NCBI GenBank assembly: GCA_014380365.1
Contig: JACMJZ010000031.1
Span: 62,001-126,000 of the forward strand
Direction: 5' to 3'
DNA: 64,000 nt
Source of the DNA: Pyrinomonadaceae bacterium
GTDB taxonomy: Bacteria; Acidobacteriota; Blastocatellia; Pyrinomonadales; Pyrinomonadaceae
Made by a program: the position numbers and the translations under genes. The notes beneath the pieces are model-generated. The model ran no database searches and was not told the DNA's origin. It saw only the letters and a list, made by a program, of their open reading frames with translations. Position 1 is the stretch's first letter. Every line of letters starts with the position of its first letter. Shown here piece after piece: positions 1 through 64,000 of this stretch.

Positions 1-492
1 TCCCGAGCCAGCATCGGGCGGCACTATCACGGCCACGGATTGTTCTGAGAAGGCATCGTCGGTGGTTCTCCGGATCCCGACCAGCACAGTCGCTGTACCA
101 TCGGGCATCTTTGAAAGCCTGGTCACTTCGATCCGCATCGTTGCGCCTGCATCTACGCTAATCCCACTCGAATCGGTTTCCCAGCAAACCGAAGTCTCAG
201 GCGGCCTGGGCAAGGAATCATTGCTGAGGAGGTCTATCGTGTTAATGTCCTTCGAATCGGCAGGGCTGCGATATTCAACTTTCGGGCGAGCGCTTTTATC
301 CGGTAAGAGCAATGTGTTACCTGCTGTCTCCGGTCGGCCGTAAGGAATCGAAAGACGCACGACGATGTCGCCGCTGGCCCATTCGTCGGCCCGGGGATCC
401 GCTGGGGTGATCTGGATGGCAAACTGATTGCCGGTGTCCTGCGCTTTGAAATCCGCGGCCGCGGGGGAGTATTTGATTGGGTCGTTTGACAT
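1..492 (-). CDS. Hypothetical protein, N-terminal part, truncated by the left window edge (first gene read here: MSNDPIKYSPAAADFKAQDTGNQFAIQITPADPRADEWASGDIVVRLSIPYG...)
   Basis: Open minus-strand frame from ATG (complement of 490-492) to position 1 with no stop; not in the supplied ORF track because it has no stop in the window; 21 nt downstream of the 1357-aa ORF. Confidence 0.75.
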   Translation of the reverse strand, partial: MSNDPIKYSPAAADFKAQDTGNQFAIQITPADPRADEWASGDIVVRLSIPYGRPETAGNTLLLPDKSARPKVEYRSPADSKDINTIDLLSNDSLPRPPETSVCWETDSSGISVDAGATMRIEVTRLSKMPDGTATVLVGIRRTTDDAFSEQSVAVIVPPDAGSG

Positions 493-513
493 GATGATCT
501 TCTGTGCTCTTTC

Positions 514-3500
514 TTATGTGGTGGTGCTCTCCTGAATCTTGATTTTTTTACGGTCCTCATTGCCGGCTTCATCTGAAGCGACCAGTTCGTAGGTCGCATC
601 TCGCGGCGGTTTCGAGATTTTCCATTCGCGCGGCAGAGGAGAGTCAGACCATTCCCTCACCAGCTTTTGTTCCTTATCAAAAAGTTGAAGCAGTTTCGCG
701 CCGCGCACCGACCAGGCCAAAGTCATGGAATCGGGTTGGGACGCCTCATCTCGTAACCAGAGACCGAGAACCTGCACCGGATCGATTTTGAGTTTCAACC
801 AGCCCTCAGAGATGGTGGGCCAACCGCCTGAGAATCCGCCGCGGTCGGTTGCCGAAACCAAATCGCCATGTTCCGCCCACTGGGTGACAGCGGGCCGGTA
901 AGCCCATGACCACTCGCCGTAATCGTCCGAGGGTTTGGGAATCTGCGGCGTTGCCGGTGTGCCCAATACCGGGGCTGTTTGAAAGAAGACTTCCCGCGCG
1001 CTTTTTGCGCCCGCCGAATCGGAAGGCTGCAACTCGAGGAACACCCTGGGCAGAACGCCGCTCGTAGCGTGAACGCGTGCCTGGGGATCCATCAACAAGG
1101 TAACTTGCAGCGGGTGAAGACAATCCACCGCGAGGTTCTGCGCGTAGTTGAGCACATTCTCAATCGGGGTTCCGCCGAACCCCCAACTGGCAAAGAAGGG
1201 CCGGGGAGCCGCGACCGGATCGCCTACAAAGAAACCGACGAGACCGTCATTGCCGCCGCGACGGTCGCCAAGACGCACAGGCCAGCGGACGTTTTCGACT
1301 CCGCCGGTTTTCAGGAGGTCCCTAAGTTGGTCCTGCGGAAACTGGGTAATGCCGTTGGTCTCGAGTAATTGCCTGATTGCCGAGTCCGGGCCGCTCGCTC
1401 TCCAACTCAAATTCTGATCGAGGGCCGGTAAGCCGGGAATCTCCAGCCGGATCTCGGCACGCACCAGAGCCAGCGGGCGACCGATCAGAACTGAGACGCC
1501 GGGATCTTCATCGGGCACACGCGACTCGGTGGCCGTCAACGCCTGGTCGAGTACACGGGCGAACGCGTCGCCCTGGTCGCCTGTGAGATCAAGGACGTAA
1601 CGGGCGAAATCGCGCAAGTGGAGGTTCTCGATCGTTTTCTCCAAGTGCTCTTCGAGTTTCGCGCTCGTGTCGGCCTCGCTTGAAGTTAGCGATGCCGCCT
1701 GGACAGAACCATCGACTGTTCCGGGAACGTCTACCCAGTAGAAAAAACGCTGCCCGCTTCCAGGCTTCAGCTCAAACTTCTTTTGCAGGGCACCGAGCGG
1801 TTTGCCGTTGGCCCCATACAAAGTCAGGTTCTGATCGAACTGATTCGGCACCACCCATCCGCAGATCGGACTCAATGCCGGCGCGATTGTTGTGGGATTT
1901 CCCGCCGGCGCCGGGTCGAACGTTAATCGCATCGGGCGCACCGACCGCGGGCGAAGCTGAATTGGGCCAGAATTAAGCGACGCTTGATGACCATCGGCAG
2001 CTAACCTTTGGCTGGCGCGAAGCGCCGGTTTCAAGTTGGGTATCAACTGAATTTTCTGACCGAATGCGTCGATGATCATCAGGCTGGTTAGGTTCATGCG
2101 ACCGGCCTGGATGGGGAGAAATGGGTACGAAGGGGCAGGCGAGCAATCGAATCGATCCTCCGGACGCAGCACGTCGTAGATCGCATCAACGAAGAACTGA
2201 AGCAGTTTCTTGTTATTCGGGCCCCTGCTGACATACCGGTTGTAGTCGAGCGGGGGCAGTTGATCGCCAACCCGGCGCATGATCAAGCCATCCTGAAATC
2301 CTACGAGCGCCTGCGACAGCATCGGGCGATTTTCCAGAAGCGCTTGCAACGGATCTGCTATTTCCTTTACCCGGGGCGGGACCTTGTCCGGTTCTTTGCG
2401 CAGTTTCTCGGCCAGGGCCAGGAATGTCGGGCGCGCGAGCAGCGCATAACCATGGTAGGTCTGAGGCTGGCTGGCAGGTTGCGCGGGGAGCTGCCGATCC
2501 CGCACAAGATCAACCTGTCGCCTATACTTCCACTCGTCGCTTCTGGCGTCCTCGTCGTCGCCTTGTAACCGCCAGACGGGCCCGTCAACGTCGGAGAAAG
2601 CGACGGCACCCGTGACCGCCTGATAATCCGAAAGCCATTCGAACTCCCATGTCAGATAGATCGGAATCCAGGGGTTGTGCTCCCAATCCCAGACGCTGAT
2701 CGCTGCCGGCATCCTGCCGCTGATTCGAGGCAGACCCTTTTCTGAAGGTGACGTAGGCGTTCGCCATCCGATATCTGTCGGCAGGATGCTGGGCTCGATG
2801 TCTTGCAATAACACGGTTTCGGAAAACAGCCGCTGCATAAAGGCCGGAAGCGCAGCCATGTCTGGGCCGGCGATGCCGAGGGACGCAATCCGGTCATCCG
2901 CCGTCACCTTGTTACCGGATTGGCCGTTCGGTATGTCGTATGTGTATTCCAGAACTTCCTGGCCAGTGACCCGGCAGGGGAGCGTGTCGGACTGAGCCGG
3001 CGTAAAGGTGCCCTTGCGCTCGAGCGCCGGACCCGAGACGAGGACGACAGGATCATTGGGTACAAAGAAGCGGTCGCCGGCTGAGGTGGTAAGCCGGTAC
3101 TTTGGTACTGGAACCGCCGCACCGTCGCGTTGTTTAGGTATGGTCTCTTTGCCCAGCGCCTCGGTGAGCACGTCCTCTGCCCCCTGCCGGCGATTCATGG
3201 CAGCGACGACTTGCGGAAGCTGGTCGAAGTTCTGCACGAACGACGTCAAGCCGTCCAGGTTTGTCTTCAGAAGCGCAGCATCTTTTGTTCTGCCGTCTTT
3301 GCAATTCATCATCCAGCGATGCCAGAGAGCATAGACTTCCCAGTGGTAATCCTTTAACAGTTGGGCGTGTCGATCGCAGACTTGCTGGGCCGCGTTGAGG
3401 TCCTGCAGTAGTTCCCCCAGATGCTGTGGCAAGGGCGTATGCGGCTGGGCGACGGCGTCCGGATCCGGCGCGCCGGCGTCGGACTGAATGACAAAGGTCC

Positions 3501-4587
3501 TGCCGGTGAGAAACGGGGCAAATCCCTGGCGATGAAGTTCGGCGTCCAGTTCCGAGATCGTGGGGTCGTGGGACAGAAGTCCGGTCTGAAAGGCGGTCAG
3601 GACATCCTCTAACAATTCCGGGTCGGCGGAAGTTTTTTTCCCGGCTTTGACCGCGAGCATCGATGCCAGCGCCTCCGCCGAGCTGTTGCCGACATCGACC
3701 GAATACACACCCGCGTTATCGAAGTCTTCAAACACCTCAACATCTGAATAATCGCGTCCCGCCCCCTGCCAATCGATGCCTCGAACCAATCCGTGACAAA
3801 TCATGCGACTCGGGAGGCCGCCCGCTTCCAGTCCGTCGGCCGACCAGCGGCGATCAGTCAGCCACTTGTTGAGCGCGGCCAGCTTTTCCTGGGCGTCCAG
3901 CGTTGAGTCCAAGCCATCAATGAAGGCTTGCAACGGATCATCCGCCGCTGCGGAATACCAACCTGCGACCAGATAGGAGAGTTTCGTTTTCTCCGGAACG
4001 TCGTTCAGGTCATCGTGGAAGCCAAGGATGCTGTGGCAGGCTGGATAGTGAGCGCTGAATCCAACGTCTCCATTTCCAACCGCTGTAATCCTCAACGCAG
4101 CAGCGGTGTCATCTTCCTGGAAGGGTGACTGGGGAAGAACTTCGCAGCTCCCTGTCCGACGAACCTGGAGCGGCCCATCCTCTTTTCTCTGTGGCAAGAC
4201 CGGCCATGGAACCGCGTCTTCCGTCCCCACCGCATCGCTGCGAATAATCCATGCCAGCGTTTTCGTGCCCGCTGTTTGCTGGTAATAACGCACCACCAGC
4301 CAGCGGTTCGGTATCGTGGGAAACTCGAGTTCCGGGCCGCCGGCGGTTGCAGCGCCATGTCTCAGTGCGGCGGGAAGCCGGAAATGAAGATGAAGTCCCG
4401 TCGGTAAAGCTTCGCTGTCTCCCAAGATGTCTCGTAGGTCGGTGCCCAGGAAAACACCCCGCTTTAACGCTGAGTAATTCGGCGCCAGGTTGGCCCAGGA
4501 AAAGTGTTGCGGGTCCGCGCCGACGAGCAATGCGTCGAGGTGCAGCGGAACCAGCAAATGAGTCGAATCGGTCAGGGTTGCGCTCAT
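514..4587 (-). CDS. Large hypothetical protein, 1357 aa, unknown function
   Basis: Long ORF, tightly packed with neighbours on the same strand; no family recognised. Confidence 0.85.
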   Translation of the reverse strand: MSATLTDSTHLLVPLHLDALLVGADPQHFSWANLAPNYSALKRGVFLGTDLRDILGDSEALPTGLHLHFRLPAALRHGAATAGGPELEFPTIPNRWLVVRYYQQTAGTKTLAWIIRSDAVGTEDAVPWPVLPQRKEDGPLQVRRTGSCEVLPQSPFQEDDTAAALRITAVGNGDVGFSAHYPACHSILGFHDDLNDVPEKTKLSYLVAGWYSAAADDPLQAFIDGLDSTLDAQEKLAALNKWLTDRRWSADGLEAGGLPSRMICHGLVRGIDWQGAGRDYSDVEVFEDFDNAGVYSVDVGNSSAEALASMLAVKAGKKTSADPELLEDVLTAFQTGLLSHDPTISELDAELHRQGFAPFLTGRTFVIQSDAGAPDPDAVAQPHTPLPQHLGELLQDLNAAQQVCDRHAQLLKDYHWEVYALWHRWMMNCKDGRTKDAALLKTNLDGLTSFVQNFDQLPQVVAAMNRRQGAEDVLTEALGKETIPKQRDGAAVPVPKYRLTTSAGDRFFVPNDPVVLVSGPALERKGTFTPAQSDTLPCRVTGQEVLEYTYDIPNGQSGNKVTADDRIASLGIAGPDMAALPAFMQRLFSETVLLQDIEPSILPTDIGWRTPTSPSEKGLPRISGRMPAAISVWDWEHNPWIPIYLTWEFEWLSDYQAVTGAVAFSDVDGPVWRLQGDDEDARSDEWKYRRQVDLVRDRQLPAQPASQPQTYHGYALLARPTFLALAEKLRKEPDKVPPRVKEIADPLQALLENRPMLSQALVGFQDGLIMRRVGDQLPPLDYNRYVSRGPNNKKLLQFFVDAIYDVLRPEDRFDCSPAPSYPFLPIQAGRMNLTSLMIIDAFGQKIQLIPNLKPALRASQRLAADGHQASLNSGPIQLRPRSVRPMRLTFDPAPAGNPTTIAPALSPICGWVVPNQFDQNLTLYGANGKPLGALQKKFELKPGSGQRFFYWVDVPGTVDGSVQAASLTSSEADTSAKLEEHLEKTIENLHLRDFARYVLDLTGDQGDAFARVLDQALTATESRVPDEDPGVSVLIGRPLALVRAEIRLEIPGLPALDQNLSWRASGPDSAIRQLLETNGITQFPQDQLRDLLKTGGVENVRWPVRLGDRRGGNDGLVGFFVGDPVAAPRPFFASWGFGGTPIENVLNYAQNLAVDCLHPLQVTLLMDPQARVHATSGVLPRVFLELQPSDSAGAKSAREVFFQTAPVLGTPATPQIPKPSDDYGEWSWAYRPAVTQWAEHGDLVSATDRGGFSGGWPTISEGWLKLKIDPVQVLGLWLRDEASQPDSMTLAWSVRGAKLLQLFDKEQKLVREWSDSPLPREWKISKPPRDATYELVASDEAGNEDRKKIKIQESTTT

Positions 4588-4596
4588 AAAGGATAC

Positions 4597-6888
4597 TCAC
4601 TTGCCGCGGACGGGTATTTCGATGAACACCTTGCCGGGGCTCTCGGTCATCTGCACGCCCATCTCCGCCGAGGTGAAGGTCGCGTTAGGATCCATCGCGG
4701 GGACTGTCGTGGCTTTCTCCGCGAGCTTCCCATCCAGGTTCATGTCGAAGAGGTCCGAGCCCTTGAGCTTGAGCAGACTTTCGAGGGTTTTTGCGAACGT
4801 CGCCACCTCGACAACCCGCATCCCTTTGGCCTCGGCTCGCATCGGTACCGGGACTTCCTGTCCCACCCGATGACGAACCTGATCGCCCGCCTGCGCCTCA
4901 GGGCTCAATCGTCTCAGCGTAGTCTTGAAGTAGCTCGGGCCGTCCGTATCGGGAGGGGGTGCTGGTGCAGCGCCAAAATGCATCCCTTCGGGCGGCTGCT
5001 GGACCTCGATGCGCACCACCGGCCCATTGAAGATGCAGAGCATAATGTCGGGAGACAGCCGGTCGATCCGGACAGGCAACAGTTGATCGCCTATCTTCGT
5101 GGTCTCATTCCAGGATTGCCAGGCGCGCATCTCGACCCCTTGCCATCCCGCCACGAGCGGAGAACGCAGCAGGAACCCAGTCAACGGCCAATTGGCCTTG
5201 GTTGGCTGAATTACCGGCTGCGCGTCGCCGTGCTCAGACTCGGGTCTTTGGCGCACCGACAAAGAGTCATCGAGCGCGAAGTCCAGAAAGCGGTTGCGCA
5301 GAAACTCGTCTACACTCTGTTCCTGGGTGCTGCTCCGTCCGACACTGCACGCGCCTTCGAGGAGACACTTGATCCAACCGGGATCAAGGCAAAAGAAGCG
5401 CAGGCTGTCGGGAGGCAGCAGTCGTTCATCCGGGACAAGATAGGAAAACGGCACACGGTAGAGCAGCATGAGCCGGGCGAGCCACTGTCGCACCGCCGGT
5501 GGAGGATCCCGGACGTCGTTAGTCAAACCCTCCTTGAACAGGTCGCTCTCAGTCTTCACCTGCCGCTCGGCCTTTTGACCGTTTGTGTTTGCCAGCGCAG
5601 CGCTGAGGCCGAATTCCAGGAGTTGGTTCTCGGCTGACGCGGCTGTCGCCCCGGCGTTGAGCGCACGCATCAGCTCCTCCTGACGATAGGAGTCTCGAAC
5701 TTCAGATTGAACTCTTGTTCGGTAGGCACATAAGGCTTTGGCGAAGGACCGATCCTGGAGCCCCAGCAACCTGCCCAACTGAGCAGCTGCCGCGTAGGTG
5801 CCGTCCATCAGTCCGTTTCTATAGTCGTACCGCAACAGGCCGTCGGGTACCGGCTTGAACTTATAGTCTTTCTTTTCGATTGACACCGGGGTCAGCGGCC
5901 CGCGATACCACGACACCGTGTCTTCACCGCTGCGCGTATGGTGATTGAGGGCGACGTAGCCTCTGTTGAAGCCGTCGCTGACATACTTTCGTTCTGGAGA
6001 TGGATTCACCTTACTCAACAACTCCTCCGGCAGTTTGAAGCCCTCGGCTGTGAGTTCATCCATCGATACTTTGAAGCTGTAAGCCTCGCGGCATTGGAAG
6101 CTCCAACTCGCCAGCAACGCCAAACGCACGTTCTTGCCGGCCAGGTCTCCGCTGCCTCCTGGAAGATAGTCTTCCAGTCCCTCGAGCGACACGAGGAAAG
6201 CCCGGTTCTCGACTGCCAGGGGTACGTTGCCATTTGCCCTCTCGGGCTCGGGAAACCGGTTTCCCAGGACGACGGAAAACCAGCCGTCCGCCAGGAACGA
6301 AAGCGTCTCTTTGTCTCCTGTATCGACTTCGCGCACGTGCGCGAGATACTGAATGTCCGCGAGCCTCGGCGCGATCTGGCGAAAGAGAGCTCCAGGGATG
6401 TCAATCGTGTTACAGAGGTCCTCCTCTGATTCGTCTGCGGCGAGATCCGCACTGGTCAGTTTTGGCCCCACTGCGCTACCACCGGGGTTGAGCAAGTCTT
6501 TAACTGGAAGCGCCTTGGGTTTCGGGAATTTTCCATCACTGAAATCGGCTGCGCTGAACAACAGGATCGCCATCCATGTTTTTTCGGCAGCGGGCTCTTC
6601 ACCCGGATGCAGGTTGCGCTCCCACGGCAGTGTACGGCGCGTGAATACGACGTGCGGCAGCGAATTCGCAAAATCTCCGATGTGCCCCTCAGGGGGATAA
6701 ACGCAGTAGATCTCCGAAGGACTCAACGAAAAACGCGGGCCCGCCACGGAAAATGAAAACTCACTGCTAAACGGCAATGGCCGTCCCAGCTCGGCGACCG
6801 TCTGCTTGACTGCGATCTTGTAGTCACCCGGTTGGAGCGGAGGTGGGCACCACTGATGGAATTGAATTTGTCCAGACTTGAGACTCAT
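4597..6888 (-). CDS. Hypothetical protein, 763 aa, unknown function
   Basis: Long ORF; 9 nt and 7 nt from neighbouring same-strand ORFs. Confidence 0.85.
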   Translation of the reverse strand: MSLKSGQIQFHQWCPPPLQPGDYKIAVKQTVAELGRPLPFSSEFSFSVAGPRFSLSPSEIYCVYPPEGHIGDFANSLPHVVFTRRTLPWERNLHPGEEPAAEKTWMAILLFSAADFSDGKFPKPKALPVKDLLNPGGSAVGPKLTSADLAADESEEDLCNTIDIPGALFRQIAPRLADIQYLAHVREVDTGDKETLSFLADGWFSVVLGNRFPEPERANGNVPLAVENRAFLVSLEGLEDYLPGGSGDLAGKNVRLALLASWSFQCREAYSFKVSMDELTAEGFKLPEELLSKVNPSPERKYVSDGFNRGYVALNHHTRSGEDTVSWYRGPLTPVSIEKKDYKFKPVPDGLLRYDYRNGLMDGTYAAAAQLGRLLGLQDRSFAKALCAYRTRVQSEVRDSYRQEELMRALNAGATAASAENQLLEFGLSAALANTNGQKAERQVKTESDLFKEGLTNDVRDPPPAVRQWLARLMLLYRVPFSYLVPDERLLPPDSLRFFCLDPGWIKCLLEGACSVGRSSTQEQSVDEFLRNRFLDFALDDSLSVRQRPESEHGDAQPVIQPTKANWPLTGFLLRSPLVAGWQGVEMRAWQSWNETTKIGDQLLPVRIDRLSPDIMLCIFNGPVVRIEVQQPPEGMHFGAAPAPPPDTDGPSYFKTTLRRLSPEAQAGDQVRHRVGQEVPVPMRAEAKGMRVVEVATFAKTLESLLKLKGSDLFDMNLDGKLAEKATTVPAMDPNATFTSAEMGVQMTESPGKVFIEIPVRGK

Positions 6889-6895
6889 AAGTGAT

Positions 6896-9800
6896 TCACT
6901 TTAGTTGCTCACCCAGGGCACTGAACTCGGGGTCCGCTTGAAAATAGACGCCCTCTGATTGCTGAAGCTGATCGAGTTTCGGCTTATTCATCGCAAAGGG
7001 CGATTGGCGACTTAGTATGTCGAGAATTGCATTGCGCTGTGCGTCGACTGCGGCGTTGGCCCAGATCGTGTTCCAGAAGGTGTTGTCTCCCTGGGCCGGA
7101 ATCGTCTGCGCCTCTCCCAGGTCCTGCCAAACCACCGTCTTGGTGGGCAGTTGCTCGAATTTCAGTTTCTCCAGGGGGATGGGAAACAACGCATGTTCAG
7201 GGTCAATCGGCAAGAATGAGAAACGGACGCCAGCGGTGGCAGTGATTGTTTTCGCCTCCGGATTGCTGGGCAACGCGACCTGCCCTTCGACCTCGCAGCG
7301 GCCCCAGAGTGCGTCAGGCACACCGTTCTCGACGAACGACGCGCGGAGATTCGCAGGAGTCCCTCGATCTGTAAACTCGCCCTTAATCCCATGCAACAAC
7401 CGCAAGTCCAACGATGAGGTCAGGTTTTGTTTGGCCATGGGCCGGATGCCAAAGGTGCTTCCCAATTCTGGCCGCCCATTCTCAGGTTGCCTGTGCGTGG
7501 CACTTCGCGCCAGACCATCAAACCTGGTCGATGGAATCACCGACTCGGCTGTCAGCGAAAGTGCATGGGCGTTGACGACGCGCACGACTTCCTTGTTTTT
7601 CTCGCGCTGCCGAAGGAGCCCGCTGTTGATTCGGACAGCGATGACATCCGGGGCATCCGTCTCCGTTTTCGGAGCGGGCAGGAATGCCTGGACAAACTCG
7701 GGCGCAGTCAGGGGATCCGGAGGAGTCTTTTCAGGGCCAAAAGGAATCGTGAAGGAGATCACCGAGAGATCGATGTGTGCTTCACCGGCGAATGGCGGCC
7801 CCCAAAGATGCAAGTCGACGCTCAACTCGACCCGGATCGAAATGGTGATGGTGGCGAAGCCCAACGGGACGCGCACGGTGGCTTCCACCCCGATCGAAAT
7901 TCCCATGTCGACCAGGTAGTAGAACGGCCTCCAACTTAGCAGCAAGTCGGCATAGGCAACGTACCAGGCCTTGATGCAACTGGTTTGGAACACAGCGCTC
8001 AGCTTGCCGCCGGCCATCAGGCACGAGGGGGTCAGCGCGAAATACATTTCGGCCGTGACCGTCAGCTCGCTCGACAGCCGCCAGTTGATGCCCAGACGCG
8101 GCACGATGGGATAGTGCGCCGGCCGTACAAACCTCGGGTGGTACCCTCCCAGGGTCACGACGAAGTCGCCCCCCTTCGCGCCCTCCGTTGCGCCGGTTGG
8201 CGGCGGCTGGTCCTTCAACCAGAGATAGAAAGCGAACCCGCCTGTAAGATGGCAGTCCTGCGAGAAAATGTAGGACTTGTCGGTGAGCCTTCCCTCGACA
8301 GAGATGATCCCTTCGTCGGGGTTGACCACCGCTCTCAATGCTAGTTCAGCGTAGGCCACGGCGCTGCCTGGCTCGGCGCCCTTGGGCAGGCTCATCTTCG
8401 ACAATCCCAGGAGCCCAATCTCAACTTCGTGACCGAAAGAGACCGAGAGCAGCGCGAACGACCGGATCATTTCAAACGAATTGAAGCGGATGCCGGCGGC
8501 GAACCAGTAGTCGCCGCCTGACGGTGGAATGTAGTCGCGCAACTTTTCCATGGCGCCCCGGATCAAGTCCTGCGGCTTGGAGGAGGTGCCCGGGGGATTG
8601 AAGTAGTTCTCGTCCAGCGCGGCGCGCACGAGCGGAAAGTTTTGTACGTCCTCAATGGGCGGAAGCTTCAGCTGCCGGTTGTAACCGAAGCCCGCTGCCA
8701 GGCCGGTGACATGAAAAAACGACGGCCCGCCGAGATCTTTGTGCAGCACTGCGTAGATAAACAACGACGGATCGCCACCGACTTTTGAATACGAACCCAG
8801 GCCCGTGATCGTGAAGTTAGCGGCTTTGATCACAGCCATGCCGTCGTAGCTATCCACGTTGTTTATCGTGGTTCGGAGCAGCGCGCCGCTGATACTGACC
8901 GGCGGGACTTCCAGGCCGATGCCGAGGCCATCGAGGTTGAAGGTCGGCGCCTCGGGCGGCCAAACCAACTTCAAACCACCGCCGAGACCCTCGACGAAAA
9001 AGCTCAGGCCCGACATCTGAACGCTGGCGCTCACTCGAAACTGGACGGCGCTGTCCTTGTATCCAACGCCGACCTTGTCCAGATAGGCCGGCCCGACCGA
9101 ACGATTGACCTTTATCCAGTGGATCGTCTGGTCTGCCTGATCTGCCTCGCTTGGCTTGGCGGGTGCGACCGGGGCGTTGCCCGCCTCCGGTGTGGCCGCT
9201 GGTTCCTGATCGGTCGACTCGTCCCCGGTCAGGGGAATACTCAACAGGAACGGATCTCCCGTCATCTGGAGGGCGACTGAGAGCTGCAGACCGTCAAACG
9301 CCGCACCGTCGGGCGTTGTGAGTTGTAAGGCGCCGCCGAGGACTGAATTGATTTCATCGATTTCCGCGGCGGGAAAAGGCGCGGAGGCATACTGGATCCC
9401 GAGGTTCATCTTTGCGTCGCCCTGGGCCTTGATCGGCTCGCCCACAAACGGAAGGTTGCCGAAGTCCACGGCCGTTTGCAGGCTCACAGCGACCAGGGCC
9501 TTCGTGGTCGATGTGCCGTTCGTCCCACTCTTAACGAGGACCAGTGCGGGGTTGATGACTTTGAGGCTGATCCCTTCAGGAATGGAGACCTTGTCGCCGA
9601 ACACCGGCCGGAGTAGATCGTCAACGAGGTCGACTTCGCCTTCGAGGGCCATTACCAGGCTCTTGGATTTCTTGCCGGCAGCGAATTTAAGGGTGAAGAT
9701 CAGGGGCGGCTGCGGCGTCCCGTTTCTCGAATCGCGCGCGATGATGACTTCGCCGCCGAAGGTCCAAAGATCCTTCACCTTCGCCATCGACAAGCGGACG

Positions 9801-11068
9801 AGGGCGCGAATGGGTTGGTCAAGCTCGACCTCGAGCACGAGCCCCTTAAACTGGCCGCTGAGTGCCAGGAAGCCCTTGCGGACCTTCAGATGACCGAGTA
9901 CGTCCAGGGCAGCCTGCGGCAATGCGGCGCCGAGGTCTTTGATCGTGTCTGCGAGCGTCTCATCGCCGCTCGCGCCCGCGGGAAACGGCCCGAGAGGGAG
10001 GAGATACTGTCCCGCGGTGGCAAACTCCGCCCGCCCGACCTGCGGCAGTGTCGTGGCTGAGGTAGGAGGTTCCGGGAGGACCACTGCCGCGATAGCGGGC
10101 TCAGATGTCTTGGGCAGAGTAACGATCTCGGCCTCGGCCGCGCCCGGCAACGGGAGGCTCGTGGTCGAGGTCGCAGGTTCCGCGATAACCGCTGACACGG
10201 CGGCGGGTTCAGCTGCTTTAGGCAGACTAACGATCGCCGACTCAGCCGAGCCCGGCAACGGGAGCGTCGTGGTCGATGTCGGACGTTCAGGGATGACCGC
10301 TGCTGCGTCAGCGGGCTCAGATGTTCTAGGCAGAGTAACGATCTCGGCCTCGGCCGCGCCCGGCAACGGAAGGCTCGTGGTCGAGGTCGCAGGTTCCGGA
10401 ATGATCACTGCCGCAATGGCGGCCTTCGCAACCCGCGGCAGGGCGACTACCTGCGACTCAGCCGTATCCGGTAACGTCAGCGTCGTAGCCGACGCCGCAG
10501 GGGGCGGAATAATTGCGGGCGCTTCCGGCAGACCGATTCGGGGAACGAAGTCGAGAGTTGCTGCCCACTCGAGTTTTGGGAGTGCGACGTCCGACTGAGT
10601 GCCGGGGATAGACGGCGCGACGGCGATCGATGGTAACAGCGCAACGCCGGAATCTATTGTGGTTGTGGGCCAGTCAACCTCCGCTGCTTCTGGGAGCGGC
10701 ACGACAGCGAATGGGTCGTCGACTGACTCTGATGCCGCTGTCAGAATGGCATATGTCTGTTCGAGGAGGTCGTCGCCCGCGACGGATATCTTCAGCGGAC
10801 TGACCGCGCCCGGCCCCGCATATTTGAAGACGAGCTTGCGGTCATCTTTCTCGATGTCATTCTCGCGCACGACATCGAGAACCGCCTCGAGAACAATGGA
10901 ATCATCCCCGGCGACACCCTGCTTACTTTGGATCTCAGCGCACCAGGCAGTCCACTGACTTTTGAAGGACGTGTCGAGATCCGCCAGCCACTGCCCAAGC
11001 GCGAAGGACCCGCCGATCTGTTCGATCGTACTTCCAGTAAGTTCGGACGAGTCCATCGAGTCTGCCAA
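6896..11068 (-). CDS. DUF6603-like giant protein, 1390 aa, with N-terminal tandem 36-aa repeats and a beta-rich C-terminal half
   Basis: Sequence style of the DUF6603 region (GLGGGLKLVWPPEAPTFNLDGLGIGLEVPPVSISGALLR...GGPSFFHVTGLAAGFGYNRQLKLP); family assignment from memory, not searched. Confidence 0.7.
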   Translation of the reverse strand: MADSMDSSELTGSTIEQIGGSFALGQWLADLDTSFKSQWTAWCAEIQSKQGVAGDDSIVLEAVLDVVRENDIEKDDRKLVFKYAGPGAVSPLKISVAGDDLLEQTYAILTAASESVDDPFAVVPLPEAAEVDWPTTTIDSGVALLPSIAVAPSIPGTQSDVALPKLEWAATLDFVPRIGLPEAPAIIPPPAASATTLTLPDTAESQVVALPRVAKAAIAAVIIPEPATSTTSLPLPGAAEAEIVTLPRTSEPADAAAVIPERPTSTTTLPLPGSAESAIVSLPKAAEPAAVSAVIAEPATSTTSLPLPGAAEAEIVTLPKTSEPAIAAVVLPEPPTSATTLPQVGRAEFATAGQYLLPLGPFPAGASGDETLADTIKDLGAALPQAALDVLGHLKVRKGFLALSGQFKGLVLEVELDQPIRALVRLSMAKVKDLWTFGGEVIIARDSRNGTPQPPLIFTLKFAAGKKSKSLVMALEGEVDLVDDLLRPVFGDKVSIPEGISLKVINPALVLVKSGTNGTSTTKALVAVSLQTAVDFGNLPFVGEPIKAQGDAKMNLGIQYASAPFPAAEIDEINSVLGGALQLTTPDGAAFDGLQLSVALQMTGDPFLLSIPLTGDESTDQEPAATPEAGNAPVAPAKPSEADQADQTIHWIKVNRSVGPAYLDKVGVGYKDSAVQFRVSASVQMSGLSFFVEGLGGGLKLVWPPEAPTFNLDGLGIGLEVPPVSISGALLRTTINNVDSYDGMAVIKAANFTITGLGSYSKVGGDPSLFIYAVLHKDLGGPSFFHVTGLAAGFGYNRQLKLPPIEDVQNFPLVRAALDENYFNPPGTSSKPQDLIRGAMEKLRDYIPPSGGDYWFAAGIRFNSFEMIRSFALLSVSFGHEVEIGLLGLSKMSLPKGAEPGSAVAYAELALRAVVNPDEGIISVEGRLTDKSYIFSQDCHLTGGFAFYLWLKDQPPPTGATEGAKGGDFVVTLGGYHPRFVRPAHYPIVPRLGINWRLSSELTVTAEMYFALTPSCLMAGGKLSAVFQTSCIKAWYVAYADLLLSWRPFYYLVDMGISIGVEATVRVPLGFATITISIRVELSVDLHLWGPPFAGEAHIDLSVISFTIPFGPEKTPPDPLTAPEFVQAFLPAPKTETDAPDVIAVRINSGLLRQREKNKEVVRVVNAHALSLTAESVIPSTRFDGLARSATHRQPENGRPELGSTFGIRPMAKQNLTSSLDLRLLHGIKGEFTDRGTPANLRASFVENGVPDALWGRCEVEGQVALPSNPEAKTITATAGVRFSFLPIDPEHALFPIPLEKLKFEQLPTKTVVWQDLGEAQTIPAQGDNTFWNTIWANAAVDAQRNAILDILSRQSPFAMNKPKLDQLQQSEGVYFQADPEFSALGEQLK
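10060..10530 (-). repeat. Tandem 108-bp (36-aa) coding repeat, about 4 copies, consensus like VIPEPATSTTSLPLPGAAEAEIVTLPKTSEPAxAA
   Basis: Direct reading of protein and DNA; near-identical blocks 216 bp apart (e.g. gcccggcaacggRaggctcgtggtcgaggtcgcaggttccg at ~10141 and ~10357). Confidence 0.9.
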
Positions 11069-11116
11069 GGGTGATTGCCTCCGATATCGCGAGCAGCTGC
11101 CATCGCTATTGCCGTG

Positions 11117-11674
11117 CTATGTTGCGGCGGGAATGGCAGCAGCAGCATCAGCATCATCAGCATCATCAGCAGCAGCAGCAACAGGGTAATTGTTTACCGC
11201 GATAACGATTTCCCGCAGAGCGACCGGAAAATCTTTCATGAAAGTATCGGGAACCTGGAACCCAATCACCAGCTCACCGTAGAGCTTGTTTTTCATCGCC
11301 GCTGCCGGGCCTGTGCCTGTGTCGCCGGTATAGAACAGCACCGCGGAATAGATAACAATGTCGGTGGCTGCCAGCGTCCCCAGCCCCGTCTTAAATGGTT
11401 CGGGCAGTTTGCCGATTGACTCCGTAAGATCAAATGTTGATTTCATCGTCCCAGCCACCCAGGCACTGAAATCGTTCGCCGAACCCAGATTTACGGGCTT
11501 CATCCCTTCCGGGGTTTGCAGGGCGAACCCCTTCTGGAGGACTTCGTTTGTAAGTCCTTCTATCTTCGTGAGTGCGTCTCTGAGCGCCTTCGCGGCTTCA
11601 CCAATCTTTTTCTGGTCTACCAGTACGGGTTTACCGCTGATCTCGACCATGGCGTACTTAAAACTGACTGACAT
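11117..11674 (-). CDS. Hypothetical protein, 185 aa, Ala/Asp-rich C-terminus; likely first gene of the 1-11.7 kb operon
   Basis: ORF with AAGGAG Shine-Dalgarno just upstream (aagaaggagaaaatatATG on minus strand). Confidence 0.8.
   Translation of the reverse strand: MSVSFKYAMVEISGKPVLVDQKKIGEAAKALRDALTKIEGLTNEVLQKGFALQTPEGMKPVNLGSANDFSAWVAGTMKSTFDLTESIGKLPEPFKTGLGTLAATDIVIYSAVLFYTGDTGTGPAAAMKNKLYGELVIGFQVPDTFMKDFPVALREIVIAVNNYPVAAAADDADDADAAAAIPAAT
11130..11183. repeat. Trinucleotide (gca/tca) microsatellite inside the 3' end of the 185-aa gene
   Basis: ggcagcagcagcatcagcatcatcagcatcatcagcagcagcagcaaca read directly. Confidence 0.85.
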
Positions 11675-12283
11675 ATATTTTCTCCTTCTTTGTTTTGACT
11701 ATTCGCCGGCTACTTGTTGTGGTTAATGTGGCGGTTTCGGTTCCAGCGGAGTGACTCGCTTCCCATTGGGTTCGTCCTATGCGATTGAGGACGCACGCTA
11801 TGCTTGCTGTCTGCAGGCGGCCTCCCATGTACGGCGTAATCTATTCCGAGCAGACTGGCCGCTCGAAAGCTATATTGTGATGATCAGAAGTAGCTGGGAA
11901 TGATCTGGAAAACTGAGTTCCCAGTTGTTGAGAATGGTCTTTGGCGCTTCGCTCGAAAGCTTGCTAAGTCGACACAGGTTATCCGAGCGCAGGGTCAGGT
12001 GTCCGAAATACTCGGAGCCGATTCCTGGTCCGTCCAGTACCCCAGCGACTAAGCCCACGACCCTTCGCCTTAGACGGATTCGGCCGGCTTCAATTAAACT
12101 TCTCAGAATAGTTGTGACGTGAGCATGAGCCTTATAGCAGAAACGATCGGATATGGGAAGATTTGAAATTGGGGAAAACTATCCATTTGCAAAAAAGTGT
12201 GCCGCTGTCTCCGACAGTTTAAACTCAACCCGAATCCGCAATGGCACGTTCGAAGTAGGCGGGCGCACAATCCATGAGGTCAT

Positions 12284-12502
12284 ATGAAGCTACCAGACAT
12301 TGAACCTGTTGCGGACGCAGTCCACCGCGCGTGGATGAAAGCAAAACTTGCGCAGGGCGTGACCAGCCGCAAGAGCGAGGCGGGCGAGGAGTTGATGGTT
12401 GAATACGAGCAACTCTCGGAAGCAGCGAAAGACCTCGATCGGGAGACTGTGCGGGCCGTGTATTCAGCGATTGAGTCGCTATCGGAAGAGCCAGACAGGT
12501 AA
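12284..12502 (+). CDS. Small protein resembling a RyR (ryanodine receptor repeat) domain, 72 aa
   Basis: VADAVHRAWMKAKLAQG...ELMVEYEQLSEAAKDLDRETVRAVYSAIE resembles the RyR pattern (A..vH..W...k...G...lvpYeeLse.eKdlDR..v). Confidence 0.55.
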   Translation: MKLPDIEPVADAVHRAWMKAKLAQGVTSRKSEAGEELMVEYEQLSEAAKDLDRETVRAVYSAIESLSEEPDR

Positions 12503-12543
12503 CGACACAGCGCGTCTGCCGTCCACAACTCCGCTGGCGCAAC

Positions 12544-15234
12544 TTAAGCTTTCTTGAAAGTCTCCAGACTTCCTACGCGCAAAAACCATGGATCAAAGAT
12601 GTGCAGGTGTAGGCGCGCAAAGATCCAGCCCAGGGCCGCCATCGTGACGCCTAAGGCGATGAGCCACAGGGTATCCCGCCAACGCACTACCCGTTTGGCC
12701 CACTTTCCGAGCAGCATTACGAGTAACGAAAGGGCCACAAAGCTTGCGACGAAGACGGCAATTCGCCAAAGTGTAATCTGTGGGACCACGGTAAGTGTCG
12801 GCCAACGAAAGGAGGCCCAGATCGCAAAGACCAGGGCAGCGACCGCTAACACCCAGGACGTGACCTTCAGAGGCTTCGACAGTTTCCAGATTTTAAAGGC
12901 CAGGGCGTTGCTTACCGACAATTGTCTTTTCAGATAGTCATACTTCGGTCCGCTGCCTTTCATTCCTTCTTCCACGGCCAGGAAATCCCATTGATACTGT
13001 TCCGCCGGTTCGTCGAAGCCTTCAATACACCTGGAGTAGCGAAACTCATGCTCGGTCATCCGGTAAGCGCTGGTCATCAGTGCGAAGGATTCGACATCGG
13101 AAAAGGAATCGAGATCGGTTCGGACGCCGGCAAGGAGTCTCTGAATATCCTTGGCAATACCGTAGCGGGTAAGCGGACCGCGGCGGTAAGCGGGGCGTGA
13201 ATCATCTGAAGCATCAAATGGATCAAGACAGCCGACCCAATCGATTGGATCGACGTCAAGGTCATCCTTCAAATGGACAAACATGAATCCTCGCAACAGG
13301 CCGGCTCGCTTCCTGGCGCTCAACTCGTGATACTGCGCTTCGCGCACGCGTGTCTGAAGAATGCTGTTGGATCTTAGTGGCACTCCGAGTAGTCCGTTGC
13401 TGGGTCGATTCTCTGAGCCCATCTGCCCACTGCCGTCGCTCACCAGGATTACGTTGCAGTCTTGTTCAAGCAGGCTGCCAGCGCCTTGGTTGTCACATAC
13501 GCCGCCGTCTACCAGTCGAACTACTCTGTCAGGATATAGTTCGTCCAGCATCAACGGCTCGAATAGTCCCGGCACGCATGCGGAGGCGGCGACTGCATGG
13601 CCGAGGCGAACCTGACGATGCGCTTTCGGCGTGTCGTCGCCGTCGTAGTAGAGCCGCCGGAGTCGATCGTTGCCGTCAATCTGGCTGTCAATCCCAGCCG
13701 GCGGTTCGCCCATCCAGGAAGCGGTGAACTGCCAGTTGTGCCCGGTGTTGAGCGAAGCGGTATTCAGCATGAGGCTGGGTACTTTCGCGCGCCGTCTCCA
13801 GTTGTCGGTTCTGAAATTGAAGTCCTGGTCCGGCGTGCCGCCATCTCCGATGGGACAGACGTATAATCCATTGAGCCAACGTGGATCGTGGCTTTCGCGG
13901 TCGTCCATCAGTGGGTCGTCTTGCTTGCGGTCAAGCACGCGCGCAAAGATTTCACTTTCATAGAGCTCGCCGGAACGCATCGTGCGCGTGTAACCGGGCA
14001 GAAAGATCATCTTGAGGTTAGTTGTTAGTTCAGCAGCCACGCGCACGCGCACGTTTCTCTGCAGGCCTTCAACAAAATCTTTTCTGACCCTGGCAACGAT
14101 GTCGATGTAGTGCTGCCGGGTGATGTCTTTGTCGGGGATCGTCTGCAGCAGCTTACGCACTTCCAGATAATAGTGCGCGCCGATGATTGAGCCCCCCGAT
14201 ACGCACGACAGAACCTCGACGCGGTGCAGCACGTCCAATTCAGCGAGACGGGCCAGCACCCCGATATGAAAAAGAGCTGCCCGAAAGCCACCGCCCGATA
14301 AGGCCAGTCCAAACTTCCCGGTATACGCACTTTGCACCTCATGTTCACGGAAGAACCTCCGCAACGCGGCCAGGGCTTTGTCGGTCTGCGCCGAACCGTT
14401 ACCCACGACTGTGTCGTGAGTCTTATCTTGAATTCTAGCGAGTTGTGCAAGTTGACGTGCCGTCGTTTCGTGTTCCCAGGGTGGTATCATGGTGTTGCGC
14501 GCGGCGGCGTCTTTTTTGCCGCGGTCCAACCAGTCAACTGCCTTGTCGAATTCTCCGAGCCCAAAGTGTGCTTCAGCGACGGTGCTATAAAACCACCACT
14601 TGCCCTGCAGCCAATTTGTGTCAGGCTCATCGAGGAGCGGCCCAACCTGCCTGACGATTTCCTGACGGATCTCCTTTGCTTGAGCACGTCGCCTAACTGC
14701 CACTTCAGACACCACCTTCGCTTTCCTGGCCTCTTCCTCTTCCTGATGGGCGAGTAGATCCAGTAAGTAAGCGGCGTTGATGCCGGTATAGCCTTGATCA
14801 TTAGCGGGGCCTTCTGCGTAACCCCGTTGGTAGTAGTTGAGTGCGCGTTCAAGTTGCTGCTTTTGATTGTCGAGTTCCCATTTGCGCTTGTAGATTGCTC
14901 CGGTAATCCCAAGCGTCTCCTGGTTCCGCGTTGTGTTGATGTCTTCACAAGACTGGCGAAGTATATCGAGAGCGCGATCGAGACGGGCATCTGCTTGCAG
15001 GTCAGGATCTTTATAGGTGGTGACCGCCGCTTGCTGGTGGATTTCAAGGCGCAACTTTGGCTCATCGCTAAGGCTCGGTTCCAACTGGGCCCGGGCCAGC
15101 AAGCGACGCGCAAGTCCAAACTGCTTCTCCTCTTTCAACTTCCTGGCGAGCTTCAGCATCTCGCGCGGTTCGAGGCTCTGACCGCGCAGAATCGAGCGCG
15201 CCTTTTTGACGCTCGCGCTTTCATTTTTTGCCAT
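12544..15234 (-). CDS. Patatin-like phospholipase with N-terminal TPR-like region and C-terminal transmembrane segments
   Basis: GGGFRA (oxyanion), GGSIIG near GxSxG, DGGVCDNQG (Asp of the catalytic dyad); three hydrophobic C-terminal stretches; start chosen at MAKNES with GGAGG upstream. Confidence 0.85.
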   Translation of the reverse strand: MAKNESASVKKARSILRGQSLEPREMLKLARKLKEEKQFGLARRLLARAQLEPSLSDEPKLRLEIHQQAAVTTYKDPDLQADARLDRALDILRQSCEDINTTRNQETLGITGAIYKRKWELDNQKQQLERALNYYQRGYAEGPANDQGYTGINAAYLLDLLAHQEEEEARKAKVVSEVAVRRRAQAKEIRQEIVRQVGPLLDEPDTNWLQGKWWFYSTVAEAHFGLGEFDKAVDWLDRGKKDAAARNTMIPPWEHETTARQLAQLARIQDKTHDTVVGNGSAQTDKALAALRRFFREHEVQSAYTGKFGLALSGGGFRAALFHIGVLARLAELDVLHRVEVLSCVSGGSIIGAHYYLEVRKLLQTIPDKDITRQHYIDIVARVRKDFVEGLQRNVRVRVAAELTTNLKMIFLPGYTRTMRSGELYESEIFARVLDRKQDDPLMDDRESHDPRWLNGLYVCPIGDGGTPDQDFNFRTDNWRRRAKVPSLMLNTASLNTGHNWQFTASWMGEPPAGIDSQIDGNDRLRRLYYDGDDTPKAHRQVRLGHAVAASACVPGLFEPLMLDELYPDRVVRLVDGGVCDNQGAGSLLEQDCNVILVSDGSGQMGSENRPSNGLLGVPLRSNSILQTRVREAQYHELSARKRAGLLRGFMFVHLKDDLDVDPIDWVGCLDPFDASDDSRPAYRRGPLTRYGIAKDIQRLLAGVRTDLDSFSDVESFALMTSAYRMTEHEFRYSRCIEGFDEPAEQYQWDFLAVEEGMKGSGPKYDYLKRQLSVSNALAFKIWKLSKPLKVTSWVLAVAALVFAIWASFRWPTLTVVPQITLWRIAVFVASFVALSLLVMLLGKWAKRVVRWRDTLWLIALGVTMAALGWIFARLHLHIFDPWFLRVGSLETFKKA

Positions 15235-15561
15235 GAGATCCTCCTGTGCCGTCGTAACAATCAAATCCGAATTGAGAGGTGTTGCGTGGAAAACGCTGAG
15301 TGCGAAATAAGTGCGCTGGTTTTGCCCAGCTTAAGATAAGTACATGAGACTTCGGCAATATGACGAGTGCTTATTTCTATGCCAGATTGCCCTCTGGCGT
15401 CAACATTCCGGTGTGTGGGAGAAGTCGTGAGGTTGTTGACTTATTACCAGCACCAACATATCTTTTGCGCGATCAGGAAGGGCTGGCCTCATTGACTTGC
15501 GATCACCCAAGCTTCTCTAGTCCAGCCTGCAACCTAATCTCAACACGTGATGGAGGACATT

Positions 15562-15831
15562 ATGAAGAAACTTCGACAAATCTGCCTCGGGTTTTTGCTG
15601 TTGCTTGCTCTTTCAATTCCTGTTGTTGCAGGTGATGTACAAGCGCCAGCGCTCACTTGTGTTGCGGGCGAAATTGGATGCCCAGGAGTTACCGGGCCAC
15701 AGGAGAGTCCTGGTGTCACAGGAGACGTATCGACTCCCGGTATCACAGGAGAGATAGGGACTCCCGGCGTCACCGGAGATGTATTGACTCCCGGTTTCAT
15801 CATCAGCCTAATTCTCGCGGGCCTGTTTTAG
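15562..15831 (+). CDS. Small secreted/membrane peptide with five 9-aa collagen-like repeats (GVTGDVSTP)
   Basis: SD ggagg then ATGAAGAAA; signal-like hydrophobic N-terminus; repeats GVTGPQESP/GVTGDVSTP/GITGEIGTP/GVTGDVLTP; hydrophobic C-terminus. Confidence 0.65.
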   Translation: MKKLRQICLGFLLLLALSIPVVAGDVQAPALTCVAGEIGCPGVTGPQESPGVTGDVSTPGITGEIGTPGVTGDVLTPGFIISLILAGLF

Positions 15832-15896
15832 CATCGAGGGAACGCTCAACACCGGAAGCTCGCATTGAGCAAAGCTGGTTTGACTGGTTGCAAAAA

Positions 15897-15922
15897 GGGA
15901 CAGGCAGGAATGCCCGTCCCAC
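15897..15922. repeat. Short palindromic dispersed repeat gggacaggcaggaatgcccgtcccac
   Basis: Imperfect palindrome; a related 26-bp copy lies in ygfZ at 56329-56354. Confidence 0.6.
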
Positions 15923-15945
15923 ACTTGTGCACTAATTGCCGGCGG

Positions 15946-18660
15946 CTAAGCGCTGTTGGCGGCGAGCGCGGCTTGCGCGGCGGCGAGTCGCGCCACGGGA
16001 ACGCGGAAGGGCGAGCAGCTTACGTAGTTGAGACCAATCTCGTTGCAGAAAGCGATTGAACTCGGATCGCCGCCATGCTCGCCGCAAATCCCCACTTTCA
16101 AATCCGGCTTCACACTGCGGCCACGCTCCGTGCCGATACGGATTAGTTGGCCTACGCCTTCGCGATCGAGTACCTGGAAAGGATCGTCCGGCAGTATTTT
16201 GTGCTCCACATAGTTTGGGAGAAAACGGCTCGAGTCGTCGCGGCTCAGTCCGAAGGTTGTCTGCGTGAGATCGTTAGTGCCAAACGAGAAGAAGTCGGCG
16301 TGCGCGGCAATGCTGTCGGCGGTCAACGCAGCGCGCGGCAACTCAATCATCGTGCCGACGCGATACTCGATCGTCATTCCCTGTTCACCCATCACCTGTT
16401 GCGCTACCTGATCGATTAGTGCCCGCTGGTGCCGGAGTTCCTCGCTCAGAGAAACCAGCGGCACCATGATCTCGAGTTCCGTCTTTTTCTTCTCGCCCTG
16501 TACCTGGCAGGCCGCTTCAAAAATAGCGCGACACTGCATACGGGTCACTTCCGGAAAGAGCAGGCCCAGGCGACAACCTCTAAAGCCGAGCATGGGGTTG
16601 GACTCTCTGATGCGAATGACCTGTTTGAGAAGCCGGCGTTTTTCGTCGATCTCGTCTAACAGGTTGTCCATGTCGCCGAGGGTGGTAGCCAGCCGGACGG
16701 CCATCTTCAATTCACCCAGCTCGCTCATCAACTCTTCCGCGTTTGGTAGAAACTCATGCAGCGGCGGATCGAGCAGGCGGATTGTGACGGGCAGCCCAAC
16801 CATCTCGCGAAAGATTTCCAGAAAGTCGCCGCGCTGAAGTGGCAATAGTTTTTCGAGCGCTTTCTCTCTCGCGCCCACGCCGTCGGCAAGAATCATTTGG
16901 CGCATTGCCGCCAGCCTTTGATCGCCGAAGAACATATGTTCCGTGCGGCAAAGGCCGATGCCCTCGGCGCCAAACCCACGCGCCACCTTCGCATCTCGAG
17001 GCGTGTCGGCATTCGCGCGCACTCGGAGCCGGCGAAACTTGTCTGCCCAACTCATCAGTTCGTGAAACTCAGGACCAAGCGTGGGCTGCACGGTCGGCAC
17101 CTGGCCCAGGAACACGCGGCCGGTTGAACCGTCGACCGTAATCCACTCGCCCTTGGTAACCACAGTGCCGTCAACTGTGAACTGTTGTTGGCCGTAATCA
17201 ATGTCAATTGAGTTGGCCCCGCAGACGCAGGGCTTGCCCATGCCCCGTGCGACAACAGCGGCGTGGCTGGTCATGCCGCCGCGCGCAGTGACGATCGCCT
17301 GCGCTGCAACCATCCCGTGATAATCGTCAGGACTCGTTTCCTGTCGCACCAGGATTACCTTCGCATTCTCGCGCGCCAATTCCTCGGCTTCGTCAGGACT
17401 GAAAACCACCTGGCCCTGCGCCGCGCCAGGACTCGCCGGCAAACCCATCGCTAACACCGTCGTCCTGGTTTTGGGATCGACTGTGGGGTGCAAAAGCTGA
17501 TCGAGTTGATCTGGTGTAACTCGCTGAACGGCCGTCGCGCGATCGATCAACTTCTCGCCGACCATCTCCACCGCCACGCGCACCGCCGCCGCGCCGGTGC
17601 GTTTTCCAGTGCGCGTCTGCAGCATCCAAAGCTTGCCGCGTTCAATCGTAAACTCGCAGTCCTGCATGTCGTGGTAGTGCTTCTCCAGCAGGCCGGTGAT
17701 TGAGGCAAACTCGTCGTAAACTTTCGGTAGCTCTTTCTTGAGCTGGCTAATTGGGTTGGGCGTGCGAGTTCCGGCGACGACGTCTTCGCCTTGCGCGTTC
17801 AGCAAGTACTCGCCGTAGAGTTCCTTCTTCCCCGTCGAAGGATTGCGGGTAAACGCGACGCCGGTGCCGCTGCCTTCACCCATGTTTCCAAAGACCATGG
17901 CCTGAACATTCACGGCGGTGCCGAGGGAATCGGGAATTCGATTCACGCGGCGATAGTCAATGGCGCGGCGGCCCATCCATGAATTGAAGACGGCGGCGAT
18001 GGCCACGCGCAGTTGTTCATAAGGATCTTCGGGAATCGCGTGCTGCTCCGCGAGGATGATCTGTTTCTCAGCGGCGATAATGTCGCGCAGGTGCTCGGGT
18101 CTTAAATCAGTGTCTCGCCCGCCCGAAGTCTGGGCCTTGTAGCGATCCATGACGCGTTCAAACTTTTCATGCGCGACGCCCATCACGATTTCGCCAAACA
18201 AAGATGCGAATCGCCGGTAAGCGTCCAGCGCGAAACGAAGATCTCCGGTTTGTGCGGCAAGCCCCTGGACCGTCTCTTCGTTGAGACCAAGATTCAGCAC
18301 TGTGTCCATCATGCCCGGCATCGAGAAAGCGGCGCCGGAACGAACCGAGACGAGCAGAGGGTTGCTGGCGTCGCCAAACTTCTTGCCAACCTGTTCTTCA
18401 ATTCGTTGCAGGCCTTCCTTGACCTGCTCCCACATGCCCTCAGGAAAACTCTTGTCGTTTTCAAAAAACGCATTGCAGGCTTCGGTGGTAACAATCAGTC
18501 CGGGCGGGACGGGCAGGCCGGCGCGCGTCATTTCGCAGAGACCCGCGCCCTTGCCTCCCAGCAACGATTTATCGTCACCGCTGCCTTCGGCGAAAAGGTA
18601 GACCCATTTGTTGGTGGTTTGCTCGGGGACTTCCTGAGTTTCTTCAATGGCAGTGCTCAT
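15946..18660 (-). CDS. ppdK: Pyruvate, phosphate dikinase
   Basis: GGKGAGLCEMTRAGLPVPPG, TARGGMTSHAAVVARGMGKPCVCG, C-terminal PEP-utilising domain FGTNDLTQTTFGLSRDD. Confidence 0.97.
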   Translation of the reverse strand: MSTAIEETQEVPEQTTNKWVYLFAEGSGDDKSLLGGKGAGLCEMTRAGLPVPPGLIVTTEACNAFFENDKSFPEGMWEQVKEGLQRIEEQVGKKFGDASNPLLVSVRSGAAFSMPGMMDTVLNLGLNEETVQGLAAQTGDLRFALDAYRRFASLFGEIVMGVAHEKFERVMDRYKAQTSGGRDTDLRPEHLRDIIAAEKQIILAEQHAIPEDPYEQLRVAIAAVFNSWMGRRAIDYRRVNRIPDSLGTAVNVQAMVFGNMGEGSGTGVAFTRNPSTGKKELYGEYLLNAQGEDVVAGTRTPNPISQLKKELPKVYDEFASITGLLEKHYHDMQDCEFTIERGKLWMLQTRTGKRTGAAAVRVAVEMVGEKLIDRATAVQRVTPDQLDQLLHPTVDPKTRTTVLAMGLPASPGAAQGQVVFSPDEAEELARENAKVILVRQETSPDDYHGMVAAQAIVTARGGMTSHAAVVARGMGKPCVCGANSIDIDYGQQQFTVDGTVVTKGEWITVDGSTGRVFLGQVPTVQPTLGPEFHELMSWADKFRRLRVRANADTPRDAKVARGFGAEGIGLCRTEHMFFGDQRLAAMRQMILADGVGAREKALEKLLPLQRGDFLEIFREMVGLPVTIRLLDPPLHEFLPNAEELMSELGELKMAVRLATTLGDMDNLLDEIDEKRRLLKQVIRIRESNPMLGFRGCRLGLLFPEVTRMQCRAIFEAACQVQGEKKKTELEIMVPLVSLSEELRHQRALIDQVAQQVMGEQGMTIEYRVGTMIELPRAALTADSIAAHADFFSFGTNDLTQTTFGLSRDDSSRFLPNYVEHKILPDDPFQVLDREGVGQLIRIGTERGRSVKPDLKVGICGEHGGDPSSIAFCNEIGLNYVSCSPFRVPVARLAAAQAALAANSA

Positions 18661-18838
18661 TTTCAGGGATCTCTCTCTGGTTCATGGTTCTCGAGAAGGA
18701 CAGCACGACAGCGCGCCTTCAATCGGACCGTCGGGAAGACTTGTATTTGCCTGGCCCGCGATTATCGCACTTTTGTGGGATTCGGAAAATCTCGGGCCGG
18801 TACGTGAGGGACGATACAGAACCCCGGCGAGAAGCGAA

Positions 18839-18871
18839 AGGGCGAGGCGGAAGACATTTCCGCTTCGCCCC
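18839..18871. terminator. Strong hairpin GGGCGAgGCGGAA-gacat-TTCCGCtTCGCCC downstream of the 608-aa gene; possible terminator/REP, no clear U-tract
   Basis: Direct reading of inverted arms; second smaller stem cgcaacgg-tgg-ccgttgcg at about 18883-18901. Confidence 0.45.
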
Positions 18872-18930
18872 TTCGGATTGAAACGCAACGGTGGCCGTTG
18901 CGCGCCGGCACATTCGACCGTGCCGGTAGT

Positions 18931-20757
18931 TTATGGCCAAGGAGTATTCACCACATCGGGCACTAGGTCATCGGGTATGTCGTTCATGATGCAGAACGGC
19001 CAGTCGTGCTGTATGTGGTGTACGGTTGACTCGCTGACGAGAGTCGTGTCCGCGACATCCAGCCTAATCAGGTAAGCGCAGCGCTCACCGCGATAGATCT
19101 TGGGAGACGGCGCTACGGCTGCCGGATCATCGGGCCGCGGTCCAGCGTCCAGTGCCGCTACTATGTCCCACGAAAGGAGCACACCCGTGTCTGGAGGCGC
19201 AGGCGGAAGCGGGTCAACCAGCAGCGCAAGCGGCGCTTCCTGTAAGAGGTCGGGCATACGCGTACCGCTTGTCACCATTGGTGGAGTAACAAACGATACA
19301 CTACCGTCCTTTTTGAACTGGAGGGTGTAGTTGGCAAAGTTATCATTGGGTTTGATTGTAGTTGTAGTAGGCGGCATGCCGGACGTGTCAACGTAGGTGT
19401 CCAGGATGACAGGATCCCAAGCCCGCCCTTTGATGTCTGCGTTGTTTCTCGTGGCAGGCGAACCAGGGATAACGAACTGTGACAGCGATAGCTCTTCACA
19501 GGCGCTGAAATCAATACCGCCACTCACGCCCATTCCCGTTATCCGACCTTCAATCTGGCGATTGTCAATCCACACTGTCGCCGCGTCGTAAAGCTCGGGC
19601 GGTGTTGGATCGGGCGGCCCGATGATCACCTGATGTTTCACGCGTAGGCGAACGGTGTAGCGCCCGTTCAAAGCGGAAGAACTCCCTGCCGTTCCCGTGC
19701 CCCACGCCAGCCCGGTCGTAACCCATTTCTTGTCATAAAAAAGAAATGGGGGTGTCGTTATGTCGATATATTGAAGAATATCCACGTTCGACCACTGACG
19801 TGTCAGGAAGTTTGGAGTCTTGATGGTGTTGTCCATCGTTCCAAAAATGGAATCGTAGGTACGTGGGTGAAGGGTGTCGCCAAAGGGCAACGGCAGGTTG
19901 ATATCAGCCCAGGGGTCGGCGGCGTCCTGTTGCCAGGTATTAGGATGCGTAACCGGGAGTTCCTTGTGCTGCAATACGTACTCAGACATCTGCCGGCCGC
20001 AGCCATAGTAGTCGGCAGTTCCCCCGACACTGATCGACCCGCCAACGGAAGCCTCCGGGTTAGCCGGATCGGGACTAGCCTTTACTTGTTTAAGAATCTC
20101 GGTTGGATCGTCCGGGTGCAGACCTATTATCTGCGCCGTGACGGCGCCGATACTGGTGATGGACACGCTCTTGAGTAGAATGGTGAACTCCTGCCAGGTG
20201 CTGCACGCTGAACCCCAGCCGGACGGGTTGACGGTGAGCGTGACTCTGTAAGCATCCGGGTCAATCCCTGTCACATCGAGCCGGCCCAACTCTCCGTTAG
20301 TGACCGGCGACGTTCCGCTTGATCCGCCGCCCGGATAGATGACAGGCATCGGGTATGAGATCCCGCCGAGGGTGACGCTCAAGCTGTAGTTGCCAAAAGC
20401 TGTGCCGCTGGCTGTTCCCAATACGCGAATGATCCACTTGTGAAGGATCGGGTCGTATTCTTTGATAGCGCAGCCGATAGGCGAGGTAATCTCGCAGAAG
20501 AGTTGACGCTGCACCCAGATAAGGATGATCAGCAGCAGAATCAGGAGAAGTTTGATAAAGAGGATGAGCCAGACGATCTGGGAGACTCTCGGAAAGCCCC
20601 TGTATTCGCCAGCGTAATACTCGCCAAAAAACAGCAAGAGGAGAAAGAGGAGGATGATGTATTTGATGCACCCGGGAACGTCGCGCACCGTTCGCTTTTG
20701 TTGTGCCTCTGGTCGTGTTGGTGGATTTTCGCCCGGTCTGGGGTCGTTTGAGGACAT
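18931..20757 (-). CDS. Hypothetical membrane-anchored protein, 608 aa
   Basis: Long ORF; two hydrophobic N-terminal helices. Confidence 0.8.
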   Translation of the reverse strand: MSSNDPRPGENPPTRPEAQQKRTVRDVPGCIKYIILLFLLLLFFGEYYAGEYRGFPRVSQIVWLILFIKLLLILLLIILIWVQRQLFCEITSPIGCAIKEYDPILHKWIIRVLGTASGTAFGNYSLSVTLGGISYPMPVIYPGGGSSGTSPVTNGELGRLDVTGIDPDAYRVTLTVNPSGWGSACSTWQEFTILLKSVSITSIGAVTAQIIGLHPDDPTEILKQVKASPDPANPEASVGGSISVGGTADYYGCGRQMSEYVLQHKELPVTHPNTWQQDAADPWADINLPLPFGDTLHPRTYDSIFGTMDNTIKTPNFLTRQWSNVDILQYIDITTPPFLFYDKKWVTTGLAWGTGTAGSSSALNGRYTVRLRVKHQVIIGPPDPTPPELYDAATVWIDNRQIEGRITGMGVSGGIDFSACEELSLSQFVIPGSPATRNNADIKGRAWDPVILDTYVDTSGMPPTTTTIKPNDNFANYTLQFKKDGSVSFVTPPMVTSGTRMPDLLQEAPLALLVDPLPPAPPDTGVLLSWDIVAALDAGPRPDDPAAVAPSPKIYRGERCAYLIRLDVADTTLVSESTVHHIQHDWPFCIMNDIPDDLVPDVVNTPWP

Positions 20758-21360
20758 GGTTTGCTCCTTTCAAGTATGGCGATTCGCCTCTGCCTCGAGC
20801 GAGACAGACATACCTAACGACCGCGCGATTTCCGAGTCGCTCCTTCCGAGCTGACCAAAAAGCAGCGCAGAGCCGGCGGTAGACGGTCGCAGTTGACGAT
20901 CCTATTGAGCGAGGCGGATCGTACGTAGTCAAAACCTCGTAATTAACAAGCCCGCGTCCCTGTCTTACAGGACTCAGGCGCCTGCTTCGTTTCTCTATTT
21001 CAACTCTCGGTCAGAGCCTGGCGATGACGATAGCGATTCTCGAGTTCAATGGATAAAAGTGATGCTGGAATCCCGCAGATGAAGACTTGAGCTAAACGTG
21101 AATGAAAATGGTAGTGAGAAACTCTCATGCGCATGATGAGGTCTCCTTACTTTTGATCGCACACTTCAAATGGGAGCGTGCTGGTAAAGACTAACAGACT
21201 ATCAATGAGTAACTTCGGGGGTCTGTCGGATGAGACGGGGGAATAATTGGAAACTCTACGGTTCGGCTTATACGCCTACTGATTCAGTCCTGTCAACTGA
21301 AATTCAACACTGAAACTCAACACACTAAGAATCAACCGAAAGAACTGGCCGCGCAGTGTG

Positions 21361-22776
21361 CTAATTCACGCTCCCCATTAACTTCTTCACGCGCGGAGTC
21401 AGCAGCGCCAGAATTCCGGCCGAGATCAGCAAGCCGACGGCGATGCCGCCATATAATTTGACCAATTGAGTTGGGTTGTTAACGACAAAGAAGGTGGAAA
21501 GATAACCGGCCAGTTTGTTGCCGAAGGCTGCAGCTAAGAACCAAACTCCCATCATGATGCCGACCAGCTTCACGGGTGCGAGTTTGGAAACAGTGCTCAA
21601 GCCCACAGGACTTAGGCACATCTCGCCAATCACTTCGAGAAAGTAGAGCCCTACGAGCCACAGCGGGCTTATGCGGCCTTGACCTGTCATCCAGGCGGCA
21701 GGCACAAGCAGACAATAGGCCAGGCCGATAAACACCAGACCCAGAGTGAACTTGACCGGACTCGATGGTTGTCGTGTTCCAAGCCGCACCCACAGGTAGG
21801 AGAAAAATGGGGCTAGTAAAATAACAAACGCCGGCGTGCACGACTGTAACCAACTTGATGGAAACCTCATTCCAAACACTTCCGTGCGCACCAAGTCTCT
21901 GGCGAATAGATTCAGGCTCGCTCCCTTCTGTTCATAGGCGGCCCAGAAAAGTATAGTGAAGAGAAAGAAGACAAAGATCGCGCCGATGCGCTTCCAGTCA
22001 GTTGAGGTCAGGGGCGTGCTGGCGACAGCACGCTCTTCTTTCTTTTGTTGACGAGTGGTGCGGTTGCCAACGCTCTCAAGTCGTTTGCGATTTCGCAGAT
22101 AGACAATGAGACCGAGTGTCATTCCTACGGCCGCTGCCCCGAAGCCCCAATGCCAGCTCGTTGCCGGGTTAAATCCCATAGAGACAAGGAAGCGTTTGAA
22201 GGATTCACCCTGAGCAAGATAACCAACAGATAGCGGCGCGAGTAATGCACCGATGTTAATGCCCATGTAGAAAAGTGAGAACCCACTATCTCGACGAGGA
22301 TCGTCTTCACTGTAAAGACTGCCGACCATCGTGCTGATGTTTGGTTTGAGTAACCCGGTGCCGATGGCGATCAGGGTGAGACCGCCATAGAAGAAAGTCA
22401 GCGAGTGGAAAACCATGGAGATGTGACCGAACACGATCACCACACCCCCAAGCAAGACTGCCAACTTTGCTCCCAACAGGCGATCAGCCGCTAGGCCCCC
22501 CGGCAATCCCGTTAAGTAAACCCACATGGTGTAGGTTCCGTAGAGCGTAGCCGCAGTCTTGACATCGAAACCCAAACCTCCCTGCTCGACAGTCGCCGTC
22601 ATATAAAGGACCAGAATGGAGCGCATCCCGTAATAGCTGAACCGCTCCCAGAATTCCGTGAAGAACAGTGTTGACAGTCCGCTTGGATGTCCGAACATAC
22701 CGGAGTTGTCTGATAGCGTGTCAATTCTCAATTCCTGATTCGCTGTTGTATCCATAACATCCCTCGGTCGCTCCAT
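21361..22776 (-). CDS. Proton-dependent oligopeptide (POT) family MFS transporter
   Basis: FFTEFWERFSYYGMRSILVLYM motif; about 12 hydrophobic segments. Confidence 0.93.
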   Translation of the reverse strand: MERPRDVMDTTANQELRIDTLSDNSGMFGHPSGLSTLFFTEFWERFSYYGMRSILVLYMTATVEQGGLGFDVKTAATLYGTYTMWVYLTGLPGGLAADRLLGAKLAVLLGGVVIVFGHISMVFHSLTFFYGGLTLIAIGTGLLKPNISTMVGSLYSEDDPRRDSGFSLFYMGINIGALLAPLSVGYLAQGESFKRFLVSMGFNPATSWHWGFGAAAVGMTLGLIVYLRNRKRLESVGNRTTRQQKKEERAVASTPLTSTDWKRIGAIFVFFLFTILFWAAYEQKGASLNLFARDLVRTEVFGMRFPSSWLQSCTPAFVILLAPFFSYLWVRLGTRQPSSPVKFTLGLVFIGLAYCLLVPAAWMTGQGRISPLWLVGLYFLEVIGEMCLSPVGLSTVSKLAPVKLVGIMMGVWFLAAAFGNKLAGYLSTFFVVNNPTQLVKLYGGIAVGLLISAGILALLTPRVKKLMGSVN

Positions 22777-22914
22777 TCATCGTGGAATCGCCATTAACTA
22801 AATTTTATTACTGAAAGTTTGGGAGAGTTAGGCTTTTAACTGAAATCCGCGCGGCTGTAAAGAAGTAAGTTTGTATGTATGTTTGCAATCCGTCAGCCGC
22901 TTCGAGTTTCTCTT

Positions 22915-23625
22915 TCACCCGCCGATTGCTCGGGCAATCATGTATGCAGCGCCCGCGGCGGCACTGCCAATCAGCGCGGTTTGGAGCGCGCTGCGCATAG
23001 GCCGCATGCCGGTGAAGCGTCCTTTCACGAAACCAAAAATCAGCAGGGCCAGCAGGGTCAAGCCGATTGAAATGAACAACGCGCGCGAGGGATCTCCGGT
23101 CAACATGTAAGGCGCGAGTGGCACGAAGCCTCCCGCCGCGTAAGCGCCGCCGATCGTCAACGCACTCGTCATCGCGCGCTTCGGCTCCGGCTTTTCCAGA
23201 CCAAGCTCAAACCGCATCATGAAGTCGATCCACTTCTTCGGCTGCCGGCGCAAGGCCTCGACGATCGGCCGCGTCTCTTCTTCCGTTAGACCATACTCCT
23301 GAAAAACTTCAGACACTTCTCGCATTTCTTCATGAGGTATTTCCGCGACTTCGCGCTTCTCGCGTTCACGTTCCTTGGCGTAGTGTTCCGCATCGCTCTT
23401 CCCGGCGAGATAACCACCGAGCCCCATCGCGATCGTGCCGGCGGCAATCTCTGCCAGCCCGGCGGTCACGATAATGGTGTTTTGGTTCTCCGTGCCCACC
23501 AGGCCGCCGGTCAGTCCGGCAGCTAACGCGAATGGAACCGTGAGTCCATCCGACATTCCGATAACGATGTCGCGCACGACCTCGCTGGCAGTGAAGTGAC
23601 GTTCAGTATGTGGAGTTTGGGGCAT
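22915..23625 (-). CDS. VIT1/CCC1-family transporter
   Basis: VVRDIVIGMSDGLTVPFALAAGLTG and glycine-rich helices; start trimmed to MPQTPHTER. Confidence 0.9.
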   Translation of the reverse strand: MPQTPHTERHFTASEVVRDIVIGMSDGLTVPFALAAGLTGGLVGTENQNTIIVTAGLAEIAAGTIAMGLGGYLAGKSDAEHYAKEREREKREVAEIPHEEMREVSEVFQEYGLTEEETRPIVEALRRQPKKWIDFMMRFELGLEKPEPKRAMTSALTIGGAYAAGGFVPLAPYMLTGDPSRALFISIGLTLLALLIFGFVKGRFTGMRPMRSALQTALIGSAAAGAAYMIARAIGG

Positions 23626-23743
23626 GTGGAAGTCTCCGAGCCAAAGTAGTTCGAACCGAAATGAGATCCTGGAATTCCGGGCGATGATAGCACTGGACTC
23701 AAGACAGTCGAGCAACAGCATGAGAGGCCGGATTGATGGATTT

Positions 23744-23857
23744 CTTTGCGGCTCTCTGCGTAGTCTCTGCGTTCTTTGCGGTAATTCCTGGTCTTTGTCG
23801 CTGCAAAGGAATATGAAACCCGCAAAGAACGCAAGGACTACGCAAAGGGCCGCAAAG
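23744..23857. repeat. Inverted repeat, family A (ctttgcgg...tctgcgttctttgcgg), ~38-bp arms
   Basis: Left arm 23744-23781, right arm 23820-23857; second copy at 37638-37733. Confidence 0.85.
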
Positions 23858-23883
23858 AGTTCATGGTCTGCGCGTGGTCTTCA

Positions 23884-24156
23884 TCAAAACTTGCCGGCGA
23901 GAATCAGCACGCCGATGACTATGAACGCCACTGCGGAAACACGCTTGATCCAGATAAGTGGAAGGTAATCGCCGAGCAGGTTCCCAGCCACGACGCCAAT
24001 TGCCGAAACAGCGGTCAGCGCCAGGGCCGAGGCAATGAACACGGCCCAGGGCTTTTTCGTCTGCGCAGACATCGTCATCGCAGCCAGTTGCGTCTTGTCG
24101 CCCATCTCCGCCAGAAATATAACGCCAAAGGTTGTCAGCAAAACCCGCCAGTCCAT
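23884..24156 (-). CDS. TMEM165/GDT1-family (UPF0016) protein
   Basis: FLAEMGDKTQLAAM motif; start trimmed to MDWRVLL with gagg upstream. Confidence 0.93.
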   Translation of the reverse strand: MDWRVLLTTFGVIFLAEMGDKTQLAAMTMSAQTKKPWAVFIASALALTAVSAIGVVAGNLLGDYLPLIWIKRVSAVAFIVIGVLILAGKF

Positions 24157-24178
24157 TTTCAATCTCCTCACTCAAATC

Positions 24179-24249
24179 GACAGGATTTACATGATTAACA
24201 AGACGAATCGGCTCCCCCAAAAACGCCTTGTCAATCTTGTTCATCCTGT
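24179..24249. repeat. Inverted repeat, family B (gacaggatttacatgattaacaagac / gccttgtcaatcttgttcatcctgt)
   Basis: Arms 24179-24204 and 24225-24249, about 20/25 complementary. Confidence 0.75.
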
Positions 24250-24322
24250 GACCCTGTCTGAAAGTTCTGCGCTATACTAACTTACATCTCGCGCCGACAC
24301 CTGCGCTTTCAGCTCGAGTCCG

Positions 24323-27300
24323 ATGAGTCAAAACTCCCACGAATTTCTTGGCACCGCGCGTTTCCGCATTCGCCGCCGGCTTGGATCGGGCGGGATGGGT
24401 GTCGTCTATGAAGTGCACGACCTGGAAACGGACAAGGTGGTAGCGCTCAAGACGCTCACGCGCGCGGAAGCGTCACACATCTCCCGTTTCAAGAATGAGT
24501 TTCGCTCGCTGGCGGATGTTTCCCACCCAAACCTCGTCGCCCTTTACGAGTTCATGGCTGATGGTCAGTACTGGTTCTTCACGATGGAACTCGTGCAGGG
24601 AGGAAATTTTCTTGAATACGTGCGGCCGGGTTACAAGGCCAAGCGGGCGCAATCTTCAAGAACCCAGACGCTCAGAAAAACTACTCGAGGTCCCGGGAGC
24701 GAGTTGTTAGCGGATTATGAGGCCGAAACGGTTGAATTGGATTCTATCCGCGGCAGCTATGCGCCAGACGAACCCGATCACCGTAAGCTGGCTAGTTCTC
24801 TCACGAAAGCGAAGCTGGATGTTAGCCGGCTGCGGGTTGCGATGAGACAACTCGCCGAAGGTCTGCATGGCTTGCACGAAACGGGTAAGCTCCATCGAGA
24901 CATCAAGCCATCCAACGTGCTGGTAACAAAAGATGGCCGTGTGGTCATTCTGGATTTCGGTCTGGTGGCGGAAGCAGCAGCCGCGGAATCCAACGAGAGC
25001 TTTACCCTCGCCGGTACGCCAGACTACATGTCACCCGAGCAGGGCGCGCAGTTTCCCCTCACCCGTGCAAGCGACTGGTATAGCGTGGGAGTTATCCTGT
25101 ATCAGTCGTTAACTGGTCGGTTACCATTTTCGGGAAAGTTTTTCGAAGTGATGATGAACAAGCAGAACTTCGATCCACCCGCGCCGTCAGAACTTGTCAA
25201 AAACGTTCCTCAAGATCTCAACGACCTTTGCGTCGCTCTACTTTATCGCCAACCCGAGCAGAGACCATCAGGTAGGGAAATCCTGGCGGCACTCGGGCAG
25301 GGCCAGACGGGACCATTGCTGCCGCCAATAATGCTGCCTCCGGCATCGTCTGCGGTTCAGACCTCGAGCTTCATTGGCCGCGAACGCGAGCTGAAGGAAC
25401 TCAATGATGCCTTTGCCGGTACCCGGCGCGGACAAACGGTCACTGTCTATCTCCACGGCGGGTCGGGGATGGGAAAGAGCGCGCTGGCTCAGCATTTCCT
25501 CGATGAGTTGCGCGGCGCCGAGGCTGGCGTAGTAATCCTTGAAGGACGCTGCTACGAGCGCGAGTCAGTTCCGTACAAAGCTCTGGACGGCGTGGTCGAC
25601 AGCCTGACTAAATACCTGATGTCGCTGCCGGTAGCGAAAGCCGAAGCCCTTATGCCGCGGGAGATACTCGCGCTTGCTCGTCTCTTTCCGGTGATGCGGC
25701 AAGTGGACTGCGTTTTCAATGCGCCGTACAGCCAGCATGAGATTCCCGATCCCTTTACGCTGCGGCGCAAGGCATTTGCAGCCCTGCGAGAACTCCTCGG
25801 TCGTATTTCGGACCGACAGCCCCTGGCACTTTATATCGACGATTTGCAGTGGTCCGACGCTGACAGCACCTCGCTGCTTGAGGATTTGTTGCGCCCGCCT
25901 GATGCGCCGCCGTTGCTTTTGGTGTCGAGTTTTCGCAGCGAAGATATCCAGGCTAAACCGTTCCTGAAGTCCCTGCTCGAAAAGGCAGGCACCGAGAGTT
26001 GTCGCGAAGTGCTTATCGGCGCCCTATCCGAAACGGAATCGCTGACACTCGTGCGCGCCACGCTTGGCCCAGGCGTTGCCGGTCTCGAACCCTTCAGCAA
26101 AGCAATCCTGCTTGAAGCCGGCGGAAATCCTTTTCTCCTGGAACAGTTGGCGCGCTACGCCGCAACCTGCGATCAGACGGCAACCACCGGCATCACCCTG
26201 GCCATGATGCTCGAGGCCCGACTCAATCATCTGCCCGTGGGGGCGCGTGAGTTTGTTGAGGCGTTGGCGGTGGCCGGCCGTCCAATTAATCCGGAAGTGG
26301 CGTATCAGGCGGCCGAACTCTCCGGCGATGAGCTTCCGCTGGTGAGTTCACTGCGGGCAGCTCAGTTTCTGCGCACCGGCGGAGCTGAACACACGCTCGA
26401 GCTTTTTCACGATCGGATTCGGCAAACTCTGGCCGCCCAGCTTGACCCGCGCCAGGTCACCCAGATTCATCGCCGGCTGGCCCAGGCGATCGAAAGCCGG
26501 GGCATCGACGATCCTGAAGCTCTCTTTGAACATTACCTTGGCGCTGGTGAACGAGTGCGCGCCGCCACGCATGCTGCGGCGGCTGCCAGGAAGGCCGCCA
26601 GCGCACTCGCCTTTGACCGCGCAACTGCCCTATATCGCCGCGCGCTCGATCTCGCGCCCTCCCGCGGCACTGACGTTGAACTCAAACGCGGACTAGCGGA
26701 CGCGCTGGCAAACGCGGGCCGGCCGGCCGAGGCAGCCGAGGCGTATCTCGAGGTGGCCCAGGTGAGCCCCGCGGGCCAGAGCCTTGATTTCAAACGACGC
26801 GCCGCCGAGCAGCTGTTGATGGGCGGGCATATCAAAGAGGGCCTGGATCAGATTCGTTCCGTGCTGGCAGCCATAGGCTTCAAGTACCCGGCCGGTCCGA
26901 AGCGGGCGTTGTTTTCGCTGCTCATGAAGCGGGTCCAGATTCGTTTGCGCGGTCTTAACTTCAAAGAGCGTGATGTCAGCGAGATCTCGGAATCCGAACT
27001 TGTGCGCATCGATACCTGCTGGGCCGTCGCTGCCGGGCTGGGGCTGGTCGATCTTATCCGGGGCGCCGATTTTCAAAGCCGACACCTGCTGCTGGCGCTG
27101 CGAGCCGGCGAGCCCTATCGCGTGGCGCGCGCGATGGCACTAGAGGCGGCGCAGGTTGCTTCACGCGGCGGGGCTGCCAGGGAGCGCGTCCGCCAGGTTT
27201 CGCGACGGGCTGAAGAGCTATCGCGGAGAGTGGGTCACCCTCACGCCATCAGTCTTTCGATTTGGGCCAATGGTGTCAGCGCGTATCTGATGGGAAACTG

Positions 27301-28144
27301 GAAACTGTCCGCCGAACTCTGCGAGCGCGCTGCGGAGGCTTTGCGCGACCGGTGCACGGGAGTGACCTGGGAGCTGACGATTGCCAATCGAATCATGTTG
27401 AGCGCGCTACTCTATGAGGGGGAGATAGCGGAAGTATCGCGTCGCGTGCCAAGCTTGCTGGCGGCTGCGCTCGAACAGGGAAATCTTTTTGCGGCCACCG
27501 ATTTGCGCACGCGCCTGAATTTGATCTGGCTGGCTACCGATGATCCGGACAAGGCCAGGGCCGAGGTCATAGAAGCTCTCTCAGACTGGCCGCAGGAAGG
27601 GTTTCATCTGCAGCATTACAGCTCGTTGCAGGCCCTGGTGCAGAACGAGCTTTACACGGGAGATACCGAAGTTGCCTGGAAACATATCGAAGGGCAATGG
27701 TCGGCGTTGGAGAGTTCAATGCTGCTGCGTTTCCAAGTGCTTCGGATTGATGCTACCCATTTGCGCGCTCGCGCCGCCCTGGCCACGGCCGCCCACGGAC
27801 GCGCAGACGGACGCGCGGACAGGTTGCGTCTCGCCGAGAAATTGGCGCGCAAGCTGGAAACGGAAAACATGCGTTGGGCCACGCCGTTCGCAAGTTTGGT
27901 GCGGGCCGCAGTAGCGCAGCAGCGATCACAGTCAGCAGCCGCTTTCAGGCTCTTAGGGGAGGCAATTCGCGGATTCGAAGCCGTTGATATGCAACTCTAC
28001 GCTGCGGCAGCGCGGCGCCGGCTGGGGGAGACGACGGGCGGCGAAAAGGGCAGCGCGCTGGTCGCGCAGGCTGATTCATGGATGGCGAACCAGAAGATTA
28101 AGAAACCCGACTTGATGACGCGCATGCTGGCGCCAGGATTTTGA
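24323..28144 (+). CDS. Serine/threonine protein kinase fused to an AAA/NACHT-like ATPase and TPR region, 1273 aa
   Basis: Kinase motifs (GSGGMGVVYEV, LHRDIKPSNVLV, LDFGLV); FIGRERELKEL...GGSGMGKSAL; helical TPR-like C-terminus. Confidence 0.92.
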   Translation: MSQNSHEFLGTARFRIRRRLGSGGMGVVYEVHDLETDKVVALKTLTRAEASHISRFKNEFRSLADVSHPNLVALYEFMADGQYWFFTMELVQGGNFLEYVRPGYKAKRAQSSRTQTLRKTTRGPGSELLADYEAETVELDSIRGSYAPDEPDHRKLASSLTKAKLDVSRLRVAMRQLAEGLHGLHETGKLHRDIKPSNVLVTKDGRVVILDFGLVAEAAAAESNESFTLAGTPDYMSPEQGAQFPLTRASDWYSVGVILYQSLTGRLPFSGKFFEVMMNKQNFDPPAPSELVKNVPQDLNDLCVALLYRQPEQRPSGREILAALGQGQTGPLLPPIMLPPASSAVQTSSFIGRERELKELNDAFAGTRRGQTVTVYLHGGSGMGKSALAQHFLDELRGAEAGVVILEGRCYERESVPYKALDGVVDSLTKYLMSLPVAKAEALMPREILALARLFPVMRQVDCVFNAPYSQHEIPDPFTLRRKAFAALRELLGRISDRQPLALYIDDLQWSDADSTSLLEDLLRPPDAPPLLLVSSFRSEDIQAKPFLKSLLEKAGTESCREVLIGALSETESLTLVRATLGPGVAGLEPFSKAILLEAGGNPFLLEQLARYAATCDQTATTGITLAMMLEARLNHLPVGAREFVEALAVAGRPINPEVAYQAAELSGDELPLVSSLRAAQFLRTGGAEHTLELFHDRIRQTLAAQLDPRQVTQIHRRLAQAIESRGIDDPEALFEHYLGAGERVRAATHAAAAARKAASALAFDRATALYRRALDLAPSRGTDVELKRGLADALANAGRPAEAAEAYLEVAQVSPAGQSLDFKRRAAEQLLMGGHIKEGLDQIRSVLAAIGFKYPAGPKRALFSLLMKRVQIRLRGLNFKERDVSEISESELVRIDTCWAVAAGLGLVDLIRGADFQSRHLLLALRAGEPYRVARAMALEAAQVASRGGAARERVRQVSRRAEELSRRVGHPHAISLSIWANGVSAYLMGNWKLSAELCERAAEALRDRCTGVTWELTIANRIMLSALLYEGEIAEVSRRVPSLLAAALEQGNLFAATDLRTRLNLIWLATDDPDKARAEVIEALSDWPQEGFHLQHYSSLQALVQNELYTGDTEVAWKHIEGQWSALESSMLLRFQVLRIDATHLRARAALATAAHGRADGRADRLRLAEKLARKLETENMRWATPFASLVRAAVAQQRSQSAAAFRLLGEAIRGFEAVDMQLYAAAARRRLGETTGGEKGSALVAQADSWMANQKIKKPDLMTRMLAPGF

Positions 28145-28167
28145 CAAGCTGTATCCGCAAAGCTGTA

Positions 28168-28271
28168 TCCGCAGATTACGCCGATTACACAGATTAGAAG
28201 TCAAAAAGGATCCATGACGGCATGACAAGCTGTCTCTTCTGATAATCGGTGTAATCGGCGTAATCTGCGGA
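28168..28271. repeat. Inverted repeat, family C (tccgcagattacgccgattacacMgatta), 29-30 bp arms, between convergent genes
   Basis: Arms 28168-28196 and 28242-28271 nearly perfectly complementary. Confidence 0.9.
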
Positions 28272-28307
28272 CAGTCGCTTAACGCGGCAAACTGCGGGCT
28301 TGCTCAC

Positions 28308-29156
28308 TCAGGTTGACGTCAGATCTCTAAAGGCGTTACGAATCCGGGCGCAGATACTTCCGGCCACAAACGCATATTGACGGAAGTCGAAGGTGGTGAC
28401 CGGGGCTACGCCGTAGCTGGCCGAAGTGAGAAGAATTTCCTCCGCCTCCGTGAGATCCCCCAGTTCATACACTCCCTCAATCACCGGAATAAATTGTTTA
28501 GCTGCCAACTCAATGACGGCTGCACGCGTTACACCCGGGAGGGTTCCCGTGCTGAGGTTCGGCGTGTGCAGCGTGCCTTCCTTCACCCAAAAGATGCTGG
28601 CCATCGTCGCCGAAACAATCTCGCCGCGTTCGTTGAGCATCACCGCTTCGTCAAACTCGCGCGCCTGCGCTTCTTCCCACGCCAGCACCTCGTCCAGATA
28701 GTTCAAACTCTTGATGCCCGCCAGCGGAGACAAAGTGTTGTGACGGTAAGGCGAAACAGCAAGCGACAGCCCCGCCGAAGAAATCTTTTGCGCCTCTCCG
28801 GTCATGATCAGCAAATCAGTCTTCCGGTCACCCGCTTTTTTAGTTTTCCAAACGTCGCGTCCGCTTCGCGCCAGGAGAATGACGCGCGCGCGCCCGGTGT
28901 CCACGCGATTAACGGCGATAAGTTTCCGCAGCGCCTCGCCAACGTTTGCTTCGTTGATCCCGTTGCAGTCGACGCTCAATTTCGAGGCGTCTTCTGCGAG
29001 GCGTTGCCAGTGTTCCGGCCATAGGAAGGGTTTGCCTTTGTAAATTGCCACGGTCGTGAAGACGCCGCGGCCATAAAGCATGGCTGACGAAACGGGTGCC
29101 ACGCGCGCCTTCGTCGCTTCGAGCATCACCTTGTTGAGATAAATTACCGGGTGCAA
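28308..29156 (-). CDS. Class IV aminotransferase (branched-chain aminotransferase / aminodeoxychorismate lyase family)
   Basis: MLYGRGVFTTVAIYKGKPFLWPEHWQRL, IKSLNYLDEVLA, Glu/Gly-rich SATMASIFWV. Confidence 0.88.
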   Translation of the reverse strand: MHPVIYLNKVMLEATKARVAPVSSAMLYGRGVFTTVAIYKGKPFLWPEHWQRLAEDASKLSVDCNGINEANVGEALRKLIAVNRVDTGRARVILLARSGRDVWKTKKAGDRKTDLLIMTGEAQKISSAGLSLAVSPYRHNTLSPLAGIKSLNYLDEVLAWEEAQAREFDEAVMLNERGEIVSATMASIFWVKEGTLHTPNLSTGTLPGVTRAAVIELAAKQFIPVIEGVYELGDLTEAEEILLTSASYGVAPVTTFDFRQYAFVAGSICARIRNAFRDLTST

Positions 29157-29200
29157 GGCTGGTGTCTCTCAACCTCCGGGCCACTGCCCCCACTAGCGAT

Positions 29201-31498
29201 CTACTCTTTACCGGCGGCCATGACTTCGGCTTCGAGTTTTCTGGAGAGGGAGCTGCGCCAGACATGCTCCAGTTCATGAACGTCAGTTGAGATGGCGTCT
29301 TCTGCGCCAACGGCGATGCGAAGTCTACTACCTCCGACACTGCCGATTAACGTTAACGGACAATTCTTCCGTTCGGCAATGGTTTCTATGGCGCGCTGAG
29401 ACGCAGGCGAAAAGCTAATGACGATTCGCGATGGCGATTCACTGAAGAGAACGGAGGAAATGGAAAGCTGAGCTGGCAGTGCTTCTTGCCGTGTTTCCGT
29501 GAGTGACACGTCCGCTCCAATGGACTCGCGGTTCAGGGAAGAAAAACAACACTCTGCAAGGGCGACTGCAATTCCGCCATCGGAGCAGTCATGGGCCGAC
29601 CTGAGCAAGCCTGCCTCCGCTGCCTCAAGACAGGCGGCCTGCACCGCTAGTTCTCTTTGTAGATCAAGTTGCGGAACGCTGCCTTCAGCGATCATCGACT
29701 CGGTGGAAACGCCGTCGATTGTCGCAGCATACTCGCTGAGGGAAAGATCGTTTGCGGTGGTGCCCAGTAGAGCGATCAAGTCACCTTCTTGTTTGAATCC
29801 CGGTTGCACGACGCGGCGCACGTCTTCCACGAGACCGATCATGCCAATCACGGGCGTCGGAAGAATGCCGCGACCTTCAGTCTCGTTGTAGAAGGAAACG
29901 TTGCCTGAAACGACAGGCGTGTTGAATGCGCGGCAGGCTTCCGCGATGCCGTCGACAACTTCTGAGAACGACCACATCACTTCCGGCCGCTCAGGCGATG
30001 CGAAGTTGAGACAGTTTGTTATCGCAATTGGCCGGGCGCCGACGCACACCACGTTGCGAGCCGCTTCGGCAACGATCAACTTGGTGCCTTCGCGCGGGTT
30101 CGCGGCGCAGTAACGCCCGTTTCCATCGAGCGACATTGCCAGTGCGCGTCGGGTTTCTTTGATGCGGATAACCGCAGCATCAGCGCCAGGCAGCACGGCG
30201 GTGTTGGTCCTGACCATGTGATCGTATTGCCGGTAGACCCAGTGCTTGGAAGCGATGTTGGGCGAAGCAAGGAGCCGAAGCAAGGCGTCGTTATGGTTTT
30301 GGACGTTGGACTTTGGACGTTGGACTTTGGACTCCAGACTGTGGACTTTGGACTCTGGACTTACCATCGGGCGTTCATAGAGTGGCGCTTCATCGGTGAG
30401 AAAAGCGACCGGAATATCCGCGACTGTCTCCCCGTCGTGGGTGACGACCATGTTCGATCCTTCGCGCACACGACCAATTACCACCGCATCAAGGTCCCAC
30501 TTACGAAAGATATCAATCACTTCGCGTTCGCGTCCCGAATGGGCTACGATCAGCATCCGCTCCTGCGATTCGGAGAGGAGCATCTCGTAAGCCGTCATCC
30601 CGGTTTCGCGTTGCGGGACTAGAGATAAATTAATTTCTATACCGGTACCAGCACGCGCGGCCATTTCGCACGAAGAAGATGTAAGACCAGCAGCGCCCAT
30701 ATCCTGAATTCCCGCCACGGCTCCGCTGCGCATCGCTTCGAGACAAGCTTCCAAAAGCAGCTTCTCCAGAAAAGGATCTCCCACCTGAACAGTCGGCCGC
30801 TTTGCCAACGCTTCTTCGTCAAACTCTGCTGAGGCCATCGTCGCGCCATGAATCCCATCGCGTCCCGTCTTCGCGCCGACGTAAAGGATCGGATTACCAA
30901 TTCCAGTGGCCTTACCGAAGAAGATCTGATCGTGGCGCACCAGTCCCAACGCAAACGCGTTCACGAGTGGATTGAGCGAGTAAGCATCATCAAAGGCAAC
31001 TTCGCCGCCCACAGTTGCCACGCCAAACGCATTACCGTAGTGTGCGATGCCGCCAACCACGCCAGCCAGCAATGATCGGTTACGACGTCCATATTTGGGA
31101 TGATCAAGAGAACCGAAACGCAAGCTGTTCATCGAGGCAATTGGCCGCGCGCCCATCGTAAATACATCGCGCAGAATCCCGCCCACGCCTGTGGCTGCGC
31201 CCTGAAAAGGTTCGATGAATGAAGGATGATTATGCGATTCGATTTTGAAGGCCACGCACCAGCCATCGCCCACATCGACAACGCCGGCGTTCTCACCGGG
31301 CGGTACGATGACGCGTTCGCCGGTGGTCGGGAGGCGGCGCAGATGAATGCGCGAGGATTTATACGAGCAGTGTTCAGACCACATTACCGAGAAGATGCCC
31401 AGCTCATCAAACGACGGCTCGCGCCCCATCAGTGACTGGATACGCTTAAATTCTTCGAGGGTAAGATTGTGGGCGGCGATTACTTCGGGAGTGATCAT
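29201..31498 (-). CDS. purL: Phosphoribosylformylglycinamidine synthase subunit PurL, with a repeat-derived linker insertion
   Basis: [57 protein letters not shown]. Confidence 0.97.
30297..30362. repeat. Degenerate ~10-bp-unit repeat tract (ttggactttgga/cgttggactt) inside purL
   Basis: gttttggacgttggactttggacgttggactttggactccagactgtggactttggactctggactt; encodes [22 protein letters not shown]. Confidence 0.9.
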
Positions 31499-31505
31499 GA
31501 TGAAG

Positions 31506-31591
31506 TGATGAGTAATGAGTGATGAGTAATGAGTGGGAAGCAGAAGCCAGGAAGCGCTCTACTCATCACTCATCACTTTCCACTCATCACC
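31506..31591. repeat. Inverted repeat, family D (gatgagtaatgagtgatgagtaatgagtgg / ctcatcactcatcactttccactcatcac)
   Basis: Arms ~31506-31538 and ~31559-31591. Confidence 0.85.
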
Positions 31592-32139
31592 TTTTCGATG
31601 GCCTCGCGTAACTCGGCGGTATTGAAACGTCCAAATTTCTTGAAGACGATCTCGCCCTTCCCGTTGTAGAGAAATGTTGCCGGCAAAGCGCCTTCCCAGG
31701 CTGGATCCACCAGCTTGATCGACGGTTCAGGGTCGGCCACATTCAACAAGTACACCGGCATCCGCGCTTTCATCAGGCGCAGAAACCTGGGCACTTCAGT
31801 TTTGAGTTCCGTCAAGTCGTCCAGCGAGATCGCGATTGTATCGAGACCCCTGGCTCGATAGTCCTTGTCAATCTCCACCAGATCTGGAAATTCTTCGCGA
31901 CAAGGATCGCACCAGGTAGCCCAATAATTGACGAGCAAGGGACGCGTGCCGTCGCGTTTCAATAACGCCGGAAACTGCTCAGCAGTTATCACGCGGACCG
32001 CTAAGGGCTTCACAGCTGCGCGTCTACCTTGGGTGCCTCGAGGTTTGCGAGCCTCTTGCGACCTGAGAGGAGCTGTGAAGCTTAGTAGCAAACTGACGAC
32101 GCAGAGAGCGAGCAGAAAAGTTCTTGCCAGTCGCAACAT
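31573..32139 (-). CDS. TlpA-family thioredoxin-like protein
   Basis: LLVNYWATWCDPCREEFPDL active site; signal-like N-terminus. Confidence 0.93.
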   Translation of the reverse strand: MLRLARTFLLALCVVSLLLSFTAPLRSQEARKPRGTQGRRAAVKPLAVRVITAEQFPALLKRDGTRPLLVNYWATWCDPCREEFPDLVEIDKDYRARGLDTIAISLDDLTELKTEVPRFLRLMKARMPVYLLNVADPEPSIKLVDPAWEGALPATFLYNGKGEIVFKKFGRFNTAELREAIEKVMSGK

Positions 32140-32142
32140 TTA

Positions 32143-32763
32143 TCAAGCCCGCTTGATCGAGCATCCGAAAGCCGTGGCGACAGTCTTGGTAACCGGCTTC
32201 CCGGACAAGCTCGCTTCCATTGCGTCGCGCAATTCAGTGGCGGTGATCTGATCGCCATGCCGGCTGTTATCGATGCGACCTCGGTAGACGAGCTTGTTGC
32301 CGGCGTCGAGGAAATAAGCTTCGGGAGTAACGCTGGCTCCGAGCTGGTCCGCAATCTTGTTGTCTGGATCTTTGAGAATCGGGAATGTCAGGTGGTTAGT
32401 GGCGGCATGAGCCTTTACTGCCGCGGCCGGCTCAGCGACGTTTGAGTTTATCCCGATGACATTAATGCCGCGGGCTTTGTAGTCCTGAGCCAGCTTTTCC
32501 ATGCGCTCATTGTAGGCGTTGGAAACCGGGCATTGGACCGCGACAAAGAGTAGGACCGTGCCCTTCGTCCCCTTGAGCGACGCAAGCGAACGAGCCTTTC
32601 CGTCGGCGTCGGGCAAGCTGAACTCTTCAACGGTCGAGCCGATGGCGGCGGCTGCCGGGAGGTCGGGGGTGTTAGCACGCGTGGCGATATTGGATAAACC
32701 CGCTACGGCACCAACTATGAACAGAGCGGTCAGCATCAGCGAAATAACACATTGCTTCTTCAT
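32143..32763 (-). CDS. Redoxin (AhpC/TSA-like) family protein, secreted
   Basis: LFVAVQCPVSNAYNERMEKLA; signal peptide after MKKQC; SD aaggag upstream of 32763. Confidence 0.88.
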   Translation of the reverse strand: MKKQCVISLMLTALFIVGAVAGLSNIATRANTPDLPAAAAIGSTVEEFSLPDADGKARSLASLKGTKGTVLLFVAVQCPVSNAYNERMEKLAQDYKARGINVIGINSNVAEPAAAVKAHAATNHLTFPILKDPDNKIADQLGASVTPEAYFLDAGNKLVYRGRIDNSRHGDQITATELRDAMEASLSGKPVTKTVATAFGCSIKRA

Positions 32764-32859
32764 AAAAAGGGACTCCTTAAGAAATGTGGAACGAGAAGGG
32801 AAACGAGTGGAAAGATTAGCAGCGCCTACTGGGAGTGGCAAGTGAGGTGGCAAGTAATT

Positions 32860-32909
32860 GTGGCACGCGCATCTTGCGCGTGATTTCACGGGCGGGACTC
32901 CCGTGCCAC
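32860..32909. repeat. 50-bp palindromic REP-like element, family E (gtggcac...cacgggcgggaNtcccgtgccac)
   Basis: Related 51-bp copy at 56556-56606. Confidence 0.88.
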
Positions 32910-33383
32910 GATTGCGACGACTAGGCCCGTCAGTACAAATGTCACCAGAGCAGATAACAGGCAAAACTGGCAGAAGGCCCTGATCACAAAAGCCTGAAGA
33001 TAAACAAGCCAGAGACTGGTGACGAACATCAGGGCCACCGCCAGGGTCAGTAACTTGCCGGCGACTCTGTACCCAAAAGCCCCGAGTGTGGCCAAACTGA
33101 AAACCGTGAAATAGGCGGCGGCGCCTACCAGTGCGAGGGGGATACCGGCGACCGTTGCATACTGGCTACTCAGCACTTCAGAGCATCCCGACACGATCGT
33201 GCACTTAACGCTGCGACCGGCGACGTGCTCGACAGTCAGGTAGATCGCATCGGCCAGGCCCACCAGAGAAACCACGGATGCCGCCGCATAAAGAAGTGTA
33301 GGCCGAGAGGTATTCGATTCAGTTTGTAAGTCGGGTGTGACTGCCACGGCGAGTAGAGTTGTCCATATCCTTGGGGCGTCCAT
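32886..33383 (-). CDS. Vitamin K epoxide reductase (VKOR) family protein
   Basis: GLADAIYLTVEH, VSGCSEVLSSQYATVAGIPLALVGAAAY, FCQFCLLSA; start uncertain (33383 or GTG ~33348; ORF opens at 33449). Confidence 0.88.
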   Translation of the reverse strand: MDAPRIWTTLLAVAVTPDLQTESNTSRPTLLYAAASVVSLVGLADAIYLTVEHVAGRSVKCTIVSGCSEVLSSQYATVAGIPLALVGAAAYFTVFSLATLGAFGYRVAGKLLTLAVALMFVTSLWLVYLQAFVIRAFCQFCLLSALVTFVLTGLVVAIVARESRP

Positions 33384-33436
33384 CTGTGGGTGCCCCTCTT
33401 TTCGTCCCAATCCGGCGCGCCCACAGGGGGACGCCC
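33374..33436. repeat. Inverted repeat, family F (gggcgtccatctgtggg / cccacagggggacgccc)
   Basis: Arms 33374-33390 and 33420-33436. Confidence 0.85.
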
Positions 33437-33466
33437 TACAATTTTGCAAGCGAGATCCGACCCGCT

Positions 33467-34192
33467 TTATTTGCCGCGGCTGGCGATCTCCGCGGCAATG
33501 AGTGGTCGTAGCTTCTCAGGCGCCAGAGATTCAAAAGGAACCTCACGTCCGTTCATAAAGACCGTCGGCGTGCCTTTGACTCCAAGTGCGCGCGCGCGCT
33601 TGCCATCCAGGAAAATGCGATTTTGCACTGTCTCGCTGGTGAGATCCTGACGGTAGCGATCTATATTCAAACCAATTCTGGTCGCATACTCTTCGAAGAT
33701 TGGACGCACATCGAAAGCGCTTTTCCACGAATTCTGATTTGTATAGATCAAGTCGTGCATCTGCCAAAACTTTCCCTGCAAACCGGCGGCCTCGGCAGCG
33801 CGTGCGGCAGAAAGTGCGTGCTCATGTGCCGGTACCAATGGATACTCACGAAAGATCACTCGCAGGCGCGCGCCGAATTCCTTCTCCATCGTTTTTATTA
33901 CCGGGTGAAGCATCGCACACGGTGGACATTGAAAGTCGCCAAACTCTTCAAGCGTCACTGGCGCGTTAGCCGGCCCCTCGGCGTGCGGAGGATCAGCGCC
34001 GGCATCCGCAACGACCACAGGACTCGGCGCGCCAGGGGTGTTTGCCGGGTTTGGGCCAGCAATTTGTGAAACTGCCGGCGTTTCATAGCGCGCGATGGGC
34101 GCGTCGGTGCCGGAGCGCATCAGGGACCATCCGACGGCCAACGCGATGCCTAACACCGCGACAATGATCAAAAAAGGAAGAGCGCGTTTCAT
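33467..34192 (-). CDS. DsbA-family thioredoxin-fold protein, membrane-anchored
   Basis: FGDFQCPPCAMLHPVI active-site motif; GTPTVFMNGREV cis-Pro region; N-terminal hydrophobic segment. Confidence 0.92.
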   Translation of the reverse strand: MKRALPFLIIVAVLGIALAVGWSLMRSGTDAPIARYETPAVSQIAGPNPANTPGAPSPVVVADAGADPPHAEGPANAPVTLEEFGDFQCPPCAMLHPVIKTMEKEFGARLRVIFREYPLVPAHEHALSAARAAEAAGLQGKFWQMHDLIYTNQNSWKSAFDVRPIFEEYATRIGLNIDRYRQDLTSETVQNRIFLDGKRARALGVKGTPTVFMNGREVPFESLAPEKLRPLIAAEIASRGK

Positions 34193-34260
34193 TTCATCGA
34201 GACCTTAATCAATTGTTCGTCAGAATTTATTCGTAAGCTGTGGAGATTGCGCCAGCGCAT

Positions 34261-34725
34261 TTACTCGATCGTATAGCCAATTGTCCTATCGAGATCCCCA
34301 TTGACATACACCTGGACCTTATATTTTCCTGACGGCCAATTTATGGGATAAATCAGATGACCATGAATGAGCTGCTCATCAGGACCTGTGGTGTAGTCAA
34401 TATCCTTGATCTTTTGATCTTTAGCGCCCCCAGCGTCAACGATCCACCACGAGAACTTCATCTCGGTACCGGGCTTTGGCTCTTTCAAAGTAGCCACACT
34501 ATGAATCTTTCGGTCACCCGGCTCGAAGGAACTGGTCTTGTCGCCCGGCTTCCCACTACCGTCGTCCTTCGCCATGTGGATTTCCTTGATAAAGATACCG
34601 GGGCCAGTTTCGACGTTAGCGTCCCCGCCGGAACTGGAGTTGGTATTTGTGTTCTTGCCAACACTGCAGGCGAGCACGACGAATACCAGAAGGCCGGCGG
34701 CGAGCCAGGCGGGATGATGTTTCAT
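34261..34725 (-). CDS. Hypothetical lipoprotein, 154 aa
   Basis: Signal peptide with lipobox-like VVLAC. Confidence 0.75.
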   Translation of the reverse strand: MKHHPAWLAAGLLVFVVLACSVGKNTNTNSSSGGDANVETGPGIFIKEIHMAKDDGSGKPGDKTSSFEPGDRKIHSVATLKEPKPGTEMKFSWWIVDAGGAKDQKIKDIDYTTGPDEQLIHGHLIYPINWPSGKYKVQVYVNGDLDRTIGYTIE

Positions 34726-34764
34726 CTCAGGTTCTCCGTAGATGCAGTTGAAAAAAGAAAGCGT

Positions 34765-35463
34765 TTACGCCACGGCAGCCAGGGTAGCTGCAAGCGAGCG
34801 AAAGATATCACGCCCGTCGCTCGAACCCAACAACTCTTCGCACGCCCGCTCGGGATGCGGCATTAACCCGAGCACGTTGCGCTCGCGACTACAAATTCCC
34901 GCAATATTATCCCGCGAACCGTTTGGGTTCGCGGCAGCAGTGACCTCTCCATTGCGGTCACAATAACGCACGACGATTCGATTCTCCTGCTCGAGCGCCT
35001 CAAACGTCGCATCGTCGCAGATGTAGTTTCCCTCGGCATGGGCAATCGGGAGTTGAAGGACGGATCCTCGTTCCATCTCGTTTGTAAAAGGCGTGTCCGA
35101 AGTCTCCACGCGCACAAAGACGTGCTCACAAATAAAATGCAGGTCGCGATTGCGGATCAAGGCACCCGGCAATAGCCCGGCCTCGCAAAGTATTTGAAAG
35201 CCGTTGCAGATGCCTAAGACAAAGCGCCCGCTCGCGGCAAATTTCTTCACCGATTCCATCACCGGGGAAAAACGCGCGAGCGCGCCGGCCCGCAAATAGT
35301 CGCCGTAGGAAAAGCCACCCGGAATAATTAAGGCATCGTAAGAATTTAATTTTGTGTCCCGGTGCCAGATGAAGTCGACCGGCTGGCCCACGTGCTTCGA
35401 GATCACGTGATAGGCATCGTGATCGCAGTTTGAGCCAGGAAAAACTATGACGCCGAATTTCAC
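34765..35463 (-). CDS. purQ: Phosphoribosylformylglycinamidine synthase subunit PurQ
   Basis: [48 protein letters not shown]. Confidence 0.97.
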
Positions 35464-35705
35464 GCTTCAATCTCCACTCGGTAGTCTTCAATGATCGGAT
35501 TGGAAAGCACTTCGCGCGCCATCCGGCTCACAGATTCGCGCGCCTCTTCCGGGGTACCGGAGTCGGCAAGCGCGATTTCGAAGTACTTGCCCTGGCGCAC
35601 ATCGGCGATTCCGTCGAAGCCAAGCAGCTCAACCGCATGCTGAATTGCTTTTCCCTGCGGATCGAGAATTCCCGGCTTGAGACTAACGTAGACTTTCGCT
35701 TTCAT
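35460..35705 (-). CDS. purS: Phosphoribosylformylglycinamidine synthase subunit PurS
   Basis: [29 protein letters not shown]; 4-nt overlap with purQ. Confidence 0.96.
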
Positions 35706-35756
35706 ATCGTTTTGCTTTCATACTAAGACATCGCTGCCCATTGTGTCGCCACAAGC

Positions 35757-35845
35757 AGAAGCCCGACCGTTAGGGAGGGCTCTACGGAACCGCAACGCGG
35801 ATGCTTCAGAAGCTTAAAAAAGCCCTCCCTAACGGTCGGGCTTCT
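35757..35845. repeat. Inverted repeat, family G (agaagcccgaccgttagggagggct), 25-bp perfect arms
   Basis: Arms 35757-35781 and 35821-35845; second copy at 60530-60664. Confidence 0.95.
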
Positions 35846-37145
35846 TCTCGGACTCACCGAATACTCGTTCAAAGATCACGCCGACATTTCTTAGATAAGT
35901 GTCGAGTTGAAACACGGCATCAATCTCAGCGGCAGACAGATGGGAGTTAATGTCAGCATCGCTTCTCAGCAACTCCTGAAAGTTTTCGTTCCCATCCCAC
36001 ACCCGCATTGCGTTTCTTTGCACCGATTCATAAGCGGTTTCGCGCGAAACGCCTTTTTGCGTAAGCGCGAGAAGCAGTTGGCCGCTGAAGACGAGGCCCC
36101 TGGTCGCTTGCAGGTTCTGAAGCATACGCTCGGCATGGACGACCAATCCGGCAATCAACGACGTCGCCTTATGCAGCATGTAATCCAGGGCAACACTCGA
36201 ATCAGGCAGGACTACGCGTTCAGCCGAAGAGTGTGAGATGTCTCGCTCGTGCCAGAGCGCGACATTCTCAAGTCCAACCAAACTGTTGGCCCTGACGATG
36301 CGCGCCATGCCGCAGATGCGTTCTGAAATTATCGGATTACGCTTGTGCGGCATCGCGCTCGAACCCTTCTGGCCGACAGTAAAGCGTTCCTGAGCTTCGC
36401 CAACTTCGGTTCGCTGCCAGTGGCGAACATTGAGGGCAAACTTATCAAGCGAGGAGGCGATAATGGCCAGCGTACTCAAAAACTCGGCATAGCTGTCACG
36501 CTGAATAATCTGCGTGGAGACGGGCGCGTACCTGAGACCCAGGCGCTCGCAAACTCTCTCCTCAACCACCGGATCGAGCAGTGCGAAAGCGCCCACGGCG
36601 CCGCTGATCTTCCCCACCGCCACCGCCTGGCGCGCGCGCTTCAGACGTTTGCGGTTGCGACGCATTTCGTCGTACCAGAGGGCGAAGGTGAGTCCGAAGG
36701 AAGTAGGCTCAGCGTGGATCCCGTGGGTGCGGCCAATCTGAGGAGTGTCCTTAAACTCAAACGCACGACGCTGCAACACCTCCATTAACGCATCGACTTT
36801 CGCGAGCAGAAGATCGCAGGCATCTCCCAAGAGCAGGGCGTTAGCAGTGTCAACCACATCTGAAGACGTCAGACCGTAATGAACAAAGCGCGAGGCCTCG
36901 CCAATGTTTTCCGCGAGGTTGGTGGTAAAGGCGATGACGTCGTGGTTGGTAGTCTTTTCAATCTCACTGATACGCGCGACTGAAAACTTCGCGCGCACTT
37001 TGATTTGTTCGAGCGCATCGCCGGGAATGGTTCCCATCTCCGCGTGGACTTCGCAGACAGCAATCTCCACGTCCAGCCACTTCTGGAATCTGCTCTGTTC
37101 GCTCCAGAGCGCGCCCATCTCAGGCAATGTGTATCGTTCGATCAT
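35829..37145 (-). CDS. purB: Adenylosuccinate lyase
   Basis: GSSAMPHKRNPIISERICGMAR signature; C-terminus KKPDR* encoded by repeat arm. Confidence 0.97.
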   Translation of the reverse strand: MIERYTLPEMGALWSEQSRFQKWLDVEIAVCEVHAEMGTIPGDALEQIKVRAKFSVARISEIEKTTNHDVIAFTTNLAENIGEASRFVHYGLTSSDVVDTANALLLGDACDLLLAKVDALMEVLQRRAFEFKDTPQIGRTHGIHAEPTSFGLTFALWYDEMRRNRKRLKRARQAVAVGKISGAVGAFALLDPVVEERVCERLGLRYAPVSTQIIQRDSYAEFLSTLAIIASSLDKFALNVRHWQRTEVGEAQERFTVGQKGSSAMPHKRNPIISERICGMARIVRANSLVGLENVALWHERDISHSSAERVVLPDSSVALDYMLHKATSLIAGLVVHAERMLQNLQATRGLVFSGQLLLALTQKGVSRETAYESVQRNAMRVWDGNENFQELLRSDADINSHLSAAEIDAVFQLDTYLRNVGVIFERVFGESEKKPDR

Positions 37146-37205
37146 TTTCGGGTGTCGGGTGTCGCGTGTCGGGTATCAGGTAAGCCGGCACCTGATCCCC
37201 GGCAC
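37141..37205. repeat. Near-tandem cgggtgtcgggtgtcgcgtgtcgggtatcaggt tract with short inverted partner (atcaggt...acctgat)
   Basis: Direct reading, immediately upstream of purB start. Confidence 0.6.
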
Positions 37206-37610
37206 CTATTTTAGTGCCGTTGAGTTAACAAAGTAACGAGCGAGCAGCCACTGGCGATCGCGTTCAACCAGCGTAAAGGTCTCCATCCCTTCGCCGTTCT
37301 GAAACCGTGCGCGATAGGTAATAATGTAGGCCCGCCCCTTCAGTGGCCCACCAGAATTCTCTTGTTCGGTTGCCGACTGCAGAACTCTGTTTTCAAAGAC
37401 GCCAAGCTTCGAGCGCAACGTTTTGAAAGTTGAGACAGATTGTTCCAGTGTCGCATCCTGTCGCCAAAGTTCTGACGCTTCGTTATAAATCTTTTCGTAA
37501 CGCTCGCCCGCGATGTCGTCGCCGACGGAACTGATCGTTGACTCAACCTCGGGCGGAACGCTCCGGCGTTCCACATTCGACCCGCAAGCAAAACTCAAAA
37601 CAGCAACGAT
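37206..37610 (-). CDS. Hypothetical lipoprotein; start ambiguous because a family A repeat overlaps the N-terminal ORF extension (start shown is approximate; ORF opens at 37820)
   Basis: Lipobox-like LHRYPVVLIVAVLSFACGSN; conserved-looking C-terminal half. Confidence 0.6.
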   Translation of the reverse strand: MVAVLSFACGSNVERRSVPPEVESTISSVGDDIAGERYEKIYNEASELWRQDATLEQSVSTFKTLRSKLGVFENRVLQSATEQENSGGPLKGRAYIITYRARFQNGEGMETFTLVERDRQWLLARYFVNSTALK

Positions 37611-37637
37611 CAGAACCACTGGGTACCGGTGCAGTTT

Positions 37638-37733
37638 GCTTTGCGGCGCTTTGCGAACCCTTTGCGGCCTTTGCGGTAAACGTGCAAGAAGGACCGCAAA
37701 GTTCGCAAAGTAAGTCGCAAAGTTGCGCAAAGA
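37638..37733. repeat. Inverted repeat, family A second copy (ctttgcggcgctttgcgaaccctttgcggcctttgcgg)
   Basis: Arms ~37638-37676 and ~37693-37733. Confidence 0.8.
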
Positions 37734-37804
37734 GAATCTAGCCCAATTCCAAACAGCACCAGTACCAACCAGCGCTTTTATCCTTCCGCCTTCATCCCTT
37801 ATCC

Positions 37805-38629
37805 CTACACCTCGATCCATGGAGTTGGCTCCTTGGGAAACGACAAACTGATTTGCGTGTCGGTATGAAATAGTGGGAAACGCTCCTGCAACGCAACTTC
37901 GGCGTTAATCTTTGCCAGGTAGGGATTGTTCGCGCGCGCCGAAAGATGCGCCAGCACCAGATGCCGGGCGACGCCGTCAAAGCCTTCGCGAATCCAGTCG
38001 GCCACGTCTTCGTTCGAGAGATGACCGAGGCGCGAGAGAATTCGCTGTTTCAGTTCCCAGGGGTAGACGTCACAAGCCTTCAGCATGTCGCGGCTGTGAT
38101 TCGACTCCATCACAATCGCCGCGCAACCACGTAGGCGCTCGCTCACCAGCGTCGTGATGTGGCCGAAGTCCATCAAGGTCGCAATCTTTACGCCCTGATG
38201 AGTTGCCGTGAATCCGAAATTGTCCACCGCGTCGTGGGGAATAGTGAAGGGATGAAAATCGATTTCGCCGATGCAGAAGTCCCGGCTTGATTCAATCTGC
38301 TCCACGCGGTCGCGCAACGCCTTGGCACGTTTGCGAGGCTCCTCATTGCTCACATTGAAGCGCTCGCTGACGTAGGCATCGTGAGTTTTCGCGGAAATGT
38401 AGACCGGGCAATCAACTGTGCGGAGCAGCACGCGCAGGCCACCTGCGTGGTCCCCGTGTTCGTGCGTTACCAGAACGGCATCGAGCCGCTGGACGTCTTC
38501 GCCGACCAGCGCGAGTCGACGCGCAATCTCCTTCGCGCTGAGGCCGGCGTCAACGAGAACACGAGTCTCGCCTGCAACGATCAAGACTGCATTACCGGTT
38601 GATCCGCTGCCGAGAACGGTAAGTTTCAT
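37805..38629 (-). CDS. MBL-fold metallohydrolase, WalJ/YycJ-like
   Basis: MKLTVLGSGSTGNAVLI, VTHEHGDHAGGL, ESNHSRDMLKACDVYPWELKQRILSRLGHLSNED. Confidence 0.93.
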   Translation of the reverse strand: MKLTVLGSGSTGNAVLIVAGETRVLVDAGLSAKEIARRLALVGEDVQRLDAVLVTHEHGDHAGGLRVLLRTVDCPVYISAKTHDAYVSERFNVSNEEPRKRAKALRDRVEQIESSRDFCIGEIDFHPFTIPHDAVDNFGFTATHQGVKIATLMDFGHITTLVSERLRGCAAIVMESNHSRDMLKACDVYPWELKQRILSRLGHLSNEDVADWIREGFDGVARHLVLAHLSARANNPYLAKINAEVALQERFPLFHTDTQISLSFPKEPTPWIEV

Positions 38630-38718
38630 GTTTAGGAATTAGGAACTAAAGCGCGTACTAACTAAGAAGTGTAGAAGAAAAATTTTAGCACCGAACGTGA
38701 GAAACGGCTACCGCGTGT

Positions 38719-39050
38719 CTAACTCCTGGGCGCGATATAACTTCGCCTTGCCTTGAATACCAATTTCGTTTTGGGTTTCTTAATGGCCGGCGCTAAATCA
38801 AGCTTCAGCTTTCGTACAGTGCCGTCACGCTTCTTGTTGCTTGAGACGAACCCCATGTTATAGCGGCTGCGCAGGTGTTCGATCAGCGTCTGAAAAGTCG
38901 TATCGAGCTTTTGCAGCTTTTCAGAGAGCACTTCGCCGCCCGTTTCATTAGCGAGCGTATGGACATCCATATAGTCCAAGCCGCCAACCTTGGTTAGTCG
39001 CGTGGCCAGGGTCCTGATCCCGTCCTCCAGACGCTGGTGTTTGACTTTGG
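38719..39050 (-). pseudogene. C-terminal remnant of a VWFA-related (Acidobacterial-type) domain protein
   Basis: Frame KVKHQRLEDGIRTLATRLTKVGGLDYMDVHTLANETGGEVLSEKLQKLDTTFQTLIEHLRSRYNMGFVSSNKKRDG; stop codon immediately upstream, no N-terminal domain. Confidence 0.6.
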
Positions 39051-39247
39051 GAATTTAGAGATCATCAGCGGACAAGCTGCTGGCGACGGCGGTCTGCGGA
39101 GGATGCAGGGTACATTCCGAATATCTGATCGGCAAGCGCTGTTTCGCCCCTCCACGACAAAGCGCGCGACCCAACCCCGGACATTAGCGGCGCGCACCGC
39201 TTGTAGCGATTTACGGTGAACCAGCGGCGGCTGGATCAGAAACGGTT

Positions 39248-40651
39248 TTACGGTTTCTTCTGTCGCGTCCAGTCTCGGCATTTGGCGCACGATCCGTTCG
39301 GCTCCGTAATCACTAGTTTGATATCGCTGATATTACCTTTTGGCGATACCTCGATCGGTTCAGCATGGCGCTGGCCGCTACCGGGACCACCGACATTAAC
39401 GTGAGCACGCAGCAGGTATCGCAGCCCTTCGAGTACGGTGAGAGAGAAGTGGCCATCCGGGGTGACCTTTGCATCGCCTGCGTGACACGAGGAGCCTTCC
39501 GCGTGTTCCACCTCTTCGAAGCAGAGATTGGCATTGGGGACCGGTTTTCCATCCGGCCAGACTACGGACCCTTCAATGGTTCTTGGATCAAGTTTCCCCG
39601 GGAGCTGTAAGTCGTAACCTTCAAGAGTCTGGCCTTCGGTGATCGCAATCACCGCCGCCTGGGTTGGGTCCGAAGTGCCTGGATGAAACGTCCGAGGATA
39701 AGCGAAAGTAGGCTCCGCCAGCCGACTAAGCCTGATCCCGAGCAAATAATTAGCCGGCGGAATGGATCTGAAGACGAACCGTCCCTTCTCGTCTGTGTAG
39801 GCGGAGAGGTGGTTTCTTTGATACCGCTGGTTTATCTGGTCAGGAGGAACGAGGTCTACCCTGATCTTTGCTGCCGGCTCGCCGTTCTCGTCGATGACCT
39901 TGCCGCTAAGCGAAGTATTTGTCTCCAGGGTGAAGCCCACCACCGCGCAACCCTTGTCCTGGACCTCGATGCCGCGCTCAGCCGCGTATATCCAGAGACC
40001 ATCGGGCACTGTCAGTCGCACCTTGTACTTGCCGGACGGTAAGCCCGTGACGCGGTATTGCCCGCTGCTATCTGTCACGCTTTCAACGCTCCTACCATTC
40101 CCCTCAACGATGACACGAATCCCACTCGCTGGGGCAAGAGGCTGATATGAGACATCGGCCTTGACGCGCTGGTAACGATTAACTACACCGGATATCGTCG
40201 CTCCCGCTTCGGCCTTCGCTAAGTTTCGGATGTACTCCAAATCCTCTCCGGCCTCTGGCAGTGGCCGCGTCCGGCTGCAAATGCCGGCATATAGTCTGTT
40301 GTCTTTCGGGTTGCGGTAGGCATAGACGAGATAACTATTACCTACTTTGAAAGGGTAGCCACAGTCGCCTCCGCCATTGCCTGTGATCGCTTCTATCAAT
40401 CTGCCGGAGGCGCCGCGAAAAGACTCACTGACGGCGAAGCGCACTAACTTCTGAGGGTAGCCTCGAAGATGTTCATCGTCGATGGTAGTTGAAGTTATCT
40501 CGATGACCTCACCGGTGAAGACGGCTGATGTTGTCCAGTACGCCTGGCACGGCGGCCCAGGACCCATGCATGAACAGGCACTGACCGTTTGGGTTAACCA
40601 CGTCAGTGAAGCAAAGACAATTAATACAATGAGGGCGAACCGTGAACGCAT
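39248..40651 (-). CDS. Secreted protein with N-terminal NTR/TIMP-like Cys region and carboxypeptidase-regulatory-like repeats
   Basis: Signal peptide then ACSCMGPGPPCQAYWTTSAVFTGEVIEI; repeated SGxVxDxxGxPxxxxxVxL modules. Confidence 0.75.
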   Translation of the reverse strand: MRSRFALIVLIVFASLTWLTQTVSACSCMGPGPPCQAYWTTSAVFTGEVIEITSTTIDDEHLRGYPQKLVRFAVSESFRGASGRLIEAITGNGGGDCGYPFKVGNSYLVYAYRNPKDNRLYAGICSRTRPLPEAGEDLEYIRNLAKAEAGATISGVVNRYQRVKADVSYQPLAPASGIRVIVEGNGRSVESVTDSSGQYRVTGLPSGKYKVRLTVPDGLWIYAAERGIEVQDKGCAVVGFTLETNTSLSGKVIDENGEPAAKIRVDLVPPDQINQRYQRNHLSAYTDEKGRFVFRSIPPANYLLGIRLSRLAEPTFAYPRTFHPGTSDPTQAAVIAITEGQTLEGYDLQLPGKLDPRTIEGSVVWPDGKPVPNANLCFEEVEHAEGSSCHAGDAKVTPDGHFSLTVLEGLRYLLRAHVNVGGPGSGQRHAEPIEVSPKGNISDIKLVITEPNGSCAKCRDWTRQKKP

Positions 40652-40662
40652 ATTTACTACTC

Positions 40663-42378
40663 CTATTTCGTACTCGCGGAGGCCTTTACGTTCACATTGC
40701 CGAGGAATGCTTTTGCCTCCGCGATCTCGGGCCTGACGCTATCGGAGTTGCGGGACAGCGCCAGGAGTTTTGCGTAGTAAGTCCTCGCTTTCTTTTGGTC
40801 TGCCGCAAGCTTGCTTTGATCTGATGCGAGTTTGGCAGCACGCGCGGCACCGTAGAGCCCATTGAACCGATTGGGCGCGGTGCGAAGCGAAGTCTCGAAT
40901 TCCTGCAAGGCCGCCGTCGGTTGCTTCAACTCCAGCAGTAACTCGCCGAGTTGCTCGCGTGCTGGAAGAATCGACCCAGGCGTGACGGGATGTTTTTCAG
41001 TGGCGTCGTCCAACTCCGCCGCTGCGCGCATCAGCCTGAGCGATTCGTCGTGCTTGCCTTCAGCGTGAGCCAGCCAGGCCGAGGCAACCTGACGCTCGAT
41101 CTCAACCTGTTTGCCCCAATCGTAACCGCCTTTCGCGTCACCGAGCGTCTGCCGAATGGCGGCTAGTTTCTCTACCTCCTGACGCGCCGCAGCCGCATCG
41201 CCCGTCCGCGCGGCCCCAATCGCGCGCGCGAAGTGGATGTGGGCTTCCGCCCAACGGAATCGCTGCCACGGGAACTCGCCCAAAGCGCCTTGGGGCAATT
41301 CCAATTTGGCCGCTTCATTCCATTGGCGCCGTTCGAGCGCATAGCGCGCGGGGACAGCCGTGAAGGAATAGGCCACCTTGAAATTTTCCGGCTCGGCTTT
41401 CTGAGTCCTCTTCAGCTCATCGAGCACTCCGCGCGCCTGTTTGTCCTGCGCGCCCTGCAAGTAGGCGTAAGCCAAATAGTCCATCGCGTGAAACTGCTCA
41501 TCCCACACGCCGGTCATTCGGTTTCTGACGGCATAAGCCTTCGCCGACGCTTTGGCGTCGAGGTTCGACTTTACCGCTTCCTGCCAAAAACCAAGCCGCG
41601 TGAAAATGTGTGAAGGCATGTGCTGCGCGTGTGCAGACGCGGGCGCGATCTTCGCGTAGCGCCGCGCGGCAGGCAGGGCGTGATGCGCCAACGCCGGGTA
41701 GTCGTAGCCGTGAATCAGGTAGTGGACGACGCCGGGATGCTGCGGCTCACGCGCCAGTACGCGGTTCAAGATCTGAGCCGCCTTCTTTTCGTTTACGTAG
41801 CTCTTATCATTGGCCGACATCCCAGCCGCGATGAGAGTCAGCGCATGGAAGACGCCGGCTTCGCGGTCTGACGGATAGCGCAGGTGAAGCTGCTCCATCG
41901 CTCTGTTGTAAGCGGCGGCGCGCGTTTTATGATCGATCTTATCGGAGTCCCTGTAGAAAGCTTCGATGGCTGCGATGTAGTCTCGCTCGCGCCCGGTCCG
42001 TGCGCCGACGCTCTTTGCCTTTTCGACAGCGCTCAATCCCTTCTGCAACTCTGCCGCGGTAGGCGGAGTCCAGATCGGGTGGTAGTTGCTCATCGCGATG
42101 CCCCAGTAACCCATGCCGCAGCGCGGGTCGGTAACGGTCACTTCGGTGAAAGCCCTCTCAGCCTCTTCATACTCGAAGGAATGCAGCCACGCGACTGCGC
42201 GATTGAATTGCCCCTGGGCTTTGGGGCTACAGGAGATGGTGAAGTTCACCCGCCCGGCCTCTTCCGAAGGGCCGTGTTCGTGCTGGTGTGGCTGTTGCGC
42301 TTGGGCAGAGCGCGTGTGACAGAGAACGGCTATCAGCGTTACGGTTAGTAACAAGACGACCAGAAGCGTGCGTTTCAT
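40663..42378 (-). CDS. TPR-containing secreted protein, 571 aa
   Basis: Signal peptide; helical repeats; HSFEYEEAERAFTEVTVTDPRCGMGYWGIAMS. Confidence 0.8.
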   Translation of the reverse strand: MKRTLLVVLLLTVTLIAVLCHTRSAQAQQPHQHEHGPSEEAGRVNFTISCSPKAQGQFNRAVAWLHSFEYEEAERAFTEVTVTDPRCGMGYWGIAMSNYHPIWTPPTAAELQKGLSAVEKAKSVGARTGRERDYIAAIEAFYRDSDKIDHKTRAAAYNRAMEQLHLRYPSDREAGVFHALTLIAAGMSANDKSYVNEKKAAQILNRVLAREPQHPGVVHYLIHGYDYPALAHHALPAARRYAKIAPASAHAQHMPSHIFTRLGFWQEAVKSNLDAKASAKAYAVRNRMTGVWDEQFHAMDYLAYAYLQGAQDKQARGVLDELKRTQKAEPENFKVAYSFTAVPARYALERRQWNEAAKLELPQGALGEFPWQRFRWAEAHIHFARAIGAARTGDAAAARQEVEKLAAIRQTLGDAKGGYDWGKQVEIERQVASAWLAHAEGKHDESLRLMRAAAELDDATEKHPVTPGSILPAREQLGELLLELKQPTAALQEFETSLRTAPNRFNGLYGAARAAKLASDQSKLAADQKKARTYYAKLLALSRNSDSVRPEIAEAKAFLGNVNVKASASTK

Positions 42379-42576
42379 AGGTTTTCCTCCTTCGGGGGAA
42401 AGAAAATAACAAGAAGGTCGGGGACTGTTTCCAGGTAACGGGGATAGAAGTGCTTTTTATGTCAAAGCCAATGCCGATGTCAACGACTGATTAGCTTCTG
42501 CTGAAAGGAGCCTGTTTCGCTACTTTAGATCTGAAGCCGCGAATGATCGACGGTTATGTCAGGAGTAATTGCCGAA

Positions 42577-42972
42577 TTACGTAGGCCGACGCCCCTCAAC
42601 CAGATGCTGACTGAGCCATTCGCTAAACTCGCTCCTTGATATCTTCCCGCTAGCGACACCAATGATAGTCTCCTCCTGCTCCTCGACTGATGCTTCAATC
42701 TCTTGACCGTTAAGCAGGAGAAACACTTCCATAGCACCATGGCCGATCCGCTTGTTGCCATCCACAAACGGATGATTCTGGATCAGCGAATGCCCGAGCG
42801 CGGCAGCTTTGGCCGCGAGTGTCGGATACAACGCCTCACCCCCAAAGCTCGCCTCCGGCTGTGCCACTGCCGATTCCAAAGCGCCGCGATCCCTCAAGCC
42901 AAGGGCCCCTCCACTTTGTGCAATCAAAAGGGAATGCAACAAGACGACTTCATCAAAAGACAGGTAACGCAT
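42577..42972 (-). CDS. doc: Doc-type (Fic/Doc) toxin
   Basis: [19 protein letters not shown] = HxFxDGNKR Fic/Doc motif. Confidence 0.92.
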
Positions 42973-43169
42973 CAGGCAAGACGGTCGTAGAGGTCGGCGT
43001 TTTTCTGGAGAACATAATCAGCGGAGCTGCGGAATTCTTCATCGAGCTGGGCGAGCTTCTCTTCGACACTAAGTACTAGCAACTGCTCTGCGGAAACACT
43101 GAGGCGCTCCGCAGCCTTTTCAAGCTTCAAAGCGGTTTGTTCCGGCAACTGAACTTCGAGGGTCTTCAT
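42972..43169 (-). CDS. Antitoxin, 65 aa, cognate of Doc
   Basis: TGATG stop/start overlap with doc; [31 protein letters not shown]...[16 protein letters not shown]. Confidence 0.85.
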
Positions 43170-44043
43170 GAGAATAATCTACACCAGCAGGAGTCGATCC
43201 GACTATGATCTGGTGGTGACTGGGTTGAATCTCACATGTTGGCGGACCATGCGAACGTGAGAGAAGTATTCTCTTCCAATGTCTCTCTCGTTTCCGAATC
43301 TCATCTATGCTCGCATGGGTATCGGCTATTTCGAGGATAGAAAAGCGGAAAGCACTGCCGCGCTGCGGGCCATGCTCTTCGAAAAGTGCTTTAAGCTCTA
43401 CGTTTTCGCCGTGACCTACCGCGTACTGGCACCACCGTTGCCAAATGCCGCCCTCACCCGTTGCGCTACCGACATAGAGCTCACCAGACATGGTGTCTGA
43501 GATGAGATAGACGCCGGCCACACTCGACAACGCCGTCCGCCAAGATTCCAAATTCTGTTTGACGATGACGTCAAGCTCGGACTTGGCTAAGTCGACAGCT
43601 TTGAAGCCAGGGAACTGGGCTATTGTCATTCGCTTTGGGCGTATGTGTGCGAGAACTATCTGCTCAACCCAGTTATTCGCATCTAGGTACGACTGTCGAC
43701 CCGTGCGCTTGAAGTGTGCTACGAGACGGCCGCTCAATTCAGAACATGAAGCCAGCGCGTGAAGGTTGTAGTGGTAGCAATCGCGGCCTTCGGGCCGTTC
43801 ACAGCCTTGCGACATAAACACACCGGCAAAAAGCCAATGATCCGTTTCTGGCAAGGCGATCAGGGAAAGGACAAAGCGCCTTTCAAAATTTCGTCTTGTT
43901 TGCCAACATTGCCATTCGGAGAAGGTGCCCGACAGGTATTCCTTTAGCGGATCCTCGCGGCCATTCCAGCTCGCAAGGTGCACCTTCGTCTTGTCTGGGA
44001 CGACCTCTGAATCGAGAAGAACGAGAAGATCTGTCACGCGCAT
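43120..44043 (-). CDS. GIY-YIG nuclease family protein, 307 aa
   Basis: GVYLISDTMSGELYVGSATGEGGIWQRWCQYAV; RERHWKRILLSR. Confidence 0.8.
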   Translation of the reverse strand: MRVTDLLVLLDSEVVPDKTKVHLASWNGREDPLKEYLSGTFSEWQCWQTRRNFERRFVLSLIALPETDHWLFAGVFMSQGCERPEGRDCYHYNLHALASCSELSGRLVAHFKRTGRQSYLDANNWVEQIVLAHIRPKRMTIAQFPGFKAVDLAKSELDVIVKQNLESWRTALSSVAGVYLISDTMSGELYVGSATGEGGIWQRWCQYAVGHGENVELKALFEEHGPQRGSAFRFSILEIADTHASIDEIRKRERHWKRILLSRSHGPPTCEIQPSHHQIIVGSTPAGVDYSHEDPRSSVAGTNRFEA

Positions 44044-44118
44044 TGCTTTGATTCTACTACGTGGCCGCGGATCCGCGACGCGAGCCCGGATTTAGCGGTG
44101 TTATCCGGTGCCGCTAAT

Positions 44119-45417
44119 TCAAATTCTGAGCCGGGAGCGGTCGACGCGGAAGCCGTTGAGGTTTCCGAGGGCGCCGACGGACAGTGAGTCGCTGGTAAAA
44201 AACTCTTGTGCGAGGCGTTGCAGATCTTCAGGGGTGACGGCTTCGAGTTGTTGCACGATTTCCGCCGGCGAAAGGTAACGGCCGTGAATGATTTCCTGGC
44301 GAGCGAGTGCGCCCGCGCGGACACTAGAGGATTCAAGACCGAGGAGTATAGAAGATATGGCCTGGTCCTTGGCCAGCTGCAACTCCTCCTCGGGCACAGT
44401 CTCGCCCACGATGCGTCGCAACTCTTCGACGGACAGGTCAAAGACTTCGTCAACGTGCTCAGGAGACGTGCCCGCATAGATGGTGAATACGCCAACATCA
44501 GAAAACGTGTTGCCGCCCGCGCCGACAGAGTATGCAAGGCCACGCTCTTCGCGAATCGTCTGCCAGAGCCTGCTCGAAGTGCCACCACCCACCACGGAGG
44601 CCAGCAGGCTGGCAGCATAACGATCATTGCTTCTGGCGTCAGGCCAGGGAGCGGCGATGACAAGATGCGCTTGCTCGAGTTCCTTTTTTTGTTCGATGAG
44701 AATCGGCGTCGCAGTCACCGGCGCCTGCGTCGTCTGCCCATTCGTTTCGGGTACCGGCGTTGGGTCGCCAGCCAAGCCGGCCGAAGAATTCGCAAATGCA
44801 CGTTCAACCATTCCCACCAGCAACTCGTGTTCGACGTTGCCCGCCGCCGCGACCACCAGATTCGACGGTGAAAACTCGCGCGCGTGAAATCCGGCGATGA
44901 TTTGCTGGTCAAACGAAGAAACAGTTTCTCGCGTGCCTTCGATGGGGCGGCCGAGAGGTTGATCGGGGAAGTAAGCGGCGTTGAAGAGTTCGCCAAGCAA
45001 TTCGTCGGGCGTGTCTTCAACCATCTTCATCTCTTCGAGGATTACCTTCTGCTCCCGATCCAAGTCGATCTGATCAAAACGCGGGTTGGCAAGCATGTCG
45101 GCCAGCAGATCAAACGCCTCTGGCAAACTTCTGTCCGCTACCTTTACGGCGAAGCCGGTCATCTCATGGGTAGTAAAAGCATCCAGGTTACCCCCCAGTC
45201 GATCAGATTCAATGGCAATGTCGCGAGCGGTGCGGCGCTTTGTCCCTTTGAAAACTGCGTGCTCGATAAAGTGGCAGACACCGTTGAGTTCGGAGGCTTC
45301 GTGGCGCGAACCACGACGCACCCAGATGCCGGTGGTCACGGATCGGAGGCCGGGCATGTGTTCGGACAGAATCGTGATGCCATTGGGGAGGCGGGTTGAG
45401 CGAACCTGGTCAGTCAT
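44119..45417 (-). CDS. M16-family (insulinase-like) zinc peptidase
   Basis: HFIEHAVFKGTKRR inverted zinc motif HxxEH. Confidence 0.95.
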   Translation of the reverse strand: MTDQVRSTRLPNGITILSEHMPGLRSVTTGIWVRRGSRHEASELNGVCHFIEHAVFKGTKRRTARDIAIESDRLGGNLDAFTTHEMTGFAVKVADRSLPEAFDLLADMLANPRFDQIDLDREQKVILEEMKMVEDTPDELLGELFNAAYFPDQPLGRPIEGTRETVSSFDQQIIAGFHAREFSPSNLVVAAAGNVEHELLVGMVERAFANSSAGLAGDPTPVPETNGQTTQAPVTATPILIEQKKELEQAHLVIAAPWPDARSNDRYAASLLASVVGGGTSSRLWQTIREERGLAYSVGAGGNTFSDVGVFTIYAGTSPEHVDEVFDLSVEELRRIVGETVPEEELQLAKDQAISSILLGLESSSVRAGALARQEIIHGRYLSPAEIVQQLEAVTPEDLQRLAQEFFTSDSLSVGALGNLNGFRVDRSRLRI

Positions 45418-45772
45418 TTATTGCACCGCTAAAGCTGGCTAAAACCTGGAGACAGCTACGAATCCTAGCACGCGCGAAACTGGCGGCAAAACGGAGCCCC
45501 AATAGCAGTGGAACGAGCTGAAAAGACTGCCTTGATCTGAGCGTTGACTTGAGTTTCACGTTGGAGTAGATTCCGCGCAGTTGCTTCTGACTTTCGTTTA
45601 CGTGTAAACCACCCACTCGTAGACTCATGTCACAAACGACCTGATTGAAACACGTTCCTCAATTGCCTGGGAGTTCCGGCGCCAGCTCATAACGGACAGT
45701 TTTCCGTCAAGCTCGGCCACCGAAGTTTGGACTCCGGCTTTCCGCTTCCTGAAGCACCCGCAGGAGCAAACT

Positions 45773-46954
45773 ATGAAGACCAGAGCCGCAAAAGTCCTCA
45801 TCATCATTGCAGGATTGCTTTGCATCGCCCAAACAGAGCCTAACCCTGACGTGGGCTCGGTTCAGGTTGGAGACGTTTCTGTTCCCGTGAGGATCGAGTT
45901 TAAAATCGCCGAGGCATTGACGGGGAGTAGCTTCAAGCTTGACGTGATTTTTACCGGTTCAAATGTCGGCGAATTGAAAATCGACACTTTCGCGGTCCAG
46001 GAAACCAACTCCACTACCTTAAATCCGCCCGTCACTATTCAGGTTGAGCGGAGTCACACCGTTCCGATGAAGGAGACGCCGACGATTCTCCGTAAGGTTA
46101 ACAACTGCCGAGTCACAGTCGCCGATAACGCGGTGGCGCAGATCTATCGCATCAAAATGACTCTTAGTTACCCTGACGAGCGGGTGGATCCGACGTACTT
46201 TGATCTTGAGGTCTGGCCCCGGACAGCGACCAAGGGGCGGGTAACGGTTGAGAAGATAGAGCGTTTGCCGCTTGTATTCAGGACGAACGTCATCAACAAA
46301 TTCAATCTTCCGGTGCGAAATGACTTCGATAGCTACACTATCCATGTAAAAGAGGTCGTTCTATCTTCGGAGCCTCCAGGTTTGATCGACGCCAAGTTAA
46401 AGCGTGACGTGAAGATCTCAGCGGAGCAAACGGAAAATGTGCCCATAGAAGCCCTAGCTTTTACACCCGACGCTATCGACCTGATCAAGGGATTTTCGGA
46501 GGAGCCAAGACTGTTGGTTAAGGTCACTTATCAAGATGACTACGGTCGGAGCGTGCCGGATCTGAGACAGTCGATACCTATCAAGATTATTCCCAACAAC
46601 GTGATTCTCTTCGCGGCGATTATCGTGGGTGTGTTGGTTGGCACCTTTGTACGGTTCTATCTGGAATTTTTGGCGCACAAGAGACAGTTGAAGCGTAGCG
46701 AGGTACTGAGATTTGTCTTATACACTACAATTTTTGGTTTGATCGTCGCGGCGATTGCATTGGCCGGGCAAATTGAAATCAAGGCTTTAGATACACCGAT
46801 GGGCTCGTACGATAGGCCGTTGGTAATGTTCATTATTGGCTTGGCGGGCGCAATTGGCGGCGTACAGATCATCGTTGCCTGGTACAACTCATTGCGGCCT
46901 AAGACTAAAGAGGAGAGTCCAGATGCTCAGACGACGAACAGCCAACTCAAATAG
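45773..46954 (+). CDS. Hypothetical envelope protein with C-terminal TM segments, 393 aa
   Basis: Signal-like N-terminus; three hydrophobic C-terminal segments. Confidence 0.75.
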   Translation: MKTRAAKVLIIIAGLLCIAQTEPNPDVGSVQVGDVSVPVRIEFKIAEALTGSSFKLDVIFTGSNVGELKIDTFAVQETNSTTLNPPVTIQVERSHTVPMKETPTILRKVNNCRVTVADNAVAQIYRIKMTLSYPDERVDPTYFDLEVWPRTATKGRVTVEKIERLPLVFRTNVINKFNLPVRNDFDSYTIHVKEVVLSSEPPGLIDAKLKRDVKISAEQTENVPIEALAFTPDAIDLIKGFSEEPRLLVKVTYQDDYGRSVPDLRQSIPIKIIPNNVILFAAIIVGVLVGTFVRFYLEFLAHKRQLKRSEVLRFVLYTTIFGLIVAAIALAGQIEIKALDTPMGSYDRPLVMFIIGLAGAIGGVQIIVAWYNSLRPKTKEESPDAQTTNSQLK

Positions 46955-46961
46955 GAGTCAG

Positions 46962-47597
46962 ATGCCTCAGTGGATTTTCCGCCTGGTGTGGTCTTTCGCT
47001 CTGGTTGCATTGACAGTCGGGATATCCAGGATGGAAGCATCTGGTCAAAGTACGTCCGAGCAGATCCTGCAGAAAGGGATGAACTACTACGATAGTGACG
47101 ACGTGAGTGATAAGGCCGCTACGCAATTTAAACTGATTCTGAGTAGGCATAGAACGTCGGCTGAGGCAGAATCCGCGCAGTACCACCTTGCCCGTTACTA
47201 CCAACGCAAGTTCTATATCATAAAGAGAAATCAAGGGAGAGAAGACAGACTTTCCCTCTCAAAGGCAAGGACGGAGTATGGGAACTACACCAAGAAGTAC
47301 TTCAAGCAGGGTGCGAAGTGGCTGAGTGATGCTTTCTTCAATCTGGCCCTGGTTTACTTCCAGCTCAACGATTCTCAAAAGGGGGGCTGGGAGCTCAACA
47401 AGATGCGCAAGTACGCCGGGATGGACCCTTACGTTCACATTGATGAAGTTGTTTGGTCCCCTGATTCTGACGATGTGATTAACGCTGACTACCCGGCGGA
47501 GGCCCTCGCAGACTTTGTAAAGGGCAACTCCGAGAAACCCTTTCCGTATCTTATTGAGGCGATCAAGCGCTGGTGCCGCGCCTTGAGGACCAGATAA
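46962..47597 (+). CDS. TPR/BamD-like secreted protein
   Basis: GGAGtcagATG start; LQKGMNYYDSDDVSDKAATQFKLILSRHRTSAEAESAQYHLARYYQRK. Confidence 0.65.
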   Translation: MPQWIFRLVWSFALVALTVGISRMEASGQSTSEQILQKGMNYYDSDDVSDKAATQFKLILSRHRTSAEAESAQYHLARYYQRKFYIIKRNQGREDRLSLSKARTEYGNYTKKYFKQGAKWLSDAFFNLALVYFQLNDSQKGGWELNKMRKYAGMDPYVHIDEVVWSPDSDDVINADYPAEALADFVKGNSEKPFPYLIEAIKRWCRALRTR

Positions 47598-48008
47598 TTA
47601 CAAAATAAGGCGCGCGTTTGGTGAGTGGTTGGGCTCGTTTCTGGTGACCCATCGGCGGAGGAATAACGTCTGCTCTTATGGTGTCCAAATAGAGCCAGCG
47701 CAATTTCGACGGTTTTTAACAGTCGAAAAACCAGCGTTACGCATCACCACGAGCATCAGCCAGCCAAAACGGGGTTGAGTTTCCAAGCGGTCGGATCCTT
47801 GACAGGGGCTTGATTTGGGCGGAAAATGCGCTATATCCAGCGGTTCCGGTAAGTCTCCTTGGCCTGAACTTTTTCGCCCTGATCCCGAAACCTGAATGGC
47901 TTCGCAAAGGGCACGGACGTTTTAACAGGCACATCCCCGATTTTGCGCAGACCACAATCATATTCGATTTCCAGCGTTTCCCACGGGACGCGCAGTGAGG
48001 TTGCGTCT

Positions 48009-49775
48009 ATGAAAAGAATACTGGGCCTCTTCCTGCTGGTGTTTTCTACCGGAGTCTATCTCCCTGCCACTGCCGCCACCCCTGGCCCAAGCAGGGGAAA
48101 CCTTGCGACCATCACTGGTGCGGTGCTCGACAACAAGGGCAAGCCGGTGACGGGCGCCGTCATTTCTTTACTGCGCGACGGGGCCAGCAAAGTCATTAAG
48201 CAGACTCGCAGCGATGCCGCAGGTCGCTTCACCACGCGAATCTCGCCCGGGCGTTATGGGCTACGTGCAATCGCTTCTGGCTTCAATGAAGTACTCTTTT
48301 CCTCAATTGAAGTTCGTGCCTCCCAGGAACTCGTTTACCGCTTTAACCTCGAACCCGTCGGCGCAGGTAAGACGCTGCCTGAACAACGCAAAGACCGCGA
48401 CGATGTGAAGTGGAGTTTGCGCTCGACACACACTCGCCGGTCAATCTTCCAGGCGCAAGATGGCGAGGATGACGACATCCAGGCGGTCCTCGGATCCGAC
48501 AGCCCAGCTGCTGACGACAGCGTTACTGCCGCCGCCGCGGAAGAGGCCACGCAAATTGTCCGCGTAGATTCTCAGCGCCGGATGCAGGGAGTGGTCGAAA
48601 CATACTTTGCCGGGAGCTCATTTGGCCCGGGCTATTCGGGGCTGAACTTCGCCGTGTCCATTCCCGCCAGCGACGGAGTTGAAATTATTTTTGCGGGACA
48701 AACGAGTCCCGGTGCGAATGCGCCCGAGCGATTTGAAGCGAGCACTCAGCTACGTGCCGGCCAAAAGCACCGTTTGGGTATGAAGCTGGGCGCCGTCCGT
48801 TTCGGCGCACCCATCTGGACAACGGCAAAAGCTAACGAGCGAGACCGAGTGGGACAGTTTTCCGTGCGGGCAATCGACGAATGGATCGTTCGCGACGGGA
48901 TCGTTGTAGTGTTTGGCGTTGACTACTCGCGTTTCATTGGCGCCGGCGGAGCACAGTCCATAAGCCCGCGCTTTGGAATTCAATTCGACGCGAACGCGCG
49001 CACCCGTTTGAAAGCTGCTTACGCGCCCGGCGGAGAAGAAGGCCGGACGCAGAGCATCGCAGCCTTTGAAGACAGTCAGGTAGTTTTCACGGAGGCGGCT
49101 AAGAGTCCCATCGCTTTTGTGGATGGGCGGGCGGTAATGGAGCGCAGTCACCGTCTTGAATTTGGCGTCGAGCGAGTCGTCGATGACAAGTCAAACTTTG
49201 AAGGCACTGCATTCTTTGATACGACGGTCGGGCGCGGCGTCGGCTTGCTTAGCACGCCGGTGACGGCATTCTCGGGAACAACCGGCGACGCCTTTATCAA
49301 CGTTGCAAATCAGGAGGGCGCCTCCCGAGGTATGCGCCTGGTTTATACCCGGCGGTTGAGCGGGGTGTGGACCGCGTCAGCAGGTTACGCGTTTGGACGC
49401 GGGCAGAGGCTCGCGGCGGATGGTCCTGCGAGTCCGGCGGAAATGTTCGAGGGCGGATTTTTCCAGACAGCGGCGCTGCAATTAGGCGCAGGGTTCCAGA
49501 CGGGCACTAACATCCGAACGGTGTTGCGCTTCTCCCCAAACGCGACTGTGTTTGCTATCGATCCCTTTGCCGGACGCCTCGCCGTTTACGATCCATCGCT
49601 AAGCATCCAGGTTACTCAGGAACTGCCGAGTTTCGGGTTGCCACTGCGCGCTGAAGCCGTGATTGACGCTCGCAACCTTCTGGATTTCCAGACCAACATC
49701 GACAACGGAGAAATACTTACCCAACTCAACACGGGTCGCCGATCTGTTCGCGGCGGCATTTCCCTCAAGTTTTAG
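48009..49775 (+). CDS. Carboxypeptidase-regulatory-like / TonB-receptor-like outer-membrane protein
   Basis: Signal peptide; TITGAVLDNKGKPVTGAVISLLRDG...TRSDAAGRFTTRISPGRYGLRAIASGF; beta-strand-rich C-terminus. Confidence 0.75.
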   Translation: MKRILGLFLLVFSTGVYLPATAATPGPSRGNLATITGAVLDNKGKPVTGAVISLLRDGASKVIKQTRSDAAGRFTTRISPGRYGLRAIASGFNEVLFSSIEVRASQELVYRFNLEPVGAGKTLPEQRKDRDDVKWSLRSTHTRRSIFQAQDGEDDDIQAVLGSDSPAADDSVTAAAAEEATQIVRVDSQRRMQGVVETYFAGSSFGPGYSGLNFAVSIPASDGVEIIFAGQTSPGANAPERFEASTQLRAGQKHRLGMKLGAVRFGAPIWTTAKANERDRVGQFSVRAIDEWIVRDGIVVVFGVDYSRFIGAGGAQSISPRFGIQFDANARTRLKAAYAPGGEEGRTQSIAAFEDSQVVFTEAAKSPIAFVDGRAVMERSHRLEFGVERVVDDKSNFEGTAFFDTTVGRGVGLLSTPVTAFSGTTGDAFINVANQEGASRGMRLVYTRRLSGVWTASAGYAFGRGQRLAADGPASPAEMFEGGFFQTAALQLGAGFQTGTNIRTVLRFSPNATVFAIDPFAGRLAVYDPSLSIQVTQELPSFGLPLRAEAVIDARNLLDFQTNIDNGEILTQLNTGRRSVRGGISLKF

Positions 49776-50127
49776 ACAGGCACAAGTTGCAGCGGAGCCA
49801 CTAATAAACGCTCCGCAGTGACCTTGTCCTATCCAGCCGGGCCTCCAAAATCTCGGAAATGTTCAAAAACTTGGATTATGCGCCTGGCAGTTGTTCGCAT
49901 GAGATTTATCCAAGGGCCGCGGCGGAAAAGACAAGAACTTCCTCGCCATGAAAGGAATCACCCCTGCGACGCCCTACTGTACGTATGGCAACTGGATGAC
50001 GACCGCTAACTGCAACTGCAGTTTCAAGCGTCCCCATCGACTTTATTAGTAAAAGGCCTTGGGAACATACCTTGCGTTTTCACGACAGGATCGGGAGTTT
50101 CGGGAACTCTTTCAATAGAAGGCTTCA

Positions 50128-53067
50128 GTGAAAAGATCGGTTTTTACAACGGGGACATGGTTAGTGTTGGCTGGCGCCGCTCTGCTGGTTACCGCCGGCA
50201 TACTGAACTTTGCCCAGCGGCTCAGGCAGGAAACCCCTGCGTGGGATGGGATTAGTTGGACCGACACCAATCAGGGAATAATCGCAGACAATGTGGCCCC
50301 GGGCTCCTCCGGCGCACACGGTCGAATCGTGCCCGGCGATCATTTGATCGCGATCAGTGTGGACAATAGGAAGTACGAACGCGTGTATCGGGCCAGCGAC
50401 GTCCAGATGTATCTGGACCGGGCGCGAGTTGGCGGCGATATTCATTACTTCATCGAACGACCATCTTACCCGGAAGAGAGTCGTTACTATTATGCCGATC
50501 TAAGCGGGCTTGATTCGATCCATAAGTGGACCCCGAGTGATCTCTACGTCAATGTCATCGGTCTCGTTTATCTCTTTGTCGGCTTCTTTGTGCTTTTCAA
50601 GCAGGGTGGACGAGCACCTTTCGCCTTACACTTTGCTTCGCTCTGCCTCGCGGCTTTTGTTTTTCATTCCTACAATCCGGTCGGCACTTTCAGAGATCTC
50701 GACCTGGCAATCGCCTTCTTACGAAATGCTGCCTTCATTCTATTCCCTCCGCTCTTCTTACATTTTTGTCTGGTTTATCCCCAGCGGCAGCAGCTCTTTT
50801 CAGAGAAGCGTTCGCGTGCGTTGCTCCTCTACTCCCCGGCAATCGTTCTTTTGTTGCTTGCTTGTGTAGTTTTTCTGCGCGGGGAGGTGGCCAAGCTGGT
50901 CGGCCTTCCACGAGTCCCCACGGTTTCTGACAATTTTATTGGGTTCTTTTACAAACTCAGTTTTGTGCACTTTGTCCTGGGGCTAACGGGCGGCGTCTTT
51001 TTCCTCGTGCGAACCTGGACCAGAGCCAAGAGCGCGGTCGTCAGACAGCAAATGAAGTGGGTTATCTGGGGCTCGGTGCTGGCAGTCGCGCCCTTTGCGT
51101 TGCTCTACTCCGCCGGATTTCTGCTGGGCGCTGAAGCCGACCCCTGGCTCACGAATGTCGCTGTCCTGCCGTTGATTCTGATCCCGCTGGCGTTTGGATA
51201 TTCTGTCGTTCGCTACCGGTTGATGGACGTCGAGCTGGTTGTCCGCCGAGTCTTCGTTTATGTACTGACAACTCTGGCAATCGCTCTGATGGTAGGTTCA
51301 GTTGTTTACTTTGCGGGCATCTACGCGCTCGGCGGCGATCATCCGAGCACCACGTCGGGTGAAATAACTCTAAGCGTAGTCATAGCGATAGTCGCGATGG
51401 CCGCCATCGTCATGATAGCCGCGCCGGTGAAGACGTTTCTTCAGGAGCGAATCGACAGAATGTTCTATGGTGAGCGCTACGACATGCGGCACAGCCTGCT
51501 CGATTTCGGTCGCACACTTTCCGCCACCACCGCGCTCGATCCGTTGCTTGATTCGCTCGTCAGCCGACTGCAGCAGGTTATGAATGTGGGTCGGGTGGCG
51601 ATTTTTATCGAAGATAAGAATTCGGAAGCCGGTTATCGCGTGGCCCGGTCCGCCGGATTGTCCGGTGAGATGGTCGTGCCACCGGACTTTCGCGAGATGA
51701 TCCGTATTCGCTCAGCGGAAAGCGGGGTAGTACGCACTGACGATCTCGACCTTATTCCCGAGACGACTGGCTTCGTTCGGCGCGCGCTTCACTATTATGT
51801 GCCCTGCGTGGTCCGCGGTCGGATGGTCGCGGTAATTGGACTGGGCCGGTCCGCCGATGGCGCGTTGCTTTCTTCGGAAGACATCGACATTCTGTTGACT
51901 GTTTCCGGTTATGTCGCGGTGGCCATAGAAAACAGTCTGCTGTATCAGGAGCAACAGGAGCGAGCCGGCGAGCTGAAGCTCCTGAAGGAATTTAACGAAT
52001 CGATTATCGAGTCGATCAATGTCGGACTGCTGGCCGTGGACCTCAATGGCTGCGTCACCCGCCTAAATTCAGCCCTCGAAGAGATTCTCGACCTTAGCCG
52101 CGCCGAAGCAGTAGGCAAACGCGTTGAAGATCTGTTTTCAGAAGATTTTACCGATACGTTACGCCAAGTGCTGGGCAACGATCGTTGGCAACTCCGCGAG
52201 ATTCGCAACATCTACAAGATTCACACCGCCACTCGCGGCGGCCGCTCGCTGGTGCTCAACATCGCGATCGCACCCTTGCAGGATTCGTTGGAGCAAACCG
52301 GCGCCCTCGTCGTGCTCGAAGACGTGACCTCGCGAATTCGGCTCGAAGAACAATTGCAGCAACGCGAGAAACTTTCCTCGATTGGTTTGCTGGCAGCCGG
52401 CGTGGCCCACGAAGTGAACACTCCGCTCACCGGCGTCTCGTCATACACGCAAATGCTGCTCGGCATGCTGGCCGAAACGGATCCAAAACATGCGCTGCTG
52501 CTAAAAGTGCGCCGCCAGGCTGAACGCGCGACAAATATCGTCAATAACCTGCTGAACTTTTCCCGCACCGGCGGGGCCACCGAGTTTTCCGAAGTGGACA
52601 TCAGCCGCGTTCTCGACGACACCTTGCAACTGCTCGAGCCGCAGTTGCGCGGGAACCAGATAGAAATCATTCGCGCCTACGATCCTGAGTCACCCAGAGT
52701 TTTTGGTAACAGCGGCCAGTTGCAGCAGGTGTTTACCAACCTCCTGATCAACGCCCGCGACGCGACGCCGGATGGCGGTTCAATCAGAATCAGTACCATC
52801 CCCGCCGACGATCACTCGGTGATGGTCGAGGTGTCTGACAGCGGAACTGGAATCGCTCCCGAAAACGTCGCGAAAATTTACGATCCGTTCTATACAACCA
52901 AAGGCGTCGGGGAGGGTACCGGCCTCGGTCTCGCTGTCTCCTACGGAATCGTGCAGGAACATTCCGGACACATTAGCGTCGAAAGCGCTCCCGGACGAGG
53001 CACCACATTTCGCATCACCCTGCCGACCGCCCACGCGCGCATGCGTTTGCAAGCAGTGGGCGAGTAA
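50128..53067 (+). CDS. Multi-TM sensor histidine kinase (PDZ-like N-term, TM region, GAF, PAS, HisKA, HATPase)
   Basis: VAHEVNTPLTGVSSYTQML H-box; TNLLINARDATPDGG N-box; GEGTGLGLAVSYGIV. Confidence 0.93.
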   Translation: MKRSVFTTGTWLVLAGAALLVTAGILNFAQRLRQETPAWDGISWTDTNQGIIADNVAPGSSGAHGRIVPGDHLIAISVDNRKYERVYRASDVQMYLDRARVGGDIHYFIERPSYPEESRYYYADLSGLDSIHKWTPSDLYVNVIGLVYLFVGFFVLFKQGGRAPFALHFASLCLAAFVFHSYNPVGTFRDLDLAIAFLRNAAFILFPPLFLHFCLVYPQRQQLFSEKRSRALLLYSPAIVLLLLACVVFLRGEVAKLVGLPRVPTVSDNFIGFFYKLSFVHFVLGLTGGVFFLVRTWTRAKSAVVRQQMKWVIWGSVLAVAPFALLYSAGFLLGAEADPWLTNVAVLPLILIPLAFGYSVVRYRLMDVELVVRRVFVYVLTTLAIALMVGSVVYFAGIYALGGDHPSTTSGEITLSVVIAIVAMAAIVMIAAPVKTFLQERIDRMFYGERYDMRHSLLDFGRTLSATTALDPLLDSLVSRLQQVMNVGRVAIFIEDKNSEAGYRVARSAGLSGEMVVPPDFREMIRIRSAESGVVRTDDLDLIPETTGFVRRALHYYVPCVVRGRMVAVIGLGRSADGALLSSEDIDILLTVSGYVAVAIENSLLYQEQQERAGELKLLKEFNESIIESINVGLLAVDLNGCVTRLNSALEEILDLSRAEAVGKRVEDLFSEDFTDTLRQVLGNDRWQLREIRNIYKIHTATRGGRSLVLNIAIAPLQDSLEQTGALVVLEDVTSRIRLEEQLQQREKLSSIGLLAAGVAHEVNTPLTGVSSYTQMLLGMLAETDPKHALLLKVRRQAERATNIVNNLLNFSRTGGATEFSEVDISRVLDDTLQLLEPQLRGNQIEIIRAYDPESPRVFGNSGQLQQVFTNLLINARDATPDGGSIRISTIPADDHSVMVEVSDSGTGIAPENVAKIYDPFYTTKGVGEGTGLGLAVSYGIVQEHSGHISVESAPGRGTTFRITLPTAHARMRLQAVGE

Positions 53068-53196
53068 CAGGCTCCGCGCGGAAAAAGGGCAGAGCTGAAC
53101 AAGCTCTGAACAATCCAAGAAAACCCCACGAAGTACGGCTTCGATTCATAACCATAAAATCTCGAATAAAGCGGCGCACATGTCGGGGCACGAACC

Positions 53197-53931
53197 ATGA
53201 CAAGAGCGGGTTTTCTAAAGAAAATAATATTCGAGAAAGTGATCACCCGCCTGAACGCGTTGAATTCGCGACACTCCCTGGTCGGAGATACACCGTTCCT
53301 GGACTCGAAAGGATTCCCATGGGTGCGAGAGTTGGAATCCAACTGGTCCCTAATTCGAAAAGAGCTTGAAGGCATCATCAGATATCGTGAAGAACTACCC
53401 AACATACAGGATATCTCGAAAGAGCAACTACCGCTGACTGATGATAATTTGTGGAAAACTTATATCCTCTTTGCTTATGGTCACAAACACGAGAAGAGTT
53501 GTCACCGTTGTCCAGGTACGACGAGGGTTGTAGAGAACATACCGGGGATGAAAACTGCGATGTTTTCAATAATCGGCCCTCGTAAACATATCCCTGCGCA
53601 TCAAGGCGCTTATAAAGGCCTTGTACGATGTCACCTGGGGCTCATCGTTCCTAACCCCAATCCCAAATGCAGGATTAGTGTCGGCACGGAAACCGGTTAT
53701 TGGGAAGAGGGGGCAAGTCTGATCTTTGATGACACTTTTCCGCATGAAGTTTGGAATGATACGGATGAATACAGGGTTGTCTTGCTTCTAGATGTTGTCA
53801 GACCTCTGCCATTTCCCCTCTCCGTAATTAACGGGTTAGTTATAAAAGGCTTTGGCTCTTTGCCGCTCGTGAAGGATGGGAATGTGAATTATGAAAACTG
53901 GGATGTACGGTTTGAACGAGATACTGCTTAA
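53197..53931 (+). CDS. Aspartyl/asparaginyl beta-hydroxylase family protein
   Basis: IPAHQGAYKGLVRCHLGLIVP...LIFDDTFPHEVWNDTDEYRVVLLLDVVRP. Confidence 0.9.
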   Translation: MTRAGFLKKIIFEKVITRLNALNSRHSLVGDTPFLDSKGFPWVRELESNWSLIRKELEGIIRYREELPNIQDISKEQLPLTDDNLWKTYILFAYGHKHEKSCHRCPGTTRVVENIPGMKTAMFSIIGPRKHIPAHQGAYKGLVRCHLGLIVPNPNPKCRISVGTETGYWEEGASLIFDDTFPHEVWNDTDEYRVVLLLDVVRPLPFPLSVINGLVIKGFGSLPLVKDGNVNYENWDVRFERDTA

Positions 53932-54279
53932 GAAATGGCTGTCCACTCGATCTGCCTGTCCGGCAACCGCCGAATTTCTGATTACTTTGACATACGCCTC
54001 GCTACGCACTCGGAAACAGGTTGTTGCACCCAAGGCACCCTAAGCTCGCGATAACGTCCCCGCCGCGCCTAATAACGGGTACGCAGCGGAAGCGCAATCA
54101 GCATGTCTCTAATGCAAGGCCGGTCGCTGGCGGCAGTTTGTGCGCGTCGCGGATGCCCAGAGTTCGTGTCATTTCAGGTTCTTCGTCGTTCGGCTCGTTC
54201 TCTCCCTCTCCCTCCGGCTTTTTTTTTGCCCTGATCTCCCCTACACTGACCTTCCCCAAAAAACCAAGGATGATCACTA

Positions 54280-55713
54280 TTGGCGCTAAAGACGGAACGA
54301 CGCGTGGCTAAAAAAGGCTCAGTATTAATCGTTGACGACGAAGAGATCATGCGTGAGGTATTGGAAACGCTGCTCACTTCAGAGGGTTACCGTGTCGACC
54401 TGGCCAAGACCGGCGAAGAAGGGCTCGAAGCATACGGTCGGCGTGCCTACGATACGGTGCTGCTCGATGTCTCCATGCCCGGCATCGGCGGGCTGCGTGC
54501 GCTCGAAGAATTCCTGAAGATGGACTCGGAAGCCTCCATTGTGATGATCACGGCTTACGCCACCTTTGACACCGCCATCGCGGCCTGGGAACGCGGCGCC
54601 TATGGCTGCATCAGAAAGCCTTTCCAAAACGAGCAAATCACAGCCACCGTTGCCGCGGGTATAAAACGCCGGCGCAAGGAAGAGGAGCGGCGCACGCTCC
54701 GTCGCGCCATGAGTCGCGCTGTGGATCGCGGCGCCATCATCGGTCGCTCGGATGTGATGCAGGAGGTTTTCAGGCTGGTCGAACAGGTGGCGCCGGCTCG
54801 CTCCACCGTTTTGATCACGGGCGAAAGCGGAACGGGCAAGGAACTGATCGCCCAGGCGATTCATGAAGCTAGCACGCGCGCGGGCAAGGCTTTTGTTACC
54901 GTCAACACTTCCAATATTCCTTCGGAACTTCTGGAGTCGGAACTCTTTGGCCATACGCGCGGCGCTTTCACCGGCGCCGTCGCTGCCAAGAAAGGACTAT
55001 TCGAAGTTGCCGACAACGGCTCAATTTTCCTCGATGAAATCGGTGACATCCCACCCGAAACGCAGGTGCGACTGCTGCGCGTGATCCAGGAGCGCGAGTT
55101 TACACCGCTTGGCGATACCACGCCGCGACGCGTGGACGTGCGGATCATCGCCGCTACAAATATTGAGTTGAAGGAAGCAGTGAAGCAGGGAACTTTCCGC
55201 GAAGATCTTTATTACCGCCTGGCGGTTGTGCCTATTGAGCTGCCACCGTTGCGGGACAGGCGTGAAGACATTCTGCCTCTGGCCCAACACTTCATCGAGA
55301 AGTATAACGAAGAGAACGGCCGCAAGGTGTCTGAGCAGATCGCACCCGACGTGCTGGCGCTGCTCGAGGCTTACTCATGGCCGGGCAACGTGCGTGAACT
55401 CGAGAATGCGATTGAGCGGGCAGTGGTCATCGCTCCCGGCGACGAAGTCTCGCGTCAATGTCTGCGTCCGGAAATAAGTGATCCGCAGTCTGTAGCCAAC
55501 GCTTCCGAAGAGGGTGCGAGTGTGGGCGCGGTGGCTGACCTTGGCCGGGGCATCAACTTCTATGACCAGGTGCGACGGTTTGAGATCGATCTCATCCGTC
55601 GCGCTCTAGATCAGACCGGCGGCCATCAGTCGCGGGCGGCGCGCCTGCTGGGGATGAACGCCACCACGCTTAACTCAAAAATCAAAACCTACAACATCAA
55701 TCTCCGGCCATAA
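54280..55713 (+). CDS. Sigma-54-dependent response regulator (NtrC family)
   Basis: REC domain VLIVDDEEIMREVLETL; GESGTGKELIAQAIH; GAFTGA; C-terminal Fis-type HTH. Confidence 0.96.
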   Translation: MALKTERRVAKKGSVLIVDDEEIMREVLETLLTSEGYRVDLAKTGEEGLEAYGRRAYDTVLLDVSMPGIGGLRALEEFLKMDSEASIVMITAYATFDTAIAAWERGAYGCIRKPFQNEQITATVAAGIKRRRKEEERRTLRRAMSRAVDRGAIIGRSDVMQEVFRLVEQVAPARSTVLITGESGTGKELIAQAIHEASTRAGKAFVTVNTSNIPSELLESELFGHTRGAFTGAVAAKKGLFEVADNGSIFLDEIGDIPPETQVRLLRVIQEREFTPLGDTTPRRVDVRIIAATNIELKEAVKQGTFREDLYYRLAVVPIELPPLRDRREDILPLAQHFIEKYNEENGRKVSEQIAPDVLALLEAYSWPGNVRELENAIERAVVIAPGDEVSRQCLRPEISDPQSVANASEEGASVGAVADLGRGINFYDQVRRFEIDLIRRALDQTGGHQSRAARLLGMNATTLNSKIKTYNINLRP

Positions 55714-55983
55714 GTGAACTGTTTGACGGGGGGATAACCATCATCTTGAACCCCTTCCCGTATTAGGTCTCAACTGTGATCAGCTTGTGGTCGGGAAGGT
55801 GGGCTTGCCCCGCTCCTGCATGATGAGGGAGTGCTCTTTGTGTCTCTGTTACTTTGTGGTGAAATCTATTCTGGATGTTTTCGCATCGGAGAGAAGCAGA
55901 GCAGTTGAGTGATTACAGAGTTGTGAAGGAAGCCTTGAAAGTGATTGAGACACGCTTGAATTGATCTTTTCCTTATGTAGAAC

Positions 55984-57168
55984 ATGGCTGAAGCAGTGGA
56001 ACAAATCGTCAATCGGAAGTCGCCACTCTGCGACAGGCATGCGCGACTCGGCGGGATAATGATCGAGCGCGATGGCTGGCAGGTCCCGTCATCCTACGGC
56101 GATGTGTTACTCGAATATGCCGCAGTGCGCGAAGGCAGCGCAGGTCTCATCGATCTCTCCCCGCGCGGTCGAATCCTGGTTAGCGGCACTGAAGCTATTC
56201 AGTTTCTCAACGGTCTCATCACGAATGACATGAAGACGCTCGAAGTTAACACCTGGATGCCGGCGGCGTTTCCCAATGTGCAGGGGCGTTTGATAGCGAG
56301 CGTGCGGGTAGTCCGCTTGCAAGACGAAGGGACAGGCAAGAATGTCTTTCCTACGTTCTTACTCGATACCGAGGCTGCCACGCATCAGAGCGTGTTGAAA
56401 ACCATCGAACGATTTACTCTCGCGGGCGACTTTCGTGTAACTGACATAACCAACCAAACGGCGCTCATTTCAGTGCAGGGAAGAAAGGCGGCCAGCGTCG
56501 TTCGGGCCGTTCTCGGTGATGCGGCGAGCGAGCTAGACGGAAACGCAGCCCGCCAGTGGCACGTGCATGCTGCGCGTGATGATCACGGGCGGGACGCCCG
56601 TGCCACGTCGGAATATGGTGAGCTGACTGCGATCAATGCGTCGCATGCTGGGGAGGACAGGTTTGATCTAATCGTCAATTCGAATCATGCTGCTGGCATG
56701 TGGGCCGCGTTGCAAGATGCAGGCGCGCGACCTGTTGGTTATGAAGCGCTTGAAATATTGAGAATCGAAGGCGGCCAGCCGCGCTACGGCGTGGATATGG
56801 ATGAATTCAACGTGGTAACTGAGGCTCTGGACGACGCAGTTAGTTATACGAAAGGCTGTTACATCGGGCAGGAGATCATCGCGCGCATCAGGTATCGCGG
56901 GCATGTGGCGAAGAAGCTAACGGGAATTGTCTTCCCGCAAGCGGCGAAAGTCGAAGCGGGCGCGGTCATTAAGTCGGCGGATGATAAGGAGATCGGACGG
57001 GTTACTTCCGCCGTCTATTCACCACATCTGGGCCGCAGAGTGGCGTTGGCCTATTTGAAATACGACTACCTGGCGCCGGAGACCAGCGTCATAGTCACGT
57101 CTGGCGATGAAAAAGTTCCGGGCAAGGTCGCGGAGCTTCCGTTTGTGAAAGGGAGTCCGGGGCAGTAG
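55984..57168 (+). CDS. ygfZ: YgfZ/GcvT-family folate-binding protein
   Basis: KGCYIGQEIIARIRYRGHV signature (K-G-C-Y-x-G-Q-E). Confidence 0.93.
   Translation: MAEAVEQIVNRKSPLCDRHARLGGIMIERDGWQVPSSYGDVLLEYAAVREGSAGLIDLSPRGRILVSGTEAIQFLNGLITNDMKTLEVNTWMPAAFPNVQGRLIASVRVVRLQDEGTGKNVFPTFLLDTEAATHQSVLKTIERFTLAGDFRVTDITNQTALISVQGRKAASVVRAVLGDAASELDGNAARQWHVHAARDDHGRDARATSEYGELTAINASHAGEDRFDLIVNSNHAAGMWAALQDAGARPVGYEALEILRIEGGQPRYGVDMDEFNVVTEALDDAVSYTKGCYIGQEIIARIRYRGHVAKKLTGIVFPQAAKVEAGAVIKSADDKEIGRVTSAVYSPHLGRRVALAYLKYDYLAPETSVIVTSGDEKVPGKVAELPFVKGSPGQ
56329..56354. repeat. Short palindromic repeat copy gggacaggcaagaatgtctttcctac inside ygfZ
   Basis: 21/26 identical to 15897-15922; encodes EGTGKNVFPT. 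Confidence 0.6.
56556..56606. repeat. 51-bp family E element in-frame inside ygfZ
   Basis: gtggcacgtgcatgctgcgcgtgatgatcacgggcgggacgcccgtgccac; encodes WHVHAARDDHGRDARAT. Confidence 0.92.
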
Positions 57169-57215
57169 CCCCGCACCGTCGCTCTGAACGCTGGATTTTG
57201 CGGAGACTTAGATCG

Positions 57216-57500
57216 GTGGCTGAAGAAACTAACAACCGAATCCCCGCGGACCTCGACTACGAACAGGCCCGACTCGCCTATTCGATCATCGAATCACTGC
57301 TCGAACATACGAAAGTCATTAGCGACCTGATCGCAGTGATGGCGCAGACGCTTGATGAGGACACCACCAAAGCGCTCACCCAAACACCCGTCTGGACCGC
57401 ATATCTCGACAGCCGCCGCCGCATGGAAGGCACCCGCAAAGACGTTGAGAAATTTGCTGAGTCTATGAAGAAGCTCGGAGGCGACGAATCGGTCGCCTGA
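57216..57500 (+). CDS. Small hypothetical protein, ~95 aa
   Basis: ORF immediately downstream of ygfZ; GTG start proposed at 57216. Confidence 0.65.
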   Translation: MAEETNNRIPADLDYEQARLAYSIIESLLEHTKVISDLIAVMAQTLDEDTTKALTQTPVWTAYLDSRRRMEGTRKDVEKFAESMKKLGGDESVA

Positions 57501-57513
57501 GTTATAGCAAGCC
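57423..57513. repeat. Direct repeat copy 1 (3' end of the small hypothetical gene)
   Basis: Matches 59373-59463, with small indels. Confidence 0.85.
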
Positions 57514-57559
57514 CACGATCCTTACTGCCGGCCCGTTGTTACGCGGCGGGTTGCGCCAT

Positions 57560-59338
57560 TCAGCCGCCACTGGCGGTGATGCGTCCAATCTCAGCAAGAG
57601 CCAAAGGGTATTCGATAAAGTCTTTGTTACCATTCTCCCTAACCCAGTGAAGATGCCGCAGAGCCTCCTCGCGAATGCCGCTCAACGATAGATCCAAACC
57701 AATGTAAGCATGTGCCTCGGTGAGCTTGTCATTGTCTGTCGCCAGCGCGAGAAGTTCCGGTGCAGTGATCTGGCGCTGTAGGTAACGGATCACCGGATAC
57801 GGCCATTCGGAAGCGGTTAGCTTCGTGGCGGCTTCGGCAAGGACATTGCTTGCCGGGGTGGCCTGTTTTGATTGTCTGAGGCCGAAATGTAGCGCCAGAG
57901 CCATATACGGCGAGTGGTCATCGTGCCACCCTTGCAGCCTCAGATACATGCGGGCGTCGGAGCCGGCGAAAGTCCCGCGAGCCAGACGCAGGTACACGTA
58001 GCTGCGACTTCGGTAGAGATATGGATTCCTGGGGTCGAGGCGGGTGGCCTGCTTGAAGGATGCAACGGCATCCTCATCTCTTCCCAGGTTGAGGTAGGCG
58101 TACCCGAGATCGGAATAAGACTGAGCCACCTCGGGTTTCAGTTGGATCGCCTGCTGGTACGACGTGATCGCCTCCTCGTAACGCTCTTCCCGACTTAGAA
58201 CGTGGGCGTAATGAAGGTGGCCAAGGTAGTTACGCGAGTCGCTGGCGATGGCAGACTCCAGGAGCTTCCTGGCCTCCGGTAACCTGTTCTGGCCCAGGCG
58301 CAGAATGCCTAACGAGATCTGGCTCATGGTGAAATTAGCATCAAGTTCGCGAGACTTTTTAAGGTAAACTTCAGCTTCGTCAAATCGCCTTCCGCGCAAG
58401 AGCAGATCTCCAAGGTAGTACTGCACCTCAGCTTCCGGCATCGGAATCCTCGCTGTATCTTTCGCGAAATCAAGTTGCTTGGGGAAGGTGATACTCAGGC
58501 TCGGGAAAGGTAACTTAGTCAAATAAGAACGTAATTCACGCTCAATGGTCTTGTAGTCAGCCTGAAACGATTGGCGAAAATTCTCCTCCACGGGAATGCC
58601 CGCGCTCAGACCGTCGATAAACTTCATGAGTTGAGGTTGTCTCTTACCTCCATTGTGAAGCATCAGAAATTGGACAAGTGCCCAGGATTGGGCGTAGAAA
58701 ATCCCTGCCTTGCCACTTTCATTGTAGTGGGGCGACTTGCGATTGACCTTAAACAACGTATCCAAAGGCAGGAATCTGCCTTCCCTCAACGTGAAGATGT
58801 GGCGGGGAATAGGGGCGCCGATCGACGCCTTTCGGCCATCATCTGAGGTCGTGAAGGTGCTGAAATACTCGGCCAGTCCTTCATCCAGCCAGGGAGGCGC
58901 GTTGGGCAGGTTGTTGCGGGTGACGAAGTGCTCGTATTCGTGAAAGATCACCTGATGCGGATCAATACCGCCGAGCTCAGAGGTCAGCGCGATATAGTTG
59001 CCGTCAGCAAAGGCCAGGAAGTAGCCCCCGACGTTTTCTCTCGTCTTGCCCTTGTACTGAGGCTTGAAGGGCTTAAACGAGGCGTGGCTCTTGAAGAGGA
59101 AGACGGTGGTGGGGACAGGCGTCTCGATCCGCGCCTTCGGAAAGAGGAGCGAGAGCACATGGCGGAATTCCTCGAGCTTGGTGGCCAGTTTCCGGATGTC
59201 ACGTTCGCCACCATTGCCGATGACGGTGAAGTTCTTTGATTTCACCTTTATCCAGTTCTCTTTAGCTGAGGAGGAGGACGCCGGAAGCAGCAGCAGGAAA
59301 GCGATGACAGCAAGTTTGGTGGCAAAGGTTCGTTTCAT
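57560..59338 (-). CDS. Secreted TPR protein with peptidase-MA-like (HEYEH) domain
   Basis: VIFHEYEHFVTRNNLPNAPPWLDEGLAEYFSTF; signal peptide; TPRs. Confidence 0.85.
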   Translation of the reverse strand: MKRTFATKLAVIAFLLLLPASSSSAKENWIKVKSKNFTVIGNGGERDIRKLATKLEEFRHVLSLLFPKARIETPVPTTVFLFKSHASFKPFKPQYKGKTRENVGGYFLAFADGNYIALTSELGGIDPHQVIFHEYEHFVTRNNLPNAPPWLDEGLAEYFSTFTTSDDGRKASIGAPIPRHIFTLREGRFLPLDTLFKVNRKSPHYNESGKAGIFYAQSWALVQFLMLHNGGKRQPQLMKFIDGLSAGIPVEENFRQSFQADYKTIERELRSYLTKLPFPSLSITFPKQLDFAKDTARIPMPEAEVQYYLGDLLLRGRRFDEAEVYLKKSRELDANFTMSQISLGILRLGQNRLPEARKLLESAIASDSRNYLGHLHYAHVLSREERYEEAITSYQQAIQLKPEVAQSYSDLGYAYLNLGRDEDAVASFKQATRLDPRNPYLYRSRSYVYLRLARGTFAGSDARMYLRLQGWHDDHSPYMALALHFGLRQSKQATPASNVLAEAATKLTASEWPYPVIRYLQRQITAPELLALATDNDKLTEAHAYIGLDLSLSGIREEALRHLHWVRENGNKDFIEYPLALAEIGRITASGG

Positions 59339-59372
59339 AATCCTGTCCTTAGGGTGAAGCGCAACTCGAAAT

Positions 59373-59463
59373 AATGGAAGCCACCCGCAAAGAGTTGAGA
59401 ATTTTGCTGAGCCTATGAAGAAGCTCTCAAGCGTCGATCAGTCGCCTGAGTTATAGCAAGCCG
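59373..59463. repeat. Direct repeat copy 2, degenerate remnant of the small hypothetical gene's 3' end
   Basis: atggaagccacccgcaaagagttgagaattttgctgagcctatgaagaagctc...gtcgcctgagttatagcaagcc. Confidence 0.85.
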
Positions 59464-59536
59464 TCGCGACTACTCTTTGAAAAACTTGAATACTTCCGCT
59501 TGATGAACTCATCTAATGCCCATGGCAACTCTGTCA

Positions 59537-60508
59537 TTAAGTGCCAGCCTGCATTGAAATGACCAATCCGCGCCTTGTCGCTTTTCGATTACCGGGTGCA
59601 ACCACTACATGGACGTGCGTATATTTCCAGCCGCCATCTTTGCTAAAGCGTACCTCGTACTTACCCGCTCGAATATTCTTGAAATAAAATCGTCCGTCCG
59701 CCCCCACCACACAAGCGGCTATTCTGCGCTGCACCTTCTTCATTTCTTCGCTTTCCGGATAGCTCATTAACAAATGTTCCGGATGGTCAAATACTTCTAC
59801 CAAAACATCCGAAACAACTTCTTCATTAACATCACGCACAATGCCAGTAAGGCGTCGGTATTGTCTCTTCTCAGCAATGACTATGCTTTCATTTGCACCA
59901 GATCGCGTCGACTCCACAGATGTTGTACATCTGGATCTGCCTCCGTTAATACGCATTGACGTCGGGACTCTCTTGATCTGCATAGCCCACTCTCGGAGTG
60001 CCTGAAGTTGTTCCGCTCCGACAGGAAAGCTGATGCTGTCCAGGTTGATCTCAAAACTACTTGCCCTGGTAATTTTCAGGAACGTCTCATAGGGCATGCG
60101 AAAGACCAGATGCTCACCCATCCAGCCGCGTCCGAGGTGTCCTTTCTTCACGCCCCACCGGTTTGAGCTAAGAAAGAACTTTTCGCCATCGACGATGAAG
60201 AGGACATACAGGTCAATTTTCAGTCTGCCCTTTACGACGGTGCGTAACTCGAAGTCGATTATCTCGGGTGTCCGCGGCACACGTACCGGATAAGTAAACG
60301 ACGGCGCCATATGAAGACTATGGTACTTACCGTTCGGTCCGGAGATCTGCACTGGCGCGAGGCTAACGGTAGTCTTGTCCTTGCCGCTGTCATAAACGAC
60401 ATCGATCTTCGGTGGAGCGTCCTGCGCGATACCTTCGACGGCAGTCGGAAGTCCGGTCGCGAAAGTCCACCACAAGGCCACCAGTAGCAAAGTGAGTAGT
60501 TTAACCAT
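59537..60508 (-). CDS. Hypothetical secreted protein with carboxypeptidase-regulatory-like C-terminus
   Basis: Signal peptide; LTGIVRDVNEEVVSDVLVEVFDHPEH...GADGRFYFKNIRAGKYEVRFSKDG. Confidence 0.75.
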   Translation of the reverse strand: MVKLLTLLLVALWWTFATGLPTAVEGIAQDAPPKIDVVYDSGKDKTTVSLAPVQISGPNGKYHSLHMAPSFTYPVRVPRTPEIIDFELRTVVKGRLKIDLYVLFIVDGEKFFLSSNRWGVKKGHLGRGWMGEHLVFRMPYETFLKITRASSFEINLDSISFPVGAEQLQALREWAMQIKRVPTSMRINGGRSRCTTSVESTRSGANESIVIAEKRQYRRLTGIVRDVNEEVVSDVLVEVFDHPEHLLMSYPESEEMKKVQRRIAACVVGADGRFYFKNIRAGKYEVRFSKDGGWKYTHVHVVVAPGNRKATRRGLVISMQAGT

Positions 60509-60529
60509 CCAGGTATCCCTCGCGAGCAG

Positions 60530-60664
60530 GCACCAAGCAGAAGCCCGCGCGTAAGCAAGGGCTCTCGGTTTTTAACATTACGGCCCTAGTTCAACTAATC
60601 TCTCTATCGCTCTGGTTCTACCTGGGTCGGATCCCTTGCTTCCGCGCGGGCTTCTGCTTGGCGC
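60530..60664. repeat. Inverted repeat, family G second copy (caccaagcagaagcccgcgcgtaagcaagggct)
   Basis: Arms 60530-60563 and 60631-60664. Confidence 0.92.
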
Positions 60665-60665
60665 T

Positions 60666-61259
60666 TCAAACGCGACAGGTGATCAGGTTGAAAATTCCCA
60701 GCCCGCGTTTTTGAATGCGCAGCACGTCGAGACCGGCAGTGCGCGCCGTCGCGGCAGTGCGTCGATTTACGTGGTCGCCGCAGAGGGGAACCATTATCAT
60801 GTTGAGTAAATCAAAGACCGGGCCAAGCAGGCCATCCGGGCGAACATGATCAAGCAGCACGACTGTTCCTCCTGGCCGCACCACGCGACGCAACTCCATG
60901 AAGGCTGCTTGAGGCGACTCGACGGTGCAGAACACCAGGCTCGCGAAAGCGGCGTCGAATGAAGCATCTCCCAAAGGTAGCTTCTCCGCAAAGCCCTGAA
61001 CCAAAGTCAGCCCCTCGGGCCGGTTCTTGTTCCTGGCGATTTTCAGCATCTCGATGCTGGGCTCGATTGCCACCCCAACCGCTGCCTGCGGATAAAACGC
61101 GAAGTTCAGTCCCGTACCTGCGCCCACTTCGAGAATCACTCCACCTTTCGGAAGTTCGGCAAATAGCTCGGCGCGCCAGCGTTTCAGGAACCAGCGCTCC
61201 AGCGGGCGCATGGCCGCGTCATACTTCGGAGCGACCTCATCGTAAGTTTGAGCTGCCAT
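60666..61259 (-). CDS. Class I SAM-dependent methyltransferase
   Basis: VILEVGAGTGLNFAFYP; FDAAFASLVFCTVESPQAAFMELRRVVRPGGTVVLLDHV. Confidence 0.93.
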   Translation of the reverse strand: MAAQTYDEVAPKYDAAMRPLERWFLKRWRAELFAELPKGGVILEVGAGTGLNFAFYPQAAVGVAIEPSIEMLKIARNKNRPEGLTLVQGFAEKLPLGDASFDAAFASLVFCTVESPQAAFMELRRVVRPGGTVVLLDHVRPDGLLGPVFDLLNMIMVPLCGDHVNRRTAATARTAGLDVLRIQKRGLGIFNLITCRV

Positions 61260-61326
61260 TCCAAAAATCTTGCAGTTAGGAGTCCTGAGTCGCCAGTCTA
61301 GACTTTAGACTGGAGACTGTTGACGC

Positions 61327-61719
61327 TTACCGCACCAGCATGATCACCCGGCGTTCACGAGCGCCGTCAAACTCGCAAAGAAAAATTCCCTGCCAACGTC
61401 CCAACAGCAGTTTCCCGTCTTTGAAGGGAACAGTTACAGACGAGCCGACAAGAGTTGCTTTGATGTGCGCGTCGGAATTCTCCTCGCCGTGGCGAAAGCC
61501 CATGCCGTGTTGTGGAATCAGGGTGCGGAAGGCGTGCAGCATGTCGCGAGGCACATCGGGGTCGGCGTTCTCGTTAACGGTTAGTCCGGCAGTTGTGTGT
61601 TGGACATAGAGCACGACGATGCCTTCGCGCTCGCCCGACTCCTGCAACTTCGCCTGCACCCGGTCAGTGAACTCAACCAACTCTTCGCGCTGGCGCGAGC
61701 TGACTTTAATCGTGTACAT
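61327..61719 (-). CDS. YjbQ family protein
   Basis: VVLYVQHTTAGLTVNENADPDVPRDM; GRWQGIFLCEFDGARERRV; start trimmed to MYTIKV. Confidence 0.93.
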   Translation of the reverse strand: MYTIKVSSRQREELVEFTDRVQAKLQESGEREGIVVLYVQHTTAGLTVNENADPDVPRDMLHAFRTLIPQHGMGFRHGEENSDAHIKATLVGSSVTVPFKDGKLLLGRWQGIFLCEFDGARERRVIMLVR

Positions 61720-61966
61720 GCCGCGTATTGTAAAGCATTTGAGGTGAATCAAGACCAACACGAGGAACGATCCACTAAGCACCACGAAACAACACTAATC
61801 AGGTTCTCGCGTTTAGTGTGAATTAGTGGATCTCATCTGGGCGTTGGCCCCGTTGCACGGGAGACTCGGCCTGAGGTAACACAAAAAGCAAGACGTGCTC
61901 AGTTGCATGTCTTGCTTTTCAAAGGCAGTTGGGGTCGCGAATCCACTCGCGATCAAAGTCAATCGA

Positions 61967-62578
61967 TTACGAAGGCTTTTGGGAGGCCCGGCTCTTCAGG
62001 AGTTTCCAGCCGAGTGGAAGTGCCGCAGCGGCCAGAAGAATTTTGATGATGTCGCCAGGGATAAACTTCAGGACCGTGAGTTGGAACGCGGCTATTGCCG
62101 GCGTTTGTGTGACCAAGGCAAACCAGGCCCAGCCGCTCAACATTATTACGATTGAACCGATGGCCATCGCCACGACAGCCGTCGGGAATCGCTTGTCCCA
62201 ACCGTTTTCCGCAAAAGCGCCGGTGATAAATGCGGCGGCAGGAAACGCGACCAGGTAGCCGCCCGTTGGCCCAAAGAGATGAGCAATGCCGCTGTGACCA
62301 CCATAGAAGAATGGCAAACCACTAGCGCCTTCAATCAGATACACAATCATCGCCATCGCGCCCAGACGCGACCCCAGCAACGCGCCGGTAAGTAATACAG
62401 CAAAGCTCTGGCCGGTGATGGGAACAGGCCCGATTGGAATTACCACCTGGGCAGAAAGCGCCACCAGCAAACTAAACGCAACTACGATGGAAACGGAGCG
62501 CGTCCAGTCAACCGGATAAAGCGCAGCACCCAGAAGCGTCTCGGCTGGCATCGCTGGTTGTTGATATGCAGTACTCAT
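61967..62578 (-). CDS. bioY: Biotin transporter BioY
   Basis: AQVVIPIGPVPITGQSFAVLLTGALLGSRLGAMAMIVYLIEGASGLPFF; GPTGGYLVAFPAAAFITG. Confidence 0.95.
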   Translation of the reverse strand: MSTAYQQPAMPAETLLGAALYPVDWTRSVSIVVAFSLLVALSAQVVIPIGPVPITGQSFAVLLTGALLGSRLGAMAMIVYLIEGASGLPFFYGGHSGIAHLFGPTGGYLVAFPAAAFITGAFAENGWDKRFPTAVVAMAIGSIVIMLSGWAWFALVTQTPAIAAFQLTVLKFIPGDIIKILLAAAALPLGWKLLKSRASQKPS

Positions 62579-62659
62579 AAATGACCTGGTGTCGAGTTTG
62601 GGTTCGGAGTTTGGAGTTAATCATACCCCGAAATTCAAAACTCGCAACCCATAGTTAGT

Positions 62660-64000
62660 CTAGTCCTGTTGATCCCTGGGCGGCAGCGGCTGCGGGTTAA
62701 GTGAGACCTCGTCGCCGGGTCGCACGCCTGCCGGCGGCAGGGGCTGCGGGTTGAGTTCGACGATCTCACCTGGTCTAACGATACCCGGTGGTTCGGGCTG
62801 CGGATTAAGACTGACGATTCCACCTGGTGGCAGGGGCTGCGGATTGAGCGAGACCAGATCGCCCGGTGCCAAATTTCCAATTCGCATCGTATGGAACGAG
62901 CGCCAGACAAAAACAGTTGAAGCAAGGAAGAATATCGCCGCCAGCACGTGGCTAATCATTGGCCCATTCTCACCAAATTGGCCGCGAGGGTCAGCAATTG
63001 AAACCGCGAGCTCAACTGCGAGCAAGCCGAACAACGTGGTGAACTTGATTACCGGATTCAGCGCCACTGACGAAGTATCTTTGAATGGATCGCCCACCGT
63101 GTCGCCTACCACTGTGGCATCGTGTAGCGCCGTGCCTTTCTGTTTTAGGTCCACTTCAACCACCTTCTTCGCGTTGTCCCAGGCGCCGCCGGCGTTGGCC
63201 ATGAAGATTGCCTGATACAGACCAAAGATGGCGATCGAAATCAAATAGCCAATGAAGAAGAACGGCTCGACAAAAGCGAACGCCAGGGTGGAGAAAAAGA
63301 TCGTCAGGAAGATATTGAACATGCCCTTCTGCGCATACTGCGTGCAGATCTCGACGACCTTCTTACTATCTTCAACAGAAGCTTTCTCCGCTCCGTCCAG
63401 GCGGATGTTGGCCTTGATGAACTCCACCGCGCGATAGGCCCCGGTGGTTACCGCCTGAATCGACGCGCCGGTGAACCAGTAAATCACCGCGCCACCCGAT
63501 ATCAAGCCCAGCACAAACGGCGCGTGCAAGAGCGACAGATTCTCCGTTCTGGTGGTGAGTCCGTCGGTCAGAGTCATCATGATCGAAAAGATCATGGTGG
63601 TGGCGCCGACCACTGCCGTGCCAATCAGAACCGGTTTGGCAGTCGCCTTAAACGTATTGCCCGCGCCATCGTTTTCTTCGAGCAAGTGTTTCGCGCGCGC
63701 GAAGTTTACGTTCATGTTGAAGTCGCGCTTGACGTCAGCTTCGACGTTGGGCACCTGTTCGATCAGCGACAACTCGTAAACCGACTGGGCGTTGTCGGTC
63801 ACCGGGCCATAGGAGTCAACGGCGATTGTTACCGGTCCCATACCGAGGAAGCCAAAAGCTACCAGGCCGAAAGCGAATACCGGCGCCGCGACCATCAGGG
63901 CGTCGAGGCCCATGGTGCTGAAGTAATAAGCCACCGACATCAGGCCGACGATAGCAAGGCCCAGCCAGTACGCCGAAAAGTTTCCGGCTACGAGTCCGGA
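62660..64000 (-). CDS. hppA: Membrane-bound ion-pumping pyrophosphatase, C-terminal part, truncated by the right window edge
   Basis: YGPVTDNAQ, ANAGGAWDNAKK, ATVVGDTVGDPFKDTSSVALNPVIKF; frame stays open to 64000 (SGLVAGNFSAYWLGLAIVGL...). Confidence 0.95.
   Translation of the reverse strand, partial: SGLVAGNFSAYWLGLAIVGLMSVAYYFSTMGLDALMVAAPVFAFGLVAFGFLGMGPVTIAVDSYGPVTDNAQSVYELSLIEQVPNVEADVKRDFNMNVNFARAKHLLEENDGAGNTFKATAKPVLIGTAVVGATTMIFSIMMTLTDGLTTRTENLSLLHAPFVLGLISGGAVIYWFTGASIQAVTTGAYRAVEFIKANIRLDGAEKASVEDSKKVVEICTQYAQKGMFNIFLTIFFSTLAFAFVEPFFFIGYLISIAIFGLYQAIFMANAGGAWDNAKKVVEVDLKQKGTALHDATVVGDTVGDPFKDTSSVALNPVIKFTTLFGLLAVELAVSIADPRGQFGENGPMISHVLAAIFFLASTVFVWRSFHTMRIGNLAPGDLVSLNPQPLPPGGIVSLNPQPEPPGIVRPGEIVELNPQPLPPAGVRPGDEVSLNPQPLPPRDQQD
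62664..62874 (-). repeat. Four-copy V(S/E)LNPQPLPPG-type coding repeat in the hppA C-terminal tail
   Basis: GDLVSLNPQPLPPGGIVSLNPQPEPPGIVRPGEIVELNPQPLPPAGVRPGDEVSLNPQPLPPRDQQD. Confidence 0.92.

Follow-up and report, generated by a model that had tools for sequence, protein, structure and literature searches.

The ygfZ-like gene at positions 55984-57168 (plus strand) of the window, i.e. the whole 64,000-nt stretch of Pyrinomonadaceae DNA analysed here, carries two in-frame repeat insertions that come from two different REP families. The best explanation, to which we assign a probability of about 0.88, is that two independent RAYT-type REP insertions occurred in this gene, both in frame, and that they were kept because they are harmless. 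Two such insertions had been proposed in the original prediction, and that proposal is borne out by the copy numbers of the elements in the genome (95 and 69, with 0 for the controls) and by the in-frame gains relative to orthologues.

We propose the following course of events. At one beta-hairpin, a family A REP would have been inserted at the tip before four sister species diverged, or possibly at a still earlier time; the tip of another beta-hairpin would later have received a family B REPIN, in the lineage of the source genome only. The mover would be a RAYT, a Y1 single-strand transposase acting on small non-autonomous palindromes; for family B, it would be a RAYT that is lost, missing or unassembled, or foreign. 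The YgfZ protein presumably stays functional with 9 + 15 extra residues. The inserts would have survived since their net lengths are multiples of three, there is no stop codon in the frame used and the turns were already variable in length.

The host gene and its product

The source of the window is the 4.98-Mb draft genome (G000) of a soil-dwelling member of the Acidobacteriota, made of 34 contigs and 95% complete; three named relatives with related loci are Pyrinomonadaceae and Acidobacteria MAGs. The ORF is open throughout its 394 codons and encodes a protein of 394 residues with Pfam matches to GCV_T and GCV_T_C and a score of 69.7 bits against TIGR03317 (CAF17_like_YgfZ; cut-off 49). Foldseek matched the product to the T-protein 1wos, to the YgfZ structures 1vly and 1nrk, and also to 6qe3. 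The KGCYIGQE signature of the YgfZ family, said from the start to have escaped disruption, is indeed intact downstream of the inserts (residues 290-297; 56851-56874, plus strand). The protein has both the KGCYxGQE motif and the match to the family model that characterize YgfZ/CAF17 members, and it may be predicted to function, as in that family, in folate-dependent Fe-S protein maintenance.

The other GcvT-like matches in the same genome are just 27-31% identical, and hence no spare close copy of ygfZ was found. The codon-position identity between the window gene and its G006 orthologue is 0.79, 0.84 and 0.48 at positions 1, 2 and 3, respectively, and the window protein deviates at four of 104 conserved columns, compared with zero to nine in family relatives. 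To judge from these sequence comparisons, the gene is under constraint. That ygfZ would instead be a decaying pseudogene freely collecting insertions appears highly improbable. The departures from nearly invariant residues at sites 222 and 226 would fit such a decay, but the 394-codon frame is open, both inserts are in frame and the signature is intact; moreover, the deviation count and the branch length resemble those of the relatives, and the genome harbours no close second copy.

Class of the inserted elements

The two inserts belong to different families of the same class of elements, the GT(A/G)G-tagged REPs. The repeats had been described as unrelated, which holds for the families but not for the class. 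Both family A (GTAG) and the B1 type of family B (GTGG) are imperfect palindromes of 20-40 bp with GT(A/G)G at one end, as in the GTRG superfamily. Pattern searches gave 95 dispersed copies for A and 69 for B, and in the stretches around 162 copies examined, a minority of the copies fall inside long ORFs; the elements are thus mostly extragenic. In both families the recurring unit consists of two inverted REPs and corresponds to a REPIN: 65 of 92 family A copies form inverted doublets, with GTAG outermost, and 58 of 70 family B copies in the genome have an inverted partner.

The elements share with the Rickettsia palindromic elements (RPE; Ogata and co-workers, via PMC3733652) the property of being palindromes read in frame inside proteins. 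However, RPE carry a CGTC end tag and have no link to a transposase, whereas the ygfZ elements are GTRG-tagged (GTAG and GTGG) and family A has its own RAYT. They are therefore not RPE.

Site 1 and REP family A

Site 1 is occupied by a single family A REP on the minus strand (56330-56354). It reads 5'-GTAGGAAAGACATTCTTGCCTGTCC and encodes residues 116-124 (GTGKNVFPT); it is a lone REP, not a doublet. The consensus of the family is GTAGGACAGRCATTCYTGYCTGTCC, i.e. a GTAG tag and a palindrome. A 26-nt string had been reported here (56329-56354). It occurs once in the window, with 0 occurrences expected by chance, and it does contain a repeat, but the REP proper measures 25 nt and the net insertion 27 nt. 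Family A has 95 copies with at most one mismatch to the consensus in G000, where the reversed-pattern control gave 0. Copies are also found in G004 (121), G006 (49) and G012 (14), with none in the 31 other family members searched and one among 23 more distant members of the class.

A RAYT gene lies between inverted copies of the family A REP. It codes for a 225-residue protein (C5:504044-504268; L095, on contig 5) that scores 80 bits against NCBIfam REP_Tyr_transpos, for a cut-off of 80 bits, and it has two family A copies per side, with doublets flanking both ends. The RAYT of G004, which is 71% identical to it, is likewise located amid family A REPs, and a RAYT remnant of 67 residues in G006 (L265, C81:9499-9618) adjoins a family A REP. 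The G006 transposase thus seems degraded while 49 family A REPs persist in that genome. The window harbours a second, diverged family A copy at 15895-15922, which ends in CCCAC, i.e. with a GTGG tag in place of GTAG.

Site 2 and REP family B

Site 2 (56556-56606) is occupied by a family B REPIN made of two inverted GTGG-tagged REPs and a 5-nt spacer. It encodes residues 192-208 (WHVHAARDDHGRDARAT). Its left half, of type B2, is identical to GTGGCACGCGCATCTTGCGCGTG at 20 of 23 positions (56556-56578, plus strand), and its right half, of type B1, is a perfect GTGGCACGGGCGTCCCGCCCGTG on the minus strand (56584-56606). The family core, CACGGGCGGGACGCCCGTGCCAC, has 69 copies in G000 within two mismatches, with 0 for the reversed-pattern control. 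The commonest doublet comprises B1 (GTGGCACGGGCGTCCCGCCCGTG) and an inverted B2 (CACGCGCAAGATGCGCGTGCCAC); in most cases 3 nt separate the two, for a total of 49 nt. The 5-nt spacer of the ygfZ copy, found in only two other copies, makes its length divisible by three. The earlier description of a 51-bp repeat of 17 codons is exact for this element; nevertheless, the usual length in the family is 49 nt, and the net gain in the gene is 15 codons.

The distribution of family B is patchy. Exact B1 copies number 29 in G000, 59 in the distant genome G088 and 54 in G311, which belongs to another family, and most of 396 genomes of the phylum have few or none. This abundance in distant genomes together with absence from most of those in between points to horizontal spread or to losses on several occasions. 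In G000 (95% complete), we found no RAYT for family B, and its seven Y1 matches all lack family B copies on their flanks. The nearest candidate is a 154-residue Y1 protein in G088, with family B ~0.8 kb away. Unlike for family A, a RAYT gene between inverted copies of the same REP was thus not found.

Orthologues and relative ages of the insertions

At site 1, the gene has gained a net nine codons (27 nt) over the insert-free genes of G002 and G010; at site 2, its net gain over the relatives amounts to 15 codons (45 nt). Both gains keep the frame. The first gain corresponds to the REP plus two nucleotides and the second to the element minus six. The insertion joints are therefore not clean, and later small indels or a change of the target must be assumed.

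The site 1 insert is found at the same codon in G000, G004, G006 and G012. It is common to the loci L061-L064, being the same in L062 and L063 and diverged in L064, and in the tree the carriers of a recognisable site 1 REP group together as a single clade (support 0.98). Since several intergenic family A sites are also common to G000, G004 and G006, inheritance explains this distribution more simply than re-insertion does. Among the orthologues, the site 2 element is present in G000 only. The two insertions are thus independent and of different ages, that at site 1 being old and that at site 2 later. An assembly or binning artefact has next to no likelihood. As an incomplete draft of 34 contigs, the genome might raise that concern; nevertheless, site 1 is occupied at the same codon in three other genomes that were assembled independently, and site 2 lies deep within a 350-kb contig with the reading frame kept.

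At site 1, the orthologues of G001, G007 and G013 contain 27 nt of degenerate sequence with partial similarity to the REP but without its stem, and their genomes contain no family A. This tract may be a relict of the insert, which would then have been lost in G002 and G010, or it may be an unrelated extension of the same turn. The site 1 form of G012 has a single occurrence in its genome, at ygfZ, and so has that of G013. We could thus rule out that the forms of G012 or of G001, G007 and G013 represent a separate REP family; for the same reason, we regard the G012 form as a diverged copy.

The G004 and G006 genes have a perfect 25/25 family A consensus at site 1, even though, where the amino acid is shared, the third codon position is identical in only about half of the cases. 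Selection might therefore have maintained the hairpin as an mRNA element acting in translation pausing or transcript stability, beyond mere tolerance. In the G012 copy, four changed bases of the stem (eight core pairs) keep pairing, with one G-C to C-G replacement and two G-U pairs, and for each of the four carriers, the hairpin folds better than shuffled sequences (z -2.4 to -4.5). More broadly, an intragenic REP could stay close to the consensus either because the REPs elsewhere in the genome keep it there or because its mRNA hairpin is conserved. The pattern under that reading would be a perfect copy in ygfZ where the family is numerous (G004 and G006), a compensated copy where it has dwindled (G012) and a melted one where it is absent (G001, G007 and G013). 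We regard both the maintained mRNA element and this broader version as unlikely. The compensation amounts to four changes in a single lineage, the same pattern arises from template switching at palindromes, and complementary changes are known in REP stems elsewhere (PMC2817692). Furthermore, the G000 stem has one broken pair (C-U) and forms the weakest hairpin of the four, and the stem is lost in the G001, G007 and G013 tract.

Position of the inserts in the protein

We compared AlphaFold models of the window protein (pLDDT 84.5) and of the insert-free G002 protein. In the former, strands 103-115 and 122-129 are joined by a turn that contains insert 1 (residues 116-124), and strands 188-192 and 214-217 by a loop of low confidence that contains insert 2 (residues 192-208). 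In the G002 model, each of these places is a tight turn of two residues (112/115 and 185/188). Each insert is thus predicted to form the tip of a beta-hairpin. The window protein resembles E. coli YgfZ, human IBA57 and GcvT in its two-domain fold (1vly, 1nrk, 6qe3 and 1wos) and its KGCYIGQE motif, but it differs from the solved T-proteins by two extended beta-hairpin tips, at places where gaps open in the sequence alignment with those proteins.

Alignment with orthologues and structures is in agreement with the loop positions initially suggested, with both inserts in loops and neither aligning to conserved core residues. Insertion into core residues was ruled out, as neither insert contains an invariant or near-invariant column. 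The length of the turns also varies among orthologues in which no REP is recognisable there, namely in L168 at site 1 and in L062 and L064 at site 2. Since both turns change length in relatives without any REP, tolerance is sufficient as an explanation.

Other intragenic REPs and the role of the ygfZ loops

The genes of G000 with an intragenic REP number about three for family A and about 12 for family B, as determined from ORF context and Pfam/NCBIfam matches, not from a full annotation; codon bias alone misses the allantoinase gene described below. Family A is present in frame in the allantoinase gene (TIGR03178, 568 bits; L014 1525-3021, minus strand; also L229 and L193); G000 has two REPs there, and G004 and G006 have three each at this site. 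In the G006 gene, an in-frame TGA precedes the REP array. Family B is found inside ORFs with Pfam domains of EPSP synthase (aroA), peptidylarginine deiminase, molybdopterin oxidoreductase and glycosyltransferases, as well as in those of a Rieske dioxygenase, an FGE-like (formylglycine-enzyme-like) protein, a porin, a TPR protein, an OppC-type permease and others (L036, L051, L154, L161, L144, L147, L164, L129 and L141). Another family B copy is present in the window itself (32886-32910; L132), in an ORF of 340 codons and upstream of its AhpC-TSA/thioredoxin-like domain.

With about three genes for A, 12 for B and ~4200 genes in all, the latter an estimate, 0.009-0.013 genes with both families are expected by chance. 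The co-occurrence is therefore mildly unlikely by chance, but it is at most suggestive as ygfZ was chosen post hoc. It could be taken to indicate that ygfZ is an active insertion hot spot, where the local sequence, transcription or single-stranded DNA would draw REP transposition. We consider this quite improbable. The gene was selected for carrying two elements, and the insertions differ in age, are ~200 bp apart and affect different turns. In addition, family B is present in about a dozen genes besides ygfZ, and family A arrays are found in the allantoinase gene; in the other ygfZ genes read, outside the site 1 lineage, no REP was seen at either place.

The idea that the loops of this protein are special repeat acceptors, as put forward in the original prediction, finds no support in that form, for similar reasons: the families are also present in other genes, the insertions are of different ages and the turns vary without REPs. 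What the data support is tolerance alone, in line with our preferred reading of two independent, harmless insertions.

Relation to known systems

The presence of REPs within genes, including two in one gene, has already been published (PMC3733652). That study described intragenic GTAG and CGTC REPs, as singles and dimers, with two in the same gene in O. terrae uvrA and Rickettsia conorii uvrB, and a GTGG tag variant in GTAG-20 of O. terrae; its authors argued that insertion into varied, unrelated proteins speaks against functional constraint. The elements reported here are similar in being GTRG-tagged palindromes of 20-40 bp found as singles or doublets in conserved genes, sometimes twice per gene. 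They differ by the phylum and the gene, by the presence of two different families in one gene and by the availability of the order of events and of a model of the insert-free state; these last three aspects are what is added here. A literature search yielded nothing relevant on such repeats in Pyrinomonadaceae.

As in the RAYT/REP system and REPINs (PMC2817692, PMC3116915), a RAYT gene lies between inverted REPs headed by GT(A/G)G and the doublet is the recurring unit. In contrast, family B has no RAYT found in its host, and it is mostly a fixed B1/B2 heterodimer with a 3-nt spacer.

In ygfZ, a conserved gene that has no close second copy in the genome, the conversion of non-coding mobile repeats into protein sequence can be dated and mapped onto a structure. 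The gene combines one old insertion, for which sister species and an insert-free relative are available, with one young insertion of a second family. With about a dozen other genes of this genome, Pyrinomonadaceae are a workable group in which to study how REPs become loops of proteins and whether the hairpins serve a purpose or are simply tolerated.

Two other repeats were observed in the window. A 70-bp stretch, comprising the end of a small ORF and TCGCCTGAGTTATAGCAAGCC, is duplicated on either side of the TPR gene at 57560-59338 (57444-57513 and 59394-59462). Finally, a third family of palindromic repeats (AGAAGCCC...GGGCT) is present as inverted pairs at 35752-35848 and 60530-60664.
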